A stretch of 64,000 bases of DNA, from the NCBI GenBank assembly GCA_010094045.1, contig ML986595.1:467988-531987 (forward strand), in the 5' to 3' direction. The notes below the pieces were generated by a model. That model had not been told where the DNA came from. It did no database searches and saw only the letters and a program-made list of their open reading frames with translations. The DNA comes from Lojkania enalia. Taxonomy: Eukaryota > Ascomycota > Dothideomycetes > Pleosporales. The position numbers and the translations under genes were made by a program. Below, piece by piece: positions 1 through 64,000 of the stretch (position 1 is the stretch's first letter; each line of letters opens with the position of its first letter).

Positions 1-1193
1 TACCTCCTCAATTGAAGTTGAGAATAAAGTGAGAATAATCATTGAATAACCCAAGAGAAAGAAGCCAACAATATTGATGATCATGGCCAATGGAATAACC
101 TTTGGCGCATTCTTGATTTCCTCCGCTAAGATAGGGTTAGCTTTGATTTTGTTTTGCTTGGCTATGGGATCAGGAATAAACTCACCAATGTGGCTTCCTG
201 CATCCGAGCCTATTGGCGGGTTAGCTGTTGTTTTACCCCTGTCTTGTAGAGATGTCTCACCTGCGAATCCTAGCATAATCGGAACTGCGCCGGCAAGAAC
301 CGATTGTCCCATAGTCGAAAACTCGCCGCCATTGAAGAAATTCTCAAAGACAAATGAGGCTGGCTGCTTCGGGGCAAGATATGCTAGGACAATCAAGATG
401 ATAAAGTATCCGATGATATGGACGATGAATACCATTGACTCCAGAGCAGGGAAAATGACACCGAGATACGTATTCACGATAACACCGACCAGTACGATGG
501 CGTAAATGACCAAAAGAGCATGCCAATTCTTGTACTCTAGAGCGTATTCCGGATGTTGTGTGAGGGCTATCGCCAATGTTAGGTTCGCGACGAGATAGGC
601 GCTGACCGCGAAGCCGGCCTGCCATGCGATAGTAGAAACCCAGCCAGTGATGTAGGACAGAAAATTTGCAAGCCTTGGAGGTGCAAGAATTGCGACCCAG
701 TTGAACTGCCCTCCCGAAAGCGGGATCCTGGGATATCATCAGTGTTGTAAACGGGATGCCAGGAGGATGACGTGGATTGACATACATTGAGGCCATCTCT
801 GCCATTACGACTGTCTGTGACAGAACACCTACGAAGACTATCGGATAGGCAGTAATCATTCCACTTGGTCCACCATTGAAGAGTGATGGTTGAATGCCAC
901 TGAGCTCTGATTAATATTGTCGTGGCAATTGAATACTGTGCGCTTACAGAAGAACCCCTTCCCATGATAGCACTATGATACTGTCAATGTAATTGTTTCC
1001 TAGCGTTGAAGTTGGTAGATACTACTCACTCAACGCTGTGCTCAATCCGAGGACGGAGAGTAGGTTGAAGTTCCTCTGTTTTAGTCAGAATCTGACTACT
1101 GGGACGGATTGTCTAGTCAAGTATACGAACCTTGAACTGTTGTTTCTTGCCAAACCGGGCAATGTTCGCCTCATCGCCAGGCTTGCTAGACAT
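1..1193 (-). CDS. APC-family permease (choline/GABA/amino-acid type), 3' end outside window
   Basis: Integral plasma-membrane transporter of the fungal choline/GABA/amino-acid permease group in the APC superfamily; the substrate cannot be read from sequence. The ATG is at 1193-1191. Seven exons close one frame: 1131-1193, 1026-1075, 948-980, 786-899, 261-727, 186-209 and 1-125 (continuing beyond base 1). Family landmarks appear in order: RNFNLLSVLG after the cytosolic N-terminus, SWEGVLLGIQ, NGGPSGMITAYP, AEMASMIPLSGGQFNW, the helix-rich stretch ITGWVSTIAWQAGF, FAGSDAGSHIAEEIKNAPKV, and the next helix MIINIVGFFLLGYSMIIL. The second intron (981-1025, 45 bp) is the least certain; its donor was picked by frame. 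The frame is intact wherever seen, so the gene looks functional. It is divergent from the rhodopsin-domain gene, with 445 bp between start codons. The family assignment is secure. Confidence 0.88.
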
Positions 1194-1638
1194 TGATGGG
1201 CTCGCATCTCGTACTGAGGCGACATGTTCGCTACCACCCATCGTGAATAGAGATTCTTAACTGAGGCGTAGAGTCGCACGAAGGAGACTTAGAGAACTGT
1301 GGATGAGCGATCTAGCAGAACATTCCCGGAAATCGAGTGGTAGGTGCTCAAGGGCAAGTCCTGCGCTTTGCAAACCGGCCAGCCGGAGCCCTCATTTTAA
1401 GGGATTCCCTTAGCTGCATGTCAGCCTGTCAAGGATGGGGCTCCATGGGTCCCCAGTCCATGGCTCATAACCAAACTAGCACACAGGCTCCAATAATCCA
1501 ATCGCAAATATACAGTGGCGGCTGCCGGCGTTTCCCAAACCGGTTGAATCATTTTCTTTAAACCCTCGCCTCGACTTCGCGTCAAACGCCACTGCGGCCC
1601 GGCTTCTTTTGACCTTTCCCCGATCAATCATCAGCACA
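1194..1638. other. Divergent intergenic region
   Basis: These 445 bp lie between the start codons of the permease (minus) and the rhodopsin-domain gene (plus), so they must hold both promoters. Short frames here show no codon structure or motif I recognise. No tandem repeat or clear TATA element is seen. Confidence 0.5.
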
Positions 1639-2883
1639 ATGTCGTCTTCAGAACCACTTATGTCGCCTAGCAATAATGTCACTCCTGATCACCGTGGGCC
1701 AGTTGTCGATGTATCAATTTGGATATTCTTCGTTCTGTCTGGTCTTTCCGTCGTTTCTAAAGTGCTAACAAAGCTGGCGCGTGCGAGTAGCGAAATCAGT
1801 TTGCGAAAACTTCAAATCGATGACTTCGTGCTTTCTTTAACACAGGCGAGTAATTAGCTGTCCAGGATGGCTTTCGATATTCTGATGGTTTCGCCAGGTT
1901 TTAGCCCTCGGGACCACGATTTCGATTTCCCGTCAGGTTGCCGCGGGGTTAGGAACTCCTCTCGAGACTCTTAGCGAGGCGTCTATTGCTGGCTATGAAA
2001 AGGTGTGTTGCGGCAGAGCCATGTTCTGTGTCAGTTCGAAGACTGACTGTCGCAATGTAGGCAGCGTATGCATCGCAGTTGCTGTACGTCTGCGCATTGT
2101 GCGCGGCAAATTCAGCGGCCATAATCTTTGGGCTCATGCTTCAACCGAGCAAGAATCACCAGCTGTATTTAAAAGCCACCCAGGGTTTCGGTTTCGTATG
2201 GTTGATGTGAGAGAGCATTGAATTGTCCTCATTAGACCCGAATTAGACTGATAAGCTTGACAGCGTATCAATCTTTGGTATTGCTTTCCAGTGTAAACTT
2301 CCACAGCCGTGGGCCCTTCTGAGAAACCAATGCTTCGATCAGGTAAGGCTGACTACAGAACAATGAAAAAAAGCACCCTCTGATGACCCAATGAATTCAG
2401 AGAGCCTTCTGGGCTTTTGTTGAAGCGACTAATCTAGCAACAAACTTCGCAATTACCGTTGTTCTGATCGCGATAGTATGGGGCTTGCAGATGAAAACAC
2501 CCAAGACTAAATACCTTCTTGCTTTGGTTTTCGGGACGCGTTCATTGTACGAGAATGCGTGGCTACAATAAGATAAACCGCTAATTAGGGCCAGATTGAT
2601 CATCCCCGTCGCATTCAAGCTTTCGTATATGTTTCATAGAGGACTCACACACGACACTGGAAATTGGAATCCGACTTCAGACAGCGTGGAGGAGGTCATT
2701 CTGACATCAGTCATCATGAACGCTAGCATCGCAATTGCCTGCTTACCATTCATGAAGACCCTCATGGAATCTCTCCAGCCCGGCTGGTCCACTGGTCAGG
2801 TACGTCCTGGTGTTGGATACGACATCATGGTCACCAAGACGTTTGAAAACTCGAGCTACCCACTAAGCGGCCTGAGCAGGTGA
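1639..2883 (+). CDS. Fungal rhodopsin-domain (PTH11-like) integral membrane protein
   Basis: Predicted multi-helix membrane protein of the fungal rhodopsin-domain family; its ligand is unknown. Six exons: 1639-1845, 1898-2002, 2061-2206, 2264-2342, 2401-2546 and 2589-2883, giving 325 residues. Features in order: N-terminal DHRGPVVDVSIWIFFVLSG helix, the family motif LQIDDFVL, helix LALGTTISISRQVAAGLG, then QLLYVCALCAANSAAIIF, GFGFVWLIVSIFGIAFQC, FWAFVEATNLATNFAITVV followed by IVWGLQMKTPK, and the late helix with IAIACLPFMKTLMESLQPGW. The first intron begins GCGAGT after CAG, a non-canonical GC donor; the frame only continues if it is spliced. Intron 5 (2547-2588, 42 bp) was chosen by frame. 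An in-frame ATG at 1609 gives ten more residues, but 1639 matches family N-termini better. The frame is otherwise clean. Confidence 0.82.
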
Positions 2884-4259
2884 GGGAGAGCTCGGCCCGA
2901 ATAGGAAATCATTCAAGTGTATATACAGGTGCCCGGGGCAGTTCGCGTTGAAATGAGTGTATGTATGCGCACGCAATCTCCTAAAACGTTCCATCTAAGT
3001 CTTGAGTCCAGAGTTAGACATGTCCGTCTAATCATCTTGGTGATTTCCGCTTGAATCACGACGCGCACAAGTCTGGAAGCTGCCAGCTCTGCGTTAATGA
3101 ATCGCATGGCATCCCGGGATAGTTCATTTCGAGGCATTTGGCAATTGGTCACTTGAGCAGACAGCCAGTCGAAGTGGTTCCACGGATGAAGTGGTGACAC
3201 CGGTCCCTGGCCCAGGCTTGCACGGTTCTGTATGCCGGGGCCGGACCAAGCGTTGTTGAGAGTTCCACGGTGTCCATGCACATGGCGACAGAAGAATTGG
3301 ATCTATGCAGTTCGAAATTGAGCTGGCTCTAGACGATAAGGTTTCGACGGCGGCTGCAGCTCGTCTCGACTAGCGTACTTTGAGTCTAATGGCTCGCGTA
3401 TGGATTAAGCTTATGTACTGGCAAAACTTGGCGGCAACTACCACTCACCAGCGCTCTGCGGATATGAATGGATTGTTGCTTTTGATGCCTTGCTGCACTA
3501 TTCTTTGCGCTGTGCCGGCGTCTCTTGCCGCCGAGGGCCGCAATGCAGTGCTGAGCTTCTGGTTCGGCACGCGTCAGTGCACGACATGACGAATATTGAT
3601 GCGAACAGGCACGGCTGGGAAAACACCACAGCAGCCGGCCCAGGCCTTCGGGAGGATGGCGAGGGCGAAATTGCCGCAGGAATGAGCGGAATGCAACACT
3701 GACACGCGCAATATTCATAAATGGCAGGCAACCAAACGCCCTGCTTTATCCGGGCCAATGACCAAAACGCCGGCACGAGTCGTATCGTGGACGGCCATTG
3801 CTACGCCGCACGCAAGCCTTCTCTGCGGGCGAAGATCGGCGAGACAGCGGGCATTTTTTGCAGTGGGGGTCCCCGTAAGCTGCGGAAACAGCAGTCATCG
3901 CCGTCTGAGGGCGTTTCGCTCTTCTTGCAACGGAGGTCGAGCTGCTGTGTTCGTAGAACGCACAGCCCTTTGGCCTGTGTGCCCGTCCGTCTGCCGGGCC
4001 CGCTCGAGCACACGGAGCTGTCACGAGCCTTCGACTTCCGATTGGGCGTGTGCTGGATGCCCTCTCCGGCACGGCTTTTACTTTGAGCCGTGCAGTTGCT
4101 CTTCTGAACAAAGGCCCGTCCCGTCCCCTGTCGAGCCCCCGCGCCATCCCGTCCCTCGTCGGCCTTGCCGTCCGCACCGGCTGGTCCGAGTTCCCTCCCG
4201 CGCCACTCTCTACTCCCCCACACCAGGCATCTGCGTCTTCGCGCTCTCGACTTGCCGCC
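2884..4259. other. Intergenic region; no gene supported
   Basis: No exon chain or conserved motif was found. The right part (about 3720-4259) is noticeably GC-rich and carries overlapping long frames on both strands. They lack recognisable domains and probably reflect base composition; this part should hold the promoter and leader of the downstream acetyltransferase. Confidence 0.4.
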
Positions 4260-5060
4260 ATGACCCTCAGAGTAGAGCCGGCACACAACGAAGACTTGAT
4301 AAAGATCGTCCCCATCATTTTCGACGCATACGCAGGAAAGCATCCGTATATCAACGCAGTATTCCCTAACAACTTAACCGAAGATGGCCAAGAAAAGGCG
4401 CTGAAGAGAATCATCGGCATCGGAGCCAGCAGCGAAACCTCGCAATGGGAGAAAGTCGTTGACACGGCTACCGACCAAATAATCGGAGCCGCCATGTGGC
4501 TCATCTACAGAGAGAAGAAGCCTGAGGCGCACCATCTAGATGGGCCTGACGGCACTTGGGACAGCGACGCTGACAAGGAGTATGCACAACAGTTGTACAA
4601 GTCCTACGCAGCGGAAGAACAAGCATTCTGGAATTCGAATCATCTGCCATTAATGAGTACGTAATCGTTTCCCTATTCTTGATTGGGAGGGAGGCCGCAG
4701 TCGACCCAAAGTTCGGAGAGCAGGTAGATTGAAATATCACGCAGGTATCAACGCCATGGTCGTACTACGAAAGCATCAATTTAGAGGCGCTGCTTCGTTG
4801 TTGATGAAATCGGGACTGAAAATGGCCGATGAGGTCGGCGCAGCTGTGAGTTATACCTAAAAAATATGGATTCACTATATCTTTCGACTCATGTCCGTCT
4901 GCAGTGCATTGTTATCTCAACAGACGAAGCGCGATGGCTCTATGAGAAAGCAGGCTTCGTTGTTGATAAACATGTGACATTGCCTGTTCCAGAGAAGTTT
5001 GCTGATCGTCCTAAGGTGCGATTTTTTTACATGCATCGAGATAGGAGAGCACCCGAGTGA
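4260..5060 (+). CDS. GNAT-family N-acetyltransferase
   Basis: Acetyl-CoA-dependent N-acyltransferase of the GNAT superfamily; the acceptor is unknown. Exons 4260-4656, 4745-4845 and 4905-5060 give 217 residues. The N-terminal strand/helix pair reads MTLRVEPAHNEDLIKIVPIIF. The middle has AAMWLIYREKKPEAHH followed by a charged insert common in fungal members. The acetyl-CoA loop (motif A) is in exon 2: a strand INAMVVL, then RKHQFRGAASLLMKSG (R/Q-x-x-G-x-G/A type). Exon 3 supplies ACIVISTDEARWLYEKAGF, the classic motif-B region, and ends PKVRFFYMHRDRRAPE. The upstream frame is open for 70 further codons, but that part is GC-biased and not family-like, so the ATG after CCGCC at 4260 was chosen. 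It could act on a small molecule in the neighbouring accessory genes, but nothing in the sequence shows this. Confidence 0.85.
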
Positions 5061-5841
5061 GTATGGTTCGTGTTAGTAGATGCAAACTCCGAATCGTCCG
5101 GGGCTATCAGCTGCTAGTATGGGTTGTATATCGAGCTGGGAGTCCGCACTGCTTTTCTGAACCCAAGTTTGAGGCTCTGAGGGTGGCTGGATCTAGCCAA
5201 ATGGGTCCAGGAATAGATCGAGTCAGGGTAGTAGTTTCGTACGGAGGTCGTAACTCCGTACCCAGATGCCTCGTATTCCACATCTTTTGCACAACTCCGT
5301 ACTGCCTCAAGTCGAATAATCCATGCGATCCTTCAAATCCTCTCTATGATCTGAAGCAGCGGTCCAACCTGGCCGGGACTGATATGATGGTTTGACTGAA
5401 TTCTGCTTTGGATATTTACATATATCCTACAGGACCGTAGGAACTGGGACTAGAATAGTGAATCTTTCTTATACGAGACGTCGAAAATCCCGGCGCGGAT
5501 TGTGGCTTTCCGAATCAATCTAAGATCATTCCCCTCTCCATAATATGGGTAGGGCAGAATGATATCAGGAATAGTAACAGAAGGATTTAGAACCTGGACG
5601 ATCGAGCGGGAAGAGTGCGTAACCGGAATTGGCTGCAGCACAGTAACGTCACGGGGTGTCACAAAAGGTACCTATCCCATGCCCTTCCTAGCTAAAATAG
5701 GTATAAATCGTGTGTATTGCAACATGAGCGTCTACGCGTAACTATTCCTGTCAATTTCTCCCGTATCTAAATCTCCATTCAAATGACGCTACCAGTGCCC
5801 CGCCACCTTGATGGACGCACTACCCTTCCTCCTACTGGCCT
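5061..5841. other. Intergenic region with a GTACGGAG inverted repeat
   Basis: No gene seen. The 8-bp arms GTACGGAG and CTCCGTAC lie at 5239-5246 and 5254-5261 with a 7-bp spacer, and a further CTCCGTAC lies about 30 bp downstream. A possible factor-binding palindrome; purely descriptive. Confidence 0.45.
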
Positions 5842-6062
5842 TCATTTTGGTGGGGCAGGAGGGGTCAAGATCCGAGCATCAGCTGGTTCTCCTTCTGGAG
5901 TCTCGGGAAGGTGGACTGCCCCGTAACTATCCAAAGTGGTTCCTATCCTATGTTAGCACTCTGATGAGGCCTCAAAAGTAAATCACACGTACCTGGAACA
6001 GGTGCAGCAAAGGTGGATAATGCCATCAAGGAAAGTACACTGAGAGCCGCAAGCAAATTCAT
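5842..6062 (-). CDS. Small secreted peptide, 56 residues, beside UstYa-like gene
   Basis: Two exons, 5993-6062 and 5842-5942, join across a 50-bp intron. The intron has donor GTACGT, a GCTAAC branch-point-like box and a TAG acceptor. The product begins MNLLAALSVLSLMALSTFAA, a textbook signal peptide with an AXA-type cleavage site near residues 18-20. The mature part is about 36 residues, without cysteine, acidic and proline-rich. It contains one tyrosine in DSYGAVHLPE and ends PPAPPK. There is no KR (Kex2) site and no internal repeat. A TATATA stretch lies about 130 bp upstream on the coding strand. It is divergent from the UstYa-like gene (694 bp between starts). That layout suggests either a ribosomal-peptide precursor or a small secreted effector; neither is shown. 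The main doubt is whether so short a gene is real; the signal peptide plus a clean intron argue that it is. Confidence 0.55.
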
Positions 6063-6756
6063 GATGTCTCTTTGCAATTGGTTTCGTACGACAATGTAGT
6101 GCTGATGAGTGCGTAGTGGAAGATTGGGTTTGAAAGGTAGAGGGAACCAGAGAGGTCACGAAAGTATCGAACCACCAGAGACCCTTCAGAGGATATATAC
6201 TTCGCCTTTTTTTATCGCGAATCCTATATCTCACTCTCCGGAAGGAGTAATAAACGGCGTATAGACCATCCGTCAAATGCGGGGCAGTGTCATGCTTAGC
6301 TCTGAGCACAGTTGCCTTTTGCTCTGGAGAACCAATACCATCGCTGTTCCCAGGATATTATGCAAGAATATACTCCGGGCATCGGCCGTCACATGTCCTA
6401 GGGTCTGAATTCAATTTATATATATGAGAGAAACACTCCTGCGCTACAAAAACTTGGCCAATAGGGTATGAAGAGCGGGGCTTATGATACGAAATATTAG
6501 GGGAAGGCCGCTGAGACATAGCATCCTACCCGGGTATTGGGTATCAGTGTGCTGACTGGTGTCTGACGCGGATTAATATATGGAGGGTGTTGGTCATGCT
6601 CGCGCGAAACGGGTAATCATGTTGGTTGGCCGATGGCGGGGTAGTTGGGTACTTCTTTGGTCTACTGCTCCATCCTAGATACTAGAGAGATCCAGGTCAT
6701 CAATCTCAACCCGAGAAATCTTTAGGGAACCTCTTTTTTAACCATTATTGATACTT
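6063..6756. promoter_or_regulatory. Divergent promoter region of peptide and UstYa-like genes
   Basis: These 694 bp separate the start codons of the secreted-peptide gene (minus) and the UstYa-like gene (plus). A TATATA element near 6194-6200 is placed for the peptide gene. TATATA at 6417-6424 and AT-rich tracts further right could serve the other side. No repeated operator-like motif was found. Confidence 0.4.
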
Positions 6757-7782
6757 ATGATGGCCAGAGTGGATGAACAGAAGTATTCGTTACTGGGGGA
6801 CGAAGAAAGTCATGAGCAGCAGTCGTTCGAACCTACAAAGAAGCCGGGTTTACCTCAGTGCTATAGGTGGGCATGGCCATTATTGGTCATATCGTTGGTT
6901 TACTCTTTACTCCTTACGGGATATGTGCTGCATCCAATTTCCAGGCCGAACGCTCAGCTACCATGGAGTGCGTATTATTAAACTACTTGGGCAGCTGCAA
7001 AGCAACAACTAACTTGAAATATAGCGCCTGCAATGGATGGAAAGGCAGTAGAGTATAAATTAGAGGATATTGCAAATTTTCCAAGCTCGATATATTCTAG
7101 CTCGCCATCGCCGGAGGTGGACGAGGCATGGGAGAGACTTATTCAGCGTGAGTTAGGCCGTGGTACGGTTGATTGGAATATAATTCTCTAACAAAGCTCA
7201 ATTAGCTCTATATTATCCTGCGACCAAGGAAGAGCTTGAGCGAAATGGAGATGATCCAGATGTCATCATCCGACTGAAGGAAGGCGGGTACTTTGCCACA
7301 CTAGGCATATACCACGAACTGCATTGCATGGTCCGTATAAATATGGCCTCGAGCTGTATTTTCAAAAAATTTGCTTACATTCTCCAAGCGACGAATGTAC
7401 TGGCATCTCCACGAGGAACATTACTTCCCGAACCGCTCCGAAGCCGCCAAGCGAGGAGAAATTGCTCACCTCCGTTCGTTTAAACCACCCTCCCCCTCCA
7501 ATCGTACAAATTTTTAACTGCCCGCTAGGACACTGCATTGAATTAACGTTACGAACCTTCAAATGCACACCTAACACCGCTCTGTATTCCTTCCATTATG
7601 ACCCAAAGCGTGATACTGAGCCTTTCATAATCTCGACCGGTCAAAGAAATTGCATAAACTGGGATTTGTTCCATAGCTGGGCGAAGAATAGGGCTGTGGC
7701 TTATGATCCCCAGCCAGAGTTACTAGCGCCGGCATCAGTGTTTAGAGAGATGCATCTACCGGATCCGGTATCAAAGTGGTGA
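6757..7782 (+). CDS. UstYa-like (DUF3328) oxidase-type protein
   Basis: Member of the fungal UstYa/DUF3328 family, whose studied members act in ribosomal-peptide mycotoxin pathways (oxidative macrocyclisation of precursor peptides) and some other clusters. Five exons: 6757-6967, 7025-7147, 7206-7330, 7389-7473 and 7529-7782, giving 265 residues. After a cytosolic N-terminus comes one transmembrane helix (WPLLVISLVYSLLLTGYVL, about residues 43-61). Both diagnostic HxxHC motifs are present: HELHC at about 148-152 and HLRHC at about 180-184. The second is completed only by splicing exons 4 and 5. The conserved C-terminal block reads FKCTPNTALYSFHYD, then NCINWDLFHSWAKNRAV. The frame is intact, so the protein should be active. 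ATG codons at 6757 and 6760 are equivalent. It shares its upstream region with the small secreted peptide gene. Confidence 0.9.
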
Positions 7783-8428
7783 TCTCCACTACGGTTTATG
7801 ACAGCTAGTCCTTTGAAACGGCTAGCTAATCCAAAATTTTTGACTGTTGCTGACTAGCCAAATCAAGGACAATTTGGACAGTGAAAGACTAGCCGAGAAA
7901 CTATAGCGTCTACTTAATCTGACTACAGATTTTGCACTCTTGGAGGAATTATATGTATCCATTAGGTAATGCGAAACTTGAAAAATATAATTTATGATCA
8001 CTATGGTCTCGGCACGCTAACTTTGTGTAATTTTTCACCTTTTCGACACTCTATGGCAAAATTCGTATTTACAGCTTCATGTTGAAGTGTTTATCATATT
8101 GATTTTGCTATAATCATTGGGACACATACTCTATCTTCAACAGTACAAGAAGGATTTCGGTATTCCCTAGCGAATCATATATCATTGAAACTAATGCAGA
8201 GGAACGAAGTCCGACTCAACCTTTTGAAGAGTTGCAAGGTGGCCTGGAGTGTCTTGAGATTCGGTAAATCTTGAAGCCAATGCCGCAATGCTCCTTTTTA
8301 GAGTAAAAAGTTCTAAGTGGCTTATACCCACGAACAATTTTAAAAGAAACCCGACTCCGAACTCGACTCTCCACAGGATATAGTAAGTAATAGAAACCAC
8401 GCATAAAATGCTATCTAAGTCTCCGCTC
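7783..8428. other. Convergent intergenic region
   Basis: AT-rich 3' flank of the UstYa-like gene and of the minus-strand membrane-protein gene. Several GGCTAG/GACTAGCC words recur near 7805-7905 in both orientations. Frames near 8191-8404 lack recognisable content. No gene is supported. Confidence 0.4.
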
Positions 8429-9223
8429 TCAGATCTTCGAATACGACACTTTCTTCCTCGCGGCCAGCATCCCCCACCCCACCGTAGCCGAAGATGCAAG
8501 CTCGACGGTGCCCATTAATAGGACGGCCCACCAGGCATACCTTAACTCGCCACAGAGGACATGCATATTTCCAATTTGCATACTAAGCGCCTCGTTATTT
8601 TGATGTCTGCATACGTACGAGACTAAGTTGAAATGCATAGCGTCATTCGCATCATCGGATTTGTAGTAGGCGCCGGCTACTAACCACAGAATAGTGCAAA
8701 TCATCGATACGATGGCGGTTGCCAGGTTGCCAATATTGGTCACGCGGCGAACCTTGTTAATCATTAGCACTCACAACGCAAACTGGTAGGAGAAACGACG
8801 TGGAATGAAGAAACTCACCGCTTTTGAGAAACTTGCAATGATGATAGTTATACTCAGTAGTGTTGCAATGGATGCAACTATCAGCAGTACATATGTTGGC
8901 TTCATCTTCATGTTCCGCAGCCACACTTTCATGGAGATGTTCCCGGCTTTCACCGTTACGAATTCGTCTTTTGTGGATTGATATACGCCTACCGCATGGC
9001 CAAGGACGCCTACGATACTGGCAGAAACCAGGAGAGATATGAAACGCAAAACAAGACGAATTCGTGAGATGAGTCGATCGGTACGAGGGTCTATAGAGGT
9101 GCTTTTCTCCGATAGGTTTGGAGTTGACGATTGGTATGCATCGTATTCTGTTCCCAAACGCGTGGTTTCGTACGGCTCATAGTCATTATCGAGAGGTTGG
9201 ACGGATTTGTTGAGACTGTCCAT
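8429..9223 (-). CDS. Four-helix (MARVEL-like) membrane protein
   Basis: Exons 8819-9223 and 8429-8752 join in frame (AAA GCG | GTT CGC) across a 66-bp intron. The product is about 242 residues with four hydrophobic helices in two pairs: ISLLVSASIVGVLGHAVGVY, YVLLIVASIATLLSITIIIA, IGNLATAIVSMICTILWLVA and YAWWAVLLMGTVELASSATV. The N-terminus is hydrophilic and tyrosine-rich. The segment between helices 3 and 4 has two cysteines (YVCRHQN and VLCGELR), possibly an extracellular disulphide. The arrangement resembles fungal MARVEL/SUR7-like proteins, but no signature confirms the family. The ATG at 9223 has A at -3 and was preferred over an in-frame ATG at 9292 that would add 23 residues. Function unknown. 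Confidence 0.7.
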
Positions 9224-10362
9224 GCTGAAGAAGTAGGAGGTGTTGAAGAGGAGATATGTGATGGTTGGAGAGTCGATGGTAGCTGTGTCCATGCGGAGGA
9301 GGGTCAGGGTTTCAATTTACTCAAAGGATCCCCAGGGAATGCGATAACTATTAATATCAGTATTCTCGTCATTCTAAGTCCATTTCTGATTGCCTCCAGC
9401 TCATACCTTGCACCGGAGTACCTCGCCGAACGAGACCCTTGTCGTAGTGCTGCCAAGCCTCAGCCTCAGCGGCCCGTAACTTAGCGCGGGCGCACCGCCT
9501 TATAGTAGCGGCTGCCGTCTGTACACGCCTTGAATCTGGGTCTCTGTGCTTTCAAGGTCATGTTGCTTGTGGGCGTCGGCTGTAAGCGCAGGCCTGCGTT
9601 TGGTTAGGGATGTGACTATCCTCTGTGCCTTCGATTTGAGCCAATCAGGAGGCTGTAGGGCGCGTGAGTTCGTTCGAAGTGGGTAAATAGGATATTCTTT
9701 ATTCCCTCATCTCCTATGTTGTGAAAATGACCACGACTACGGATATTCGGCCCAATTACCTGCGGTGTAGAGGGACCAAGAGCTGAAATGGAGAAATTCT
9801 ATCCCTACCTATCAGTGCGGTGGAATGCTTTGAGTGTTACATCGACCCCGCACTTGCTAGCCTTGTCGTAAGACGACGGCATACTAGGGCTTTAGCGCCA
9901 AACTACGTTATTCCAGATATGGGCTCTACACGACGAAGCTAAGCCCTATCACTGGCCAGTAGACCGCATTTGGCGTATTCCGAGCCCTAGTCCTCCGATG
10001 CTAAGCATGTACGGCCACAACAATTTCAGCCTTGAATTCAGGACTGCAGAATGTCTTCGGCGACTACTGTGAGACTCCTTATTTGTAGATGGTGGAGCAG
10101 CAAAGCCTCGCGGCCTAGAGGATTCTAGCGGTAAGGAATGTTGAAGCGTGCCGTTATTCCTGGAATTCGGTCCATATATGACGCCCTCTGTTTGCGACTC
10201 GACGCCTCATCATCACCAATTGGCACGACATACTCCTTATTTACTTTATACGGTATCTAAGCCCGAAAGTCCTATCTTTCTTGTATATATTTTGAAGGTC
10301 ACCTGTTCAACCGTTTCACTTCCTTCAAGTTCTGGCAGCTATAGACGTTAACTCTTACGACA
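9224..10362. other. Intergenic region, nothing recognised
   Basis: About 1.1 kb between the four-helix membrane protein (its start is at the left) and the decayed secreted-protein gene. No exon chain or repeat was recognised. A TATA-like TTTATA near 10240 lies upstream of the decayed gene. Confidence 0.4.
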
Positions 10363-11532
10363 ATGCATCACATTTCAATACCAATTATCCTCTTAGCCTG
10401 CTTGCAATTAGTCAGCCCCTTTGCAGTCAATACAGGAGATATCGTCACAGCACGGGGCGAGAACCGAGAGAGTGACTACCTCGATGAAGCCGTCTTCCTT
10501 GCTGAATGCCATAAGTTCAAGCAAGGCAGCGACGAGCGAACGTCCCTTGAAGACTTCTTCCTATACTACCCTGTCTATGACTAGGTCCCGCATAACCGCT
10601 CAACCTCAGTCAGGGACTACGTCACGGCACCATTCGCAAAGGGCCAGCGCGTTGATTGGACGCTTGCTACACAAAAAGAGCCGCTGTTAGCAACATTTGA
10701 AAGAATTAGTAGGAAATTTAAAGTTTGGGATCTCGACAACGAAGGGGATCCTGACACGCATGTTACCGGCGTCGCCGACCTAGGGGGCAAGGGCATGCTT
10801 GCTACGATAAGCCCTGGGACTTCAGCATGTCGATCGGAGACTGGGACTACAAATGCAAAGCGCCCTACTACTGCACGCACGAGCGTCGCCGGATTCGCCG
10901 TACTGTTTTTGACATCTACAGCACGGTCACTGAAGTCGAGATTATGGGAGCTTCGCCTCGCGTACATAACGGTAAGATAGATCCACGTGTCATTAGTGTA
11001 GGCGGGCAAGCATTCTACAACCTTAGGTTCGCGGACAAGGAAAATGTAGGCGGCGCATTCGAATATGCCATCGACCCGGAACGAAAGCGTCACACTATCC
11101 GCTTCGATATCTAGAAAGGCCAACACGAAGACGATGCAAAGTACTACCCAGACCGCATCAAAGAGATATCCGATCACCTCTTCAACGATGTGACCGATGA
11201 GATCATGAAGAAGGCAAAAAAAGATATTTGCTTGGACGGAGACCAGAGTTCGGATCCGTTACAGTGCATTTACAAGGTTCCGTTCCCGTCACACATCAAG
11301 GTGCAGGTTCAAACTACTAGCCAGACGCAGCTGGATTGGAGCGCGACAGATGTGATTGATAATTTTTGTAGAAAGTGATAATGAGGGTGGGTATGGCGAT
11401 GGTGCAGCACTGGCGAAGACTCTTTCAGGAGCTCTTGGGGACCTTTCTGCTGTGCTTTCAGGAGAATATAGTGCTGCGGCGAGTGTATTGGGTGGGGTCA
11501 CTGGCAGCTATGAGGTTGCGGCTTGCGCATAG
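10363..11532 (+). pseudogene. Decayed gene for a secreted protein of unknown family
   Basis: An ATG at 10363 opens with a clear signal peptide (MHHISIPIILLACLQLVSPF). The frame stops at TAG 10582-10584 but continues in phase with protein-like sequence (DWTLATQKEPLLATF, KFKVWDLDNEGDPDTHV). Near 10785-10800 the coding register shifts by one base and continues as CYDKPWDFSMSIGDWDYKC through GGQAFYNLRFADKENVGG. A second TAG (11112-11114) interrupts the same frame, which resumes as EISDHLFNDVTDEIMKKA and PFPSHIKVQVQTTS. A second shift near 11373 leads to GDGAALAKTLSGALGDLSAV, ending TAG at 11532. Together this traces one ancestral protein of roughly 385 residues. The stops are TAG, compatible with CAG-to-TAG transitions. 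No intron explains the breaks, since the gaps are far too short. Family not recognised. Confidence 0.7.
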
Positions 11533-11732
11533 ATAAAATGGCTGTCAGCTTCGGCACGTGAGCGCGTGAGTTTACGGGAGAGTTTTTACATATCCAGCCT
11601 AATTATTTATTAAATATTAGGATAGATTTACTACTTTTATGGCGTTTACTATGTCCAAGATTCTAATATCGAGCATTGCTCTCATGGGCTTGCTTTACTT
11701 TTGAATTTAATACACACTTTTATATTTGCCTC

Positions 11733-13631
11733 CTATACTTGCTCTGACCACGCAAAGGTGTATCCAAAGGGCATCCATTTAATCATGCTCTCTACGCGGC
11801 TAATGGATTCGTTTTTCACTTTAATAAGCTGTACGACCATATATGTGCTTGGAACATTCTGCGCCGGAGGTAGTGGGCCTGGATACGACGCCGGATAGTC
11901 TACTAGCGCAACTACAAGAACTAGTCCTGAGCGTACATCTGTGACTAAAACCCGGCGGTCACGGATGGTAGTCGTAGTGTTGAAGAGACCATTAGGATTG
12001 CTTCCATAACCATTCATCTGTGCGGCGCAAGTCAAGTTTCCCTGAACTCCGTTGTCACGCCTAACGCACGCAGCCGCGAAAGCAACTTCGGCAGAAGAGT
12101 GACGCTCTAGTCCATTTAAGTAAGCTTCGATCAATTGGGGATCAATGGCATTATGCTCGTCATTCTCTTCGACTATTGGCTCCAATGAACCAAGGTCATC
12201 GCCCTGCCACTCAATCGGCAACGGTGGGCGCATTAGAGTTTGCGTGCCACCTCTTTCACCACTCGATTCCGCTCGCACGGCAATTGCCTCAATTACAGTA
12301 ATCTTCCCCTTCTCAAGCTTGATCTGAAGAGCAAGAAGGCCTGGAGTGGCTTGTTCTTTAATCAAACCCCAGTAAGCTGCTGTTCCCATGGCAGGGTTAG
12401 AAAATTTCGCTGCGTGCCCGTTACTACCTGGTTTTGAAACATAGGTAATAGTTTGCCAGAGCCCATCCCCCAAAGCTAGAAATTGGCCATTCTCGGAATA
12501 TCTAACTCCTTGTGCTAATGGTAATTTAGAAGTGTCGTTATTGAGTAATGCCTCTAGCACTTGATCGATCAAGCCGCTACTATTGAATTTCGTGCCTTCC
12601 AAACAGGCATAGTTGCACGGATCGGGTGCTGTAACACTTGTGCCAGTTCCACGTAAATCAACCGACTCGCCAGCGTCGAATGCTGTGCGCATGCCGTAAG
12701 GTACCTCGGTCAAGGTCATTTCAATTCGGAAAAGCTTCTCACCGCGCAAACGGAAAGCTTCAGAAGCCGCCAACGTTCGTGGAACATCAAAGTATGGGGG
12801 AATCGGATTAGAGGTGCCATTTACACTAGGGAGCTCACGAACGGTCCCATTATGATCGAATATGGTGATTGCAAAAACCGCTTGGCGCTCCTCGTCCACG
12901 ACTGGATACCTACGATCGCGGATCTCCGTGACGAAGCCCAAGAAACCCGTCTGAAACTGGGCTTCGCATCCCAACGATGCAAAGCTTGTGTCATTAGAGT
13001 GACCGTAAGGGTCACCATTCCGCTGATTGGTCGTCTGGAGCCCATCTTCTAATCGGTTACAATCCTTGTCGAAGAATGAGTAATCGCCTTTCGGGTCGTT
13101 GCGTTCCATGCCAGTATAGTACTTATTTGTTTGTGTAATGAGTCTTTCACGCGATATCCTCTGCTCGAGCGGTACAGCCTCTAACCACACAGGTTCTGGG
13201 ACCGTCATGTTCTCATAGCGAGCAGCCCCGATCGCGTCGCGAGTAATTTGAGTCTCGATTTCACTGACTCTCCCATCGTCCTCCACCCTAAGGCGTACAA
13301 CGTAGATTATGCCAACGCCATTTTCGGTCATGGTCGTGATAGCGGCCACTTGTCTAGACTCGGGGTCAGAGAACACGTGGTTGTATTTGCCGAGTTTTCC
13401 CGCGATTTTCCATTCCCCTTCTCCTAACTTGAGTTTTTGACTATTCTCGACATATATAACATCCGGTGTGGTAGGAAGCCTGGATGGATCATGAGCTACC
13501 ATAGCATTCAAGAAGTCTGAGAGGATGCCTTCTAAGCACAATCGATCGCAGGATGGTGCTTCATCTTGAGCAGAGGCAATGGTTACTATCCACGAGGCTG
13601 CGGTAACGAGTATCGTGAAGAAAGGCCTCAT
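11733..13631 (-). CDS. Secreted protein with two tandem DUF8021 domains
   Basis: Single-exon gene, 632 residues from the ATG at 13631. The N-terminus MRPFFTILVTAASWIVTIAS is a signal peptide; starting there is preferred over an in-frame ATG 21 codons upstream, which would bury it. Two homologous halves follow. The first opens CDRLCLEGILSDFLNAMVAHD with VENSQKLKLGEGEW. The second opens CNYACLEGTKFN, then LIDQVLEALLNNDTSKLPLA and YSENGQFLALGDGLW. Each half carries the NTF2/SnoaL-like layout described for DUF8021 fungal proteins, and in each a cysteine-containing segment precedes an IRDRR motif (TEIRDRRYPV; TTIRDRRVLV). Several N-x-S/T sites fit secretion. Activity is unknown. It is convergent with the decayed gene to its left, 200 bp away. 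Confidence 0.82.
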   Translation of the reverse strand: MRPFFTILVTAASWIVTIASAQDEAPSCDRLCLEGILSDFLNAMVAHDPSRLPTTPDVIYVENSQKLKLGEGEWKIAGKLGKYNHVFSDPESRQVAAITTMTENGVGIIYVVRLRVEDDGRVSEIETQITRDAIGAARYENMTVPEPVWLEAVPLEQRISRERLITQTNKYYTGMERNDPKGDYSFFDKDCNRLEDGLQTTNQRNGDPYGHSNDTSFASLGCEAQFQTGFLGFVTEIRDRRYPVVDEERQAVFAITIFDHNGTVRELPSVNGTSNPIPPYFDVPRTLAASEAFRLRGEKLFRIEMTLTEVPYGMRTAFDAGESVDLRGTGTSVTAPDPCNYACLEGTKFNSSGLIDQVLEALLNNDTSKLPLAQGVRYSENGQFLALGDGLWQTITYVSKPGSNGHAAKFSNPAMGTAAYWGLIKEQATPGLLALQIKLEKGKITVIEAIAVRAESSGERGGTQTLMRPPLPIEWQGDDLGSLEPIVEENDEHNAIDPQLIEAYLNGLERHSSAEVAFAAACVRRDNGVQGNLTCAAQMNGYGSNPNGLFNTTTTIRDRRVLVTDVRSGLVLVVALVDYPASYPGPLPPAQNVPSTYMVVQLIKVKNESISRVESMIKWMPFGYTFAWSEQV

Positions 13632-14705
13632 AATCGCTAGGGTCGAGCGAGGCTTAGCGATCTTGAAAATGGCTTCTTTCCCTTTGGAGATCAATCTGAT
13701 CTGCAGAGAGCAAACAGACTCAGATAAATGTTCAAACCGTTCAACGCTCTTCGAACAGTTTACAATTCATAGTGCGGGGTTACAAGAAGTATTATGCAAT
13801 GAGTAACAGATCTTTTTCTGCAACCACCTTTATCCGCATAGGATAGCTAAGTCTGCACCACTTTGGGATAGATCATTTATTTAACCTTCGGGATTTAAGC
13901 ATAAAGTAATCCGGCATTTATATGCCCCACGTATCCCCTAGCCCCACATAAAGACGTCAAAAATCAGTTACTGTAGAATGAAGCGAGGAAGTTTCTTTTA
14001 GATTAGAAAGTTTCAGGATAGTATGTTAGATAATATTTAATATAATATTTAATTCAGCACTGTAAGAGAATTTTTCAAGTTATTTAAATTAACTAAACGG
14101 CCTTGACAGCCCCTAGATGCTAAAAGTTGAAAGACGAACATCGCATTATGCCTATCTCGGCCACTGGTGTGATTAGAATTGATTGTTGACATGTATCAAC
14201 TCGAATAATTGTTTGTAGTGACAGTCCTATCACATCGCCGGCATCCGGATTAAAGCCCTACAGTCCTAGAATACCGCAATATTTCTTTAGTGGTCCGATT
14301 ACATTCTTGTGAATTCAACGCCCTATAATCAGCCCTGTGCCCGCGAAGAAGAACCAATCCACAGCGGAAACACACTCACCAGCGCCATTGTTACGTACAT
14401 TTTGGGACCACTTTAGCGAGGCCATAAGTCACAAGGCTTATTCTGTTTCCTGACCCAGGGCCTGTGCTGAAATATACGCATTTTTAGCAGCTCGTGATAA
14501 AACCCACTAGCTAGTTTAGTATATATGCGTTTGTGACTGCACAAAATAGCTACCCCGCTATCAAAATTTGAAACCAAGCCCGATCTAGTCACTTCAATCA
14601 TGCAGCGAGATTGGCGTCAGTTGCTCCCATATCCCAAATGAACTATCTTATTCATTCAGCTATCACTTGCTTAGTTCCCCAAAACCGGGGCTTTCGGTTC
14701 GCTCA
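13632..14705. other. AT-rich divergent intergenic region
   Basis: Lies between the DUF8021 gene start and the repeat array in front of the methyltransferase gene. It includes a very AT-rich stretch (about 14010-14050, TAATATTTAATATAATATT). No coding structure was seen. Confidence 0.45.
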
Positions 14706-14818
14706 GTAACATATTGAAAACACATTCGTTCGATTCGTGACATATCGATAACAAAATCGCCTGACCGGTGACATATCAACAACAAAGGTCATTAGGCCGA
14801 TGACATATCGAAAGCAAA
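14706..14818 (+). promoter_or_regulatory. Four 31-bp-spaced repeats upstream of arsenite methyltransferase
   Basis: A core close to GTGACATATCGAAAACAAA occurs four times, starting at 14706, 14737, 14768 and 14800. The steps are 31, 31 and 32 bp, about three helical turns each. The core TGACATATC is identical in copies 2-4; copy 1 reads TAACATATT. The sequence between cores is not conserved. The last copy ends about 60 bp before the ATG at 14880. Phase-locked copies so close to the start suggest co-operative binding of a regulator to one face of the helix. No metal-response or other known fungal element was recognised. Confidence 0.72.
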
Positions 14819-14879
14819 TAAAAGGACGTACGGAGCAGACCTTGAGAGTTGACGAGCGATTTCACCAAGCGTCATCAAA

Positions 14880-15845
14880 ATGGAGTCTAGTCAGATTTAC
14901 CAAGAGGTTTCGAAGCACTACAGCAGCATCGCGAATGCTGCCGAGAATGCCGAATACAGTCGCAAAGTTGCTGTAGCGTTCGGCTACTCCGAAGAAGAGC
15001 TCGCTGCAATTCCTCGGGATGCAAATCTGGGGGTCAGCTGCGGGAACCCTGTTGCTCTTGCAAACTTGAAAGAGGGAGAAACTATCATTGATCTCGGAAG
15101 TGGCGCGGGATTTGATGTCTTCCTTGCTGCTAAACGCGTTGGGCCGACTGGAAAAGCCATTGGTGTTGATATGAACCGAGTAAGTCTATAAGTTATTCGG
15201 CCATTAATAGATAAGCACTTGACTTAGATGGGATCAGGACATGCTTACTCGTGCCAACCGAAATCTCGACAGATCGACACTGACTAACATTAGCTTCGTC
15301 GAATCGCAAATTACTTCCATAGCGCTAAAAGGTCAGATCGCGAACTGCATTATCTCCAACTGTGTCATAAACCTGGTACCTCAAGAGCAGAAGCATCGGG
15401 TATTCGAGGAGATGTTCCGATTGCTGAAACCGGGCGGCAGAGTCGCCATTTCCGACATTCTAGCCAAGATGTCACTTCCTGATGACCTAACCAAGAACCT
15501 CGCAGCTTACGTGGGTTGCATCAGCGGCGCTAGCGAAGTGGCTGAGTACGAAAAGTGGCTCCATGATGCTGGCTTTGTTGGTATAAAGATTGTGGATACC
15601 GGCGCCGACCTGAACGTTTACCGAACGGCAGACAAACCTGAGATTGCTTGCTGTGCGGGCCAAACCTCACCCGCGAAAGATGAGAAGGTTGCAAGCCCTT
15701 GTTCTACAGCGGATGTGTATGCAGATATGGATCTGAATCAGTGGGCAGGTTCGTAATATAACCTTTTTGCGTGATTTGAAATGCCTCTAAATACTAACAA
15801 AGCTCATGACTAGGTTCTTACAAGATATTTGCTCTAAAGCCGTAG
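14880..15845 (+). CDS. arsM: Arsenite S-adenosylmethionine methyltransferase (ArsM/AS3MT-like)
   Basis: Transfers methyl groups from S-adenosylmethionine to trivalent arsenic, giving methylarsenicals. Exons 14880-15179, 15238-15748 and 15814-15845 give 280 residues; the last exon encodes only [13 protein letters not shown] motif I is DLGSGAGFD at 71-79, followed by GKAIGVDMN at about 91-99. The family cysteines are in place: Cys54 in GVSCGNP, Cys142 in NCVINL and Cys194 in YVGCISGA; Cys238-239 follow in [19 protein letters not shown] (about 162-174) is the usual post-motif region. The GVSCGNP context, preceded by AAIPRDANL, separates it from generic class-I methyltransferases. The frame is intact. 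Four phased repeats lie directly upstream. Another methylated substrate cannot be excluded, but the cysteine set favours arsenic detoxification. Confidence 0.9.
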
Positions 15846-18793
15846 AGATGCTACCTAGATCAGGAGTTGTCCGCTATGGCCCTACAATCTTTTCGCCCAG
15901 AAAATATTCACTTCAGAACACTCCAGTCCCAACACTACGCATCTCCTCGGAGTGTTCGTTACTCTTGCCATAGCTTCTCTAGTTTCTGCGTCATACGGAC
16001 TCAAATTTCAAGATGTGATTATCAACCCTTTGCTCCGCTTCTTAAGGCACATATGAAGTGTGTGAATATATTTTCCAGCTGGGCTCAATAAGAATCGCAG
16101 TGATACAGCCCATAGGAAGACCTAGACCCCATATCCCACTAACTACAAATAGTCAAGTCGTTTATAATAGGCGATAATCAAGCTAACGTACTCACTACCA
16201 GATGTTACAATTTGTAGAGGGTCCCTACAGGTCAGTAGTGTAAAACTTCTAAGCTTGAAGCACTTACTGCAACCTAATACTTTATTATCTTGCCGAATTT
16301 CATACAATGAACATATTTCCACACTTGAGTTTGCCGAACTCTTATATGAGGTACTGTAGCGTGATTATAAGAAGGATGCGTAGACGTGCGGAGCTGCGGT
16401 CACGTGACAATGTGATATGTGGGCATAATAGAAGTATTATTGGAGGAATGTCAGCTGCACCTCTCCTAAATGAGCACATGTATAGGAAGATGCGAGGGTG
16501 TACGGCACGAGAATTCTTGCCAGTTCTTAGTCATCCACCTTGGGCGCTCATCCGATGGTTACATAGCTCTTGGAGTCTTACCAAATCTTGTAGGAATGCT
16601 CCCCTTAGGAAGCAGTGATATAGCGTAGTAATATGAAACCGAAATTTGTCCTGAGATTTATTCTCTTAAGAGCACGAAAATATGTTCGTATATATTGGAA
16701 ATTGATCTCGGTCATTCTATGCATCTAATCATTCTACTAACTTGCCGCCATGCACATTCTTCCTCTTGTAGTCATCACATCCACGATCATTCCGACTGGC
16801 GTAGGTGAGCCTCTGTCGTCACCTCACAGGCATGCCTTGCATCACTTTTAACATTTCAAAGGCTCCTTGGGTTCTAACTCAACACCCCCTTTCCCATTAA
16901 AATACGTGAAACTCTATCTCAAAGCGATATTTTATAAGTAGAATCAGCCACTCACGTTGAATTGACGGATCACAACATAAAGCAAACAGCCCTGAGCAAC
17001 TTGAAGACAAGAATTCGACTCTTACGTCCTACTCAACTAAATTTACGTTCGAGAACGCTCAAACCCCCTTCACCAACATATTTAAGGGGAAGGACGACAA
17101 TATTGTCAAACGTGCCATTGGTGACCATAAAAAATTGACAATGACTTCCATTGGCAATCATTTTTCTCTAGAATACTTGACCGTTATGGCTGTTGACGAG
17201 AATATATACATGTCATCCGAGTCCATATCAGAACTCCAAGGTTACATGTATCACACGATCCTTATTAAGGATTAGCCCTGATGTAATGTGATACCTAGGA
17301 CAGAAGGTATATATAGCCTTGATCCTCTATAGATATGAATCAACACAGTTCCCCTCCTCATCTGCCCTGATACTTTACAAAAACAAAAGGCTGACCTTAG
17401 CTTTGACAAGGTGGGATTGGATACTCTAGACGAGTATGCTTACATATTAGCCCTACATTTCTCTTCTGTCTTAGGTTGGGGATTTTTCAATGTCCTTTAA
17501 AGCAGCTAACTCCTGACCCATACTGTACAATGCCTAGAGAGCTGCCAAAGAACATACCTCGCACCGGATCCAATTTTCCATTCCCGTGAGGAAAAGGGAA
17601 AGATAAATATTCTCAAACTTATCGATGTTGGCTATGAACTCGGCTCGCTGCGTAATAAACCCTCCGCAATCAACGTTTCAATCTAAACTAAATCTCTTAG
17701 AGAATGAGTGCATGGCTATGTTCAAATTTTTTTCAAGACAAGCAAGATGGAGCTGGGTGCAACAGCGCAATAGCCATTACAGTCTACCAAAATGGAGAAA
17801 CTATAGATCCTGTGCCTCTATGCGACAATACGCAAGAGAAAAAAAAGACTGCGGTGAGCTCGCAACCGACATTTGCAAAGGGGGTCGAACGAGCATGCCT
17901 AACAAAGTATCCGAGGAGCACTATAACATCAAGTGCTGGATGAATTAGGCGGAAAACAGAGATGTGATGGAGCCTGATGATCAGTGTAAGAAATCTACCC
18001 GGTATTATACGAAAGGTCAGATCGGGTACAAAATCGAGCCATTTAGGCTGTAGAGGGAGCTCCCATTTCGAAGCGATAATCTTACAACCCGGATATCTAT
18101 TAGGTGACGATGAGTCTATTTAATAGCAGTGTACCTACGCATCTCTCTCCTTTCTCTTCACATTTCTCATGCAGGCCTATGAGAAAACGATTGAACGGGC
18201 AAGTCGAGTTGTAAAATTACTGTGGGATAGTTGAATTTTGTATTTCATTGTGGTTCTACCCTGTCCAGCATCCGATTCGTCCCGTCCACGGAACGCTCTT
18301 TCTGAAACACAGTTTCGAAGTGTAGGAGATGACCCTACAGCCCTGGGATTTAGCGATGAAAAGTCGTCGTAGTGAGACATCTGTCTTCTCCCAGGACGGC
18401 CGGCGCATTATTCATTGACCAGCTATGCAAAATGCGCAGTGCCTTTGTCGCCGCATCCCAGGATATCTGACACTCAGTGTCAAAGTGGGTTCGAGAACAT
18501 TGATCGCTTTAAGTCATGAGCGGCATAACTAGCATGCCTTGCTTATGAGGAGACGCTATTTGCTCAATACGACATTAGATGAAAAAAAGTCTGAGTGCTC
18601 CTGCCATAGGTTTGCGATGCTCGACATGCAAGCCGTTCAAGAAGTGTAAAGAGGAAATTCTGGTCCAGCCGTCATATGCAACCAACCCATACGGGAAATT
18701 GGACTAAACGCTCGTCAAAGTAACAATCATAAACACCATAGTACAAAAAATAATGCTCTGAGATGCCCCGGAATTGTAAATGTAGGATGAAAA
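15846..18793. other. AT-rich, gene-poor block with possible gene remnants
   Basis: About 2.9 kb without a convincing gene. An ATG at 16750 after GCCGCC begins MHILPLVVITSTIIPTGV, signal-peptide-like, and is followed by a possible intron. Then come two long but mutually out-of-phase open stretches. One includes FTFENAQTPFTNIFKGKD and NHFSLEYLTVMAVDENIY and ends at TAG near 17275. This looks like a decayed small secreted protein, without homologue recognised. A further fragment near 17745-17940 (CNSAIAITVYQNGETIDPVP) may be a separate remnant. Near 18579 a 42-codon frame with CSTCKPFKKC recalls half of a Zn2Cys6 motif. Confidence 0.35.
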
Positions 18794-20749
18794 TCACGGC
18801 CGGTCTGAAGGATTGGCAAAATCCCGGAATTGAGTACTAGGAGCACGTCGCTGCGGGAACCGAGGTAGCGGTACACATGGAGGTGGTGGAGGGCTCGCAG
18901 CTGCCGATCGAAGCGATGGGGGTAGAGCGTCATCCCAAGCCGGTGGAGTATATGTTGATGTATCAAGTTGAGGAGATGATAAAATCTGTTGGGCCATGAT
19001 ACCCTCCATTCGTATTAAAGAATCGTCTAGATCGCCAAAGGCCCATCCCTGCGAAGAAGTTGTCAAACTCCTCGAGACGTTTGAGAATGCTGGGTCATCA
19101 CTCATTTCTGCTATCTCCATGGCGTCGAGCGAATCATTCGAAGCTTTTCCATATCCCATGAAAACATTCTGACGGAGCTTTGCCGGACTGCATTGACGAG
19201 GCTCATTCGATCCATGTATCTCCCGTATAAGATTCTGTCTATTTGTGCCAACGTGCGTTTCGAGATTCCCCTGAAATGGTGTCGAGAGTAGTCGTCTTGT
19301 TCGCTCGGCAACCATGGGATCATGAGTCCGTAAATTAATGCCCGCATGCACACCGGGATGCTCGACTCCAATGTTCATTGAATCAGGGCCTTGACGACCA
19401 AGAAATGATTTGCTTGAGAAATGATCTGATACCTTGGAAGAATGGCTTTTTGGTGATTTCAATAACGCCTCTTGTTTGCTTTCCGACCGATCGGTGGTAG
19501 ACGTGGCCTGGTCCAAAGGAAGCTGAAACTTCTCAGCCAGGTCGTATACCCGCTCTAAGATCCCGTCGATACCACATGGGTAATCGCCAAACTCTAGATC
19601 TTCGACTAGTTCTCGAGCATTGTCTGGAGTCCAGTCTAATCTCACACTTGATTTAGATTCCCTAAACTGTCTCCAGGGCTCTGCTAACTCTTGACGCTGG
19701 AGTAAACTCTGAATCATGCCAGAGTGATCTAGATCGATCCTAGTTTTTGCATTCACACTCTTGAAATGGACCTTCTTAGAATGGATAGCTCGGGATGCGA
19801 AACAATCTAAGCCCTCGAACAATTTTGCGCAATAAGGACATGCACATGCGGTCTTAGGGCCGGAAAGCACCGCCACTCGCTCTTTTAAATCACACTGTCG
19901 ACATCCGTGGTTTTTGTGATGACGGTCATAGCCAGCTTTGGTCTTTGTGCGTACCTGGCAGTGAGGACATATCCACTCTTTGCGTTGGCTATGATTATTC
20001 TCCTCATGATTGAGGCAGTCACCGTATCGAACAAAATCTTGTGTGCAGTACATGCACTCGTATTTCCGAGTTCGGCTTAATTTCGATGATTCCAAGTGGC
20101 CCGAAGGGGTAGATTCGCTAGAAAGTGTATATGGTGATTGCGGTACGGAGGTACTGCTGAAGGGTTGATTGTAAGATTCGGAGAGATGTTGAGGTGAAGA
20201 AAAACTTGGAGCAGCCGGGCTACTCCTTTTTAAAGGGTCATCCTGAAAATTGCCTGGAATAAGCGGACTTATGTGGCACGATCGCTCTTGTAAAGATAGC
20301 ATTGAGCTCTCGACCTCGGAAGATGGTCGGGATCCGTACCCGGAGTCTCTGGAAGAACTTGATAGTCGATGTGAGTGCATACCGTGAGAATGCCTCAGTA
20401 TTGACGACTGATGCGAAGCACGGTTGGAGGGTTTTAGGGTCGTTTCACTCAATCGCAGTACATCGCTCTCTCTTAGGAATTTCAATTCCTCAAGTATATC
20501 TAGGACATCATCCTCGACAAACTTGAGTAGTAGCCTTAAATCAAATTTCCGATAGGACCGAGCAATCTTGAAGAACTCTTCATCCTGAGCGAGTTCGTAG
20601 CCCCGTATGATCTCGGCAACATGGTACCGACTAAAGAATTGTTCGAACTTGTCGTTACCGCATCCTTTTCCGACCACCATAGCAGGTTCATAAGCATTAG
20701 ACGAGACGTGCTGGCCTCCGGGGTCCGAACTTGAGCATTCGTGTGCCAT
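18794..20749 (-). CDS. C2H2 zinc-finger protein, putative transcription factor
   Basis: Uninterrupted frame of 651 residues from the ATG at 20749 (A at -3). An in-frame ATG at 20800 would add 17 residues. The N-terminal third has FEQFFSRYHVAEIIRGYELA and a leucine-rich helical stretch (LRLLLKFVEDDVLDILEELK), then a Ser/Pro-rich linker. Next come classical C2H2 fingers: CMYCTQDFVRYGDCLNHEENNH (Cx2Cx12Hx4H, split here as CMYC...H/H) and CPHCQVRTKTKAGYDRHHKNH (Cx2Cx12Hx3H). A looser third, CPYCAKLFEGLDCF with distal H/H, follows. The C-terminus is disordered with a PPPPPC run. The layout is that of fungal C2H2 regulators of unknown target; a nuclear location is inferred. It is the only clearly intact gene between the methyltransferase and 27.5 kb. 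Confidence 0.78.
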   Translation of the reverse strand: MAHECSSSDPGGQHVSSNAYEPAMVVGKGCGNDKFEQFFSRYHVAEIIRGYELAQDEEFFKIARSYRKFDLRLLLKFVEDDVLDILEELKFLRESDVLRLSETTLKPSNRASHQSSILRHSHGMHSHRLSSSSRDSGYGSRPSSEVESSMLSLQERSCHISPLIPGNFQDDPLKRSSPAAPSFSSPQHLSESYNQPFSSTSVPQSPYTLSSESTPSGHLESSKLSRTRKYECMYCTQDFVRYGDCLNHEENNHSQRKEWICPHCQVRTKTKAGYDRHHKNHGCRQCDLKERVAVLSGPKTACACPYCAKLFEGLDCFASRAIHSKKVHFKSVNAKTRIDLDHSGMIQSLLQRQELAEPWRQFRESKSSVRLDWTPDNARELVEDLEFGDYPCGIDGILERVYDLAEKFQLPLDQATSTTDRSESKQEALLKSPKSHSSKVSDHFSSKSFLGRQGPDSMNIGVEHPGVHAGINLRTHDPMVAERTRRLLSTPFQGNLETHVGTNRQNLIREIHGSNEPRQCSPAKLRQNVFMGYGKASNDSLDAMEIAEMSDDPAFSNVSRSLTTSSQGWAFGDLDDSLIRMEGIMAQQILSSPQLDTSTYTPPAWDDALPPSLRSAAASPPPPPCVPLPRFPQRRAPSTQFRDFANPSDRP

Positions 20750-22689
20750 TGTACTTGATGTCTCTGCCCTCCCCACAGTGGTGGCTATCCCTGCAAACAT
20801 GCACAAAATCGGTTCCCGAAACGAGGTGAAGGGTATTGTAAAGAATGACTTGAGGTGGCAGGCGATGTTGACAATTTAGAAAGGCTTGTATATGTCACAC
20901 ATCGCGCAACGTTCCTCGGCAAAAGGCCAAGGAAAAAGACACGAAGGAGGAAGAGGATGAGGAGGGTGAGCAAGTAAGGAGGGCGAATGATAATTTAGAG
21001 TCTTAGAGGGCGCGCAGAAGGCGAACGTGGCTGACGACACGGCTGGGTTTTGGGGGCTTTGCAATGGGTCGTCTATCTTAAGGTCCACCCCCTGCATCAG
21101 GAGCGGAACCCGTCGATATTATCCGCGACCAACACACCGTCTAAAGAACGGCTTTCTGTTAGCTTAGCGTAGTGCACTGCGGTCTAGCGAGAATGTGCGT
21201 AGTTGACAAGCTCAAGCTGTGATGCCAGATCTCACTCGTGATTGGCCGTATTCGAAGCGCCGTGTCCCTTCTTCAAGTTGCGGCACAGACCAACCAAGGG
21301 CGATTCGTCTCCAGCAACGGCCCGCGATTTGATGCACCGTCTAGCCCAAGCTCAGTTTGGTGAAGAAGATGAAAACGACCGGGACATGTCTTCGACTGCT
21401 TGGATCTGGCTCCGAGCCTTAGCTGAGTTGACGTCGGGGAAACAATCTCGCCGTGGTCCTCTACTCGCATGGCGACTACAACACCACACTACATGCCGTG
21501 CGTTTCCTTGCCTACTCCGCTGAGCTTTTCCACAAATTTTGTGCGGTTTCCTGGTTCTGTACCTGTAGGATGAATATTGCTGTCGCTACTTCAAACTAAA
21601 TTGTCACTTAGTTCAAGGAAGATGTTGGAGGCAAGGCTGAACATTGTGGCAATGCTGTGCCGAGCGATTGTAGAGGCTGACACAGGAATGAGGATAGGGC
21701 AGACAACTGAGCTAATAAAGATAATACAGGGCATTATTTCACCAAAGAAATGTAGTAGAAACGGCAAAGAGCTAGGGAAGACTTGATACTGCCGGGCAGG
21801 CTGCTTTTGCTTCGTTACATCGTCGCAGGAGGCTCGGAGATCGGCGTTAGCGGCATGATGCACCCGTCCAAAGCCATGTATACGAAAATTGGTGCTCGAT
21901 CGTCACTAACCCTCTTAGTTTTCCGATCTTGTCCAACATGTCCCGCCCGGTAGTGCTTGAAATGATTCTTCGATCCTTTGTCATGTCCAGGAGTCCTAAA
22001 TGCCAGAGCAGATGCCTAAGGATACAAATCCGTATAATAATATCATATAGAAGGTTCCCCCGCCAAGTTGGTCAAATATTCCTAAATTATTCCCACTATC
22101 CCACGGCTGTAGCCTTACCCCTAGAGGAAAATATGAAGAAACGCCGCAATCCGGAGCGATAGCACAGGCTTGCTTCGCCCAGTAAAATCCTGTGTCAAGA
22201 AATCTGTTTTATTTCTATGAACAACCAAGTTGATGAAATCCGATTATAAAACCTTCTGCTAATTGTGAATAATTTCTCCCACTACCATTCTCCTCAAACC
22301 CTGCTCATTACCTTTGCTTGCCATCTTTGGAAGCGAACTATAAGATGATTTTTATCGTTCCCACTTTTTTATGCCGGGCGTAAAGCGGATCGTCTCGTAC
22401 CACAGGCTAGATGATGGCTCGCCCTAAGTAGGGAATTATAATGAAAGTGTACTGGACGTTTATATGTCGTTTTTAAATATCGACCGTCTAATCCCTCACG
22501 AATTCATAGTACGTCTTTTAGGAATCTAGTTCTCTATAAGCCTCCTATTCTCAAAAGGAAGGTTTTAGTTCATACATTTTCCATACTAAGTTCAGTTAAG
22601 TAGAGGAGGAATGCTTAGGGTCTCCAGAAATCACCCCAGGACCAAACAGAAACCCCATTCTAACGATACCGATCGTAATACAAACATCA
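20750..22689. other. Intergenic, no gene supported
   Basis: The left 300 bp hold the zinc-finger gene's promoter. Frames at 21242-21523 and 21577-21863 have no recognisable domains and no exon partners. A hydrophobic stretch on the minus strand (PCIIFISSVVCPILIPVSAS, near 21690-21750) could be a membrane-protein remnant. AT content rises beyond about 21,900. Confidence 0.4.
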
Positions 22690-23816
22690 ATATTCTCCAC
22701 TTCGCTAACCTATCCCGGAGATATCATCATAGACCCATGAGTCAATCGGATAGCCTTGAATACCTTCGAATCCAATATGGGACGTCTGAACGCTACTGGA
22801 GACTGGGTGCACGAGCTGGCAGATATCTCGAGTGACACTCTCTAAGGATTCGGGGGGAAGTTGTACTCGTTTCCGTTTCGAAACTGTCGAATGTAAGCTG
22901 CCCCCCCGCCGTTAGAAGTAACATAGGGTATTCTTTGGGATGCTAGCAAAGCTTATCCTGGTGTAGGTGTCATTTCTATCCATGAACTGATAAGGATATA
23001 TGGGAATCTTAGTCTGAAAAATACACCAGTTATCAATATCGACGTCCCAGTCCTACAAAAAATTACGGGAGAACTCGAAATCGCAAACAATACTGGCTTG
23101 GCAAACATCAGTTTACCAAAACTTTCTTCGATTTTTCAATCTTTTAGTCTACATAGCAATGTTTGTTGGCACTCTCGACAATCCAACCCTTAAGCGCCAT
23201 TAAGAGGACAGCCCACCTTCAAGGCAATGGGAACTCGGTGATTATCACTATCCCCAGGGTTCTAGAGATTGACGATTCATACGACCTATGAAGAGCCAGA
23301 AGTAGATCTCTCTCGATCATGCCTGACTGCAAGGCGTTGGAGACGAAGTTAACAACAACGGCGACTTATCTAAGTAAAGTCTTGCTTCATTAGAACTCTT
23401 CTATCTCTCTCAGCTATGGGTACTATTGTATCGTGAAACGTGCTAACGTTATCAAGCGTTTCCATGCCCGCCTTGAATCAAGTGGATGGCAGTCTTACCA
23501 TTTACAACACTGCACTCGATATCCCAGATTTCCCTTGCCAGTATTTTTTTTTTGCGATTTAAAATAGAAGCAGACTATCCAAGGGGAATTTTCGTGCATT
23601 ATCGAAAACGACGACAGAGCAGACTTCTCGCAACTTTCCAGTATACCTTCTTCCACTTCATCATCAGCATCGCCCGGGCAGAACAGCAATCTCGGGATCG
23701 AAAATGAAATAGTGCCACCATAAAGTGGACTATTCAGCGGTGGAAAGGCGGAAATTGGTGTTGATATCATTTGAGGGACTGTCGAGCTCGCAGTGGGTGC
23801 AGTAATCTTAGTTTAA
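22690..23816 (+). pseudogene. Decayed Ecm33-like / receptor L-domain cell-surface protein
   Basis: No continuous frame survives, but colinear fragments of one protein can be followed. They are SLTYPGDIIID (about 22698), ALNTFESNMGRLNATGDW (about 22757), then GNLSLKNTPVINIDVPVL and QKITGELEIANNTGLANISL with PKLSSIFQSFSLHSN (22998-23160). After these come SVIITIPRVLEID (about 23237) and DGSLTIYNTALDIPDFPC (23485-23538). A Ser-rich linker (QLSSIPSSTSSSASPG, about 23637) leads to GLFSGGKAEIGVDII and a hydrophobic end AVGAVILV, stopping at 23816. The strand-loop pattern with NN-turns (EIANNTGLANISLPKL) is that of fungal Ecm33/receptor L-domain proteins. The linker-GLxxGxKAxIGV-membrane end is typical of their surface-anchored relatives. 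Stops and shifts separate the fragments. Confidence 0.6.
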
Positions 23817-26800
23817 GAGGGCGAATGAGATTGAGATACATAGCTAAATCCGATATACTCGACAAGGCGAGAATTGAAACCTGGGAAATCTTATAATCGC
23901 AAAATAAGACACCTGTTAAGATGCCGAGAGGCTATGAGGCATAGGAGTTAACAAACAGAACACGGGGTCAGTGAGGTTTATCCTGCAGGGCACCTTATAC
24001 GCACCCTACCTAGCATTTAAGAAGTGGAGTAATGTCTTAATATTTTCTTTTCCCAGGCTAATCCTGATCTTCAATGCCCTAGGTTGTGGAGTCAGCCTTA
24101 CATGGCATACAGCAATCAAACAGATTAGATACAGATCGTGTACCTCTAGCTACGTGTTTGAACCTATATGAACAGCAAAGTACTAAATGATAAGCGGTAG
24201 AATATAATCACTGCCAATTGTATAGAGCCTCAAGTCAAGAAGCTGGGTTCTAAGTCCGACTATGTGTATTAGTAAGCCACGCGAAGGAAATACCGTCCCT
24301 AAAAAGAATGCAAACCCCATTAGCAAAGGCGTAAGTGGATTTAATGCTCATTCATCGACTCCCCAAACTTTATCTCAGGTACAAATTTCTGACCAACGAG
24401 TTGATGCATACCGTTACCCCCTGTCCTTAAAACGAGAATGGCCCCGTCCTTATCAAACCTGACAAGAATATTACCAATTTTTGACTTCAGTTTTCCTAAC
24501 CCTACAAATTTACCATCCAAAATAAATGACAAATGCTCATTAAGGGAAACTTTGATGTAAGAAGCCATACAAACGAAGCAGTCCATTTTTCGCTACATGG
24601 ATTATAGCTCCAATACCAACTCTAACTTTGCTTAGGCTAGCATTGGATCTTCTATCTCAAAGTTGAAGAATTCTCTTAAGACAGTGAGGCTAGGGATAAA
24701 TTTGTCCATTAAGAGTTTACGGGCTCTCTTAGCAATAATGGCTGCTGTTTCTCTTCAAGCTTCCGTGTCATCGGCAACGCCATCGGACAGCAAAACAACG
24801 AGGATAACCTGGAAGTTGTGGTAGCACATTGTCGGTGGATCGTGACCCCATTATAGCATAGTATATGAAGCTTCGAGACTTATTGATTCTTTTAGGGACC
24901 CCTAAATTGCCCGTGCGAGTATAATATATTGGTGGCATATTTTCCTTCTATCTTCATTGTCTTATGAAAGAAGGTGTCTAAGGGTGCAAGGATGAGTCCT
25001 GAGAGCACTAGCATTAGACCAATTTATTCCTAGATATTCCTTCAACATGGTATTGCTTTCTGATATATCCAGAGTAGTCCTTGTACCTAGAATATGAACG
25101 TAGTCGTACTTCGTCCCACTAATGGTGAGGGAATATTCTCCTGTAGATGTAGATTCCATTGACAAATTTATACTCGCACAATGATTCAGTGGATCCGGTC
25201 GAATTCTTTATAAGTTGGCCAACCGGGAACCCATGAAGAAAGCCTATCCTATTCATGTATATTCACGGCCGACTACAAGATATGAGAGGCTTTGTCGCAC
25301 AGAAGGCGTATAACGGCTTGAATGTATTCTTCGACAAAAGTCAACAAGTAATCGACAGTAAGATCCCCTGTATCTGCTGTGCTAAATAGCGTGAGTTCAA
25401 TATCGCGTATTTTTCACGTTCATTTTACGCTCTTTCACAATGTTTGAAAAGTCCCCAAGATTGCCCGACGACGTTTTTGGATATGTAACTCTGCCTCCCT
25501 CGAGCGTCATACTTCCACCCATAGCTTCAACGTAAGGCCGGGTACAACATCCAGCAAACTAGATCGGTCAAAGCTATTGTCTACCTATGGTCGTTCCCAA
25601 TTATTCAAGATCTGCTGTTGCCGGAGGCCTTCGTCATGGGACTAATTGAGGATCTGTATGCGCAAACGAGCGATAGTGCCGTAAATATCGACACTAGCAA
25701 TGAACTGCTCACCAAGAACAAAAGCGAGAGCCGCAAATAAATCCGAGCGCCGAGACAAGATGGAGTCTTGGAGAACCTATACTCGCTGCTACGATGTCCT
25801 TTCCATCAAGTCTCTGACCAATAATAACGGCACAAAGTTTGTCCAAAATTACTTCTAATAACCTCCGAGAGAAGCCATGGACTGGGCCTTGAGTTTGTTG
25901 AATCGGTCCCCGAGTCAAATAATGTTTCGCTAGGCAATTCAAGGCCTTGCCACGACGTTGAAACATTTGACATCATCTAAAGCTTTATTTCCTAGGCCGA
26001 GGTAGATCAACGTTTTAAGGGCACAGGAGTAGATATCTGCGTTTTGTTACACTTGCCAGTTCTTTTCTGTGTTATCAGCTTGATGGATGTAAACTGCATC
26101 AACCCATAATGGGAAATTCCTCTAGCATAACTTAGCAACTAAGTCAAATAAAGTGTCTAGTATCGGCATAGGAAGGACTCAACTAACCAAGCCAGAACAA
26201 GTAACATTGACTAAGTGAGAAATAAAGGAAAAAGAAAGTATTTTAGTGAGGTCAACCACTTGACACCTGGTGGACTCTTGACTATGGTGTTTTTATCTTT
26301 CTTCCTATCCATGGTGCGGATCGCATAAAAAAAACATTTACTAGGACATGCTCGCAAAAATATATTGCAAAGCACTATGCACATCGGTGGTAATAGGAAT
26401 AAACGAGCCGTCTTCAAGGACTACAGCAGATGTAAACACCGGCTCTCCCCATGCATAAGAAAGAACCATGTAAAGAACGAGATCGTTGAGGAGCGATACG
26501 TGTCGAATTCTGCACGCAACACGATGTTCCTGATCCTCCGTCTTGGGATAATTGCATCGAGATACAAGAGTCTAATGCCTTTCCTATCCCTATCGAGAGT
26601 TCTGTAATGATATTTGGGTTAATTGGATATTAGGCGTAATGAACGCACTGATGAAGGGAGGGCGACCCTGAGATGCTGCTATTAGCGCTGCTGTGGGGCC
26701 GTCGAAGTGAATGATCTGCTTTTGAAAAATCAAAGTATAAATTAGGAGAAGAGCCTGAAACAACTGAAGCGCACTTGAATACGTGATTTGCTATTTACTA

Positions 26801-27547
26801 GTGAAATAAATATACGAGAGTTGAGCATTAAGTGTTAGCGTACGAAATGCTTTGCTTATATCAACGCTCCATTCTCGAAACCAAACGGAACCTTCATGCC
26901 GGGTCCTTCTCATGACGGAAAATTCGTTAAACCAAGCCACTATATACCCTAGCTGTTGAGGTATTGGGTGTATGATGATCTGTTCAATGTGGTGATCAGG
27001 CTGAAAACTGAGTTGCCACTATCGTCCAGCCTAGAGCGTCACAGGGTCGCCTGGGCCTCTTTCTCATTGCGTCACGGTCCAGATCTAGCATACACCAATC
27101 GCGACAATTCCTGCATCTCCAATGCCTGAACTTAACAAATAATAGATTCAACCCATCACTAACCTCGCGTTGTTTCTTTCACAGAGATACGGCTGTCTAT
27201 CCTACTAGCCCGTAGAACCCTTCACCAACTAACCTTAAGATGGACACTGGATACCGTCAAGTTAGTCCCATCCACCCAAAACCCACGGCTGCAAATAGTA
27301 CTGTGCAACAATCTACCTCTTGTTTGGTCTGGAAAACACTTTGTAACACGAGGTCAAATTTGGCTTTGGAAGCTATGTCTCAATGCAAGGCATGCAACAA
27401 TGCTATTCAAAGTCTCTATTCTAAGTTTATCCCTCAATATGCTTCTAATGGTCTTAATGTAGAATTGGGAAACCTAGCGGCTTTTTATGCTCCATAGCGC
27501 TCACTAATATGCTTAATGTGCACCTGGCCGTGCCCTGCAGTTCTATT
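23817..27547. other. AT-rich gene-poor block up to the compartment boundary
   Basis: About 3.7 kb with no supported gene. A stretch at about 25531-25740 on the plus strand is open and protein-like (KAIVYLWSFPIIQDLLLPEA, then FVMGLIEDLYAQTSDSAVNI), ending TAA without a start; it may be a gene remnant of unknown family. A minus-strand frame at 24341-24586 and a plus-strand frame at 27240-27497 (85 codons, four cysteines) have no recognisable homology. No terminal repeats or transposase motifs were noticed. The next gene starts a dense, conserved region. Confidence 0.4.
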
Positions 27548-28445
27548 TCAGATTCCGAATTTTGTGTATGGGAACTCGGCCAAGCTTTCTATCAACGTAC
27601 CCCATCCATCGTCTAGTTCACCCGGTAATCCCACTCTTCTCCTCCCTTGGAGCACCTCTACCTCAATATGTCTTAGTTCTTCCTCTTCATTGTCCTTATG
27701 CTCTCCTGTCAAACCTGCAAGAACCTCCTTCTCCCTTCCCTTGTATTCATTCAATAGTTCTGGATGCGGGCACCACACAACTTGCATGCCAGCCCTGCGA
27801 CCAGATTCCACACCAGGCACACTGTCCTCAAAGACCAAACATTCCTCGGGACGAATAGCAGGTTCGCCTTTCTCGGCAAGGGTAGCATTGAGCATCTTCA
27901 AGGCAAGGAGATAGATGTCAGGCGCAGGCTTGCCCCTCCCGTGCGGTATCCGAGGGTCGTCGCCTAGTACTTTGTGATCCTCTGCAAAATAATCGAAGAC
28001 GTGCGGCAAATGCGAACTCTTGAGCGAGAAATTACCCGCATGCGAGCTCGTTGCCAGCGCCATATGCACGCCGTTCTCTTTCAACCCCTTTAGCAAATCT
28101 AGGACTCCAGGCAGAGGCTGCGTATTTGGGAATAGTTGCCTCTGCAATATTGTCTGTTCCGCAAAGAATTCTTCCTGCGTGATAGGCAGCTGTGCCCAGG
28201 AGTGGAAAATTTGGCCGGCCTGCGGACCTGGTCGGCCTTGCAGTTGTGCTTTTATGGACCATGGGAGCTTCGGACGTCTGTATCTCTGGAGGATGGTGTT
28301 TGTGATGTCTGTGTAGATGTCTTCGGAATCGATGAGGAGGCCGTCCATGTCGAATAGCGCGGCGCGTATCGGCGGGGGTGGGATGCTGTTTTGAGTCAGA
28401 AGTGCTCGCCAGACAAGTCGCCGGGACGTACCTCTGAGACGTCAT
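27548..28445 (-). CDS. HAD-like hydrolase (pseudouridine-5'-phosphatase/HDHD1 type)
   Basis: Haloacid-dehalogenase-superfamily phosphatase, closest in layout to HDHD1/GS1 and related sugar-phosphate phosphatases. A 14-nt first exon (28432-28445) splices over a 46-bp intron to exon 2 (27548-28385), restoring the N-terminus to 283 residues. Motif I is FDMDGLLID with Asp17 and Asp19 as nucleophile and acid. Motif II is LATSSH, motif III the lysine in GRGKPAPD, and motif IV FEDSVPGVES. The four-helix cap is of subclass I type, between motifs I and II. The C-terminus carries an acidic insert (KDNEEEELRHIEVEVL) and ends PYTKFGI. It is cytosolic by lack of targeting signals and divergent from the TPR gene, 245 bp between starts. 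The exact substrate cannot be read. Confidence 0.87.
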
Positions 28446-28690
28446 TTCGATGCTGTGTGTAGGGAATGAGAGGATACGCGCGGTTACCAACTGAGGGAGG
28501 AAGGCACTAGGTAAATGAGGAGCGATTGGTCTCGTTGAGTCAGTTTCGCGACCCATGAATAGCCACCCCATGTGCCGCGGCCATTGTCCCCGGTAAGCTT
28601 GTTGCCGATCTACAGAGGGACGTCACCTTCGAAAACACGAATCCGGGGCCGCGAGAACAGTTCAAAGAGCCCAACGACCCCGTTCCAGCC

Positions 28691-29470
28691 ATGCCGTCTT
28701 CCCCCCCAGCTCCGGCCGCGAAGATATCCCCAGCGGAACTTTCCCCTCCCGAAATATTTCCCCTGGAAGAAGAATCAAAGCTCCTCTCCGAATCCATTGC
28801 CGATAAGACCTCTGCAAATAAGAGCTTTTCTACTGGAGACTACTCTACTGCAGTCCAAGGATACGAGAAAGCCCTCGCCGTCTGTCCAGCATACCTAGAA
28901 TACGATATTGCTGTTCTACGGTCGAACATCGCTGCATGCCAGCTTAAACTGGAAGAGTGGAAGGCGGCAGTCGAGTCGGCGACTCAGGCGCTTGAAGCCC
29001 TGGATCGCGTTGATCCCCCGATCCCCGCACCGAAAGTAGGCGAGGAATCTAGTGGAATACAAGAAATCGATGACACGGTAGAAGTGCGCATAGAGGCGCT
29101 CATGAGAACAGGGCGTTCGATCCAAGATGTGCATAAGCTCCGCACAAAAGCGCTCTTACGGCGGGCGAAGGCTAGGCGGGAAGTTGGGGGCTGGGCATCT
29201 TTGCAGGGCTCGTTGGAAGATTATCAGGCTATCTCGAAACCGCCGAATGTGTTGACGGGCCTAGACCAGAGGACGGTGCAGGCCGCGCTGCGAGAGTTGC
29301 CGCCCATGTTAGAGGAGACGAAGAACAAGGAGATGGCGGAGATGATGGGGAAGTTGAAACAGCTGGGCAACGGTATATTGAAGCCCTTTGGGCTAAGCAC
29401 GGATAATTTCCAGTTTACCAAGGATGAGAAGAGCGGTGGTTATAGCATGCAGTTCAATCAGAACCGATAG
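28691..29470 (+). CDS. TPR protein, TTC1-like
   Basis: Single-exon gene of 259 residues. A Pro-rich N-terminus precedes a TPR region: SANKSFSTGDYSTAVQGYEK, AVLRSNIAACQLKLEEWKAA with VESATQALEALD, and, after a linker, KLRTKALLRRAKARREVGGW with LQGSLEDYQAI. The C-terminal signature MMGKLKQLGNGILKPFGLST, then DNFQ, is that of TTC1 (tetratricopeptide repeat protein 1), known in animals as an Hsp90/Hsp70-binding co-chaperone and a G-protein adaptor. A cytosolic co-chaperone role is inferred from family. The p23 co-chaperone gene lies only 1.6 kb away. The ATG at 28691 follows an open GC-rich stretch, but nothing upstream is family-like. Convergent with the Vps24 gene. Confidence 0.85.
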   Translation: MPSSPPAPAAKISPAELSPPEIFPLEEESKLLSESIADKTSANKSFSTGDYSTAVQGYEKALAVCPAYLEYDIAVLRSNIAACQLKLEEWKAAVESATQALEALDRVDPPIPAPKVGEESSGIQEIDDTVEVRIEALMRTGRSIQDVHKLRTKALLRRAKARREVGGWASLQGSLEDYQAISKPPNVLTGLDQRTVQAALRELPPMLEETKNKEMAEMMGKLKQLGNGILKPFGLSTDNFQFTKDEKSGGYSMQFNQNR

Positions 29471-29653
29471 AGTGTGTCGGAGCTCTCCAGAGTAATGACA
29501 TGATAGAAATCTAGAGAAAGGGACATTCATTTGAAACGTCTTGTGCCAATTTGCATCGATCGGGAATTTCAATATGAATTATAGCATCCACCAACGCCCG
29601 ACTCCAACTGCATCCAGCAGTATATGGTCTAGAACATAATAAGCAATGACACC

Positions 29654-30392
29654 TCAGCTCTTCAGGGCCTCCAAGCGTCCCCGCATCTGCTCCAACATTT
29701 CGGCCTGGTCTTCCTCTTCCTCGGCCTCGGGCGCTTGGGGCAGCTCTGGCTCCTTCGCCTTTGGCAGCTTGTCCTTGAGAATCTCTCCAAGCACCTTCTC
29801 GACCTCCTCCTCCGCCTCCTCATCTTCACCCTCTAGTAGTTCATTGTCGGGTAGTGTATCGCCAACCATCTCCTCAATAATCCCTGCCTTCATCAACTCG
29901 GCCGAGAGCTCCCGCATCGTGCCCGTCAGCTCTGGCAATCGAACTAGGGTATTTACATCTTTCATGATGCCCGTAGACGCGCGTATCGAGCCTTCAATCT
30001 TCCTCACGGAGAAGGCCTCATTGACCTGCATCTGTACGCTCTGCAACTGGGCCTTACTAGTCGCCAACCGCGCACTCTGCCTCCGCACCCGGATTAGCTC
30101 CCGCGCAAAAATCCGCGTATCCTGGAGGGCTTGTTTCGCCATTGCTGGGTTGCGTTGGGCACGTTTCGAGGATTGGAGGATCAGGTTCTTGGTCTTGGTT
30201 TCGGTGGTCTTGAGCTGCTGGATGTCGCGCTCGAGCTTGCGGACATTTTGGCGGACGAGGGCATTGCATTTTCGTTTCTATAGTATCCATTAGACTGTGC
30301 TCGGATGGGGGGAGTAAACTTGCACGAGCCCGGCATTGACTAACCTGCTCCTCCGGTGTGGGCTTCCAGAGCAGCCCCCGGATAGTCTCCAT
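29654..30392 (-). CDS. vps24: ESCRT-III subunit Vps24/CHMP3
   Basis: Core ESCRT-III protein that polymerises on endosomal membranes for multivesicular-body sorting and is disassembled by Vps4. Exon 1 (30345-30392) encodes METIRGLLWKPTPEEQ. A 67-bp intron follows, then exon 2 (29654-30277), giving 223 residues. The basic N-terminal helix region reads KRKCNALVRQNVRKLERDIQ. The family core is VRKIEGSIRASTGIMKDVNT, then LVRLPELTGTMRELSAELMK and AGIIEEMVGDTLP. An acidic tail follows, and the last 15 residues (EMLEQMRGRLEALKS) are a canonical MIM1 motif for the Vps4 MIT domain. The short exon 1 matches the amphipathic N-terminus of Vps24. Its start faces the p23 gene across 642 bp. Confidence 0.92.
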
Positions 30393-31034
30393 GGCGGGCG
30401 CTCCGAAGGGTGGTGTATACGCGGCTCAACGCATCAATCCAGGGGAAAGCACGGTTGGTATAGGGAGGCGTGCAAGTGCCGTCCTTGGATGCTTAGTTGT
30501 AGGCGGGAGATGGGCGTAGTGTAGGGGGTTGCGTTGCCTGGGTCGAGGTGCCTTGGAAGCGCTGAGTCGCGCTGTGCTCGGGCCGTACGAGTGACGTTTC
30601 GCGGGGCAGACCTGGGACTTCACACCCACAGCCCACCAGCCACAGAACCACGCGCGGCATCACTGCGAAGGCGCCCATTCACTGCCTCGCCCGCCCATTG
30701 TGGCCGATTCGGGACTGCTCCGGAGTCCCGGGCCTGCTCACAGTCCTATCTGCCTCGCGACATAGAAAACGCAGGGTTCGCTGCCTAACTAGCTGGGGGA
30801 CTGAAGATTCTAGAGAGCTTCCATTGCTTTCCACCAGCCTCGCCACGCTAGTCCTCCAACAGAGCACTGCATTTCTTCCACTTCGCTGCTTCGTCTCAGA
30901 CAGCACTCTATACCTCTTTTCTCCTCCCCGGCCACCACCACCACCGCCAATACCTACGTATTCTCTTGCAGCCAGAGATTCCTCGATTGGACAATTCTAC
31001 ACCACAACCTCCTTCCTACCCCGCACCCACCACC
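30393..31034. promoter_or_regulatory. Divergent promoter region of vps24 and p23
   Basis: 642 bp, GC-rich on the left, then CT-rich tracts near 30900-30960 (including CCACCACCACCACCGCC) just upstream of the p23 start. Such pyrimidine-rich leaders are common before fungal housekeeping starts. No gene seen. Confidence 0.45.
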
Positions 31035-31875
31035 ATGTCCATCCCAACCCTCACTCCAGAAGGTAAGCCAGCGCAGCCTTCCAGCAAACCCCTAACCACC
31101 CCTATGCCATACACCCCTGTCGGCCACGTCTCCCGTCACAGCCCAAGCTCACAAGCGCAGTCCTTTGGGCCCAGCGGTCCTCGACCAGCGAGCCGGAGAA
31201 GAATTACGTCTTCCTCACAATCGTAGCGTCAGACGTCCCTGAATCGGATCTGAAGCTGGACCTGCAACCGACCAAGCTGTCCTTCAAAGGCACCTCGACG
31301 TCAAAGCACGTCACGTACGCGCTGGACATTGACCTCTTCGCCGAGATCGACCCCAAGGAGAGCAAGATCCACCACACGGGCCGCGGCATCGAAATGGTGC
31401 TTCGTAAGAAGGAGCTCAAGGAGGAGTACTGGCCGCGGCTACTCAAGGACCCGGCCAAGGTCCACTACCTGAAGACGGACTTTGACAAGGTGCGTAGAAA
31501 TTCCATGGCATTACCAACACGCCCCTCTCTGGCGACTGCAAGCTGGATTGGTACGATGGATTTGAGGTTGGCATGCATCGACACTAACTTGTGTTTCTAC
31601 AGTGGGTCGACGAAGACGAACAGGACGCCCAGCTCGACGACGAAGACTACATGTCCAAGATGAACCCCATGGGCGGTGACGGCGGATTTGGAGGCATCGA
31701 CTTCTCCAAGCTCGGTGCCGCCCAGGGCGCAGGCGGACTGCCCGATCTCGGCGACATGGGCGGCGAGGGCGGCGAGAGCAGCGACGACGAGGATGAGGAT
31801 ATGCCAGAGCTCGAAGACAACGACAAGGCCGCGGAGCCGTCGAGCTCCAAGCCCAAGATCGAGGAAGTCAAATAA
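31035..31875 (+). CDS. wos2: Hsp90 co-chaperone p23/Wos2 (Sba1)
   Basis: p23-type co-chaperone that stabilises the ATP-bound Hsp90 dimer. Exons 31035-31062, 31161-31489 and 31603-31875 give 209 residues. The first exon holds MSIPTLTPE; the split valine codon begins VLWAQRSS, the conserved Hsp90-contact segment. The CS-domain beta-sandwich continues with NYVFLTIVASDVPESDLKLD, LQPTKLSFKG, KVHYLKTDFDKW and VDEDEQ. The tail is Gly-rich (MNPMGGDGGFGGIDFSKLG) and then strongly acidic (SSDDEDEDMPELEDND), as in Wos2/p23. The lysine-rich end is PKIEEVK. The second intron (113 bp) is longer than the window's average. Cytosol and nucleus expected from family. Confidence 0.93.
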
Positions 31876-32443
31876 ATTCGCTAGCGAAGAGTTCCGTGAT
31901 CGGCAAACGGACTGGACTTGAGCAGAGGTTGACAAGTGGAGTAGACCGACGAACAAGCGAATGATTTCTTCCCTGCCGATATTGACTTTGGCTTTGGATT
32001 CAATCAGTTTGCAAGGAGCCTTTTTTATGGCGGGGCGGGGAATGGAGGGATAATACGGGTATCGATTCAATTCGATTCAATTTCGAATCTTTCGCAAGGC
32101 GTGCTGTGTGAGGTACGGTATGTCACGGTACGGTACATGTCAAAAAACACCATTATAAATTCTACATCTTTACCAGCCCAAATCGTGCTCGACTCAGCTA
32201 TCAGAGTTGTTGAATGCCTGTTTGCATTTAATTCGCCTCATTGAAAACACAAGGATATTCCGTTTTTGGTATCATGCTCATCCCAGTCATCAAAGCCTAG
32301 ATATCCCCCCTAAATCATTTAGCGGAGACGAGAAAAAATTGTGCAGATGGCCGAAGCCGATGGCCATAATCTCGCCCAAATGCCTCCAAACACACATAGG
32401 TATATATACACATCTCAGTCGACGATCGATATGACCCCTGGTA
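31876..32443. other. Convergent 3' region
   Basis: 568 bp between the stop codons of wos2 and the zinc-cluster regulator. It contains GGTACGGTA direct repeats near 32110-32135 and nothing gene-like. Presumed 3' untranslated and termination sequence. Confidence 0.45.
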
Positions 32444-34801
32444 CTAACCCCTAATAATCTTGCCTCCAAATTTCAGCTCCCACTCGCTCGGATCCTCACC
32501 TTTGAACCCGGCCTCCCTACGTTCCGCAAGATCTTTCTCCGTAACCGCGATCCCTTCGTACCACTCGCGAATATTCAGATCTGTATCATCCCCCCACATC
32601 ACCAACATGCCATCCTCGCCCCTCGCAATAGGCTTAGGCGGTACACCCCTCATCTTAAGGAGCATGTACAAGATATCGCTGAACCGTTCGCCTTGCTGCG
32701 AGTAGTATGCTGGCTGTTTATCAAACGGCCATTTCGGGTTGCGGGGCGGATGCCAGAGGGAGTCAGCGGATGATTGGAGGCCGTCGACGAGATTGTTGTC
32801 TGAAGGGGGACCGTTAGATGTCGCATCCTTATTTTCTGGTGAGGGGGACGGCGGTTCTTCCCAAGTTCGGAAAAGCCAGCACATTCGTTCTACACATGCT
32901 AGAAGGGTGACAGCTACGAGAAAGGTTTCAAACGGGTTGGCTTGTTGACGTTGGAGGAGGCGACGCTCGAGATCGTTCATAACGCCGCGAGCTATGCCAG
33001 CTGCGAGCTTCTCCGCAGCGCCCATGAGTTGCATTTTTATGAGTTCATAAGATGCTAAGTTATTGACTGATGTGATTGGTGTTCGGGATGGGTTCTCAAG
33101 GTCGGATGGCGACATGGCTGAGGGGGCGAGAGAGGGATTCGAAAAGAGATACCACTCCATGTTACGAGAGGTGAGGATACGCGTGAGGTTCCAGAGCTCC
33201 AGAGCCTTGCTCAGAAGGCCATCCTGGTTCATGGATTTGACCTTGAAAGCGACCCGTATCGTTGTCTTTATGAAGCCGGACTCTTCAGATTCATAGAATG
33301 CAGTCGCAATCTTCTTCATATAAGGGTCCATGCGCCCCCCAATGTCATCGTCTGTATCTATGATCTCCAAGGATGACGGTACTAGCGAGGCAAGAATCAC
33401 TGGGTCAATGTCTGCGCTATGTACCGGCTGGGCTTGACTTTTCAGGGGTGTGAATGCGGCGAATGTGCCAGAGTCGGGATAATGCGTTGCTTCTATTCGA
33501 CCAGGAATCGAGTCGAGCCGTATTTGGCCTCTGGCCTGACTGACAGCATGAAACGCCAAAACACCATGGAGGCCAGCAGAATATAGATTGAACTCTTCGG
33601 CGATCCGGGTCCGAATGCAGGGTTGTTTCCACAGCCGTGCGCTCTCAACATTGACACAAGTGCTGCAGGGGCTCTCTCCCGAGCAAGGCTTCTTCAACAT
33701 TCGACACCTTATACATGCGCCTCGCTTTCTCACTTCCTGAACCTCTTTTCGCCGAGTATCCGAGAATCTTCCTCGGACTTTTGGTTTTGCTGGCTTCTGA
33801 TTCATGCTGAAATCGGTTGTAAAATGTGTTTGATGGGGTCCGGATGGGTTCATCGCAATCGGACGGGGATGATTGGCAGTCTTTGTCGGGCTGTCTTGGT
33901 TGGGTGGCCCAGCCTCCCTGGTGGGCTCTTGTAGTAGAGGGTCGATTGAGTTTTGGGGCAAGCCTGGCCATTGCTGGCGGCCATGTGCGTGGAAGAACTT
34001 GTCGGAGATTCCAGGGTTGGACATGTTCAATTCCGGCTCCATTGTCAATCCGTTCGTCAGAGGCATGAGCTCATTGGCTGCCGAGGCTGCCATAACGAGG
34101 GACGGGACCATTTGCGCAATCGAGCTTGTGCTGGATAGCGGGAGGCTGGTGAGACGCGGCGAGTTGTTCGGCGAGTGCTGGAGGGGGCCGTTGAACTGGT
34201 AGATGGAAGGAAGTGCAGGCGCATTGGATGGTTCTATGCTCTGTGAAATACCGCCCGCATGATCCTCCGGCCTGTCGTCTTGTATCAAGAACTCGTCCAA
34301 GAATGCGCCTTGTGCGTTGTTCGGTTGCAATGAAGGTGGCTGCGGAGATTTTCTTCTATGTTTCCCGGGCACGCGCTTCCCCGACAAGTCCAAATGCTGG
34401 CGCGACACCTCTGCAAGCGTCTCCAGAGCCGACATGCCCTGCTTCGCGCTGGCAAAGGGGAGGTTCATGGTCTGGCCATTCTGCGGTAGGGAGGCAATCT
34501 GGGCGGCCATGCTATCGGGCGGGAGATCGGGGAGCTCGTGAAATTGGAGGATGGCGCGCTGGCGGTCGCGGATAGGAAGTGCTGGACATTTCTTCACGAG
34601 GTGGTTCGTCAGGCTATCTATACGGCCCTTGGGGAACTGCGGCGCGGGTAAGCTGGTGTTCGCGAGTTTCCGACATTTGGTGGGGCGACAGACCTTTTCA
34701 CCGCAAGACTTGCACGTGTGCTGGTAGCGATTGCTGGCATCCTCGAGCTTTGGGCCGCGTTCAAAAAATTCCAGGATCAATTGATTGGGCTTGCGACCCA
34801 T
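32444..34801 (-). CDS. Putative transcription factor with BED-like and Zn-cluster motifs
   Basis: Uninterrupted frame of 785 residues, MGRKPNQLIL to FGGKIIRG. A BED-like zinc finger is N-terminal (residues about 8-75): HTCKSCGEKVCRP with a distal LTNHLVKKC pair (Cx2C...Hx4C). After a disordered Ser/Pro/Gln-rich stretch comes a zinc cluster near residues 380-415, RKRGACIRCRMLKKPCSGES then PCSTC. The first five cysteines follow Zn2Cys6 spacing (Cx2Cx6Cx5Cx2C), but the sixth is 12 residues on, longer than the usual 6-9. The C-terminal half is helical with ELWNLTRILTSRNMEWYLF and LVAVTLLACVERMCWLF, as in fungal regulators' middle region. A nuclear regulator of unknown target. Divergent from the mpaB-like gene. 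Confidence 0.78.
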   Translation of the reverse strand: MGRKPNQLILEFFERGPKLEDASNRYQHTCKSCGEKVCRPTKCRKLANTSLPAPQFPKGRIDSLTNHLVKKCPALPIRDRQRAILQFHELPDLPPDSMAAQIASLPQNGQTMNLPFASAKQGMSALETLAEVSRQHLDLSGKRVPGKHRRKSPQPPSLQPNNAQGAFLDEFLIQDDRPEDHAGGISQSIEPSNAPALPSIYQFNGPLQHSPNNSPRLTSLPLSSTSSIAQMVPSLVMAASAANELMPLTNGLTMEPELNMSNPGISDKFFHAHGRQQWPGLPQNSIDPLLQEPTREAGPPNQDSPTKTANHPRPIAMNPSGPHQTHFTTDFSMNQKPAKPKVRGRFSDTRRKEVQEVRKRGACIRCRMLKKPCSGESPCSTCVNVESARLWKQPCIRTRIAEEFNLYSAGLHGVLAFHAVSQARGQIRLDSIPGRIEATHYPDSGTFAAFTPLKSQAQPVHSADIDPVILASLVPSSLEIIDTDDDIGGRMDPYMKKIATAFYESEESGFIKTTIRVAFKVKSMNQDGLLSKALELWNLTRILTSRNMEWYLFSNPSLAPSAMSPSDLENPSRTPITSVNNLASYELIKMQLMGAAEKLAAGIARGVMNDLERRLLQRQQANPFETFLVAVTLLACVERMCWLFRTWEEPPSPSPENKDATSNGPPSDNNLVDGLQSSADSLWHPPRNPKWPFDKQPAYYSQQGERFSDILYMLLKMRGVPPKPIARGEDGMLVMWGDDTDLNIREWYEGIAVTEKDLAERREAGFKGEDPSEWELKFGGKIIRG

Positions 34802-35346
34802 ACCGACCTGGAGTCTCGCTGTACCAGCGGTGAAGGACGATACTGCCGGCGGAGTGTGAGGCGGTCGGGCGGTGAAGGGGAGGGGTTAAGTCGCCGCAGG
34901 GTCCGAGAGAAGCCGCGTGCCAAGCACTCTAGCCCTCATTGGGCCTAATCCCAAGCTTTCACCTTGTCGCCGCCCTTGATATGTACAATTCTCCTAGCAC
35001 AATACCAGCCCGTGTTCACCGGACTATGTATGCATCTTCCCGTCATCGCGGGGCTGTACGCGGGCATGGTCGACCAGGGCCATAAAACAGTGACGCCGTG
35101 CCAAACTCATGCATGCATCATGTTTCCGATTCCAGAACTAGGAAAGGAGGGAATTGCACAAGGCCTACTTGGTGATACTCAGGAAACGCTCTCTTTGTGT
35201 GATGAGGGGATATTGAGGGCGTCTGACGAAACTTTGTCTTTAAGCCACCATATGCTGACACTATCTACCCCCGTTAAGCATCATCACGTGTGGCTAAACC
35301 TCGTGTCTAGCTCTTCCATCTCTCCTTCTACCACAACTCTCTGACT
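34802..35346. other. Divergent intergenic region
   Basis: 545 bp between the starts of the zinc-cluster regulator and the mpaB-like oxygenase gene. A CT-rich tract (TCTAGCTCTTCCATCTCTCC, near 35305-35330) lies just before the oxygenase start. No gene recognised. Confidence 0.4.
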
Positions 35347-37028
35347 ATGGAATTCTCTAATATCATCCCCAATATGGGATCTTGGACGGTAACTGGCATA
35401 GCCGGGTTCTCTCTCTATATCCTGCTATGCCGCACGCTCCGCTTCCGTCGTCGAGACAAGAAACATGCCGAGTATCCCTACAAAACCCGCGAGGACCTTG
35501 CCAAGATGACCACTCAACATGCCCAGGAGATCATCAAATACCTTTACAACCTTGAATTTCCCTTGATGGTCGAGAAGGCGTTGCAATTTGCGCTATTCAA
35601 GTAAGAATCCCCTGTCCTCTTTCGGCATGATCCATGCTTTCTTTTTATCTAGCCCTAGTCCTATGACATGTTACCTACAGATTTCGTTCTGTGACCAAGT
35701 CGCAGGAGATAATTCTACCCCCCCAGAGCATAAGACATAGATAAAATATCTACTTCAATATTTCTATGTCTTATTTCGGGATATCCGTTTGGCTTGGGGT
35801 GTAGCTAATGGTCATGCCAGAACATATGGCATCCCCACAATATCAAGACTCCTCTGCGAAACAAAACAGCTATCCACTCCCGAACATGCTCCTCGAGTAC
35901 GTTTTCTTCTCTATCCCTTTGATCTTCATTATTAAAACCAAGCTTACCAACCTTCAGCGATATGCCGACACTGTGATCCTAATCCGTGAATTCCTAGGCA
36001 AACCACCTTCATCCACCCGTGCCAATTCTGCAATCGCCCGCATGAATTACCTCCATAGCGTGTACCAGAGGGCTGGCAAGATCAGCAATGATGACATGTT
36101 GTATACGCTTGCGTTGTTCGTGCTCGAGGTTCCTAGATGGGTGAATAAGTATGAATGGAGGCCTCTGACGGAGATGGAGGTTTGTGCGTTGTACGTATTA
36201 CTAGTCCTCCCTTCTCCTTCCTATCACAACCATCTTTTATTCTTCTTTGCTGACAACCCACGCGTAGCGGCACGATCTGGAAAGATATGGCACAATGCAT
36301 GCACATCGACCTCTCTCCACTAGCTCGAGGCCCCGACGGCTGGCATGACGGCCTGGAATTCTACTCCGACATCGAGGCCTGGGCTAATGCCTACGAAGAA
36401 AAGGCGCTGGTTCCTCACCCACTTAATCACCAACTAGCTGGAGAGACAATCGCCATCCTCCTTTGCGACGTCCCCGAGTTCCTGAAGCCCCTCGGAACAC
36501 AAGTTGTAGTCACGCTTATGGACTTGAGACTAAGAAGGGCGATGGTGTAAGTTAGCTTGTTCTAAGAAAGGCAATAAAATGGAAAGACATGTCTTGCTAT
36601 CGACGAAGACATCGATATTGACAACAACCAGGTACGACGACCCGCCTGCCCTATACCCACCCCTCGTAGATTTCCTCCTCTACACCCGTGCCTTCCTCCT
36701 CCGCCACCTCACCCTCCCACGCCCCTTCTCACTCCGCGTCGACCCGCTGACGGATCCGGACCCCGTCACCGGACGCTTCTATCAGCACTATTACCAGCAC
36801 GAGCCTTGGTACGTCCCCCGGACGGCCTCGCATCTATACGGTCCCCTAACCCTGTTCCGTCGGCTTGTCGGCCTTCCGTATCCGAATGGGAAAAAGTATA
36901 AGCCGGAGGGGTACGCCATGTTCGAGGTTGGACCGCAGGGGATGGAGAAACTGGGGCAGGATAGCTGCCAAAAGACGTACGAAGAGTTGATGGAGAAGGG
37001 GAGGGGCGGGTGCCCTTTTGCAGTATAG
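35347..37028 (+). CDS. mpaB/rubber-oxygenase-like (DUF2236) ER-anchored protein
   Basis: Member of the ER-bound oxygenase mpaB/mpaB'/rubber oxygenase family; mpaB itself cleaves a farnesyl chain in mycophenolic-acid synthesis. Exons 35347-35600, 35821-35896, 35958-36190, 36268-36546 and 36632-37028 give 412 residues. The N-terminus has one helix (WTVTGIAGFSLYILLC) followed by arginines (TLRFRRRDKK), fitting ER anchoring. The family core follows: LEFPLMVEKALQFALFKTYG, RYADTVILIREFLGKPPSS, ARMNYLHSVYQRAGKISNDD, WRPLTEMEVCAFGTIWKDM, WANAYEEKALVPHP and DDPPALYPPLVDFLL. The frame is intact after splicing. The first intron is unusually long (220 bp) and holds a hairpin. No secondary-metabolite genes adjoin it, so a role there is not indicated; the substrate is unknown. 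Confidence 0.87.
35730..35774. repeat. Hairpin inside intron 1 of the mpaB-like gene
   Basis: Perfect 12-bp inverted repeat: ATAAGACATAGA at 35730-35741 and TCTATGTCTTAT at 35763-35774, with a partly pairing 21-bp loop that extends the stem imperfectly. It sits in a 220-bp intron, about four times the local norm. Could be a folded intron structure or a small mobile-element scar. Confidence 0.7.
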
Positions 37029-37634
37029 GATGAATGGATGAGAATCGGGTAGTTTCTGGAGTTGCATTGTTGGGAAATTGACCATATATAGGACTTGTGA
37101 CAGGTGAGATATCGATTTTGAAAATTCAGTGGCTGGCATGCAAGGGCGTGCGATCCTGATGGGTGACCGCTGAGGAAAGCTAATTTCAAACCCGTTAGAT
37201 GATACCGCTCTAGTTGTACGGGTAAAACGCGTTTGAGCGGTGTATCAGAATCAGGAAACGTACTTCGGTCATGATTCGCTATTGCTCGAAATAATATGAT
37301 AAATAGCTGGGAATCAATATTTCAAGTAGCTAGCAAACATGCAAACGTCCCTTACCGAAAGCCTAAAGTCTAAGTATACATAAGCGCTATGAAAAATCAA
37401 GCATCATGATAAGAACCGAAATCTTGAAGAAACAGATAGTAGCACAGACCCGTTAATCTTGCTCAAACCTTCAAAGCAACCAAAGACTAATGCTTGGAGA
37501 GTGCAGCATCTAATAACGCCATCAAGTCGGCCACCGGGGTATTCCTCATCTCATATATCACGGAATTCAATCGTCATGCCCATTGCTAGAATCCAGATTT
37601 CCGGCCCTCAATTTCCATAACGCCGACCATGTAG
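37029..37634. other. Convergent 3' region
   Basis: 606 bp between the stops of the mpaB-like gene and SCAP. Low complexity is modest; no gene or repeat recognised. Confidence 0.45.
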
Positions 37635-40600
37635 TCATTGTGTTTTCCTTCCTCCCGTCCTCCTCAACCTCGACTTGTGCGTCCCGAGAGTCGGATCAAA
37701 TGCTTGGCCATCGCCGCCTATTAAGCCACCGAAGGACTCTTTGCCAAGGGTGACGACCTTGACTACATTGCCAAAGCCGACAGCAACACTTCTCTTCCCT
37801 AGTCGTGTAATAGGACCGGCACTTGCGACAAACAGCTGCTCGTTCAAGGTCATTTGATCCGAATCTTCAGAGGGGTCGTCGGTCTCGAGCGGTCTCGAGC
37901 GAAATTCTCCATTTGAAGAAAGCGTCCATGCTTCCCAGTTGTCAGGGTCAGTGGGCGAGGCGGGCGGGTGTTTATCGTTGAAAACCGTATTGAGCGAGGA
38001 AACTGACCGAGTCCTCCCTTGTTTCGTCGCGCGTAGCTTCAGCGCAGACCCTGGTGCAGAGGCAAAAAAACCCGAATCGACACCGGATGCAGCAGAGGAA
38101 GGGGTTAGTGAAAGAGAACACCTCCGAACACCTACAATGCTGAGTACATTGGTGGATTCCCATACGCCAGCTGGTTCGACGCAATGAACGGCTTCCGTAG
38201 CACTGCCAAGACCTTGACAATTGTGGGCTTCCGTCTCGGACGGTTTTCCGAGGCATACCTGAGAGGCTGAATCGTCGTCAAGGGTAAAGGTCTGCATGAT
38301 CATATGGTTCGTGTCTAACTCATTATACGCAATGCACAGGGTGTGAACAGCCGGTCCACCGCAATGGCACAATTTGCGACTTGAGTGCATCACTCTGAAC
38401 GTCTGGGGTTTAACGTGGCCAATCGGAAGGTTGTATATTAGAGCTCGGCTGCTGAAATCGAATATCTCAGCTTCTTCTGAACGCAAAGCGAAGATAAGTC
38501 CGAGGCTTGGTACGCCATACACGAGCCGTATCTTTGAGGGATTGGAATCAGGTGGCGGCCCAGGATCGAGACCAGCCACGACGTCCGGGGTCCACTGGCT
38601 TCCTTCATTGAGTGACATGATGTGGACTTTTCCGAATTTGCAAACAAACAAAAGATTCATGTAGTCTTTTGTAGGAGAGTATAAAGTGGCGGCTGAAATG
38701 GCGCTAGAATGAACATATTTCGTCTCGGGGCTTCTATTTTTGGTATCGAATTCAGTCAAGTGACCGTCTGGAGTGACAATTACAAGACTCAGTCTGTCGG
38801 GTTGTGTGGGATGGATGGATGCGAAAGAGAACAGGATCGGTACTTGACCTCTGAGTTCGATAGCCAAAAACAGAAAAAATCGACCTGTAGCCAGGCTGAA
38901 TATGCCAATTTGGCCCTCGTCAGTGCAAAGAGCAAGGAATTTTCCTCCATCATCCAGTGCACAGGCCACGATGGGCCATAACTTGGGGTTCATCGAGGCC
39001 GTCTGTAGCACTGTATTCATGTACCCTCGTCCCGGCTCGTATAGCCAGAGAGATGTCGATCTATCCAAACTGATACTGACGAGGTGACCTTTGGGACATG
39101 ACGTGAGGCGGGCAATGTCAAGAACCTGTGGCATAGGTAAAGTTTTGACCGAGAAATTTCGCTCAACCTCTTCCTCTTCACTAGTGGCTTCAGGAATGCC
39201 GGTCCAGAGAAGGTAGTTCATAAGTAGAGTAACAGCTGCGATCAAGAAAACCACAATCAATGCTGCCGGAAAGGCATGCTCTTGACCAAAGTGACGTATG
39301 CTCTCAGGTAGCGGACGGGTTATTTTTTGGGATTTGTCCCTACCGTTCGCATCGCGTAAAACAACAAGTAGAGGGTCATAGATGCGTGCAATGAAACTAT
39401 GAGCATTCGGTTTGATTGCGCCAATCAGCTCCCGAGCTGTATTGTGGTCCTGGAGTTGAAGCCATTCGGCAGGCGTCCGGGCTTGGTTAATCGGAGGTGA
39501 GGTCCAGACAGTAGTCGGGGTACGTTTCGCGTGTCTCTTTACCAATTTGTCCACCGTCTCACGTACGGACAATTGCCGAGTTTCGCTATCGAAAAAATGC
39601 CAATTGACGGCGACAATAATAGAGAGAATAGCAGCCGAGCTTGCCCATCGGGTACTCGAAGGCCACTTGTTCCGTAGTAACGCTCCAAACCACGACTGGC
39701 GCTCTTGCCGGCCATGTTTCGATGATTGGCTGTCCTCTATCCGTCCCAAGGAGTCTTGAAGTTCCATTCTCTGTACATCTACACTGAGCACAGCAAGGAA
39801 GAAAGTGAGATGAAACACCAAATCAAGAACTAGTGTAACAGCTGCAAATACGCAGAAATCAGCCACCCACGGTGTCACAACCCGCGAGCAAAGGTAAATG
39901 AGGACGAGATTCTGTCCAGCTACAGCAAGTGATAAGTGCCCAACCTCCCCGAGTGCATTTCCAATGCGTTGCACTGGTGGCATCTCAGGTGGGGTCTCGA
40001 GCACAACGTTGATCAATCGAAAGCTGGGGCTTGTGAGCACGTGGTGGCGGGTTAGAACGCGAGCAGGGGCGAACATACATATTTCCAAAGGCAAAACAGA
40101 AGACAACACCTGGGAACCATGGACGAGGAATACGAGCTAGGTTTATGCCAAGATATGCACATACGGTAAAGCTTCCGATTACGCACACAGTCATCTGTAA
40201 TTCAGGCTAAGTAGTGGTAGAGGCGTTATAGGGATGGTACATTATACCTTTACGCATATAGTAATAAGTAACCCAAACCAGCTTTTCACGGCCCGAAGTT
40301 TCATCATTCGCCAGATCACATACGCTGCTGTCACGACGTACGATGCGGCAAGGAAGAGGTCGTCTATCAAAGTCATAGGTTTGAAGTGGAATTCATAAAG
40401 CCTGTTCCGCCAAATCAGGCCATCTTTAGGGAATAAGGACCAATCGGAAGAGAGTTCTTCACTCAGCAGTCTTGATCGTTCGTTCCAAATGGCGCCCAGG
40501 CTGGAGTTGGCCTGATCGAATAGGGTGATGACCAAGGCATCGGCAGCTTTCAATTTCTTCTTGGTAAAAGACTTCCCAGCAAAGACAGTACTCGGTCGCA

Positions 40601-41264
40601 AAGTGATGTTGAGACTCGTCTGCAAGTTAGACCGGGCGTTGATGGTGGCCAGAAGGGAAGGGTCTTCTTCCAGCTCCTTCAATGAGCAGTTCCAGTACAT
40701 CAAGGGCGAATGCATTCCCCAACGCCGCCCGTGCTCCGAGGGTATTGGACAGCCGTGGCCGTCTGGAAGGGGGAGGTGGTCGGTTGTTTGCGCAGTATCG
40801 TCGATCTCATCGAAACCACGACCGATGAGCGCCTCTTGGACACGGAGCGCTTCTCGCAAGATGGAATGGTCGATGGCTTTCATATAGTCGCCATGCACCC
40901 ACACCTGATGCACATCCACATCGACGGGCCTGTCGTCGCTGACCTCGTTCGTCGACGTCCACACATGCTGGGGGAGGTTGCGGAGTCCGGTGGCCGCGGG
41001 GCTGTCGGGCTGGAAGACGGCCGAGTAGCAGAGGACCACCGAGACGAAGATGGTTAGGAACAAGCAGGTACGCCAATGTTGCGCCGTGGCAATGCCATGC
41101 GCCTGGAATGCGCGCCGGATCGGGTGGACGGGTGAGAGTCTCGGTGGTTCAGTGGTGCTGGTCTCGCAGGTTAGTAGGCGGATCTGGTGCGAAGTATATA
41201 CAGCATCGAGCGCGCAGCCGGACAGGACTCACCCACGAAACGGATAGAGGATGTACCAGATCAT
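37635..41264 (-). CDS. scp1: SREBP cleavage-activating protein (SCAP/Scp1)
   Basis: Sterol-sensing escort of the SREBP transcription factor, acting in ER-to-Golgi transport. Exons 41233-41264, 40248-41157, 40079-40194 and 37635-40023 give 1148 residues. The short exon 1 (MIWYILYPFRG) resembles SCAP N-termini. A first helix (LFLTIFVSVVLCYSAVF) precedes a long lumenal loop ending at FHFKPMTLIDDLFLAASYVV. The sterol-sensing domain follows: YVVTAAYVIWRMM, SWFGLLITICVKMTVCV, FGNIFRLINVVLETPPEMPP with VQRIGNALGEVG, and VTLVLDLVFHLTFFLAVLSV. Next comes VDVQRMELQDSLG; MELQD (about 439-443) occupies the place of the mammalian COPII-binding MELADL. The C-terminal half is WD40-like (DRSTSLWLYEPG, GQIGIFSL, VVKVVTLGKESFGG). 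All frames join cleanly. Presence of SCAP implies a SREBP pathway elsewhere in the genome. Confidence 0.93.
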
Positions 41265-42263
41265 TCGTCGCTGCGTGCCCCCAACCTGGGCATGTCCTGT
41301 TGGTTTTTTGAGGGCGCTTTAGCTTCGGCTTCAGCTGACGGTTTCCGACGCACACGACGACGTCGTCCGCATGCAAAGGCGAGGGATGGGGTTCGGCGGG
41401 TCATTCATGGGGTGGGAGACGCGGTGGTAGAGGAGCGCAGGACGAGGCGAGCGGGCGGAACGGGAGCGCAGGTCGGCGATGGCGCGAAATTAGTTCTTCG
41501 TGTGGTGAAGTGAATGGTCCGCATTGTCTGTCGTGGTGGCTTTCCCGGCGCATCGAGGCGGACCTGTTCGCCAAGTCCTCCGTCTGGCTGAACCTTGTGC
41601 GCATCGTTACCATCAGCGCCTGGGGGCTTGCCGCCTCGGGCCCAAGGCTCTTCCGCGTCCAACTCGGCGGAGCGAAAGGGGTGTGTATACATAAGAAGGC
41701 AAGAAAGATAACAGGTGGTTGATCAGGACAGTAATGACACTAGGTACGGGACCTAGGCCTGCGAGAGACAGCTGTGTATCCCATCAGCCCGGGACATGCA
41801 TAGGTAGCTGAATATTGACTTCGGATCCGATACTGCTACATGTACTTGCATCGATATCCCAGTACTCTAGGCCCCCGGAGATTTATAGACATGTTGAGGA
41901 CGCAGGGTCCGAACCACGCGTCTGCGCCATGTGAACCACTACCCACATGCTGTAGCGAACTATCTATCCTATCGTATCCATTCGACCCGTGGATCGCGCC
42001 TGTCGTGCCATCCCATCCGCTCACCAGTTTCAACAAACAGCCTCAAGTAAGCGCCGGTCTCCTCTAGGTTACCTGACTGGCCATCAGTCGAAGAAGGGCA
42101 ATTGTAGGCCGTGATCTTGTTGCTCCTCAATATACCCTTGCTTGCTCACAAAGCAGAGCCTGTAAATGACGTTGGGGCGTATGGCATGGACTAGAGAAAA
42201 GTCCAAGCTCCATGATTGCACCGTTCCTCGCGCTCCACCCAAATATTTGTCTCGTCAAGCTTG
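41265..42263. other. Intergenic region upstream of SCAP
   Basis: About 1 kb between the SCAP start and the Acl4 stop. GC-rich at 41340-41680, where overlapping frames on both strands lack recognisable domains. No gene supported. Confidence 0.4.
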
Positions 42264-43388
42264 TCATGTGCCCTTCATTTCTTCATCTTCCCCACCATCG
42301 GTGTCTTCCAACTGTTCCTCTTCTTCGCCGGTAGAAGGCCCTAAAGAGTCATTTAAGCGCTTGACAATTTCCTCTGCGTGTTCCCTCAATCGCTCGTCTT
42401 CGTACTCGAGCATTGTGTATAATTTGAGACTATTCTCAAGCCAGTAACGGCTTGCTTTTAGTAGAGACTTTGCTGCTTCTGTCTGCTCTGCAGTTTTCTG
42501 CTTTTCGCCCAACAAATGCAAGCACCATCCGCCCAGATACCATGCCTCCACACTGCCATCGTTCTCTTCAACGAGTCTCTCTAGCACCTCAATGGCATCA
42601 TCTTCCATTTCGGCTTCCATGAGTAGCCGTGACAGACTAATCCTTGTCGAAAAGTCGGGAACTTTGGGATCATCTGGATCGAGTTCTTTCCACAGACTCA
42701 TACTTCTTGAAAGCGCCGCCTTTGCATCGTCTACCCTCAATTGTGATATTCGTATCGATGCCAATGTTTGCAAAGACTCCGGATTATTCGGGGCCACGAG
42801 CAGCGCTTCAGTGACAGCGGCTTCGCACCGAGCTTCGGCATCTTGCTCCCACGACAGATCGGTCATGAAGACCTCCACAATTCCACATAGGGCATTCGCT
42901 AACTTAAACTTCTTCTCGTCCAACGCCTCTGTAATTTCTGGCTTCTTCAGCTTCCCTTCGAGCTCACCAATTTCCCGTTTCAATACATTCACTCCCTTCT
43001 CAAACCACTTCACGCTTTCCGCTCCGCCCTCTTCACACAACTGGGCCAGCCAGAGAAACTTTTCGGCACCATCGTTTATGCCTTCTTCGTCTAGCTTCAC
43101 CGCAGCCAGAAACACTTCTCTTGCTGTGTCTGGGTCGCCGAGTTCAACGTTTATTTCTCCGAGTAGGTTCAGCGCTGGCAGAGCAGCTAATGCAGGTTCG
43201 GAGGTCGGCTGGAGGAGGCCAAGTGCTCGTCTCGCCAGCGAGAGGGCTTCTTCAGGCTGTGATGTCTGGAGGAGAGCAGCGGCTTGCACGAGGAGCGTGT
43301 CGGGAGAGGCTTTAGTCCTCTTCGATTCGCCGTTCTTCACGCCCTTTTTGGATCTCCGAGAGCGATCCTGGGGTCTTGTTTTTGCCAT
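42264..43388 (-). CDS. acl4: TPR assembly chaperone of ribosomal protein L4 (Acl4)
   Basis: Single-exon gene of 374 residues. In yeast Acl4 captures nascent Rpl4 and escorts it to the pre-60S particle. The lysine/arginine-rich N-terminus (MAKTRPQDRSRRSKKGVKNG) fits nuclear import. TPR units follow: LLQTSQPEEALSLARRALGL, ALPALNLLGEINVELGDPD with TAREVFLAAVKLD, and EKFLWLAQLCEEGGAESVKW. Later come ESLQTLASIRISQLRVDDAK and DGSVEAWYLGGWCLHLLGE. The C-terminus is very acidic (TGEEEEQLEDTDGGEDEEMK), as known for Acl4. The start lies 209 bp from that of the Gir2-like gene on the other strand. Confidence 0.87.
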   Translation of the reverse strand: MAKTRPQDRSRRSKKGVKNGESKRTKASPDTLLVQAAALLQTSQPEEALSLARRALGLLQPTSEPALAALPALNLLGEINVELGDPDTAREVFLAAVKLDEEGINDGAEKFLWLAQLCEEGGAESVKWFEKGVNVLKREIGELEGKLKKPEITEALDEKKFKLANALCGIVEVFMTDLSWEQDAEARCEAAVTEALLVAPNNPESLQTLASIRISQLRVDDAKAALSRSMSLWKELDPDDPKVPDFSTRISLSRLLMEAEMEDDAIEVLERLVEENDGSVEAWYLGGWCLHLLGEKQKTAEQTEAAKSLLKASRYWLENSLKLYTMLEYEDERLREHAEEIVKRLNDSLGPSTGEEEEQLEDTDGGEDEEMKGT

Positions 43389-43597
43389 GGTTTACGGCTG
43401 AGGAACGAAAAAGAGAAATCAGCTTCTCGGAGGGCTCCTTCACTGAGCTGGCGTTGCGGGGGAAGGGGGAGCGACGGCGGGCTCGTCCAAAAACTTCAAA
43501 ATTTCTAAAGGTGCCAAGCCCGGCAGCTCGTGACGCGGGGAAAAGGCCCCGCCAAATGTGGCTCTTTGAATCATACAATCAACCGCAACAATTCGCT
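43389..43597. promoter_or_regulatory. 209-bp bidirectional promoter between acl4 and gir2
   Basis: Short shared region between two divergent translation-related genes. GC-rich in the middle, with GAAAAAGAGAAATC near 43405. No TATA box seen. A compact arrangement suggesting joint expression. Confidence 0.45.
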
Positions 43598-44400
43598 ATG
43601 GGTGTCGAGGAGCAAAAGGAGGAGAAGGAAGTCCTTGAATCCATCTTTCCAGATGAAATAACAGGTCTACTATCTTTGGAGCTCAACCATGAATGTTTCC
43701 TGACTCTCTTCAACAGATATCTCCGAGACAGAATTTCGAGTTTCAATTGTCCTTGATGTCAATAATGACGACGGAGACAGTTCAGAGCCTCGTGGGTCTT
43801 TTTTTTTGGGATAAAATGTTTTCTATTGTTGTCACTCATATATATTTAGCGACCATAATCCTAAACGTCCAGTATCCACCTAACTACCCTGACGAAGCTC
43901 CGCGGCTCGATATATCCACCCCTCCCAATACGCCTAAACACCGGTACCTCGATATACAAGAAGATAAAGCCCGCCTCCTCTCTGTCCTTAATGAAACTAT
44001 CGAAGAGAATCTCGGCATGGCCATGATTTTCACCCTCGTCTCGACCCTTAAGGACGGCGCCGAACTGCTCATTTCCGAGCGCCAGATCGCCAAGCAAGCG
44101 CTTGCAGAAATGGAAGCACAGAAGGCGGAGGAAGAAGAAAATAAGAAATTCCATGGCACGGCAGTGACGAGGGAAACGTTTTTGGCATGGAGAGAGAAGT
44201 TCCAGAAGGAGATGCAGGAAGAGGCGGAAAAGAGGGAGGCAGAAAAGGAAGAAGAGATGAGGAAGAAGAAAGTTAAAGAAGAAAAGCGGTTAACAGGTAA
44301 GGAGCTGTGGCTGCGGGGTCTTGCGAAGGGTGACGAGGGGGATGAGGGTGATGATAGCCTTGAAGGTATAGAGAAGTTGAAAATTGAGGCGACTTCCTAG
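43598..44400 (+). CDS. gir2: RWD-domain protein Gir2/RWDD1
   Basis: Binds Gcn1 through its RWD domain and partners the Rbg2/DRG GTPase, linking it to general amino-acid control. Exons 43598-43664, 43717-43791 and 43850-44400 give 230 residues. The RWD domain spans about residues 1-115: EEQKEEKEVLESIFPDEIT, then EFRVSIVLDVNNDDGD, and the diagnostic YPPNYPDEAPRLDIS, followed by LLSVLNETIEENLGMAMIFT and LVSTLKDGAELLI. A highly charged helix follows (EKFQKEMQEEAEKREAEKEE). The end, LTGKELWLRGLAKGDEGDEG, has the acidic C-terminus seen in this family. Splice junctions are GT..AG; the second acceptor lies directly before CGACC. Convergent with the LYR gene, 78 bp between stops. Confidence 0.88.
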
Positions 44401-44478
44401 CATGTGTACGGTCACAATTAGAATATACCCCTGTCATCGGATACGTATGAGCGCAATAAATTGCATTGGGAGTAGAGT

Positions 44479-45436
44479 TTACGGGTATGAGAATAAATGT
44501 CTCGACCTTGGCCGTCTTTTCCGCCCTCTCACTATCTTCTGTCCCTCCTTGAGTGCTAACTCAGTCTCTTGGTCCACAATTTGCTGCATTCTCAAGGCCA
44601 ATTCCCGATCCGCAAGCATATGCTTCTCATGCAACTTGTTGTTCTCTACCTTAGCCTCTGATATAGCTTCCAGCCATTTAGGGCTTGCCTTGCTTTCCGC
44701 AATTCCACATTCTTTGCGCAAGATTTCATCCCACATATCTTCATTGATTGCAATTGGCGCCCAGTAATTCAATAGCAGGACCTTTTTGTCAAACAGGGAC
44801 ATCCGCGAATCAAGTTTTTGCCTCAACATTCTGCTTAGATTTTCTGGTTGTGGTTTTTTGAGACGCAGAAAGGGTAATCCATTCGCTGAGGCTAGAATAG
44901 GGACATGTCGTGGACCAGATAGAACTTTGCGAGGGTGGGCATCGAGTTCTTTTTGGCCGGGCGGAAGACAGGCGAGCGTTTTCTTAGAGCGGTCTGGAGG
45001 TGATGGGGATAGACGCGGCTGGGGAGGTAAACGTGCTATACCTCGTGGGAGTGAAGGAATGAGCTTTAATAGAAAAGCGATACTGCTAGCATCGCCGGCA
45101 CTCGCTGCATCAAGGTGGTCAAGTGTCTACGCGAAGTTAATGAAACGACAGCTAGTCCTGAAGCAGTCATAGCGAACCTCATAGCCGGCTCTAAATGTCA
45201 AACCAAGCTGGTATGGACCCTGAAGATTTCGATTCTTCCGAAATTTGTTCTGGATCGCATTGCGCAAAGAACTCTGTAGCTCATTGGGGAGCGGTGCAGA
45301 AGAACATCGTACAAGAAGCGCTCTGTAAAGAGCAATCGCTAGGAACTTTATTAAAGGAATGTAACTGAGAGAACTTCAGACACTAACCTGCCACGCGATG
45401 CGGGGTTGATCTTCTAGGGAGGAGGAATCGGGGCAT
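44479..45436 (-). CDS. LYR-motif (complex 1 LYR family) protein
   Basis: Exons 45388-45436, 45178-45338 and 44479-45126 give 285 residues. The N-terminus is basic and hydroxylated without acids (MPRFLLPRRSTPHRVAA), as in mitochondrial presequences, and runs into AIALYRALLVRC, the LYR signature. The two arginines of FRKNRNLQG and GPYQLGLTFRAGYE complete the LYR domain. The C-terminal 200 residues include LPFLRLKKPQPENLSRMLRQ and a helical Lys/Glu-rich region (HEKHMLADRELALRMQQIVD), ending RGRKRRPRSRHLFSYP. LYR proteins act as mitochondrial assembly factors with acyl-carrier protein, but which complex this one serves is not evident. The intron-1 acceptor (CCTAG) was chosen because it is the only one that keeps the LYR frame. 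Confidence 0.78.
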
Positions 45437-46892
45437 ACATGAGATGTACTGGGGCAGTTTTTCGGAGCGTGAAGAGCGACGCGATTTTCTAAATCTGAGC
45501 AGGTAGTCACGTGGGGATATGAACTCTAGCGTGAGGTCTACTCCTAGTCAGGAAGTCTGCAGTCTTACAATACAATGCGTTATTTTGGAGTGAGCAACCG
45601 ACAACAGTTAGTAAGTCATATATTATAAGTTGAATTTGTACGCAAGATGTAATGATATAACTTGATTCATTCTCTCTAATACCCTAAGTCCAGCAAAGGC
45701 CAAAACTCCCATATCCATGCATATAAGTAAGAAGCTGAGGGAAGTATGTTCGCTGCATCACTCATCGCATCAATCTGCAAGCATCATACGCCAATCACTG
45801 AAAACATGGGCGGTGAAAGCCTGCAAGACCTTCTAGTAAGTCGAGCCCTCAGGCGGCTGGGGGATCTTTTTGTGCTGAGGAAGAGCCATGTATCTGAAAG
45901 CAATCAGCAGAGAAGGGTAAATAGATAGTTATTCCTACCGGCGTAACTCTATTAGGATCGTCTCCATGGTAAACTCCCGCTTCCACTGAACAAGACAAGG
46001 CAGCTTAGTCGGGTCAACCTAATAACACCTTTAGCCATATCTGGACGTAGTGTTCCGTCCTTCATACCTTTCCGTTCCGCGAATCGACGCATGGTAGGTT
46101 GATTTTAGAAACGAAGGAAATCTCTGGTGGGACATCAGGGTAGTCGGGACCGCAATGTATCTTCAGGCTGTAAATGCGATTCTCGTGTACGCTCTAGGTA
46201 CGGTGAGTCAGTATGTGGCCAACCTCAGGGAGTAACAGCACACACGTGGGGAGGGCCGAGGATAGTTCCGTTCCAGTCCGACATCAACAGATCATCACCG
46301 TTGTCGAGACCATACGAGCATGCCTCTACCCAAACAGATTAGCACTGGCAGTGACAGTTCCCACGCCGGACCAACACACCAGCGCCTAAGCCCTTTTCAC
46401 CCTTTTCCAACTCCTCCAATAAACGAAAGTTTCGCGGCACCTTTGCGCTCATATCGATAGTTGAAAACGAGGGCCCGAAAGATGATGGCGAGAGTGGGAT
46501 GCACCCCGCTATCGGCGAAAGAGCAAAAGCAGGCGATAGTTTGCGAGACAGCAGTGATTACGCAGTACCGAGACTCTGGGTTTGAGTTTGTGCTTGAGAG
46601 AGAAAATTAGTCTGGTGGTAGTAGTCGGAGACTTTTGTGAGGTCAACCCGGACAGCTCAGTGATTGCGCTGTCCTTGCCTATTGCAATAACTTGGCAAGC
46701 TAAAGAGGTAGCAGCGATCGAGCTAGAGGTCGGTGAAACGATCAGCCGGGCTCCGACTAGGTCCATGTCACCTGCCAGGTTGCTTTTATGGCATAGAAAC
46801 ATGGCCCCATAGTTCTTCTGCGTCTCCTTCCCCGCTAGAACCTCTTCTCTCCCGTGGAATTGCGCCCAGATGCACAGGCCGTTGCCCTGAGG
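45437..46892. other. Intergenic region, no gene supported
   Basis: About 1.45 kb between the starts of the LYR gene and MON2 (divergent). AT-rich near 45600-45680. Frames near 46509-46812 have no domain and no exon partner. No tRNA-like B box was found. Confidence 0.4.
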
Positions 46893-49800
46893 ATGACTGC
46901 ACAGATTCTTGCATCTGAGCTCGGAAACCTCATTCAGGACTCAAGGCGCAAGAATACCGAACTAAGGAACGCTGCAGAGAAATCTCTCCAAGATCTAAAA
47001 GCCCTTCCTGTAACATCTGAAGCCCAACTAGCCGCAGGTAGGCTTTTGTTCACAATCTAGAAATATGGTAATCTGATTATGCAAGAGACCTTTCCCGTCG
47101 TCCGTACTTCATATCGCCCTTTATAATCGCCTGCGGTACACAGAATGCCAAGTTTGCTTCGACCGGAGTATTCTGTCTCCAAAGACTCGCCGTTTCTCGA
47201 GCCCTGCCTAGGGAACGATTGACAGAAGTGCTTGAGGCGCTTAGAGACTGTGTTGCATTGAGTAGGTCCCAGATTGACGCATAATCAGAACTGCATTGTA
47301 ACCTAGATGTAGGTCATGATGTGCAGCTAAAGATTTTGCAAGCATTGCCCTCAATAATTCAGAATTATCCTGCTGAAGTGCGTGGTGATCTTCTTTCAAC
47401 AACACTACAAACATGCTCCGCTCTTCAGAACGCAAAAAACTTTGCGGTTAGCAACACTGCAGCAGCTACTTTGCAACAGCTAGTAATATCTGTATTTGAC
47501 AGAGTGGTTTCAGAAGATGGTGAAGCCCCTGTCCCGTTTCAACTCTAATAAAATGTTGACCACCACCCAAGAGAAGTCGCTAGAGGTTCCTACCGTCGCA
47601 GAAGTCCGCGGAGACGGGGATAACATCCCTGTCAGGCCGGCCGCTCACGATGCTTATAAGGTAACGGATGAGTCCTGCACACTAGACACTTATTAATTGA
47701 TGCTAAGGTTTTCAACGACCTTAATCTGCTTATTACAGGAGAAAAGCCAGTTTTTATTCGGTTTTCTTCGCTTCCCCTGACGTCTACACTAGAACTCATT
47801 GAAGCCGTTCTAGCAAACCATGGTAGGATCATCTCGACGCACGTTGAGCAAGCCCAGATTGTGCGGACACTCCTAATGCCCATGATTATTCGGTCGCTTT
47901 CTGACAAGTTGTCCTTTCCTATCACTCTGCGGGTTATCCGAATTCTCTATCTCTTGATTCGGAACCATCTTTCAATCATGCCTGCAGAATGCGAAATAGC
48001 TTTGGGCCTACTCAATCATATGCTCGATCCCGAGGCGTCTCCACTATGGAAGAGGGCGCTGTGTCTCGAAGTCTTCCGCGGAATCTACTCCGATTCCCGT
48101 CTCATCCTCGAAATATATGGCCAATTTGACGAGCAGGAAGGGAAAAGGTGCATCTTTGGAGATAATCTAGCTGCTTTTGTGCGTCTTGCAACAGAGAAAC
48201 CAGCCATCATTGGACTTGGTCAGCAGTCTTCCGTACCCCTTGGCCGCGCTGATGGCAAAGACAATGCATCTGAGCAAGCAGTCGCTGAGGCTGGAGCACT
48301 TGCTGGAGTTATTGGCGGCCCTGTTGCTGAGACTAACGGTGGTGGGAATTTCATTGGGATTAGCACACAGTGGAGTACGATAAAGACACCTTGCATGGAG
48401 CATCTCGATAAATCAGAAGCACCCAGCCTTCCTGAGACATATGTTTATAGCCTGGTGCTCACATGTATAACCAATGTTTCGGAGAGTCTAGCAAAATTCA
48501 CACTTCCACTCACGGTCCATCACGAGAACAAGGGAAGAAGAAGTAAGACGGGAGAGTTGACCAAATCCGACATTGAAACAACATCCCGCAACCAGCAACT
48601 TTTGCGGACACAATCGTATCGCAGAAAAACAATTCCAGTCAATCCAATCACTCTGACGGACCATTCGGCGCACTCTTACATTCAGACAACGTCTACCCTT
48701 GTCACCGAATGCTGGCCCCCTGTACTCGCCACATGTTCTACCTTCCTCAATGCAACTCTCGACAATGACTATTATCGAGCATTAGTCCGGGCGATACAAA
48801 AGTTTACTCAGGTCGCCGGTCTACTTCGATTATCGACGCCTCGCGATGCCTTTCTCACAACTCTCGCAAAGGCAGCAGTCCCGGCAAGCATGTTGCTTGC
48901 AAACGTCTCTTCGCCGAAAACCCCGCCAACAGAACACTCTGCTGTCTTCTCCAACACCAAGGGCCTGCTTAGCGTAGATAGCCTTGTTAGCCAAGCGTCT
49001 TCATTTTCGCTAGACAAAAGTCGACGCACTTCACACGAGGTCAGCGTCCCAAGCCTTGGCCCTCGAAACCTTTTATGTCTAAGAGCCTTGCTTAATTTGG
49101 CCATCGCGCTAGGCCCTACTCTACAGTCAGCTTGGTCGATCATTTTTGAGACACTACAGGTGGCTGATTTGATCATGGCGATGTCAAACCCTCAAAGTGG
49201 CTTACGGACGCTAGGGGGGTCTAGCAACCGCGTTGAAGCAGACTCAACTTCAGAAAAGCTCGAGGCGGAAACCTCAGCGGTGCAAGCAGCAGCCCGAAGA
49301 CTTTTTGAGAGCACTGTAGACTACCCTAATGAGTCTTTCGTTGAGTTACTAGAAGCCCTGTGTGCACTTCTTAGGCCCGGGAGCGCCTCCGAAAGTGGCC
49401 AGCGTACTCCAATTACCGTGGCACGTCCGCAAATCCTGCACCAACGTCGTATGGGTAGCGTCTCTGGAGTCTCTTTGAACACAGAGTCTAATGCCCGAGA
49501 CTCGATGTTTGCTTTGAATAAGATCGGGGAATTAGCGGCTCTGAACGAGGCACGATTGGCTCAGTACAACCCGGATGAAAGTGGCTGGGACACTTTCGTC
49601 ACAGAACTGGTTAGATATTCTTCTAATGATCGTAAACCAGCTGCGACGAGGCTACTTGCCACGGATGTATTGTCCCGCACGGTGAAGGAAATGGCCGAGC
49701 TTTCCATGGCTGACGACCAACGAAGCGTTATACAAAATCGCATTCTTTCTGCGCTCCAAACACAGATTGCTTCTTTGCATAACATCGACAACGACGACGA

Positions 49801-52197
49801 CATGTATAGCGATACTGATATCAGGATCCACCAAATCGCTCTTGAAGCACTAAAGAATGTTATCGAGCAATGTGGCGAGTCCCTGGTAGCTGGCTGGGAC
49901 TCTGTGTTTGACAGCTTGTTAAGCGTTTTCACCACGCCAGATCCTCTTGCTGAAGCTCAGGAGCCCAATGGACCTCTCGGGAGCCAACGTGCGGCTCATA
50001 TTCCTAAATCTGTCGAGGTCATATCAAAGCAGCTTGCTCGAGCGGCTTTTGGGTCGGTTCAACTTGTCTGCTCTGACTTCTTAGCTGCCGTCCCTGACAC
50101 CTCACTCTCAACGCTACTTGAGCTTTTGCTAAAGTTCTGCCGCCAACAAGATGATCTAAATATGTCGCTTACTGTAAGCACAAACATTAGATTCGTAACA
50201 ATAACTGATTCTTGTAGGCAATCACGTTCTTCTGGAACGTTTCAGATTTCCTTCAATCGCGGAGCGACCTTTCCATGTTACCAAACATTCTAAGCTCCAC
50301 CCAACAGCCGGAAGAAGTGCGCCAGACCATTCAGTTGGAATCGCAGAAAGGCACAATGCCGACACTATGGCTTCAAGTTCTAATAAACCTGTCGGCCGTC
50401 ACAATCGACAGACGTGCTGAACTTCGTAATTCTGCCGTTCAGACCATCCAGCGCATTTTTCAGAACTACGTCGACCAACTAACATCAGCGACATGGATGC
50501 TGTGTCTACGAGTCGTTCTTTTTGGCATGGTCGAGGCCAATCTCGTAGTGCAATCCTCTATACGCCGCGAATCTGGGGCTTCTTCGAGCGAAATCACCCT
50601 CTGGAACGAAACGACTAAGACCATTCTATCAACCGTCACTATATTGATTTCACTATGCATGGATAAGGTCGAAGATACCACTGGGCTTGACGACGCATGG
50701 CTCCATCTATTGAACTATTTCCGAGAATTCTTTCGCTGTGGCTCTCATGCGCTTGGCTCGTCTGTTTTCGCTACTATGGTCGGTGTTCTTTCCAGGATAG
50801 AGAGCCCGCGATCGATTGAGCCATCTACTTTGGCTAAAACGGCAGCAGTCTGGAGAGAATACTTTGGTCACCGTGACGCCTGGCGCAAGTATGCAGAACC
50901 AAATCAGGAGGCCTTTGTAGCATACGCAGAAGCCTTCAAAGCGATATATCGTCTCTCCGAACCATCTCTAGATGTCGAGTTGCCCTCGATGCTATCCAAC
51001 CTCGAGTCATGCATTGTCGATTCCGACGAAATAGCTTATTCGTCTGATATTGATCACATGACACCTTTACAGGCTCAAATCGTGGAATGCGTATCTACAG
51101 TGCGGTCAGGAAGTGCTGGACTTCCTACCTTTTTAATGCAGATGCTCGCCCGTCTTAGTGTTCTACCTTATACCTCTCTAGCAAAAGAGCCTGAAAAGCG
51201 CGGCCCTACATTTGTGGCTCTTTCGAAACAATCCATGGATTTACTTCAAACCATTAGCATCCGACACATACAAGAAGAGGATATTTACTCCAGTGGTGCA
51301 TTCCATTCGGCGCTGAATAGCCTGGCAACACCAATACAGCAGAAGTACATCTGGCAGCGGGAAGGAAAGCCACCGACTATGTGGCAGAAGTCTACTACTA
51401 CGGTCCTCGCTATGCTGGGATCTGGATTGGCACACATTAAGTCCAAGGACATGAAGAGCGAAGCTATCCAAAGCATATGGGCTGAAGTTGTAAAAATTGC
51501 AAGTGGAATTATAGGAGCTCGCGTTCCGCTGTCCACATCATTTAGCACATTAAAGAATGACGAGGCCTTTGATATTGAGGCTTTTCTTAAGCTCCGCAAG
51601 CTCATTACGCTACCTCTAGGCTCAACAGCCGTATCAGATACACTTCGCCGAACATATACCCGCAATCTCTTTGAGACTTCGGTCATCCATCAACCGGCTC
51701 TGGGCGAAATTCCTGACTTGACGTCTGCTCCACTGGAAGACGTTTACAGGGTGCGGTATGGACAGACGATCGATCCTGAACCAAGTGTTCGGTCAGAAAT
51801 GGCGTATGCTTGTCTCTCGGAACTTATTTCTCTTGTGTCTGTCCAGGATGGTTCTGCAGAACGCATTAGGCTTGCCCAAGCAGCGGCTCCTTACCTAATT
51901 CTCCGGGCGGCTCTTCCGTTGAGAGCATACATTGCAGATCGCCCCCTTAGAGGCCGCATGCCTGCACCGAAGTCTCAGCGAAAAGAGATGGTGTTTGTTC
52001 TCGTGGCACTAGGGAAATTGAAGAGTGAGCCACAGGCAATTCCCGATGCACCCGGCGTCACGTCGACTCACAAAAAGCACCTACACCGGCTGTATCCGCT
52101 GCTGGTCAAGGCGACAAAGGTGGCACGAAACGATGTAGAAGTCTTTGAGCATTTGATTAATCTAACCGACATGGTTGGGGAGGAGTTCGGCCTGTAA
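46893..52197 (+). CDS. mon2: MON2 homologue (Golgi/endosome trafficking scaffold)
   Basis: Large Arf-GEF-like scaffold without a Sec7 domain, acting at the trans-Golgi and endosomes. Exons 46893-47037, 47088-47261, 47313-47519, 47572-47660, 47708-50173 and 50218-52197 give 1686 residues, the usual MON2 size. The N-terminal DCB region reads LASELGNLIQDSRRKNTELR, NAAEKSLQDLKALP, PYFISPFIIACGTQNAKFAS and VQLKILQALPSIIQNYPAEV. The HUS region continues with RPAAHDAYKVFNDLNLLITG and PLWKRALCLEVFRGIYSD. Later blocks include QIHQIALEAL-type HEAT repeats and RAELRNSAVQTIQRIFQNYV. Joins at exons 1-5 are tight small introns; the intron-3 donor (GTGAAG versus a GTCCCG alternative) is the only real ambiguity. 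The C-terminus ends NLTDMVGEEFGL. Confidence 0.92.
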
Positions 52198-53173
52198 GAT
52201 GGGCTGACTGCATAGATCTGTGGGGGGCTTTCGTCCTCTAAAAACACGCGGCTGTAAAGGTAGTAGTTCTGCATCTGGAGGATTGCTGGTATAGAGGATT
52301 CCACAGCGGAAACACGGCTCGTACGCGAATCAATCGAGTAACTTTCCACATGCTAAAATTGTGAAGGCAGCCCGTCGATGACTGCCGATGTGACATGGGC
52401 CATCTCACAGGTGGGATATCCTTGAGTGGCTGCCACACTCATGCCTACACTCATGCAAGCCCCGCCACAGTGCAGGTAATTGCGCGTGCCAAGACAGTCG
52501 ATGTGAAAACAGATCCGGAACTCCCGCCCAAGCCGGTCACGGTGCGAAGTGCGAGATGCTCGGTGCTAGATGCTGTAGATGCTGAGGCCACGACCGTGAG
52601 ACATGGATGAGAGATGCTGATTGATACAAGTACGTGGCGGTCGGCCTCAGAGCGGGAGGCGTGGAGGCGTGGAGGCGTGGAAGCGTGGAAGTGTGGAAGC
52701 GTTGTGCGCAGCGCAAGACGTCATCAGAGGCTGGGGAGGAGGGGCAGTCGGGGGGTGGCTGCTGCTGGAGGTTGCGGGGCGGGCGGCGGGCGGCGTTCTA
52801 GGCCGAATAAAGCCAAAGTCGCAGGGACAGGGGCAGGATCACAGGGAAGGGGGCCCACGAGACCACCATACCTTAGGTAGGTACGCTCTTTTGTTCCTGC
52901 ATTATTATTACCTGTCTCCGTCACCACCACAACCACAACCACTTCCTGCGACTTTGGAATACTTCTACTAGCATCTAGAACCCAATTGGTACGTCGGCAT
53001 TCCCTGCCTTCGCGGCGCCACAGTGGAAACACTCGCTGCCTGCGTCCTGAAGTTCACATGCTGCGGATGTCCGGCATCCAGAGCTGCCAACTTCTCCCCT
53101 CCAACCGCCTGGGGAGCTTTCAATGGCCCTGTCTGCCACCAGCAAGTGCTGACTCTCCAAGTTACCTGGCACC
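52198..53173. other. Intergenic region with minisatellite
   Basis: 976 bp between MON2 and the ethanolamine kinase gene, same strand. GC-rich on the right and includes the 8-bp tandem repeat listed separately. A CAC/CAA-rich stretch (CACCACAACCACAACCAC) lies near 52922-52940. No gene supported. Confidence 0.45.
52661..52700 (+). repeat. 8-bp tandem repeat, five units
   Basis: Five consecutive units of GTGGARGC-type sequence (units at 52661, 52669, 52677, 52685 and 52693; the fourth ends T) with an imperfect copy just before. A short minisatellite with G-rich strand bias. Confidence 0.85.
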
Positions 53174-54586
53174 ATGGGATCAGACTCGTCCCCCTTCGAC
53201 TCGATACGGTATATTCCCCTGCAATATGACAGCTCCGACTCGCGCAACTCGGCCCTGAACCTCATTCTCACTTTGCGACCGGAGTGGCGCGAGTCCAAGG
53301 ATACTGTCGACTTTGTCCGCTTCACCGATGGCATCACCAACACAGTACGTCCGCTCATGCCCTCAGAAGCCGCCCTCGCCGTTTTGCAGCATCCGTGCTA
53401 ACTCGGTCGCCACCAGCTGCTCAAGGCTGTGAACAACCTCCCCGGTGTGTCAGAGGCCGAAATCGACCGTGAAGCCGTCCTGCTGCGTGCCTACGGCAAG
53501 GGCACCGATGTGTTGATCGACCGCGAGAGTAAGTCCAGCCACCTCCCCCCCCCTTTCCCGCACCGGCCGTCACGATGCTAACAGCCGGTCCGTCAAGAGG
53601 AATCTTTGGCGCATTGTTTGCTTGCGCGGCACGACCTCGCACCTACCCTTTTAGCTCGCTTCGATAACGGACTGCTCTACAAATATATCCCGGGCAGCGT
53701 ATGTGCGCCTGTAGACCTTCGTCGGTCGGAAGTATGGCGAGGGGTGGCTCGGAGACTGGGAGAATGGCATGCAACGTTACCTATATCGAGTATCAGCAGC
53801 ACGTGTCCTACTCCAACACAGATTGCTCCCAACAATAAACGTGCATCTTTGCGAGCCATGGCGTGCCTTACACCAAGCAAGCCCATTCCGAACGTGTGGA
53901 CTGTTATGCAGAAATGGATACTCGCCCTGCCCACAGGCACCAACGCAGAGAGGACTCGCCGAGACCAGCTCCAGAAGGAACTGGAATGGCTCGTGAAATT
54001 GCTCGGTGACACGCCTGGTATCGGTGGTTCGAACCCGTTCATCTTCGCCCATTGCGACCTTCTCAGCGGTAATGTCATAATCGAGCCAACCCCATCGTCC
54101 GCATCCGCCTCGCGCCGCTCCAGCGCCTCCGGCGAATCCGAAGACCTGGAGACGGCCGTGTGCGTGTCCTTCATTGACTACGAGTACACAGCGCCCGCCC
54201 CGGCCTCGTTCGACATCGCCAACCACTTCGCCGAATGGGGCGGCTTCGAGTGCGACTACAGCGTCCTGCCCGTCCGGTCCGTGCGCCGTGCCTTCCTAAG
54301 GGAGTACCTGCAGAGCTATAGCCTGCACCAACACTGCCCCTATACCGAGTCGGACCTAGACGAGCTATTCGACCAGGTGGACAGATTCCGGGGCGTGCCA
54401 GGCCTGTACTGGGCCATTTGGGCGCTGATCCAGGCGCAGATCTCGCTCATTGACTTCGACTACGCTAGCTATGCTGAAGTCCGACTAGGCGAGTACTGGG
54501 CGTGGAAAAGGGAGTTTAGCGGGGAGAGGGAGAAGGGGCACGAGAAGATGCCCGTGAGAGAGCAGAGATGGGCGCAGGAGGAGTAG
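53174..54586 (+). CDS. eki1: Ethanolamine kinase (choline/ethanolamine kinase family)
   Basis: Phosphorylates ethanolamine with ATP, the first step of the CDP-ethanolamine route to phosphatidylethanolamine. Exons 53174-53344, 53417-53528 and 53598-54586 give 423 residues. The N-lobe reads IRYIPLQYDSSD, then FVRFTDGITNTLLKAVNN and REAVLLRAYGKGTDVLIDRE. The catalytic Brenner motif is FAHCDLLSGNVII (Asp248, Asn253), and the metal-binding motif is VSFIDYEYTAPAPASFDIAN (Asp288). The choline-kinase motif FDIANHFAEWGGFECDYS follows. PGLYWAIWALIQAQISLIDF near the end is typical of EKI. FNNGLLY-like FDNGLLYKYIPG is also present. A Ser-rich insert lies between the two catalytic motifs. Substrate preference over choline is inferred from overall resemblance. 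Confidence 0.9.
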
Positions 54587-55987
54587 GTATCTAGCTAGGC
54601 TGGATTGGATAGGATTCGATTTGTTTGGCTTGGTAGGTGGAATTCTATGTCCTCGCCCAATTTCCTCGTTTCCTCTTTTTTTCATTTTTTTTTTTTTTTT
54701 CATATTCAGTTTTCCATGTTAAAAAAAAAAAATATCTGTCTACATCTCATCTCCTTTGGGTCGGCTGCACCAAAATACAATCTCCTTGCTGCATCTGGAT
54801 CTTGAATATGGAATTTCTTTCCCCCGCCGTTAAATCTAGATGGAGGGTTTTTCGTGGCGGCATGGTGGGCGAGACGATTGAGATGGACGACTCCGGACTT
54901 CAACACCCGAGTTCGTCTTGTCTCGTCTCCCATTCTTACCCTTTCCTTTCCTGGAACTAGCTTTGCTCTAGTCCAGTCTAATTATGTAGGTACTAGCTTA
55001 CTTGCTTGCTGTCGGATCTAGTCGGTTGGCTGGTGAGCAAGCAGGAAATGGACAGATGATTAGCGTGGAAAAAGCATTGGCTCTGGATTCGAGAGCAGAT
55101 TTGGAAGTGGATTTGGGAGTGAACTAAAATGAGGGAGATAATATATATATGTGTGTGTAGGTGGTAGTTGGCTTGACATGGTAATCTTGAGTAGATATTG
55201 AGAAAATGGGGGGTTTGAAGCTGGTTGCAACGAGTTGACCAAATTGTCTCCAAGAGTAGAGCTGGTACGGAATTTGTGCTTGTAAACATGTTTGTGTCCG
55301 TACTTCAGGCTTGTCTTCAACAGATATGGATGGTCTTCTTATAGAAGAGTGATTTTCTTTTTGAGACTGAGCTTTTGGAGTTGATGCTTTGTACCTGTGG
55401 GATGAAGGGCGGGGGAATGTGGTGGTAACGCTAAATACTAGAGATGTACGATTTCGACTCATGTTTGTACAGTGTAATGATTTCTCGAAGTTGTAGAGAG
55501 AATGAGGAGGGTTGGATGCTTTTGATTAATTGAATCGAATGCTTCGGTGGTTGGGTGTCGACATGAGAGGGTCACATGCACATGCAGCGATTCCGATGCC
55601 GATTCTGACTTTCGAAAAATACGGGGATATGTTATATGTATGGTATATTGCTTGGTGTGATTTCATGCTTGTCATGTCACTGGTTCCGAATTTCTCGTTA
55701 AGTTTGTAGTTTTTTTTACTTTTTTCATTCCTTTCAATATTTCTATGTGCTTAACGTTCGTATCTAGCGCTGCCCTAGCTCAAGAAGATACGAAACAAAA
55801 TCAACCTGGATATAATGCGCCTATTCCATCCATTCCAATCCATCAATTCGTTTAAATTCCAAAAAAGAACCCCAGAAATCCATTGACTTTTCCCAACGAG
55901 TTCGATATACCATGTCACCCACTCGTACCCGCCCATCCCAAAACTCCCCTCCTCCCCCTCCCACCCAAAGAAATTTCTTTTTATTTA
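54587..55987. other. Convergent 3' region with homopolymer tracts
   Basis: 1.4 kb between the stops of the ethanolamine kinase and FarA-like genes. It contains long T and A runs (T-rich 54677-54700, A run about 54721-54732), an AT/GT dinucleotide stretch near 55140-55160 and stretches rich in CT. Minus-strand frames at 55124-55462 have low-complexity Ser/Thr/Pro content and no domain, so no gene is called. Confidence 0.45.
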
Positions 55988-58900
55988 CTATGCCCTAACA
56001 TCCTCCACTAAACTCCCCATCCAATCTACATCCCCCAACTCACCCTGCAAACCCGTCGGCAGTGCCCCCTCATCGTACAGATTAAACGTCTCGCCTACGC
56101 TATCCAGGTTCAGCAGGCTGTCGAAATCGCCGTCATCGAACTCGTGGTTCATGGGCAGGCTGCTGAAGAGTGTGTCCGAGTCCTGGTGGTAGGGGAGCAT
56201 GTTGGCGTGGGCGTGAGCGCCGGGGCCGATATCGGTACGCATGAAGTCTAGGGTGGAGATTTTGTCTGTAGGGAGCAGGGTTGAGGCCGTGGGTTGCGGG
56301 TCGGCGGAGATGGTGATGCTGTCATGGTCCGGGATCGTCACGTCGGCGTCGTGGTCGTGGTCGTGGTCGTGGTCGGATTCCGGTGGGGTCGAGGCCAGGA
56401 AGGTTTCTAGTCTACGCGCCACCTCCTCGTCCGTCACGTTTGGCTGGCCCGGCAGCTTCTCTAGGACTTGCATGTTGGTGGTACCGCTGTCTGGGGGCGG
56501 CGTGAGTGCTGTGCGAGTGGCGTTGCTCAACGATTGGGAGGCCATGGTGACGGGATGGGTGCTGTGGTGGTTGACCATGTCCATGCGTCGAGCGGCGTCC
56601 ACGAGACCCTCGACGGTGGTGACGGTGGTGACAGGTGGAGGCTTACCCATTGCTAGTTGAGTAGGCGCGATGTGGATCCCTGCTTTGCGGATCGCGGCTT
56701 CCAGGAACGCGGTGCTATAGTCGGCCGCCGCGTACAGGTCACGCAGTTTGCCCATCACCCCCATGCACTGGCAGAAGCCGCGGAGCGAGCTGCGCCGCGT
56801 CTCCTCGTCCGGCGCCTTGATGTCCAGGAGATGGATGATGATGGCCGGGAGCAGCACCGTGACGCCTGTCGTCGGCAAGTACTTGACAAGATCCCTTGAT
56901 TCCAGGCGCTGTGCAATCGACGTGATCGCCGATGCGGCACGGCGGACGTTCCGGCGCGACACTTCCAAGAACTCAGAGCCCAGGCTTGACTTAGTGGCCG
57001 CCAGCGAACCGCCCTGGGCTGAAGGGAGGACCTGTGGGCGATGGAGCGCCGACAGCGTCGTGAAGAAGACCATGTGCAACAGCGCCCGATGAAGGTCTAG
57101 ACAGTCGTTCCCGGATAGCGCGTCCGAGTACTTGGCTTCTTCCGGCAGCTCGTTGACCCATTTCTGTAGTTCCTCGTCGCAGGCCTTGACTTCGCTGGTC
57201 TCGGGATCCAGTTTCTTGGGCAGAAGCATCATGGTTGTCCGGTCGTTCATCATGCCTTGGTTGTTGTTCAACACGCAATATTGCTTGGATAGGACATGGC
57301 TGATGCAGAGGCAGAGTTTGGCTTTCTCGATGCACATGATGGCAAGCTGGCGTTGCATGTCGACATCGCGGGCTACACGGCAGTCCGCCGGTAAGGAACT
57401 GATAGAGTCTGGAAGCGGTGCAATTTCAAAATCATCGAGCGTTAACATGGGCACGTCAAAGTCTTCAGTCTTTATACGCGTCGGTCGTCGCATCCCCAGG
57501 GCGATGAGGCGATCTCGCATGTAGGTTGACCACCAGATACGCTTCCAGAGTTTGGTTCGCTTGGTGTCCATATTCGTCTTATCCGGGTTGCGATGAAGAC
57601 CAATTGTGTGGGCGACCGAAGTCGCAACGCCCATCCAATGCCATGTGTCCTTCTGGTCATCGGGAGTCTCGTAGTAGTACGTCAATAGAAGAAGGGACTG
57701 CACCAGCGAGACCCGGTCGGATTCGTAGTCGAAGTCGTACAAGAGCTGCCGAAAAAGGTTAGCAATGACACATATGCACGCGCTGCCGTTGTGATGTGCA
57801 ACGTCCCGCCTAGATTCACATGCGAGCCGACGGCCGGACCGGGCAATAACGAAAAAGGCAAAAAGGACAAAAAATGCAACCGGAGCGGACTTCAGACCGA
57901 CTCACCCTTGTCTTCTGGAAGAAATCCTTGCGGGCTTCCTTGCGTGTGACATACCCGGCAGCACACAAATGATGCATGTCCACAAAAGCCGAGCCAGCGA
58001 ACATGACGGCTTGAAATAGGATCAAGCTGACCTTGCCGAGGCTCCCGTCAGCTCGGTCAATGACCATTAGAAAATCGTGTAGGTCGATGAGCGGCATGTA
58101 CGGATGTACGAATTCGACATAGGCCCGAAGCATCTCGTTCCGCAGGGGCAGCTTGGGAATCGTCAGGGCACCCTTCTTTTCCAGGTAGCTAACCTCATCT
58201 GGGCCAATTCTGGAGGGTAGCGGCTTGATGTAAAGCGGGAGGTCAGCCGCACTGAACTTTGGGGCAACATTGCCAAAGTACGCTGCGGTTCCATCGCCGC
58301 CAAAGGATGAGAAGGGCAGGGTTGGCACGCCATTTGCCTGCGAGTTGATGGACAGGCGGTGGTGAATATCCGAGTATGCGCCAATCGAGTTGAGACGGGT
58401 GCCGTGACTCTGGTCTGTCAGACGGTCAGCGCATGTGATTCCAAGATTCGTTTCCAATTCTTCGTCGAGCTGTCATAACGGGTAGACGCACAGATGGAGT
58501 GTGGCACATGCTCCTCGTGCCGCGGTTCGGCCTCATGTGACCTGCGGGATGAGGCTGAGTTCAGGGTCTGAAAGCCGTCCAGGGCCTCGCGCGAAGCGAG
58601 CTTGCGATTCGCCGCCGACACGGTCGTCGTGTTCTCTAAATGGTCGTCGTCCTTAGACCACTTCCTATCGACGACGTCAGCAAAGTGTGCATTTGTCAAT
58701 TTTGGCCACTTCGAGAAGCAAAGGCACTCGAAGGGTTCGGCGTATTTTTCCCACCGCCGCACTCGGTGGCTGCACAAAAAGCGCGCTCTCGGCATGACGA
58801 CATTGGATGAGTTCGCGGAGCAAAGGAAATTGCAGGGGCCCATCGGATACTGAACTCCACAGTGCAAACAGACTACAACTGAGGAAGAATACTGACTTCT

Positions 58901-59141
58901 TGCGTCTGCTCTCGGAGACAATGCACTCCACCTCGTCCAGCCTGCAGTTCGTACACGGTGCGCCGTGTTCGGTGACATTGCACCGGACCTTTCGTGCTCG
59001 ACAGCATTGACATGCCTTGGAAGCCCTCCTCTTCACCGAGCGTCCGGTGATGTTTCCATCGAGTCCTGCTTGGGCGGCTTTGCGTTTTGGAGGCGGCTGG
59101 GTGTCTTGATGGTCAGACGGCGATCCAGAGCATTCAGACAT
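55988..59141 (-). CDS. farA: Zn2Cys6 regulator FarA/CTF1-alpha (fatty-acid responsive)
   Basis: Orthologue-type match to Aspergillus FarA and Fusarium cutinase transcription factor 1, which activate fatty-acid use and cutinase/lipase genes. Exons 58897-59141, 58480-58664, 57906-58414 and 55988-57745 give 898 residues. The zinc cluster is at 44-73 (KACQCCRARKVRCNVTE...CTNCRLDEVEC: Cx2Cx6Cx8Cx2Cx6C). The linker has HEEHVPHSIC. The fungal regulator domain starts PLYIKPLPSRIGPDEVSYLE and includes LLRNEM-type LPLRNEMLRAYVEFVHPYMP, FFQKTRLLYDFDYESDRVSL, YYETPDDQKDTWHWMGVATS, RIWWSTYMRDRLIALGMRRP and YLPTTGVTVLLPAIIIHLLD. The C-terminus is acidic with a DHDHDHDH run. The first intron (232 bp) and the third (160 bp) are long for this window. 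The 2.5 kb upstream is presumably its promoter. Confidence 0.93.
56347..56374. repeat. 6-bp tandem repeat coding Asp-His in farA
   Basis: About four and a half GTCGTG units on the plus strand, read as alternating GAC CAC codons on the minus strand. They give a (Asp-His)4 run in the disordered C-terminal part of the FarA-like protein. In frame, so length changes by one unit would keep the frame. Confidence 0.85.
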
Positions 59142-61605
59142 GGCTACCAATTTTTTTTCTTCTGGGGGGGAGGTCGCCGTGTAGCAAATGTCAATTGGCA
59201 ATGGGGTAGATGGGAGGGGTGGGGGGGAGGGGAGGAAGATATCAACAGTCAACACCAGGTATGCGCGAGGGGCAAGGGGGGAAGCTGTAGATTATGTACG
59301 TGCTCGTGGTCGTGCCCCAGTTTACGCCATGGTGGATTCCCTGGAGGGCTGCCCCGGGGTTTGGAGCCATCTAGGCGGCTCGCGATTCACTCGTCTGCGA
59401 TTATTATGCCTCATGACAGGCCTCGTCCCCAGTGGGGATCGCTAGCTTGGACAGTACCCCAGGCCCCAGATGCGGATGCTCGGCGCAACGAGCGCCATGG
59501 ACGCTTGGCACTTGGAGCGCCGGTCATTCTCGGATGCGCTCGGCAGCTGAGCCCGGAAAAGCTCCATCGCCGCTCGCAGACAACGAACAAGACATACATT
59601 GCCCCGTCCCGCGTGGCTATCCGACGTCAGCAGCGCTCGCCCGTGCGGATGTCGTTCGCCTCCTGCTTTGGGAAGATGCCGCGGTACTTTTCTTTGCTCT
59701 ACCAGAGACGCTCGCTTTCGCATGCTTGCGCAAGTGCAGACGATGGGACGGCAGCATCGGCGAGAAGGCCGACTTCAACAAGACCTGCTCTGCTTGGTCT
59801 TGATCCTACTTGCGCCAGGCGGTTTGTTTGTTGAGTCATGTGCGATGCCATGCACCGTCTCGCACCGTCGTGTACCCTCTCAGTCAGGTCCGGTCTCCGC
59901 TGGCAGCCAGCAAGCCAGCACTCAGGCCGGAGCGGGTCTGGGACGCCTTCTTAAAGACGGATCCGGAAATGGATATCCCAGCCCAAGCCCAACCTGATTG
60001 GCCTGCTTGGCTCTAGTGGACAAAGGACACCATCGCCCATAGCCGAGATGCAAGTCGGCACAGACAGACAATGGCGTCCAGAAAACGACATATTGCGGCC
60101 TTTTTCTTTACCCTGGCCAGTAGTTCCAGCCCCGACTCCAACAGATAATGAGACTTAGGCCCTCCGCTCGGCGGTGAGCGAGACGGATACCCGCATGACG
60201 AGGGGACAAGAGCTAGCTGCCCATTGATCTGGCTTCTTTTACTTCAGTACACGCCGCTGACGCGCCGCTCAGGATATAACCACAGCCTCCGAACTTGGGA
60301 GGCCTTTACGTCAAGTCACTATCCACATTTCCAAGATCAAAATCCGGAGGAAGGGCATACTGTACCAGGTACCGGAGAGCGCGGCACGTATGAGTGAAAA
60401 AAAAAAATATTCCCAGCTGTCAAATAATCGAGCAGCGGGAACGTGTGGGGCGAATTCGAAGATCCGTAGAGCAAACCCTGGACGTTGATTTTGCGGGGAG
60501 CACGCGCGGTGAATGCTCGGAGTTTAGCTGCTGTTGGCTGTGTGGTGTATGGTGTGTTACGAAACCCTCTCGTCCAGCCCCGATCCTCATCTCGGCGGTA
60601 TGCAGGCTCTGACGAGGTGTGCATCGTGTTCCTTGCAAGTCAAGGACGGCGTCCGCGGCCGAACCTAGCGCTGGATATCACTGTCGACTGTAGTCGTTTC
60701 GGCCTGCAGATTGTTGAAGATACCCCTGGAGCTGGGGCCTATCTTAAAGCTTTGAGCACATGCATTTAGGCCATCATAATATTGTCATACATAGTAGCAG
60801 GCGGCACTCCGATGACGGCGGCCATCTGATGGTGCCGCCAAACAGGTTATTGCTGTTAGTATATACACATCCTAAAACGTCGCGACGACTTGCAACACCG
60901 GCACACGTCGAATCTTCGCGGCCTACTCCTTTTAGCGTATCGCCGGGCCCACATGGCAGCCACGTCTCCTTGGGTACGCATCCGCCTCAGCCTCCAGCGC
61001 AGAGTTTGCAGCCACCTAGATCGGGGGAAATGACTCAGCTGATCTTAAATAAAATCCGTCTAGTAGATCGTTTATGAGGGAGTTGATGAACCGATGCATA
61101 CCTTGTCGGCTCTCCCCAGCCCATAGACAGCCCTATGTACAGCAGATTCGCTCATCCCTTACCCAGCGCCGACAAGGTCTGCCAGCTTATGCAAACTTCA
61201 CGAAAACTCTGGGGAAATGGAGATTCGACTAGCCCGGTTTAACCAAAACCCCCCAGAAACAATAGCTTCATTCATGCCATGCATCGTGGGGAAAGTCGGA
61301 GAGGCAAGCAGGGATGTCGTCGGGAATTTGCGGCCTGGACATCGTATCCTCAAAACTCGCCCAAGCCTAACTCGACTACGTGCCGGCACCATGATGTCCT
61401 ACCTAGCCCTCTAAGACGGCAATGAAACATGCAGACGGCACACGGCCTGTAAGTATGACGAGCCACACAAGGTATGGAGTATGTATGTAGGTCGATGCAC
61501 GCGAGTAAATTGAACTCTGCAACTTGGCTGGCAAGTTCCGAGGGGGGTTTTTTTTTTTTCAGCGTCTCCAACATCCCGTTTGTCTCTACAGGTTACGGAT
61601 CGGCG
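59142..61605. other. Long intergenic region between farA and GH5 mannanase
   Basis: About 2.5 kb. The left 700 bp are GC-rich and carry long frames on both strands without domains; they likely hold the farA leader and promoter. The right part is the 3' flank of the mannanase. A short poly-A/T run lies at 60397-60406 and a T run at 61548-61559. No gene recognised. Confidence 0.4.
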
Positions 61606-63228
61606 CTACTTCAAGGTCCCGGGACACGGTGCCGGAGGTAATTCCGCCCCGACGATCTGGCCTTGCATTTTGAACAAATGCTGTCGTATTTTTGAAATTT
61701 GCTCGTCATAGCTGGGTGGATTTCTGGGGTTGCCGTACTGAAGAGCGAGGCCGTCCTATCTCGAACGTGAGTGATTGCGGTGTCAGTCCCGAGTTCGGGC
61801 ACGCGAGCGAAGCCGGCATAGATGCTTACATTATGGTCTACGAATGTCGAGCAATCGGGCACATTATGCATGAATAAGCTCCAGAAATGGTCTACATCGA
61901 GTGTCAGCGGTAACTATCCTAAGCGGCAAGTTTCTCCCGCACTGCTCGGAGTCGGAGTTACTCCACAGGGAGCGAATCGGCCGATGTTGCGATAGAGCTC
62001 GGTATTAATTCGAAAACCTACCTCCAGCGACGATGGGCTTTGCCTTATTTTGCTGACTCTCGATCCAAGCAAAGAAATCTTCCATTTTCGCTTTCGTCTG
62101 CGACTGCGGCGTCCATCCATACTCGGCGGCGAAATACACCTTATCAACCGTCCCCACGGCTTCCACACCCTTGGCCAACTTGTCAATATCCATGGGGTAG
62201 AAGTGATCGGAGAAGATGTCGATCACGGGAATGCTCAGGTGGGTCTTATTGATTCCATAGGTTCCGTCGACGGTCAGCTTGCTCGGGGCGAGCTCCTTGA
62301 CATACTCCAATATTTCCCTGGTCCACGCTACGGGCACGTCCATGTCGCCAAATCTCGGGCCTCCAAGTTCATTCCCAGTCTCGTAAGCGAAGATAGTCGG
62401 ATCTTCGGCGTAGGTCAACTACGGGCCATTAGCTTATAATCCCGTTCAAGACAAGGTATAGATATACAGACATTTGTGTACTGGTTACGATGCGTCAAGA
62501 GGATCTTGATGTACTCCTTGAAGTCGTCAATTATCGTCCTATTATTGTAAAATTCTTGAACTCTCGCGTCGCTGTGTACGATGTTAGACGAATCGTAGTT
62601 CGAGCCCGAATTCAATTTACAACTTCACTATACGCACATTGGCCCTGCCTTAATATCAATCCCCCTCCACCTCAGAAATTGAAACTTCCCACCATGGTAA
62701 TAATCATAGTTATCCGTCTATCTCACAGTTAGCCCCCTTCACATTTTTGACGTCCTAAGATTTCTTCCAAGGCCCAATTTTTTTTCTTACCAACGGCGCA
62801 AATATCCTCAACCCAAACCTCCGTGCCTCTTTCACGGCCCAATCCATACTTTCAAATGCCCTCTCATTCACCTCGCCTAACCTCGGCATCACACTCAACG
62901 GATTCCCCACACTGATACCCATTGTCTGACTCCTAACCGTCGTCGCGCCCATGATCTTCAGCGTAGACATAACCTCTGTGATGCGACCATGCGTCGGATA
63001 CGACGCATTGAGCGGCGCATAAAAGGGTGCGGTGTCCGATTGCGGAATTACATTCTCGTCAAGGCCAAGCCAGTAGACGTTTGCGCCTGCAGCAGTCCAC
63101 GGTTTACCGTCAAGGTAAAGGCGCGTGGCGTTGCGAGTTATCGGGAGGTCTGATGAGGAGAGGGCGAGCACGTGGCTAGCGAGAAGGGTCAGCGAGAGGA
63201 GGGAATTCACTGAGATATTTCGATGCAT
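61606..63228 (-). CDS. Secreted GH5 endo-beta-1,4-mannanase
   Basis: Glycoside hydrolase family 5 enzyme, mannan endo-1,4-beta-mannosidase type, cutting plant mannans outside the cell. Six exons: 62791-63228, 62638-62717, 62472-62571, 62022-62418, 61830-61891 and 61606-61755, giving 408 residues. The signal peptide is MHRNISVNSLLSLTLLASHV; this ATG (63228) is preferred to one 12 codons upstream. Landmarks: GKPWTAAGANVYWLGLDENV, GATTVRSQTMGISVG, APLTDNYDYYHGGKFQFLRW (exon 1/2 join) and IIDDFKEYIKILLTHRNQYT. The acid/base is Glu223 in FAYETGNELGGPR and the nucleophile Glu305 in VYFAAEYGW. The end is DHFWSLFMHNVP, then DGLALQYGNPRNPPSYDEQI. The intron-rich 3' half closes only by joining very short exons. 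No carbohydrate-binding module is present. Confidence 0.9.
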
Positions 63229-64000
63229 ATCTGTCTGCACAAGATGTGGGAGAAAGAGATTCACGACAACGGGGCGGATTGCAATCCTATATACTGCTTG
63301 CTATCCAAGGAACCCCCAACCATAGGATCCTGAACAGACCCAAATTACAACCACATCGAAACCATCTTCTCTACTGACAGTGCCCATTTCCGGCAAGAAA
63401 TGGAATAAGCCTCACACATGGCACTGTACATTGCATCATTATGGTTTTTTTGTATAAATACCTATCATTAGATCATCCCATAGACTAGCCATAAACGGGC
63501 GCGGCGGGGAACCATGTATTAGCGCCGGGTACGACGAACGGAGAATATATGTATGGGCGATATTGGCCGTTAGAAAAGCTTGTTTGCTAGAAATAAATAG
63601 ATGACAGCTGATTCTTTGATTTGGAGGCGGAAGAACAGCAGCCGGTGGGTATTTAGGCGAGGGGCGGCAAACGACAGAAACTCTGTTCCTAGAAATGGAA
63701 ATAGGCGGGCCCAGATTTAGTGCAACGCCTTGTAGATGGAGGCACACAAAGGAAGGATGGCAGAACATGGCTAGAAAAGCGTGTTGATATGATACGTGGA
63801 GACGAGCGTCTTAGAAGCGGCTATTCGACTAGCTACACGACTACAGCCTCTTAATTACACCTATGCAACCACGAATACGAAATATGCGATGTATTATCCC
63901 AATCCGACGCCATGCATTGAACCACCAGTATTCATCATTGCAGCAATCAAAAGATCATAAAGCACGAATAGATTTTATATTAGAATACTAAGCCGTTACC
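63229..64000. other. Upstream region of mannanase, to window end
   Basis: 772 bp with no gene recognised. It should contain the mannanase promoter near 63230-63500. A minus-strand frame at 63439-63768 lacks domain features. Confidence 0.4.

Follow-up and report, generated by a model that had tools for sequence, protein, structure and literature searches.

Within a 64,000 nt window of the Lojkania enalia (Pleosporales) genome, a gene for a small secreted peptide lies head-to-head with a gene of the UstYa (DUF3328) family, raising the question of whether the peptide is the substrate of the enzyme. The surveys for UstYa-type RiPPs consulted here search for core repeats flanked by Kex2 sites (PMC7329392, PMC6339444, PMC9632046): in the accessible text of these papers, precursors are defined by Kex2-processed repeats (PMC7329392), or by the presence of at least one tandem repeat lying between kexin sites (PMC9632046). 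DUF3328 gene counts are described as highest beside repeat-precursor genes in the available part of one study (PMC7329392), and the available part of another describes these proteins as being used in non-ribosomal and polyketide pathways as well (PMC12048977).

The UstYa gene (6757-7782, plus strand) has five exons (6757-6967, 7025-7147, 7206-7330, 7389-7473 and 7529-7782) and encodes 264-265 aa, with the start at either 6757 or 6760; the product is identical to CC78DRAFT_111712 of L. enalia except for the first methionine. It scores 126.9 bits against PF11807, for which the cut-off is 25, and the match covers positions 14-220 of the 220 in the profile. The first HxxHC motif, HELHC, is encoded within exon 3 (7313-7327), whilst the second, HLRHC (7467-7536), is split by the intron at 7474-7528 and arises only once exons 4 and 5 are spliced together. 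In both motifs the two histidines and the cysteine are invariant in all six aligned proteins, these being the window UstYa and the five relatives returned by the search. Orthologues of the enzyme occur in Patellaria atrata, Pyrenochaeta sp. DS3sAY3a, Amniculicola lignicola and Periconia macrospinosa. An AlphaFold model of low confidence (mean pLDDT 52.9) has helices at residues 35-58, 144-160 and 171-194, both HxxHC motifs falling within helical segments and a further helix coinciding with the single predicted transmembrane stretch; given its confidence, the model was too weak to be used as evidence. Hence the claim of the sequence-only reading, that an intact DUF3328 gene with both motifs is arranged head-to-head with the peptide gene, is borne out by the profile score and by the two motifs.

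The start codons of the two genes are separated by a 694 bp divergent intergenic region (6063-6756), beyond which the peptide gene occupies 5842-6062 on the minus strand. Splice enumeration reproduced the two-exon, 56-residue secreted peptide gene with a 50 nt intron that had been read from the sequence, and so confirmed that observation as a gene model. From the ATG at 6062, a 70 nt first exon (5993-6062) encodes the signal sequence and ends in phase 1; the intron (5943-5992) has a GTACGT donor, a GCTAAC branch-like site and a GATAG acceptor, and reads GTACGT...GCTAACATAGGATAG from 5992 to 5943; and a 101 nt second exon (5842-5942), ending in TGA, encodes the mature part with its single tyrosine. 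The product of this putative RiPP precursor gene is MNLLAALSVLSLMALSTFAAPVPG/TTLDSYGAVHLPETPEGEPADARILTPPAPPK, and the candidate secreted stretch is APVPGTTLDSYGAVHLPETPEGEPADARILTPPAPPK. There are two AGs in the acceptor end, CATAGGATAG: use of the first, close to the branch-like site, leads to an early stop, and use of the second keeps the frame. Unspliced, the open reading frame stops after 39 aa, and alternative GT-AG models from the same ATG give products of 46-59 aa. A search for longer models, in which the splice rules were tightened and as many as three introns were permitted, gave seven, none exceeding 56 aa, hence the gene does not appear to be the 5' end of a larger one.

Signal peptides were called with a crude rule of our own rather than SignalP, which here places the cut after residue 16; by eye, it falls after residue 19. 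The mature peptide contains one tyrosine, no cysteine and no repeat. None of the pairs KR, RR, KK and RK occurs in the 56 aa, which counts against the peptide being a UstYa substrate. A TATA-like stretch that would serve the peptide gene can be seen by eye near 6190-6205 in the divergent promoter region; a search of these 694 bp for shared motifs gave nothing convincing, and found no striking repeat.

Convergent with the peptide gene is a three-exon GNAT acetyltransferase gene (4260-5060, plus strand), the 217 aa product of which is identical to CC78DRAFT_594749; its three other database relatives are exon fragments with 71-75% identity over 61-65% of the length. The suggestion that this enzyme might tailor the peptide did not gain support. 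The gene itself is real and annotated, and the only matches to it elsewhere in the genome at E<=0.001 are on contigs C188, C70 and C22, none of which carries a UstYa gene; GNAT was therefore rejected as a marker of the cluster, and may be a plain neighbour of the peptide and UstYa pair. Domain tests, confined to the window itself, covered 17 of the 32 frames of at least 150 aa in its 14-64 kb part, all of them short of 55 kb; none of the frames tested matched a tyrosinase, peptidase or transporter in Pfam, a point against the substrate reading, and no other dikaritin enzyme was seen in them. A scan of unspliced frames across the whole window and the 20 kb to its left found no repeat-type precursor nearer to the UstYa gene. 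The same scan detected one repeat precursor elsewhere in the genome (on contig C81) but missed another that is split between exons (on C167), so it would not catch every such gene nearby. Also present in the window are a class I methyltransferase-like frame at 15223-15756 on the plus strand (PF13847, E 5.7e-15), 7.4 kb from the UstYa gene, and a 677-codon frame at 11733-13766 on the minus strand, which by eye has a signal-peptide-like sequence near its start and two similar halves, and which has no Pfam match.

The pairing was tested inside the L. enalia genome, in which 25 Pfam matches and the matches of a further search were merged by hand into 19 UstYa genes; this is a lower bound, and includes some partial or broken genes (that on C25 matches 32 model positions only). 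In the 2 kb zones upstream of these genes, 34,977 of 38,000 bases were covered. A divergent signal-peptide gene was found 0.4-1.2 kb upstream of seven of the 19, on C18 (the window), C62, C81, C156, C2, C5 and C167, the distances being from start codon to start codon and measured by eye. Two of these partners are Kex2-repeat precursors: a 124 aa product on C81 (about 0.7 kb from its UstYa gene), in which five SPIESDFY units follow a variant one, with KR joints, and a 115 aa product on C167 (about 1.2 kb), which has three ADVATVLIGVAD units with KR sites and is modelled with four phase-1 introns. The other five are non-repeated. Neither the window peptide nor the 51 aa partner on C62 (about 0.4 kb; MQLVTLILVLLPLTFAGPVAVS then LKGRDGAEGFASYVDPVVVKYNADAMDRV) has any dibasic site, whilst a single KR is found in the partners on C2 (55 aa, 0.7-0.8 kb) and C5 (61 aa, about 0.5 kb), and a single RKR in that on C156 (79 aa, about 0.6 kb from the UstYa gene placed at 95.8 or 97.3 kb). 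The preferred splice models, which are our choice among alternatives that include phase 0 or 2 for C18, C62, C156, C2 and C167, give every one of the seven a phase-1 first intron. It lies at nt 67-73 in six of the seven (67, 67, 70, 70, 70 and 73); in C5 its position is nt 112. Five of the partners were yielded by a scan for the class; those on C167 and C5 were first spotted by eye in looser lists. No convincing divergent partner was found at the remaining 12 UstYa genes, two of which have weak candidates.

Several features of these loci were recorded alongside the survey. The dikaritin-type Kex2-repeat precursor on C81 (L039:8340-8765, minus strand) is head-to-head with a UstYa gene at L039:9445 (plus strand), and a second UstYa gene lies about 2 kb beyond the first. 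On C167 (L030:1964-2600, plus strand), the model gives the repeat units exons of their own, delimited by phase-1 introns. On C156 there are two UstYa genes, near which phenylalanine/histidine ammonia-lyase-, AMP-ligase- and fungal rhodopsin-like genes were noted by eye, as were two similar-looking secreted proteins side by side (L045:5477 and L045:6851) near the UstYa gene and its peptide. The same contig encodes a 55 aa tyrosine-containing secreted peptide with a phase-1 intron at nt 73 (L044:8522, minus strand); this was rejected as an eighth partner, being about 5.5 kb downstream of a C156 UstYa gene with other genes between.

Genes of this architecture are enriched upstream of UstYa genes. 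In a narrow class, having a signal exon, a phase-1 intron at nt 61-79 and an intron length of 44-62 nt, five starts lie within 2 kb upstream of UstYa genes on the opposite strand, where 0.53 would be expected at the density found in other sequence and 0.11 in shuffled sequence. The Poisson probability of five against 0.53 is 0.0002 (0.002 without the window, and 0.016 without the window and C81), and the class, found at 5/19 genes, was matched in 0/2000 sets of 19 random anchors; all of these values apply to a class whose bounds were fixed after the examples had been seen. With the anchors placed regardless of promoter or intergenic position, as they were in every comparison, 0/2000 sets reached the count for phase-1 introns at nt 61-79 when introns of up to 75 nt were allowed (6/19 genes), 4/2000 that for phase 1 at nt 52-130 (7/19), 13/2000 that for any phase (9/19), 115/2000 that for phase 0 (4/19) and 694/2000 that for phase 2 (3/19). 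The genes with phase-1 introns at nt 52-130 are exactly the seven partnered UstYa genes. The phase 0 and phase 2 counts are mostly alternative splice models of the starts of these same partners, and the only genes that they add outside the seven are the second on C81, for phase 0, and the first on C156, for phase 2.

On these comparisons, we are inclined to view the 56 aa product as a non-repeated, single-core precursor of a ribosomal peptide, oxidised by the divergently encoded UstYa. This is the simplest reading because the orientation, the nearness to UstYa, the signal exon and the intron phase are all held in common with two repeat precursors. Taken as a whole, the earlier interpretation is thus partly supported at the level of gene structure: the partnership of peptide and enzyme is strengthened by the recurrence of the layout at seven of 19 UstYa genes, two of them with Kex2-repeat precursors, and a single core fits with the existence of a second dibasic-free peptide on C62, whilst the proposed independence from Kex2 holds as far as the lack of dibasic pairs in the sequence is concerned. 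Such a putative precursor would escape repeat-based searches.

If this reading is correct, the peptide and UstYa genes would be co-expressed from the 694 bp region, and the precursor would enter the secretory pathway, where it would lose some 16-20 residues to signal peptidase. The UstYa, as a membrane-anchored and copper-dependent enzyme, would then use its lumenal domain to oxidise a side chain in the remaining 33-40 residues, either by ring closure on the tyrosine or by hydroxylation; that the tyrosine is the residue modified is a guess. Release of the core would have to depend on proteases that differ from the dibasic-cutting Kex2, for example through dipeptidyl trimming of AP-VP and cleavage after DAR, both guesses modelled on other fungal peptides. 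Each precursor would give rise to one copy of the core.

Three other explanations of the locus were considered. The best of them, which we nevertheless think unlikely, is that the gene is real and encodes an ordinary small secreted peptide, of a signal or effector-like kind, which shares the promoter region with a UstYa gene whose substrate is something else. The peptide, which lacks dibasic sites, repeats and cysteine and has only one tyrosine, would suit such a role; DUF3328 enzymes are also used outside RiPP pathways, and small secreted genes with a signal sequence followed by an intron may be common in fungi. However, this does not account for the enrichment of the architecture upstream of UstYa genes, nor for its being common to two repeat precursors.

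Less likely still is that the peptide reading frame is a chance one, from which nothing is translated. The codon bias of the mature part lies inside the upper non-coding range, with 12% of non-coding stretches scoring as high and 53% of coding stretches scoring as low or lower, and so does not discriminate between the two. No homologue scored among 5.8 billion proteins, in a search in which candidates were limited to lengths of about 31-98 aa, and a search of the L. enalia genome for paralogues matched only the two exons of the gene itself. The peptide is also missing from the searched annotation, which includes the neighbouring UstYa and GNAT genes, an absence that counts against the substrate reading too. 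Against chance, when the sequence was scanned by a crude method, spliced secreted peptides of 50-100 aa turned up once in the real 64 kb and just twice in ten shuffled windows of this length, and the intron has a good donor and a branch-like site, in addition to the same phase and position as in the two repeat precursors. The remaining explanation, that the UstYa serves a non-peptide or non-ribosomal pathway and has its true partner genes elsewhere, has in its favour the presence of DUF3328 proteins in the cyclochlorotine, astin and atpenin pathways (as described in the available portions of PMC12435403 and PMC12048977), but is improbable given that no PKS- or NRPS-like domain was found among 28 raw window frames and three spliced models.

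The substrate reading can be set beside several known systems. As in the dikaritins (of the ustiloxin, phomopsin and asperipin-2a type), a precursor with a signal peptide adjoins a UstYa with two HxxHC motifs, but the window peptide lacks their repeated cores and dibasic sites; the accessible text of PMC12048977 indicates that asperipin-2a likewise involves a single UstY. The C81 and C167 precursors resemble Kex2-processed repeat proteins (KEPs) and share with the window gene a similar signal exon, a phase-1 intron and the head-to-head arrangement with UstYa, whereas the window peptide is without the repeats that published searches require (at least three, according to the available text of PMC6339444). 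CctR, a copper-dependent DUF3328 hydroxylase, may resemble the window UstYa in its single transmembrane helix and two HxxHC-bearing helices, as far as the low-confidence model of the latter goes; however, the portion of PMC12435403 available gives its substrate as a non-ribosomal cyclic peptide, and puts forward an orientation of this copper enzyme towards the organelle lumen. Lichen RiPP clan R2, as presented in the accessible part of PMC12048977, also has one UstY homologue, GNAT genes and no repeated precursor found, but differs in having many GNAT copies and an unnamed precursor, where the window has one GNAT gene and a specific candidate.

For the lichen clusters that combine UstY and GNAT genes without repeats, the same part of that paper counts a single core peptide among the possibilities, hence the idea of a single-core precursor is not new. 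In the open-licence PMC literature, which excludes most subscription journals, we found no description of the window precursor, and the name Lojkania enalia was absent from the matching papers. What is added here is a named precursor gene with a shared gene plan.

More speculatively, it is possible that the UstYa enzymes of L. enalia, and perhaps of fungi at large, act mostly on short, repeat-free precursors that are built to a common gene plan (a 67-73 nt signal exon, a phase-1 intron and a head-to-head arrangement with UstYa) and are invisible to repeat mining, although we hold this wider proposal as doubtful. The plan with phase-1 exons could be ancestral, with repeat precursors having evolved from it through duplication of exons, a history suggested by the four phase-1 introns modelled in the C167 gene. 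The gene-structure rule, comprising a signal exon, a phase-1 intron and divergence from UstYa, offers a way to name missing precursors, through which orphan UstYa genes become directly testable.
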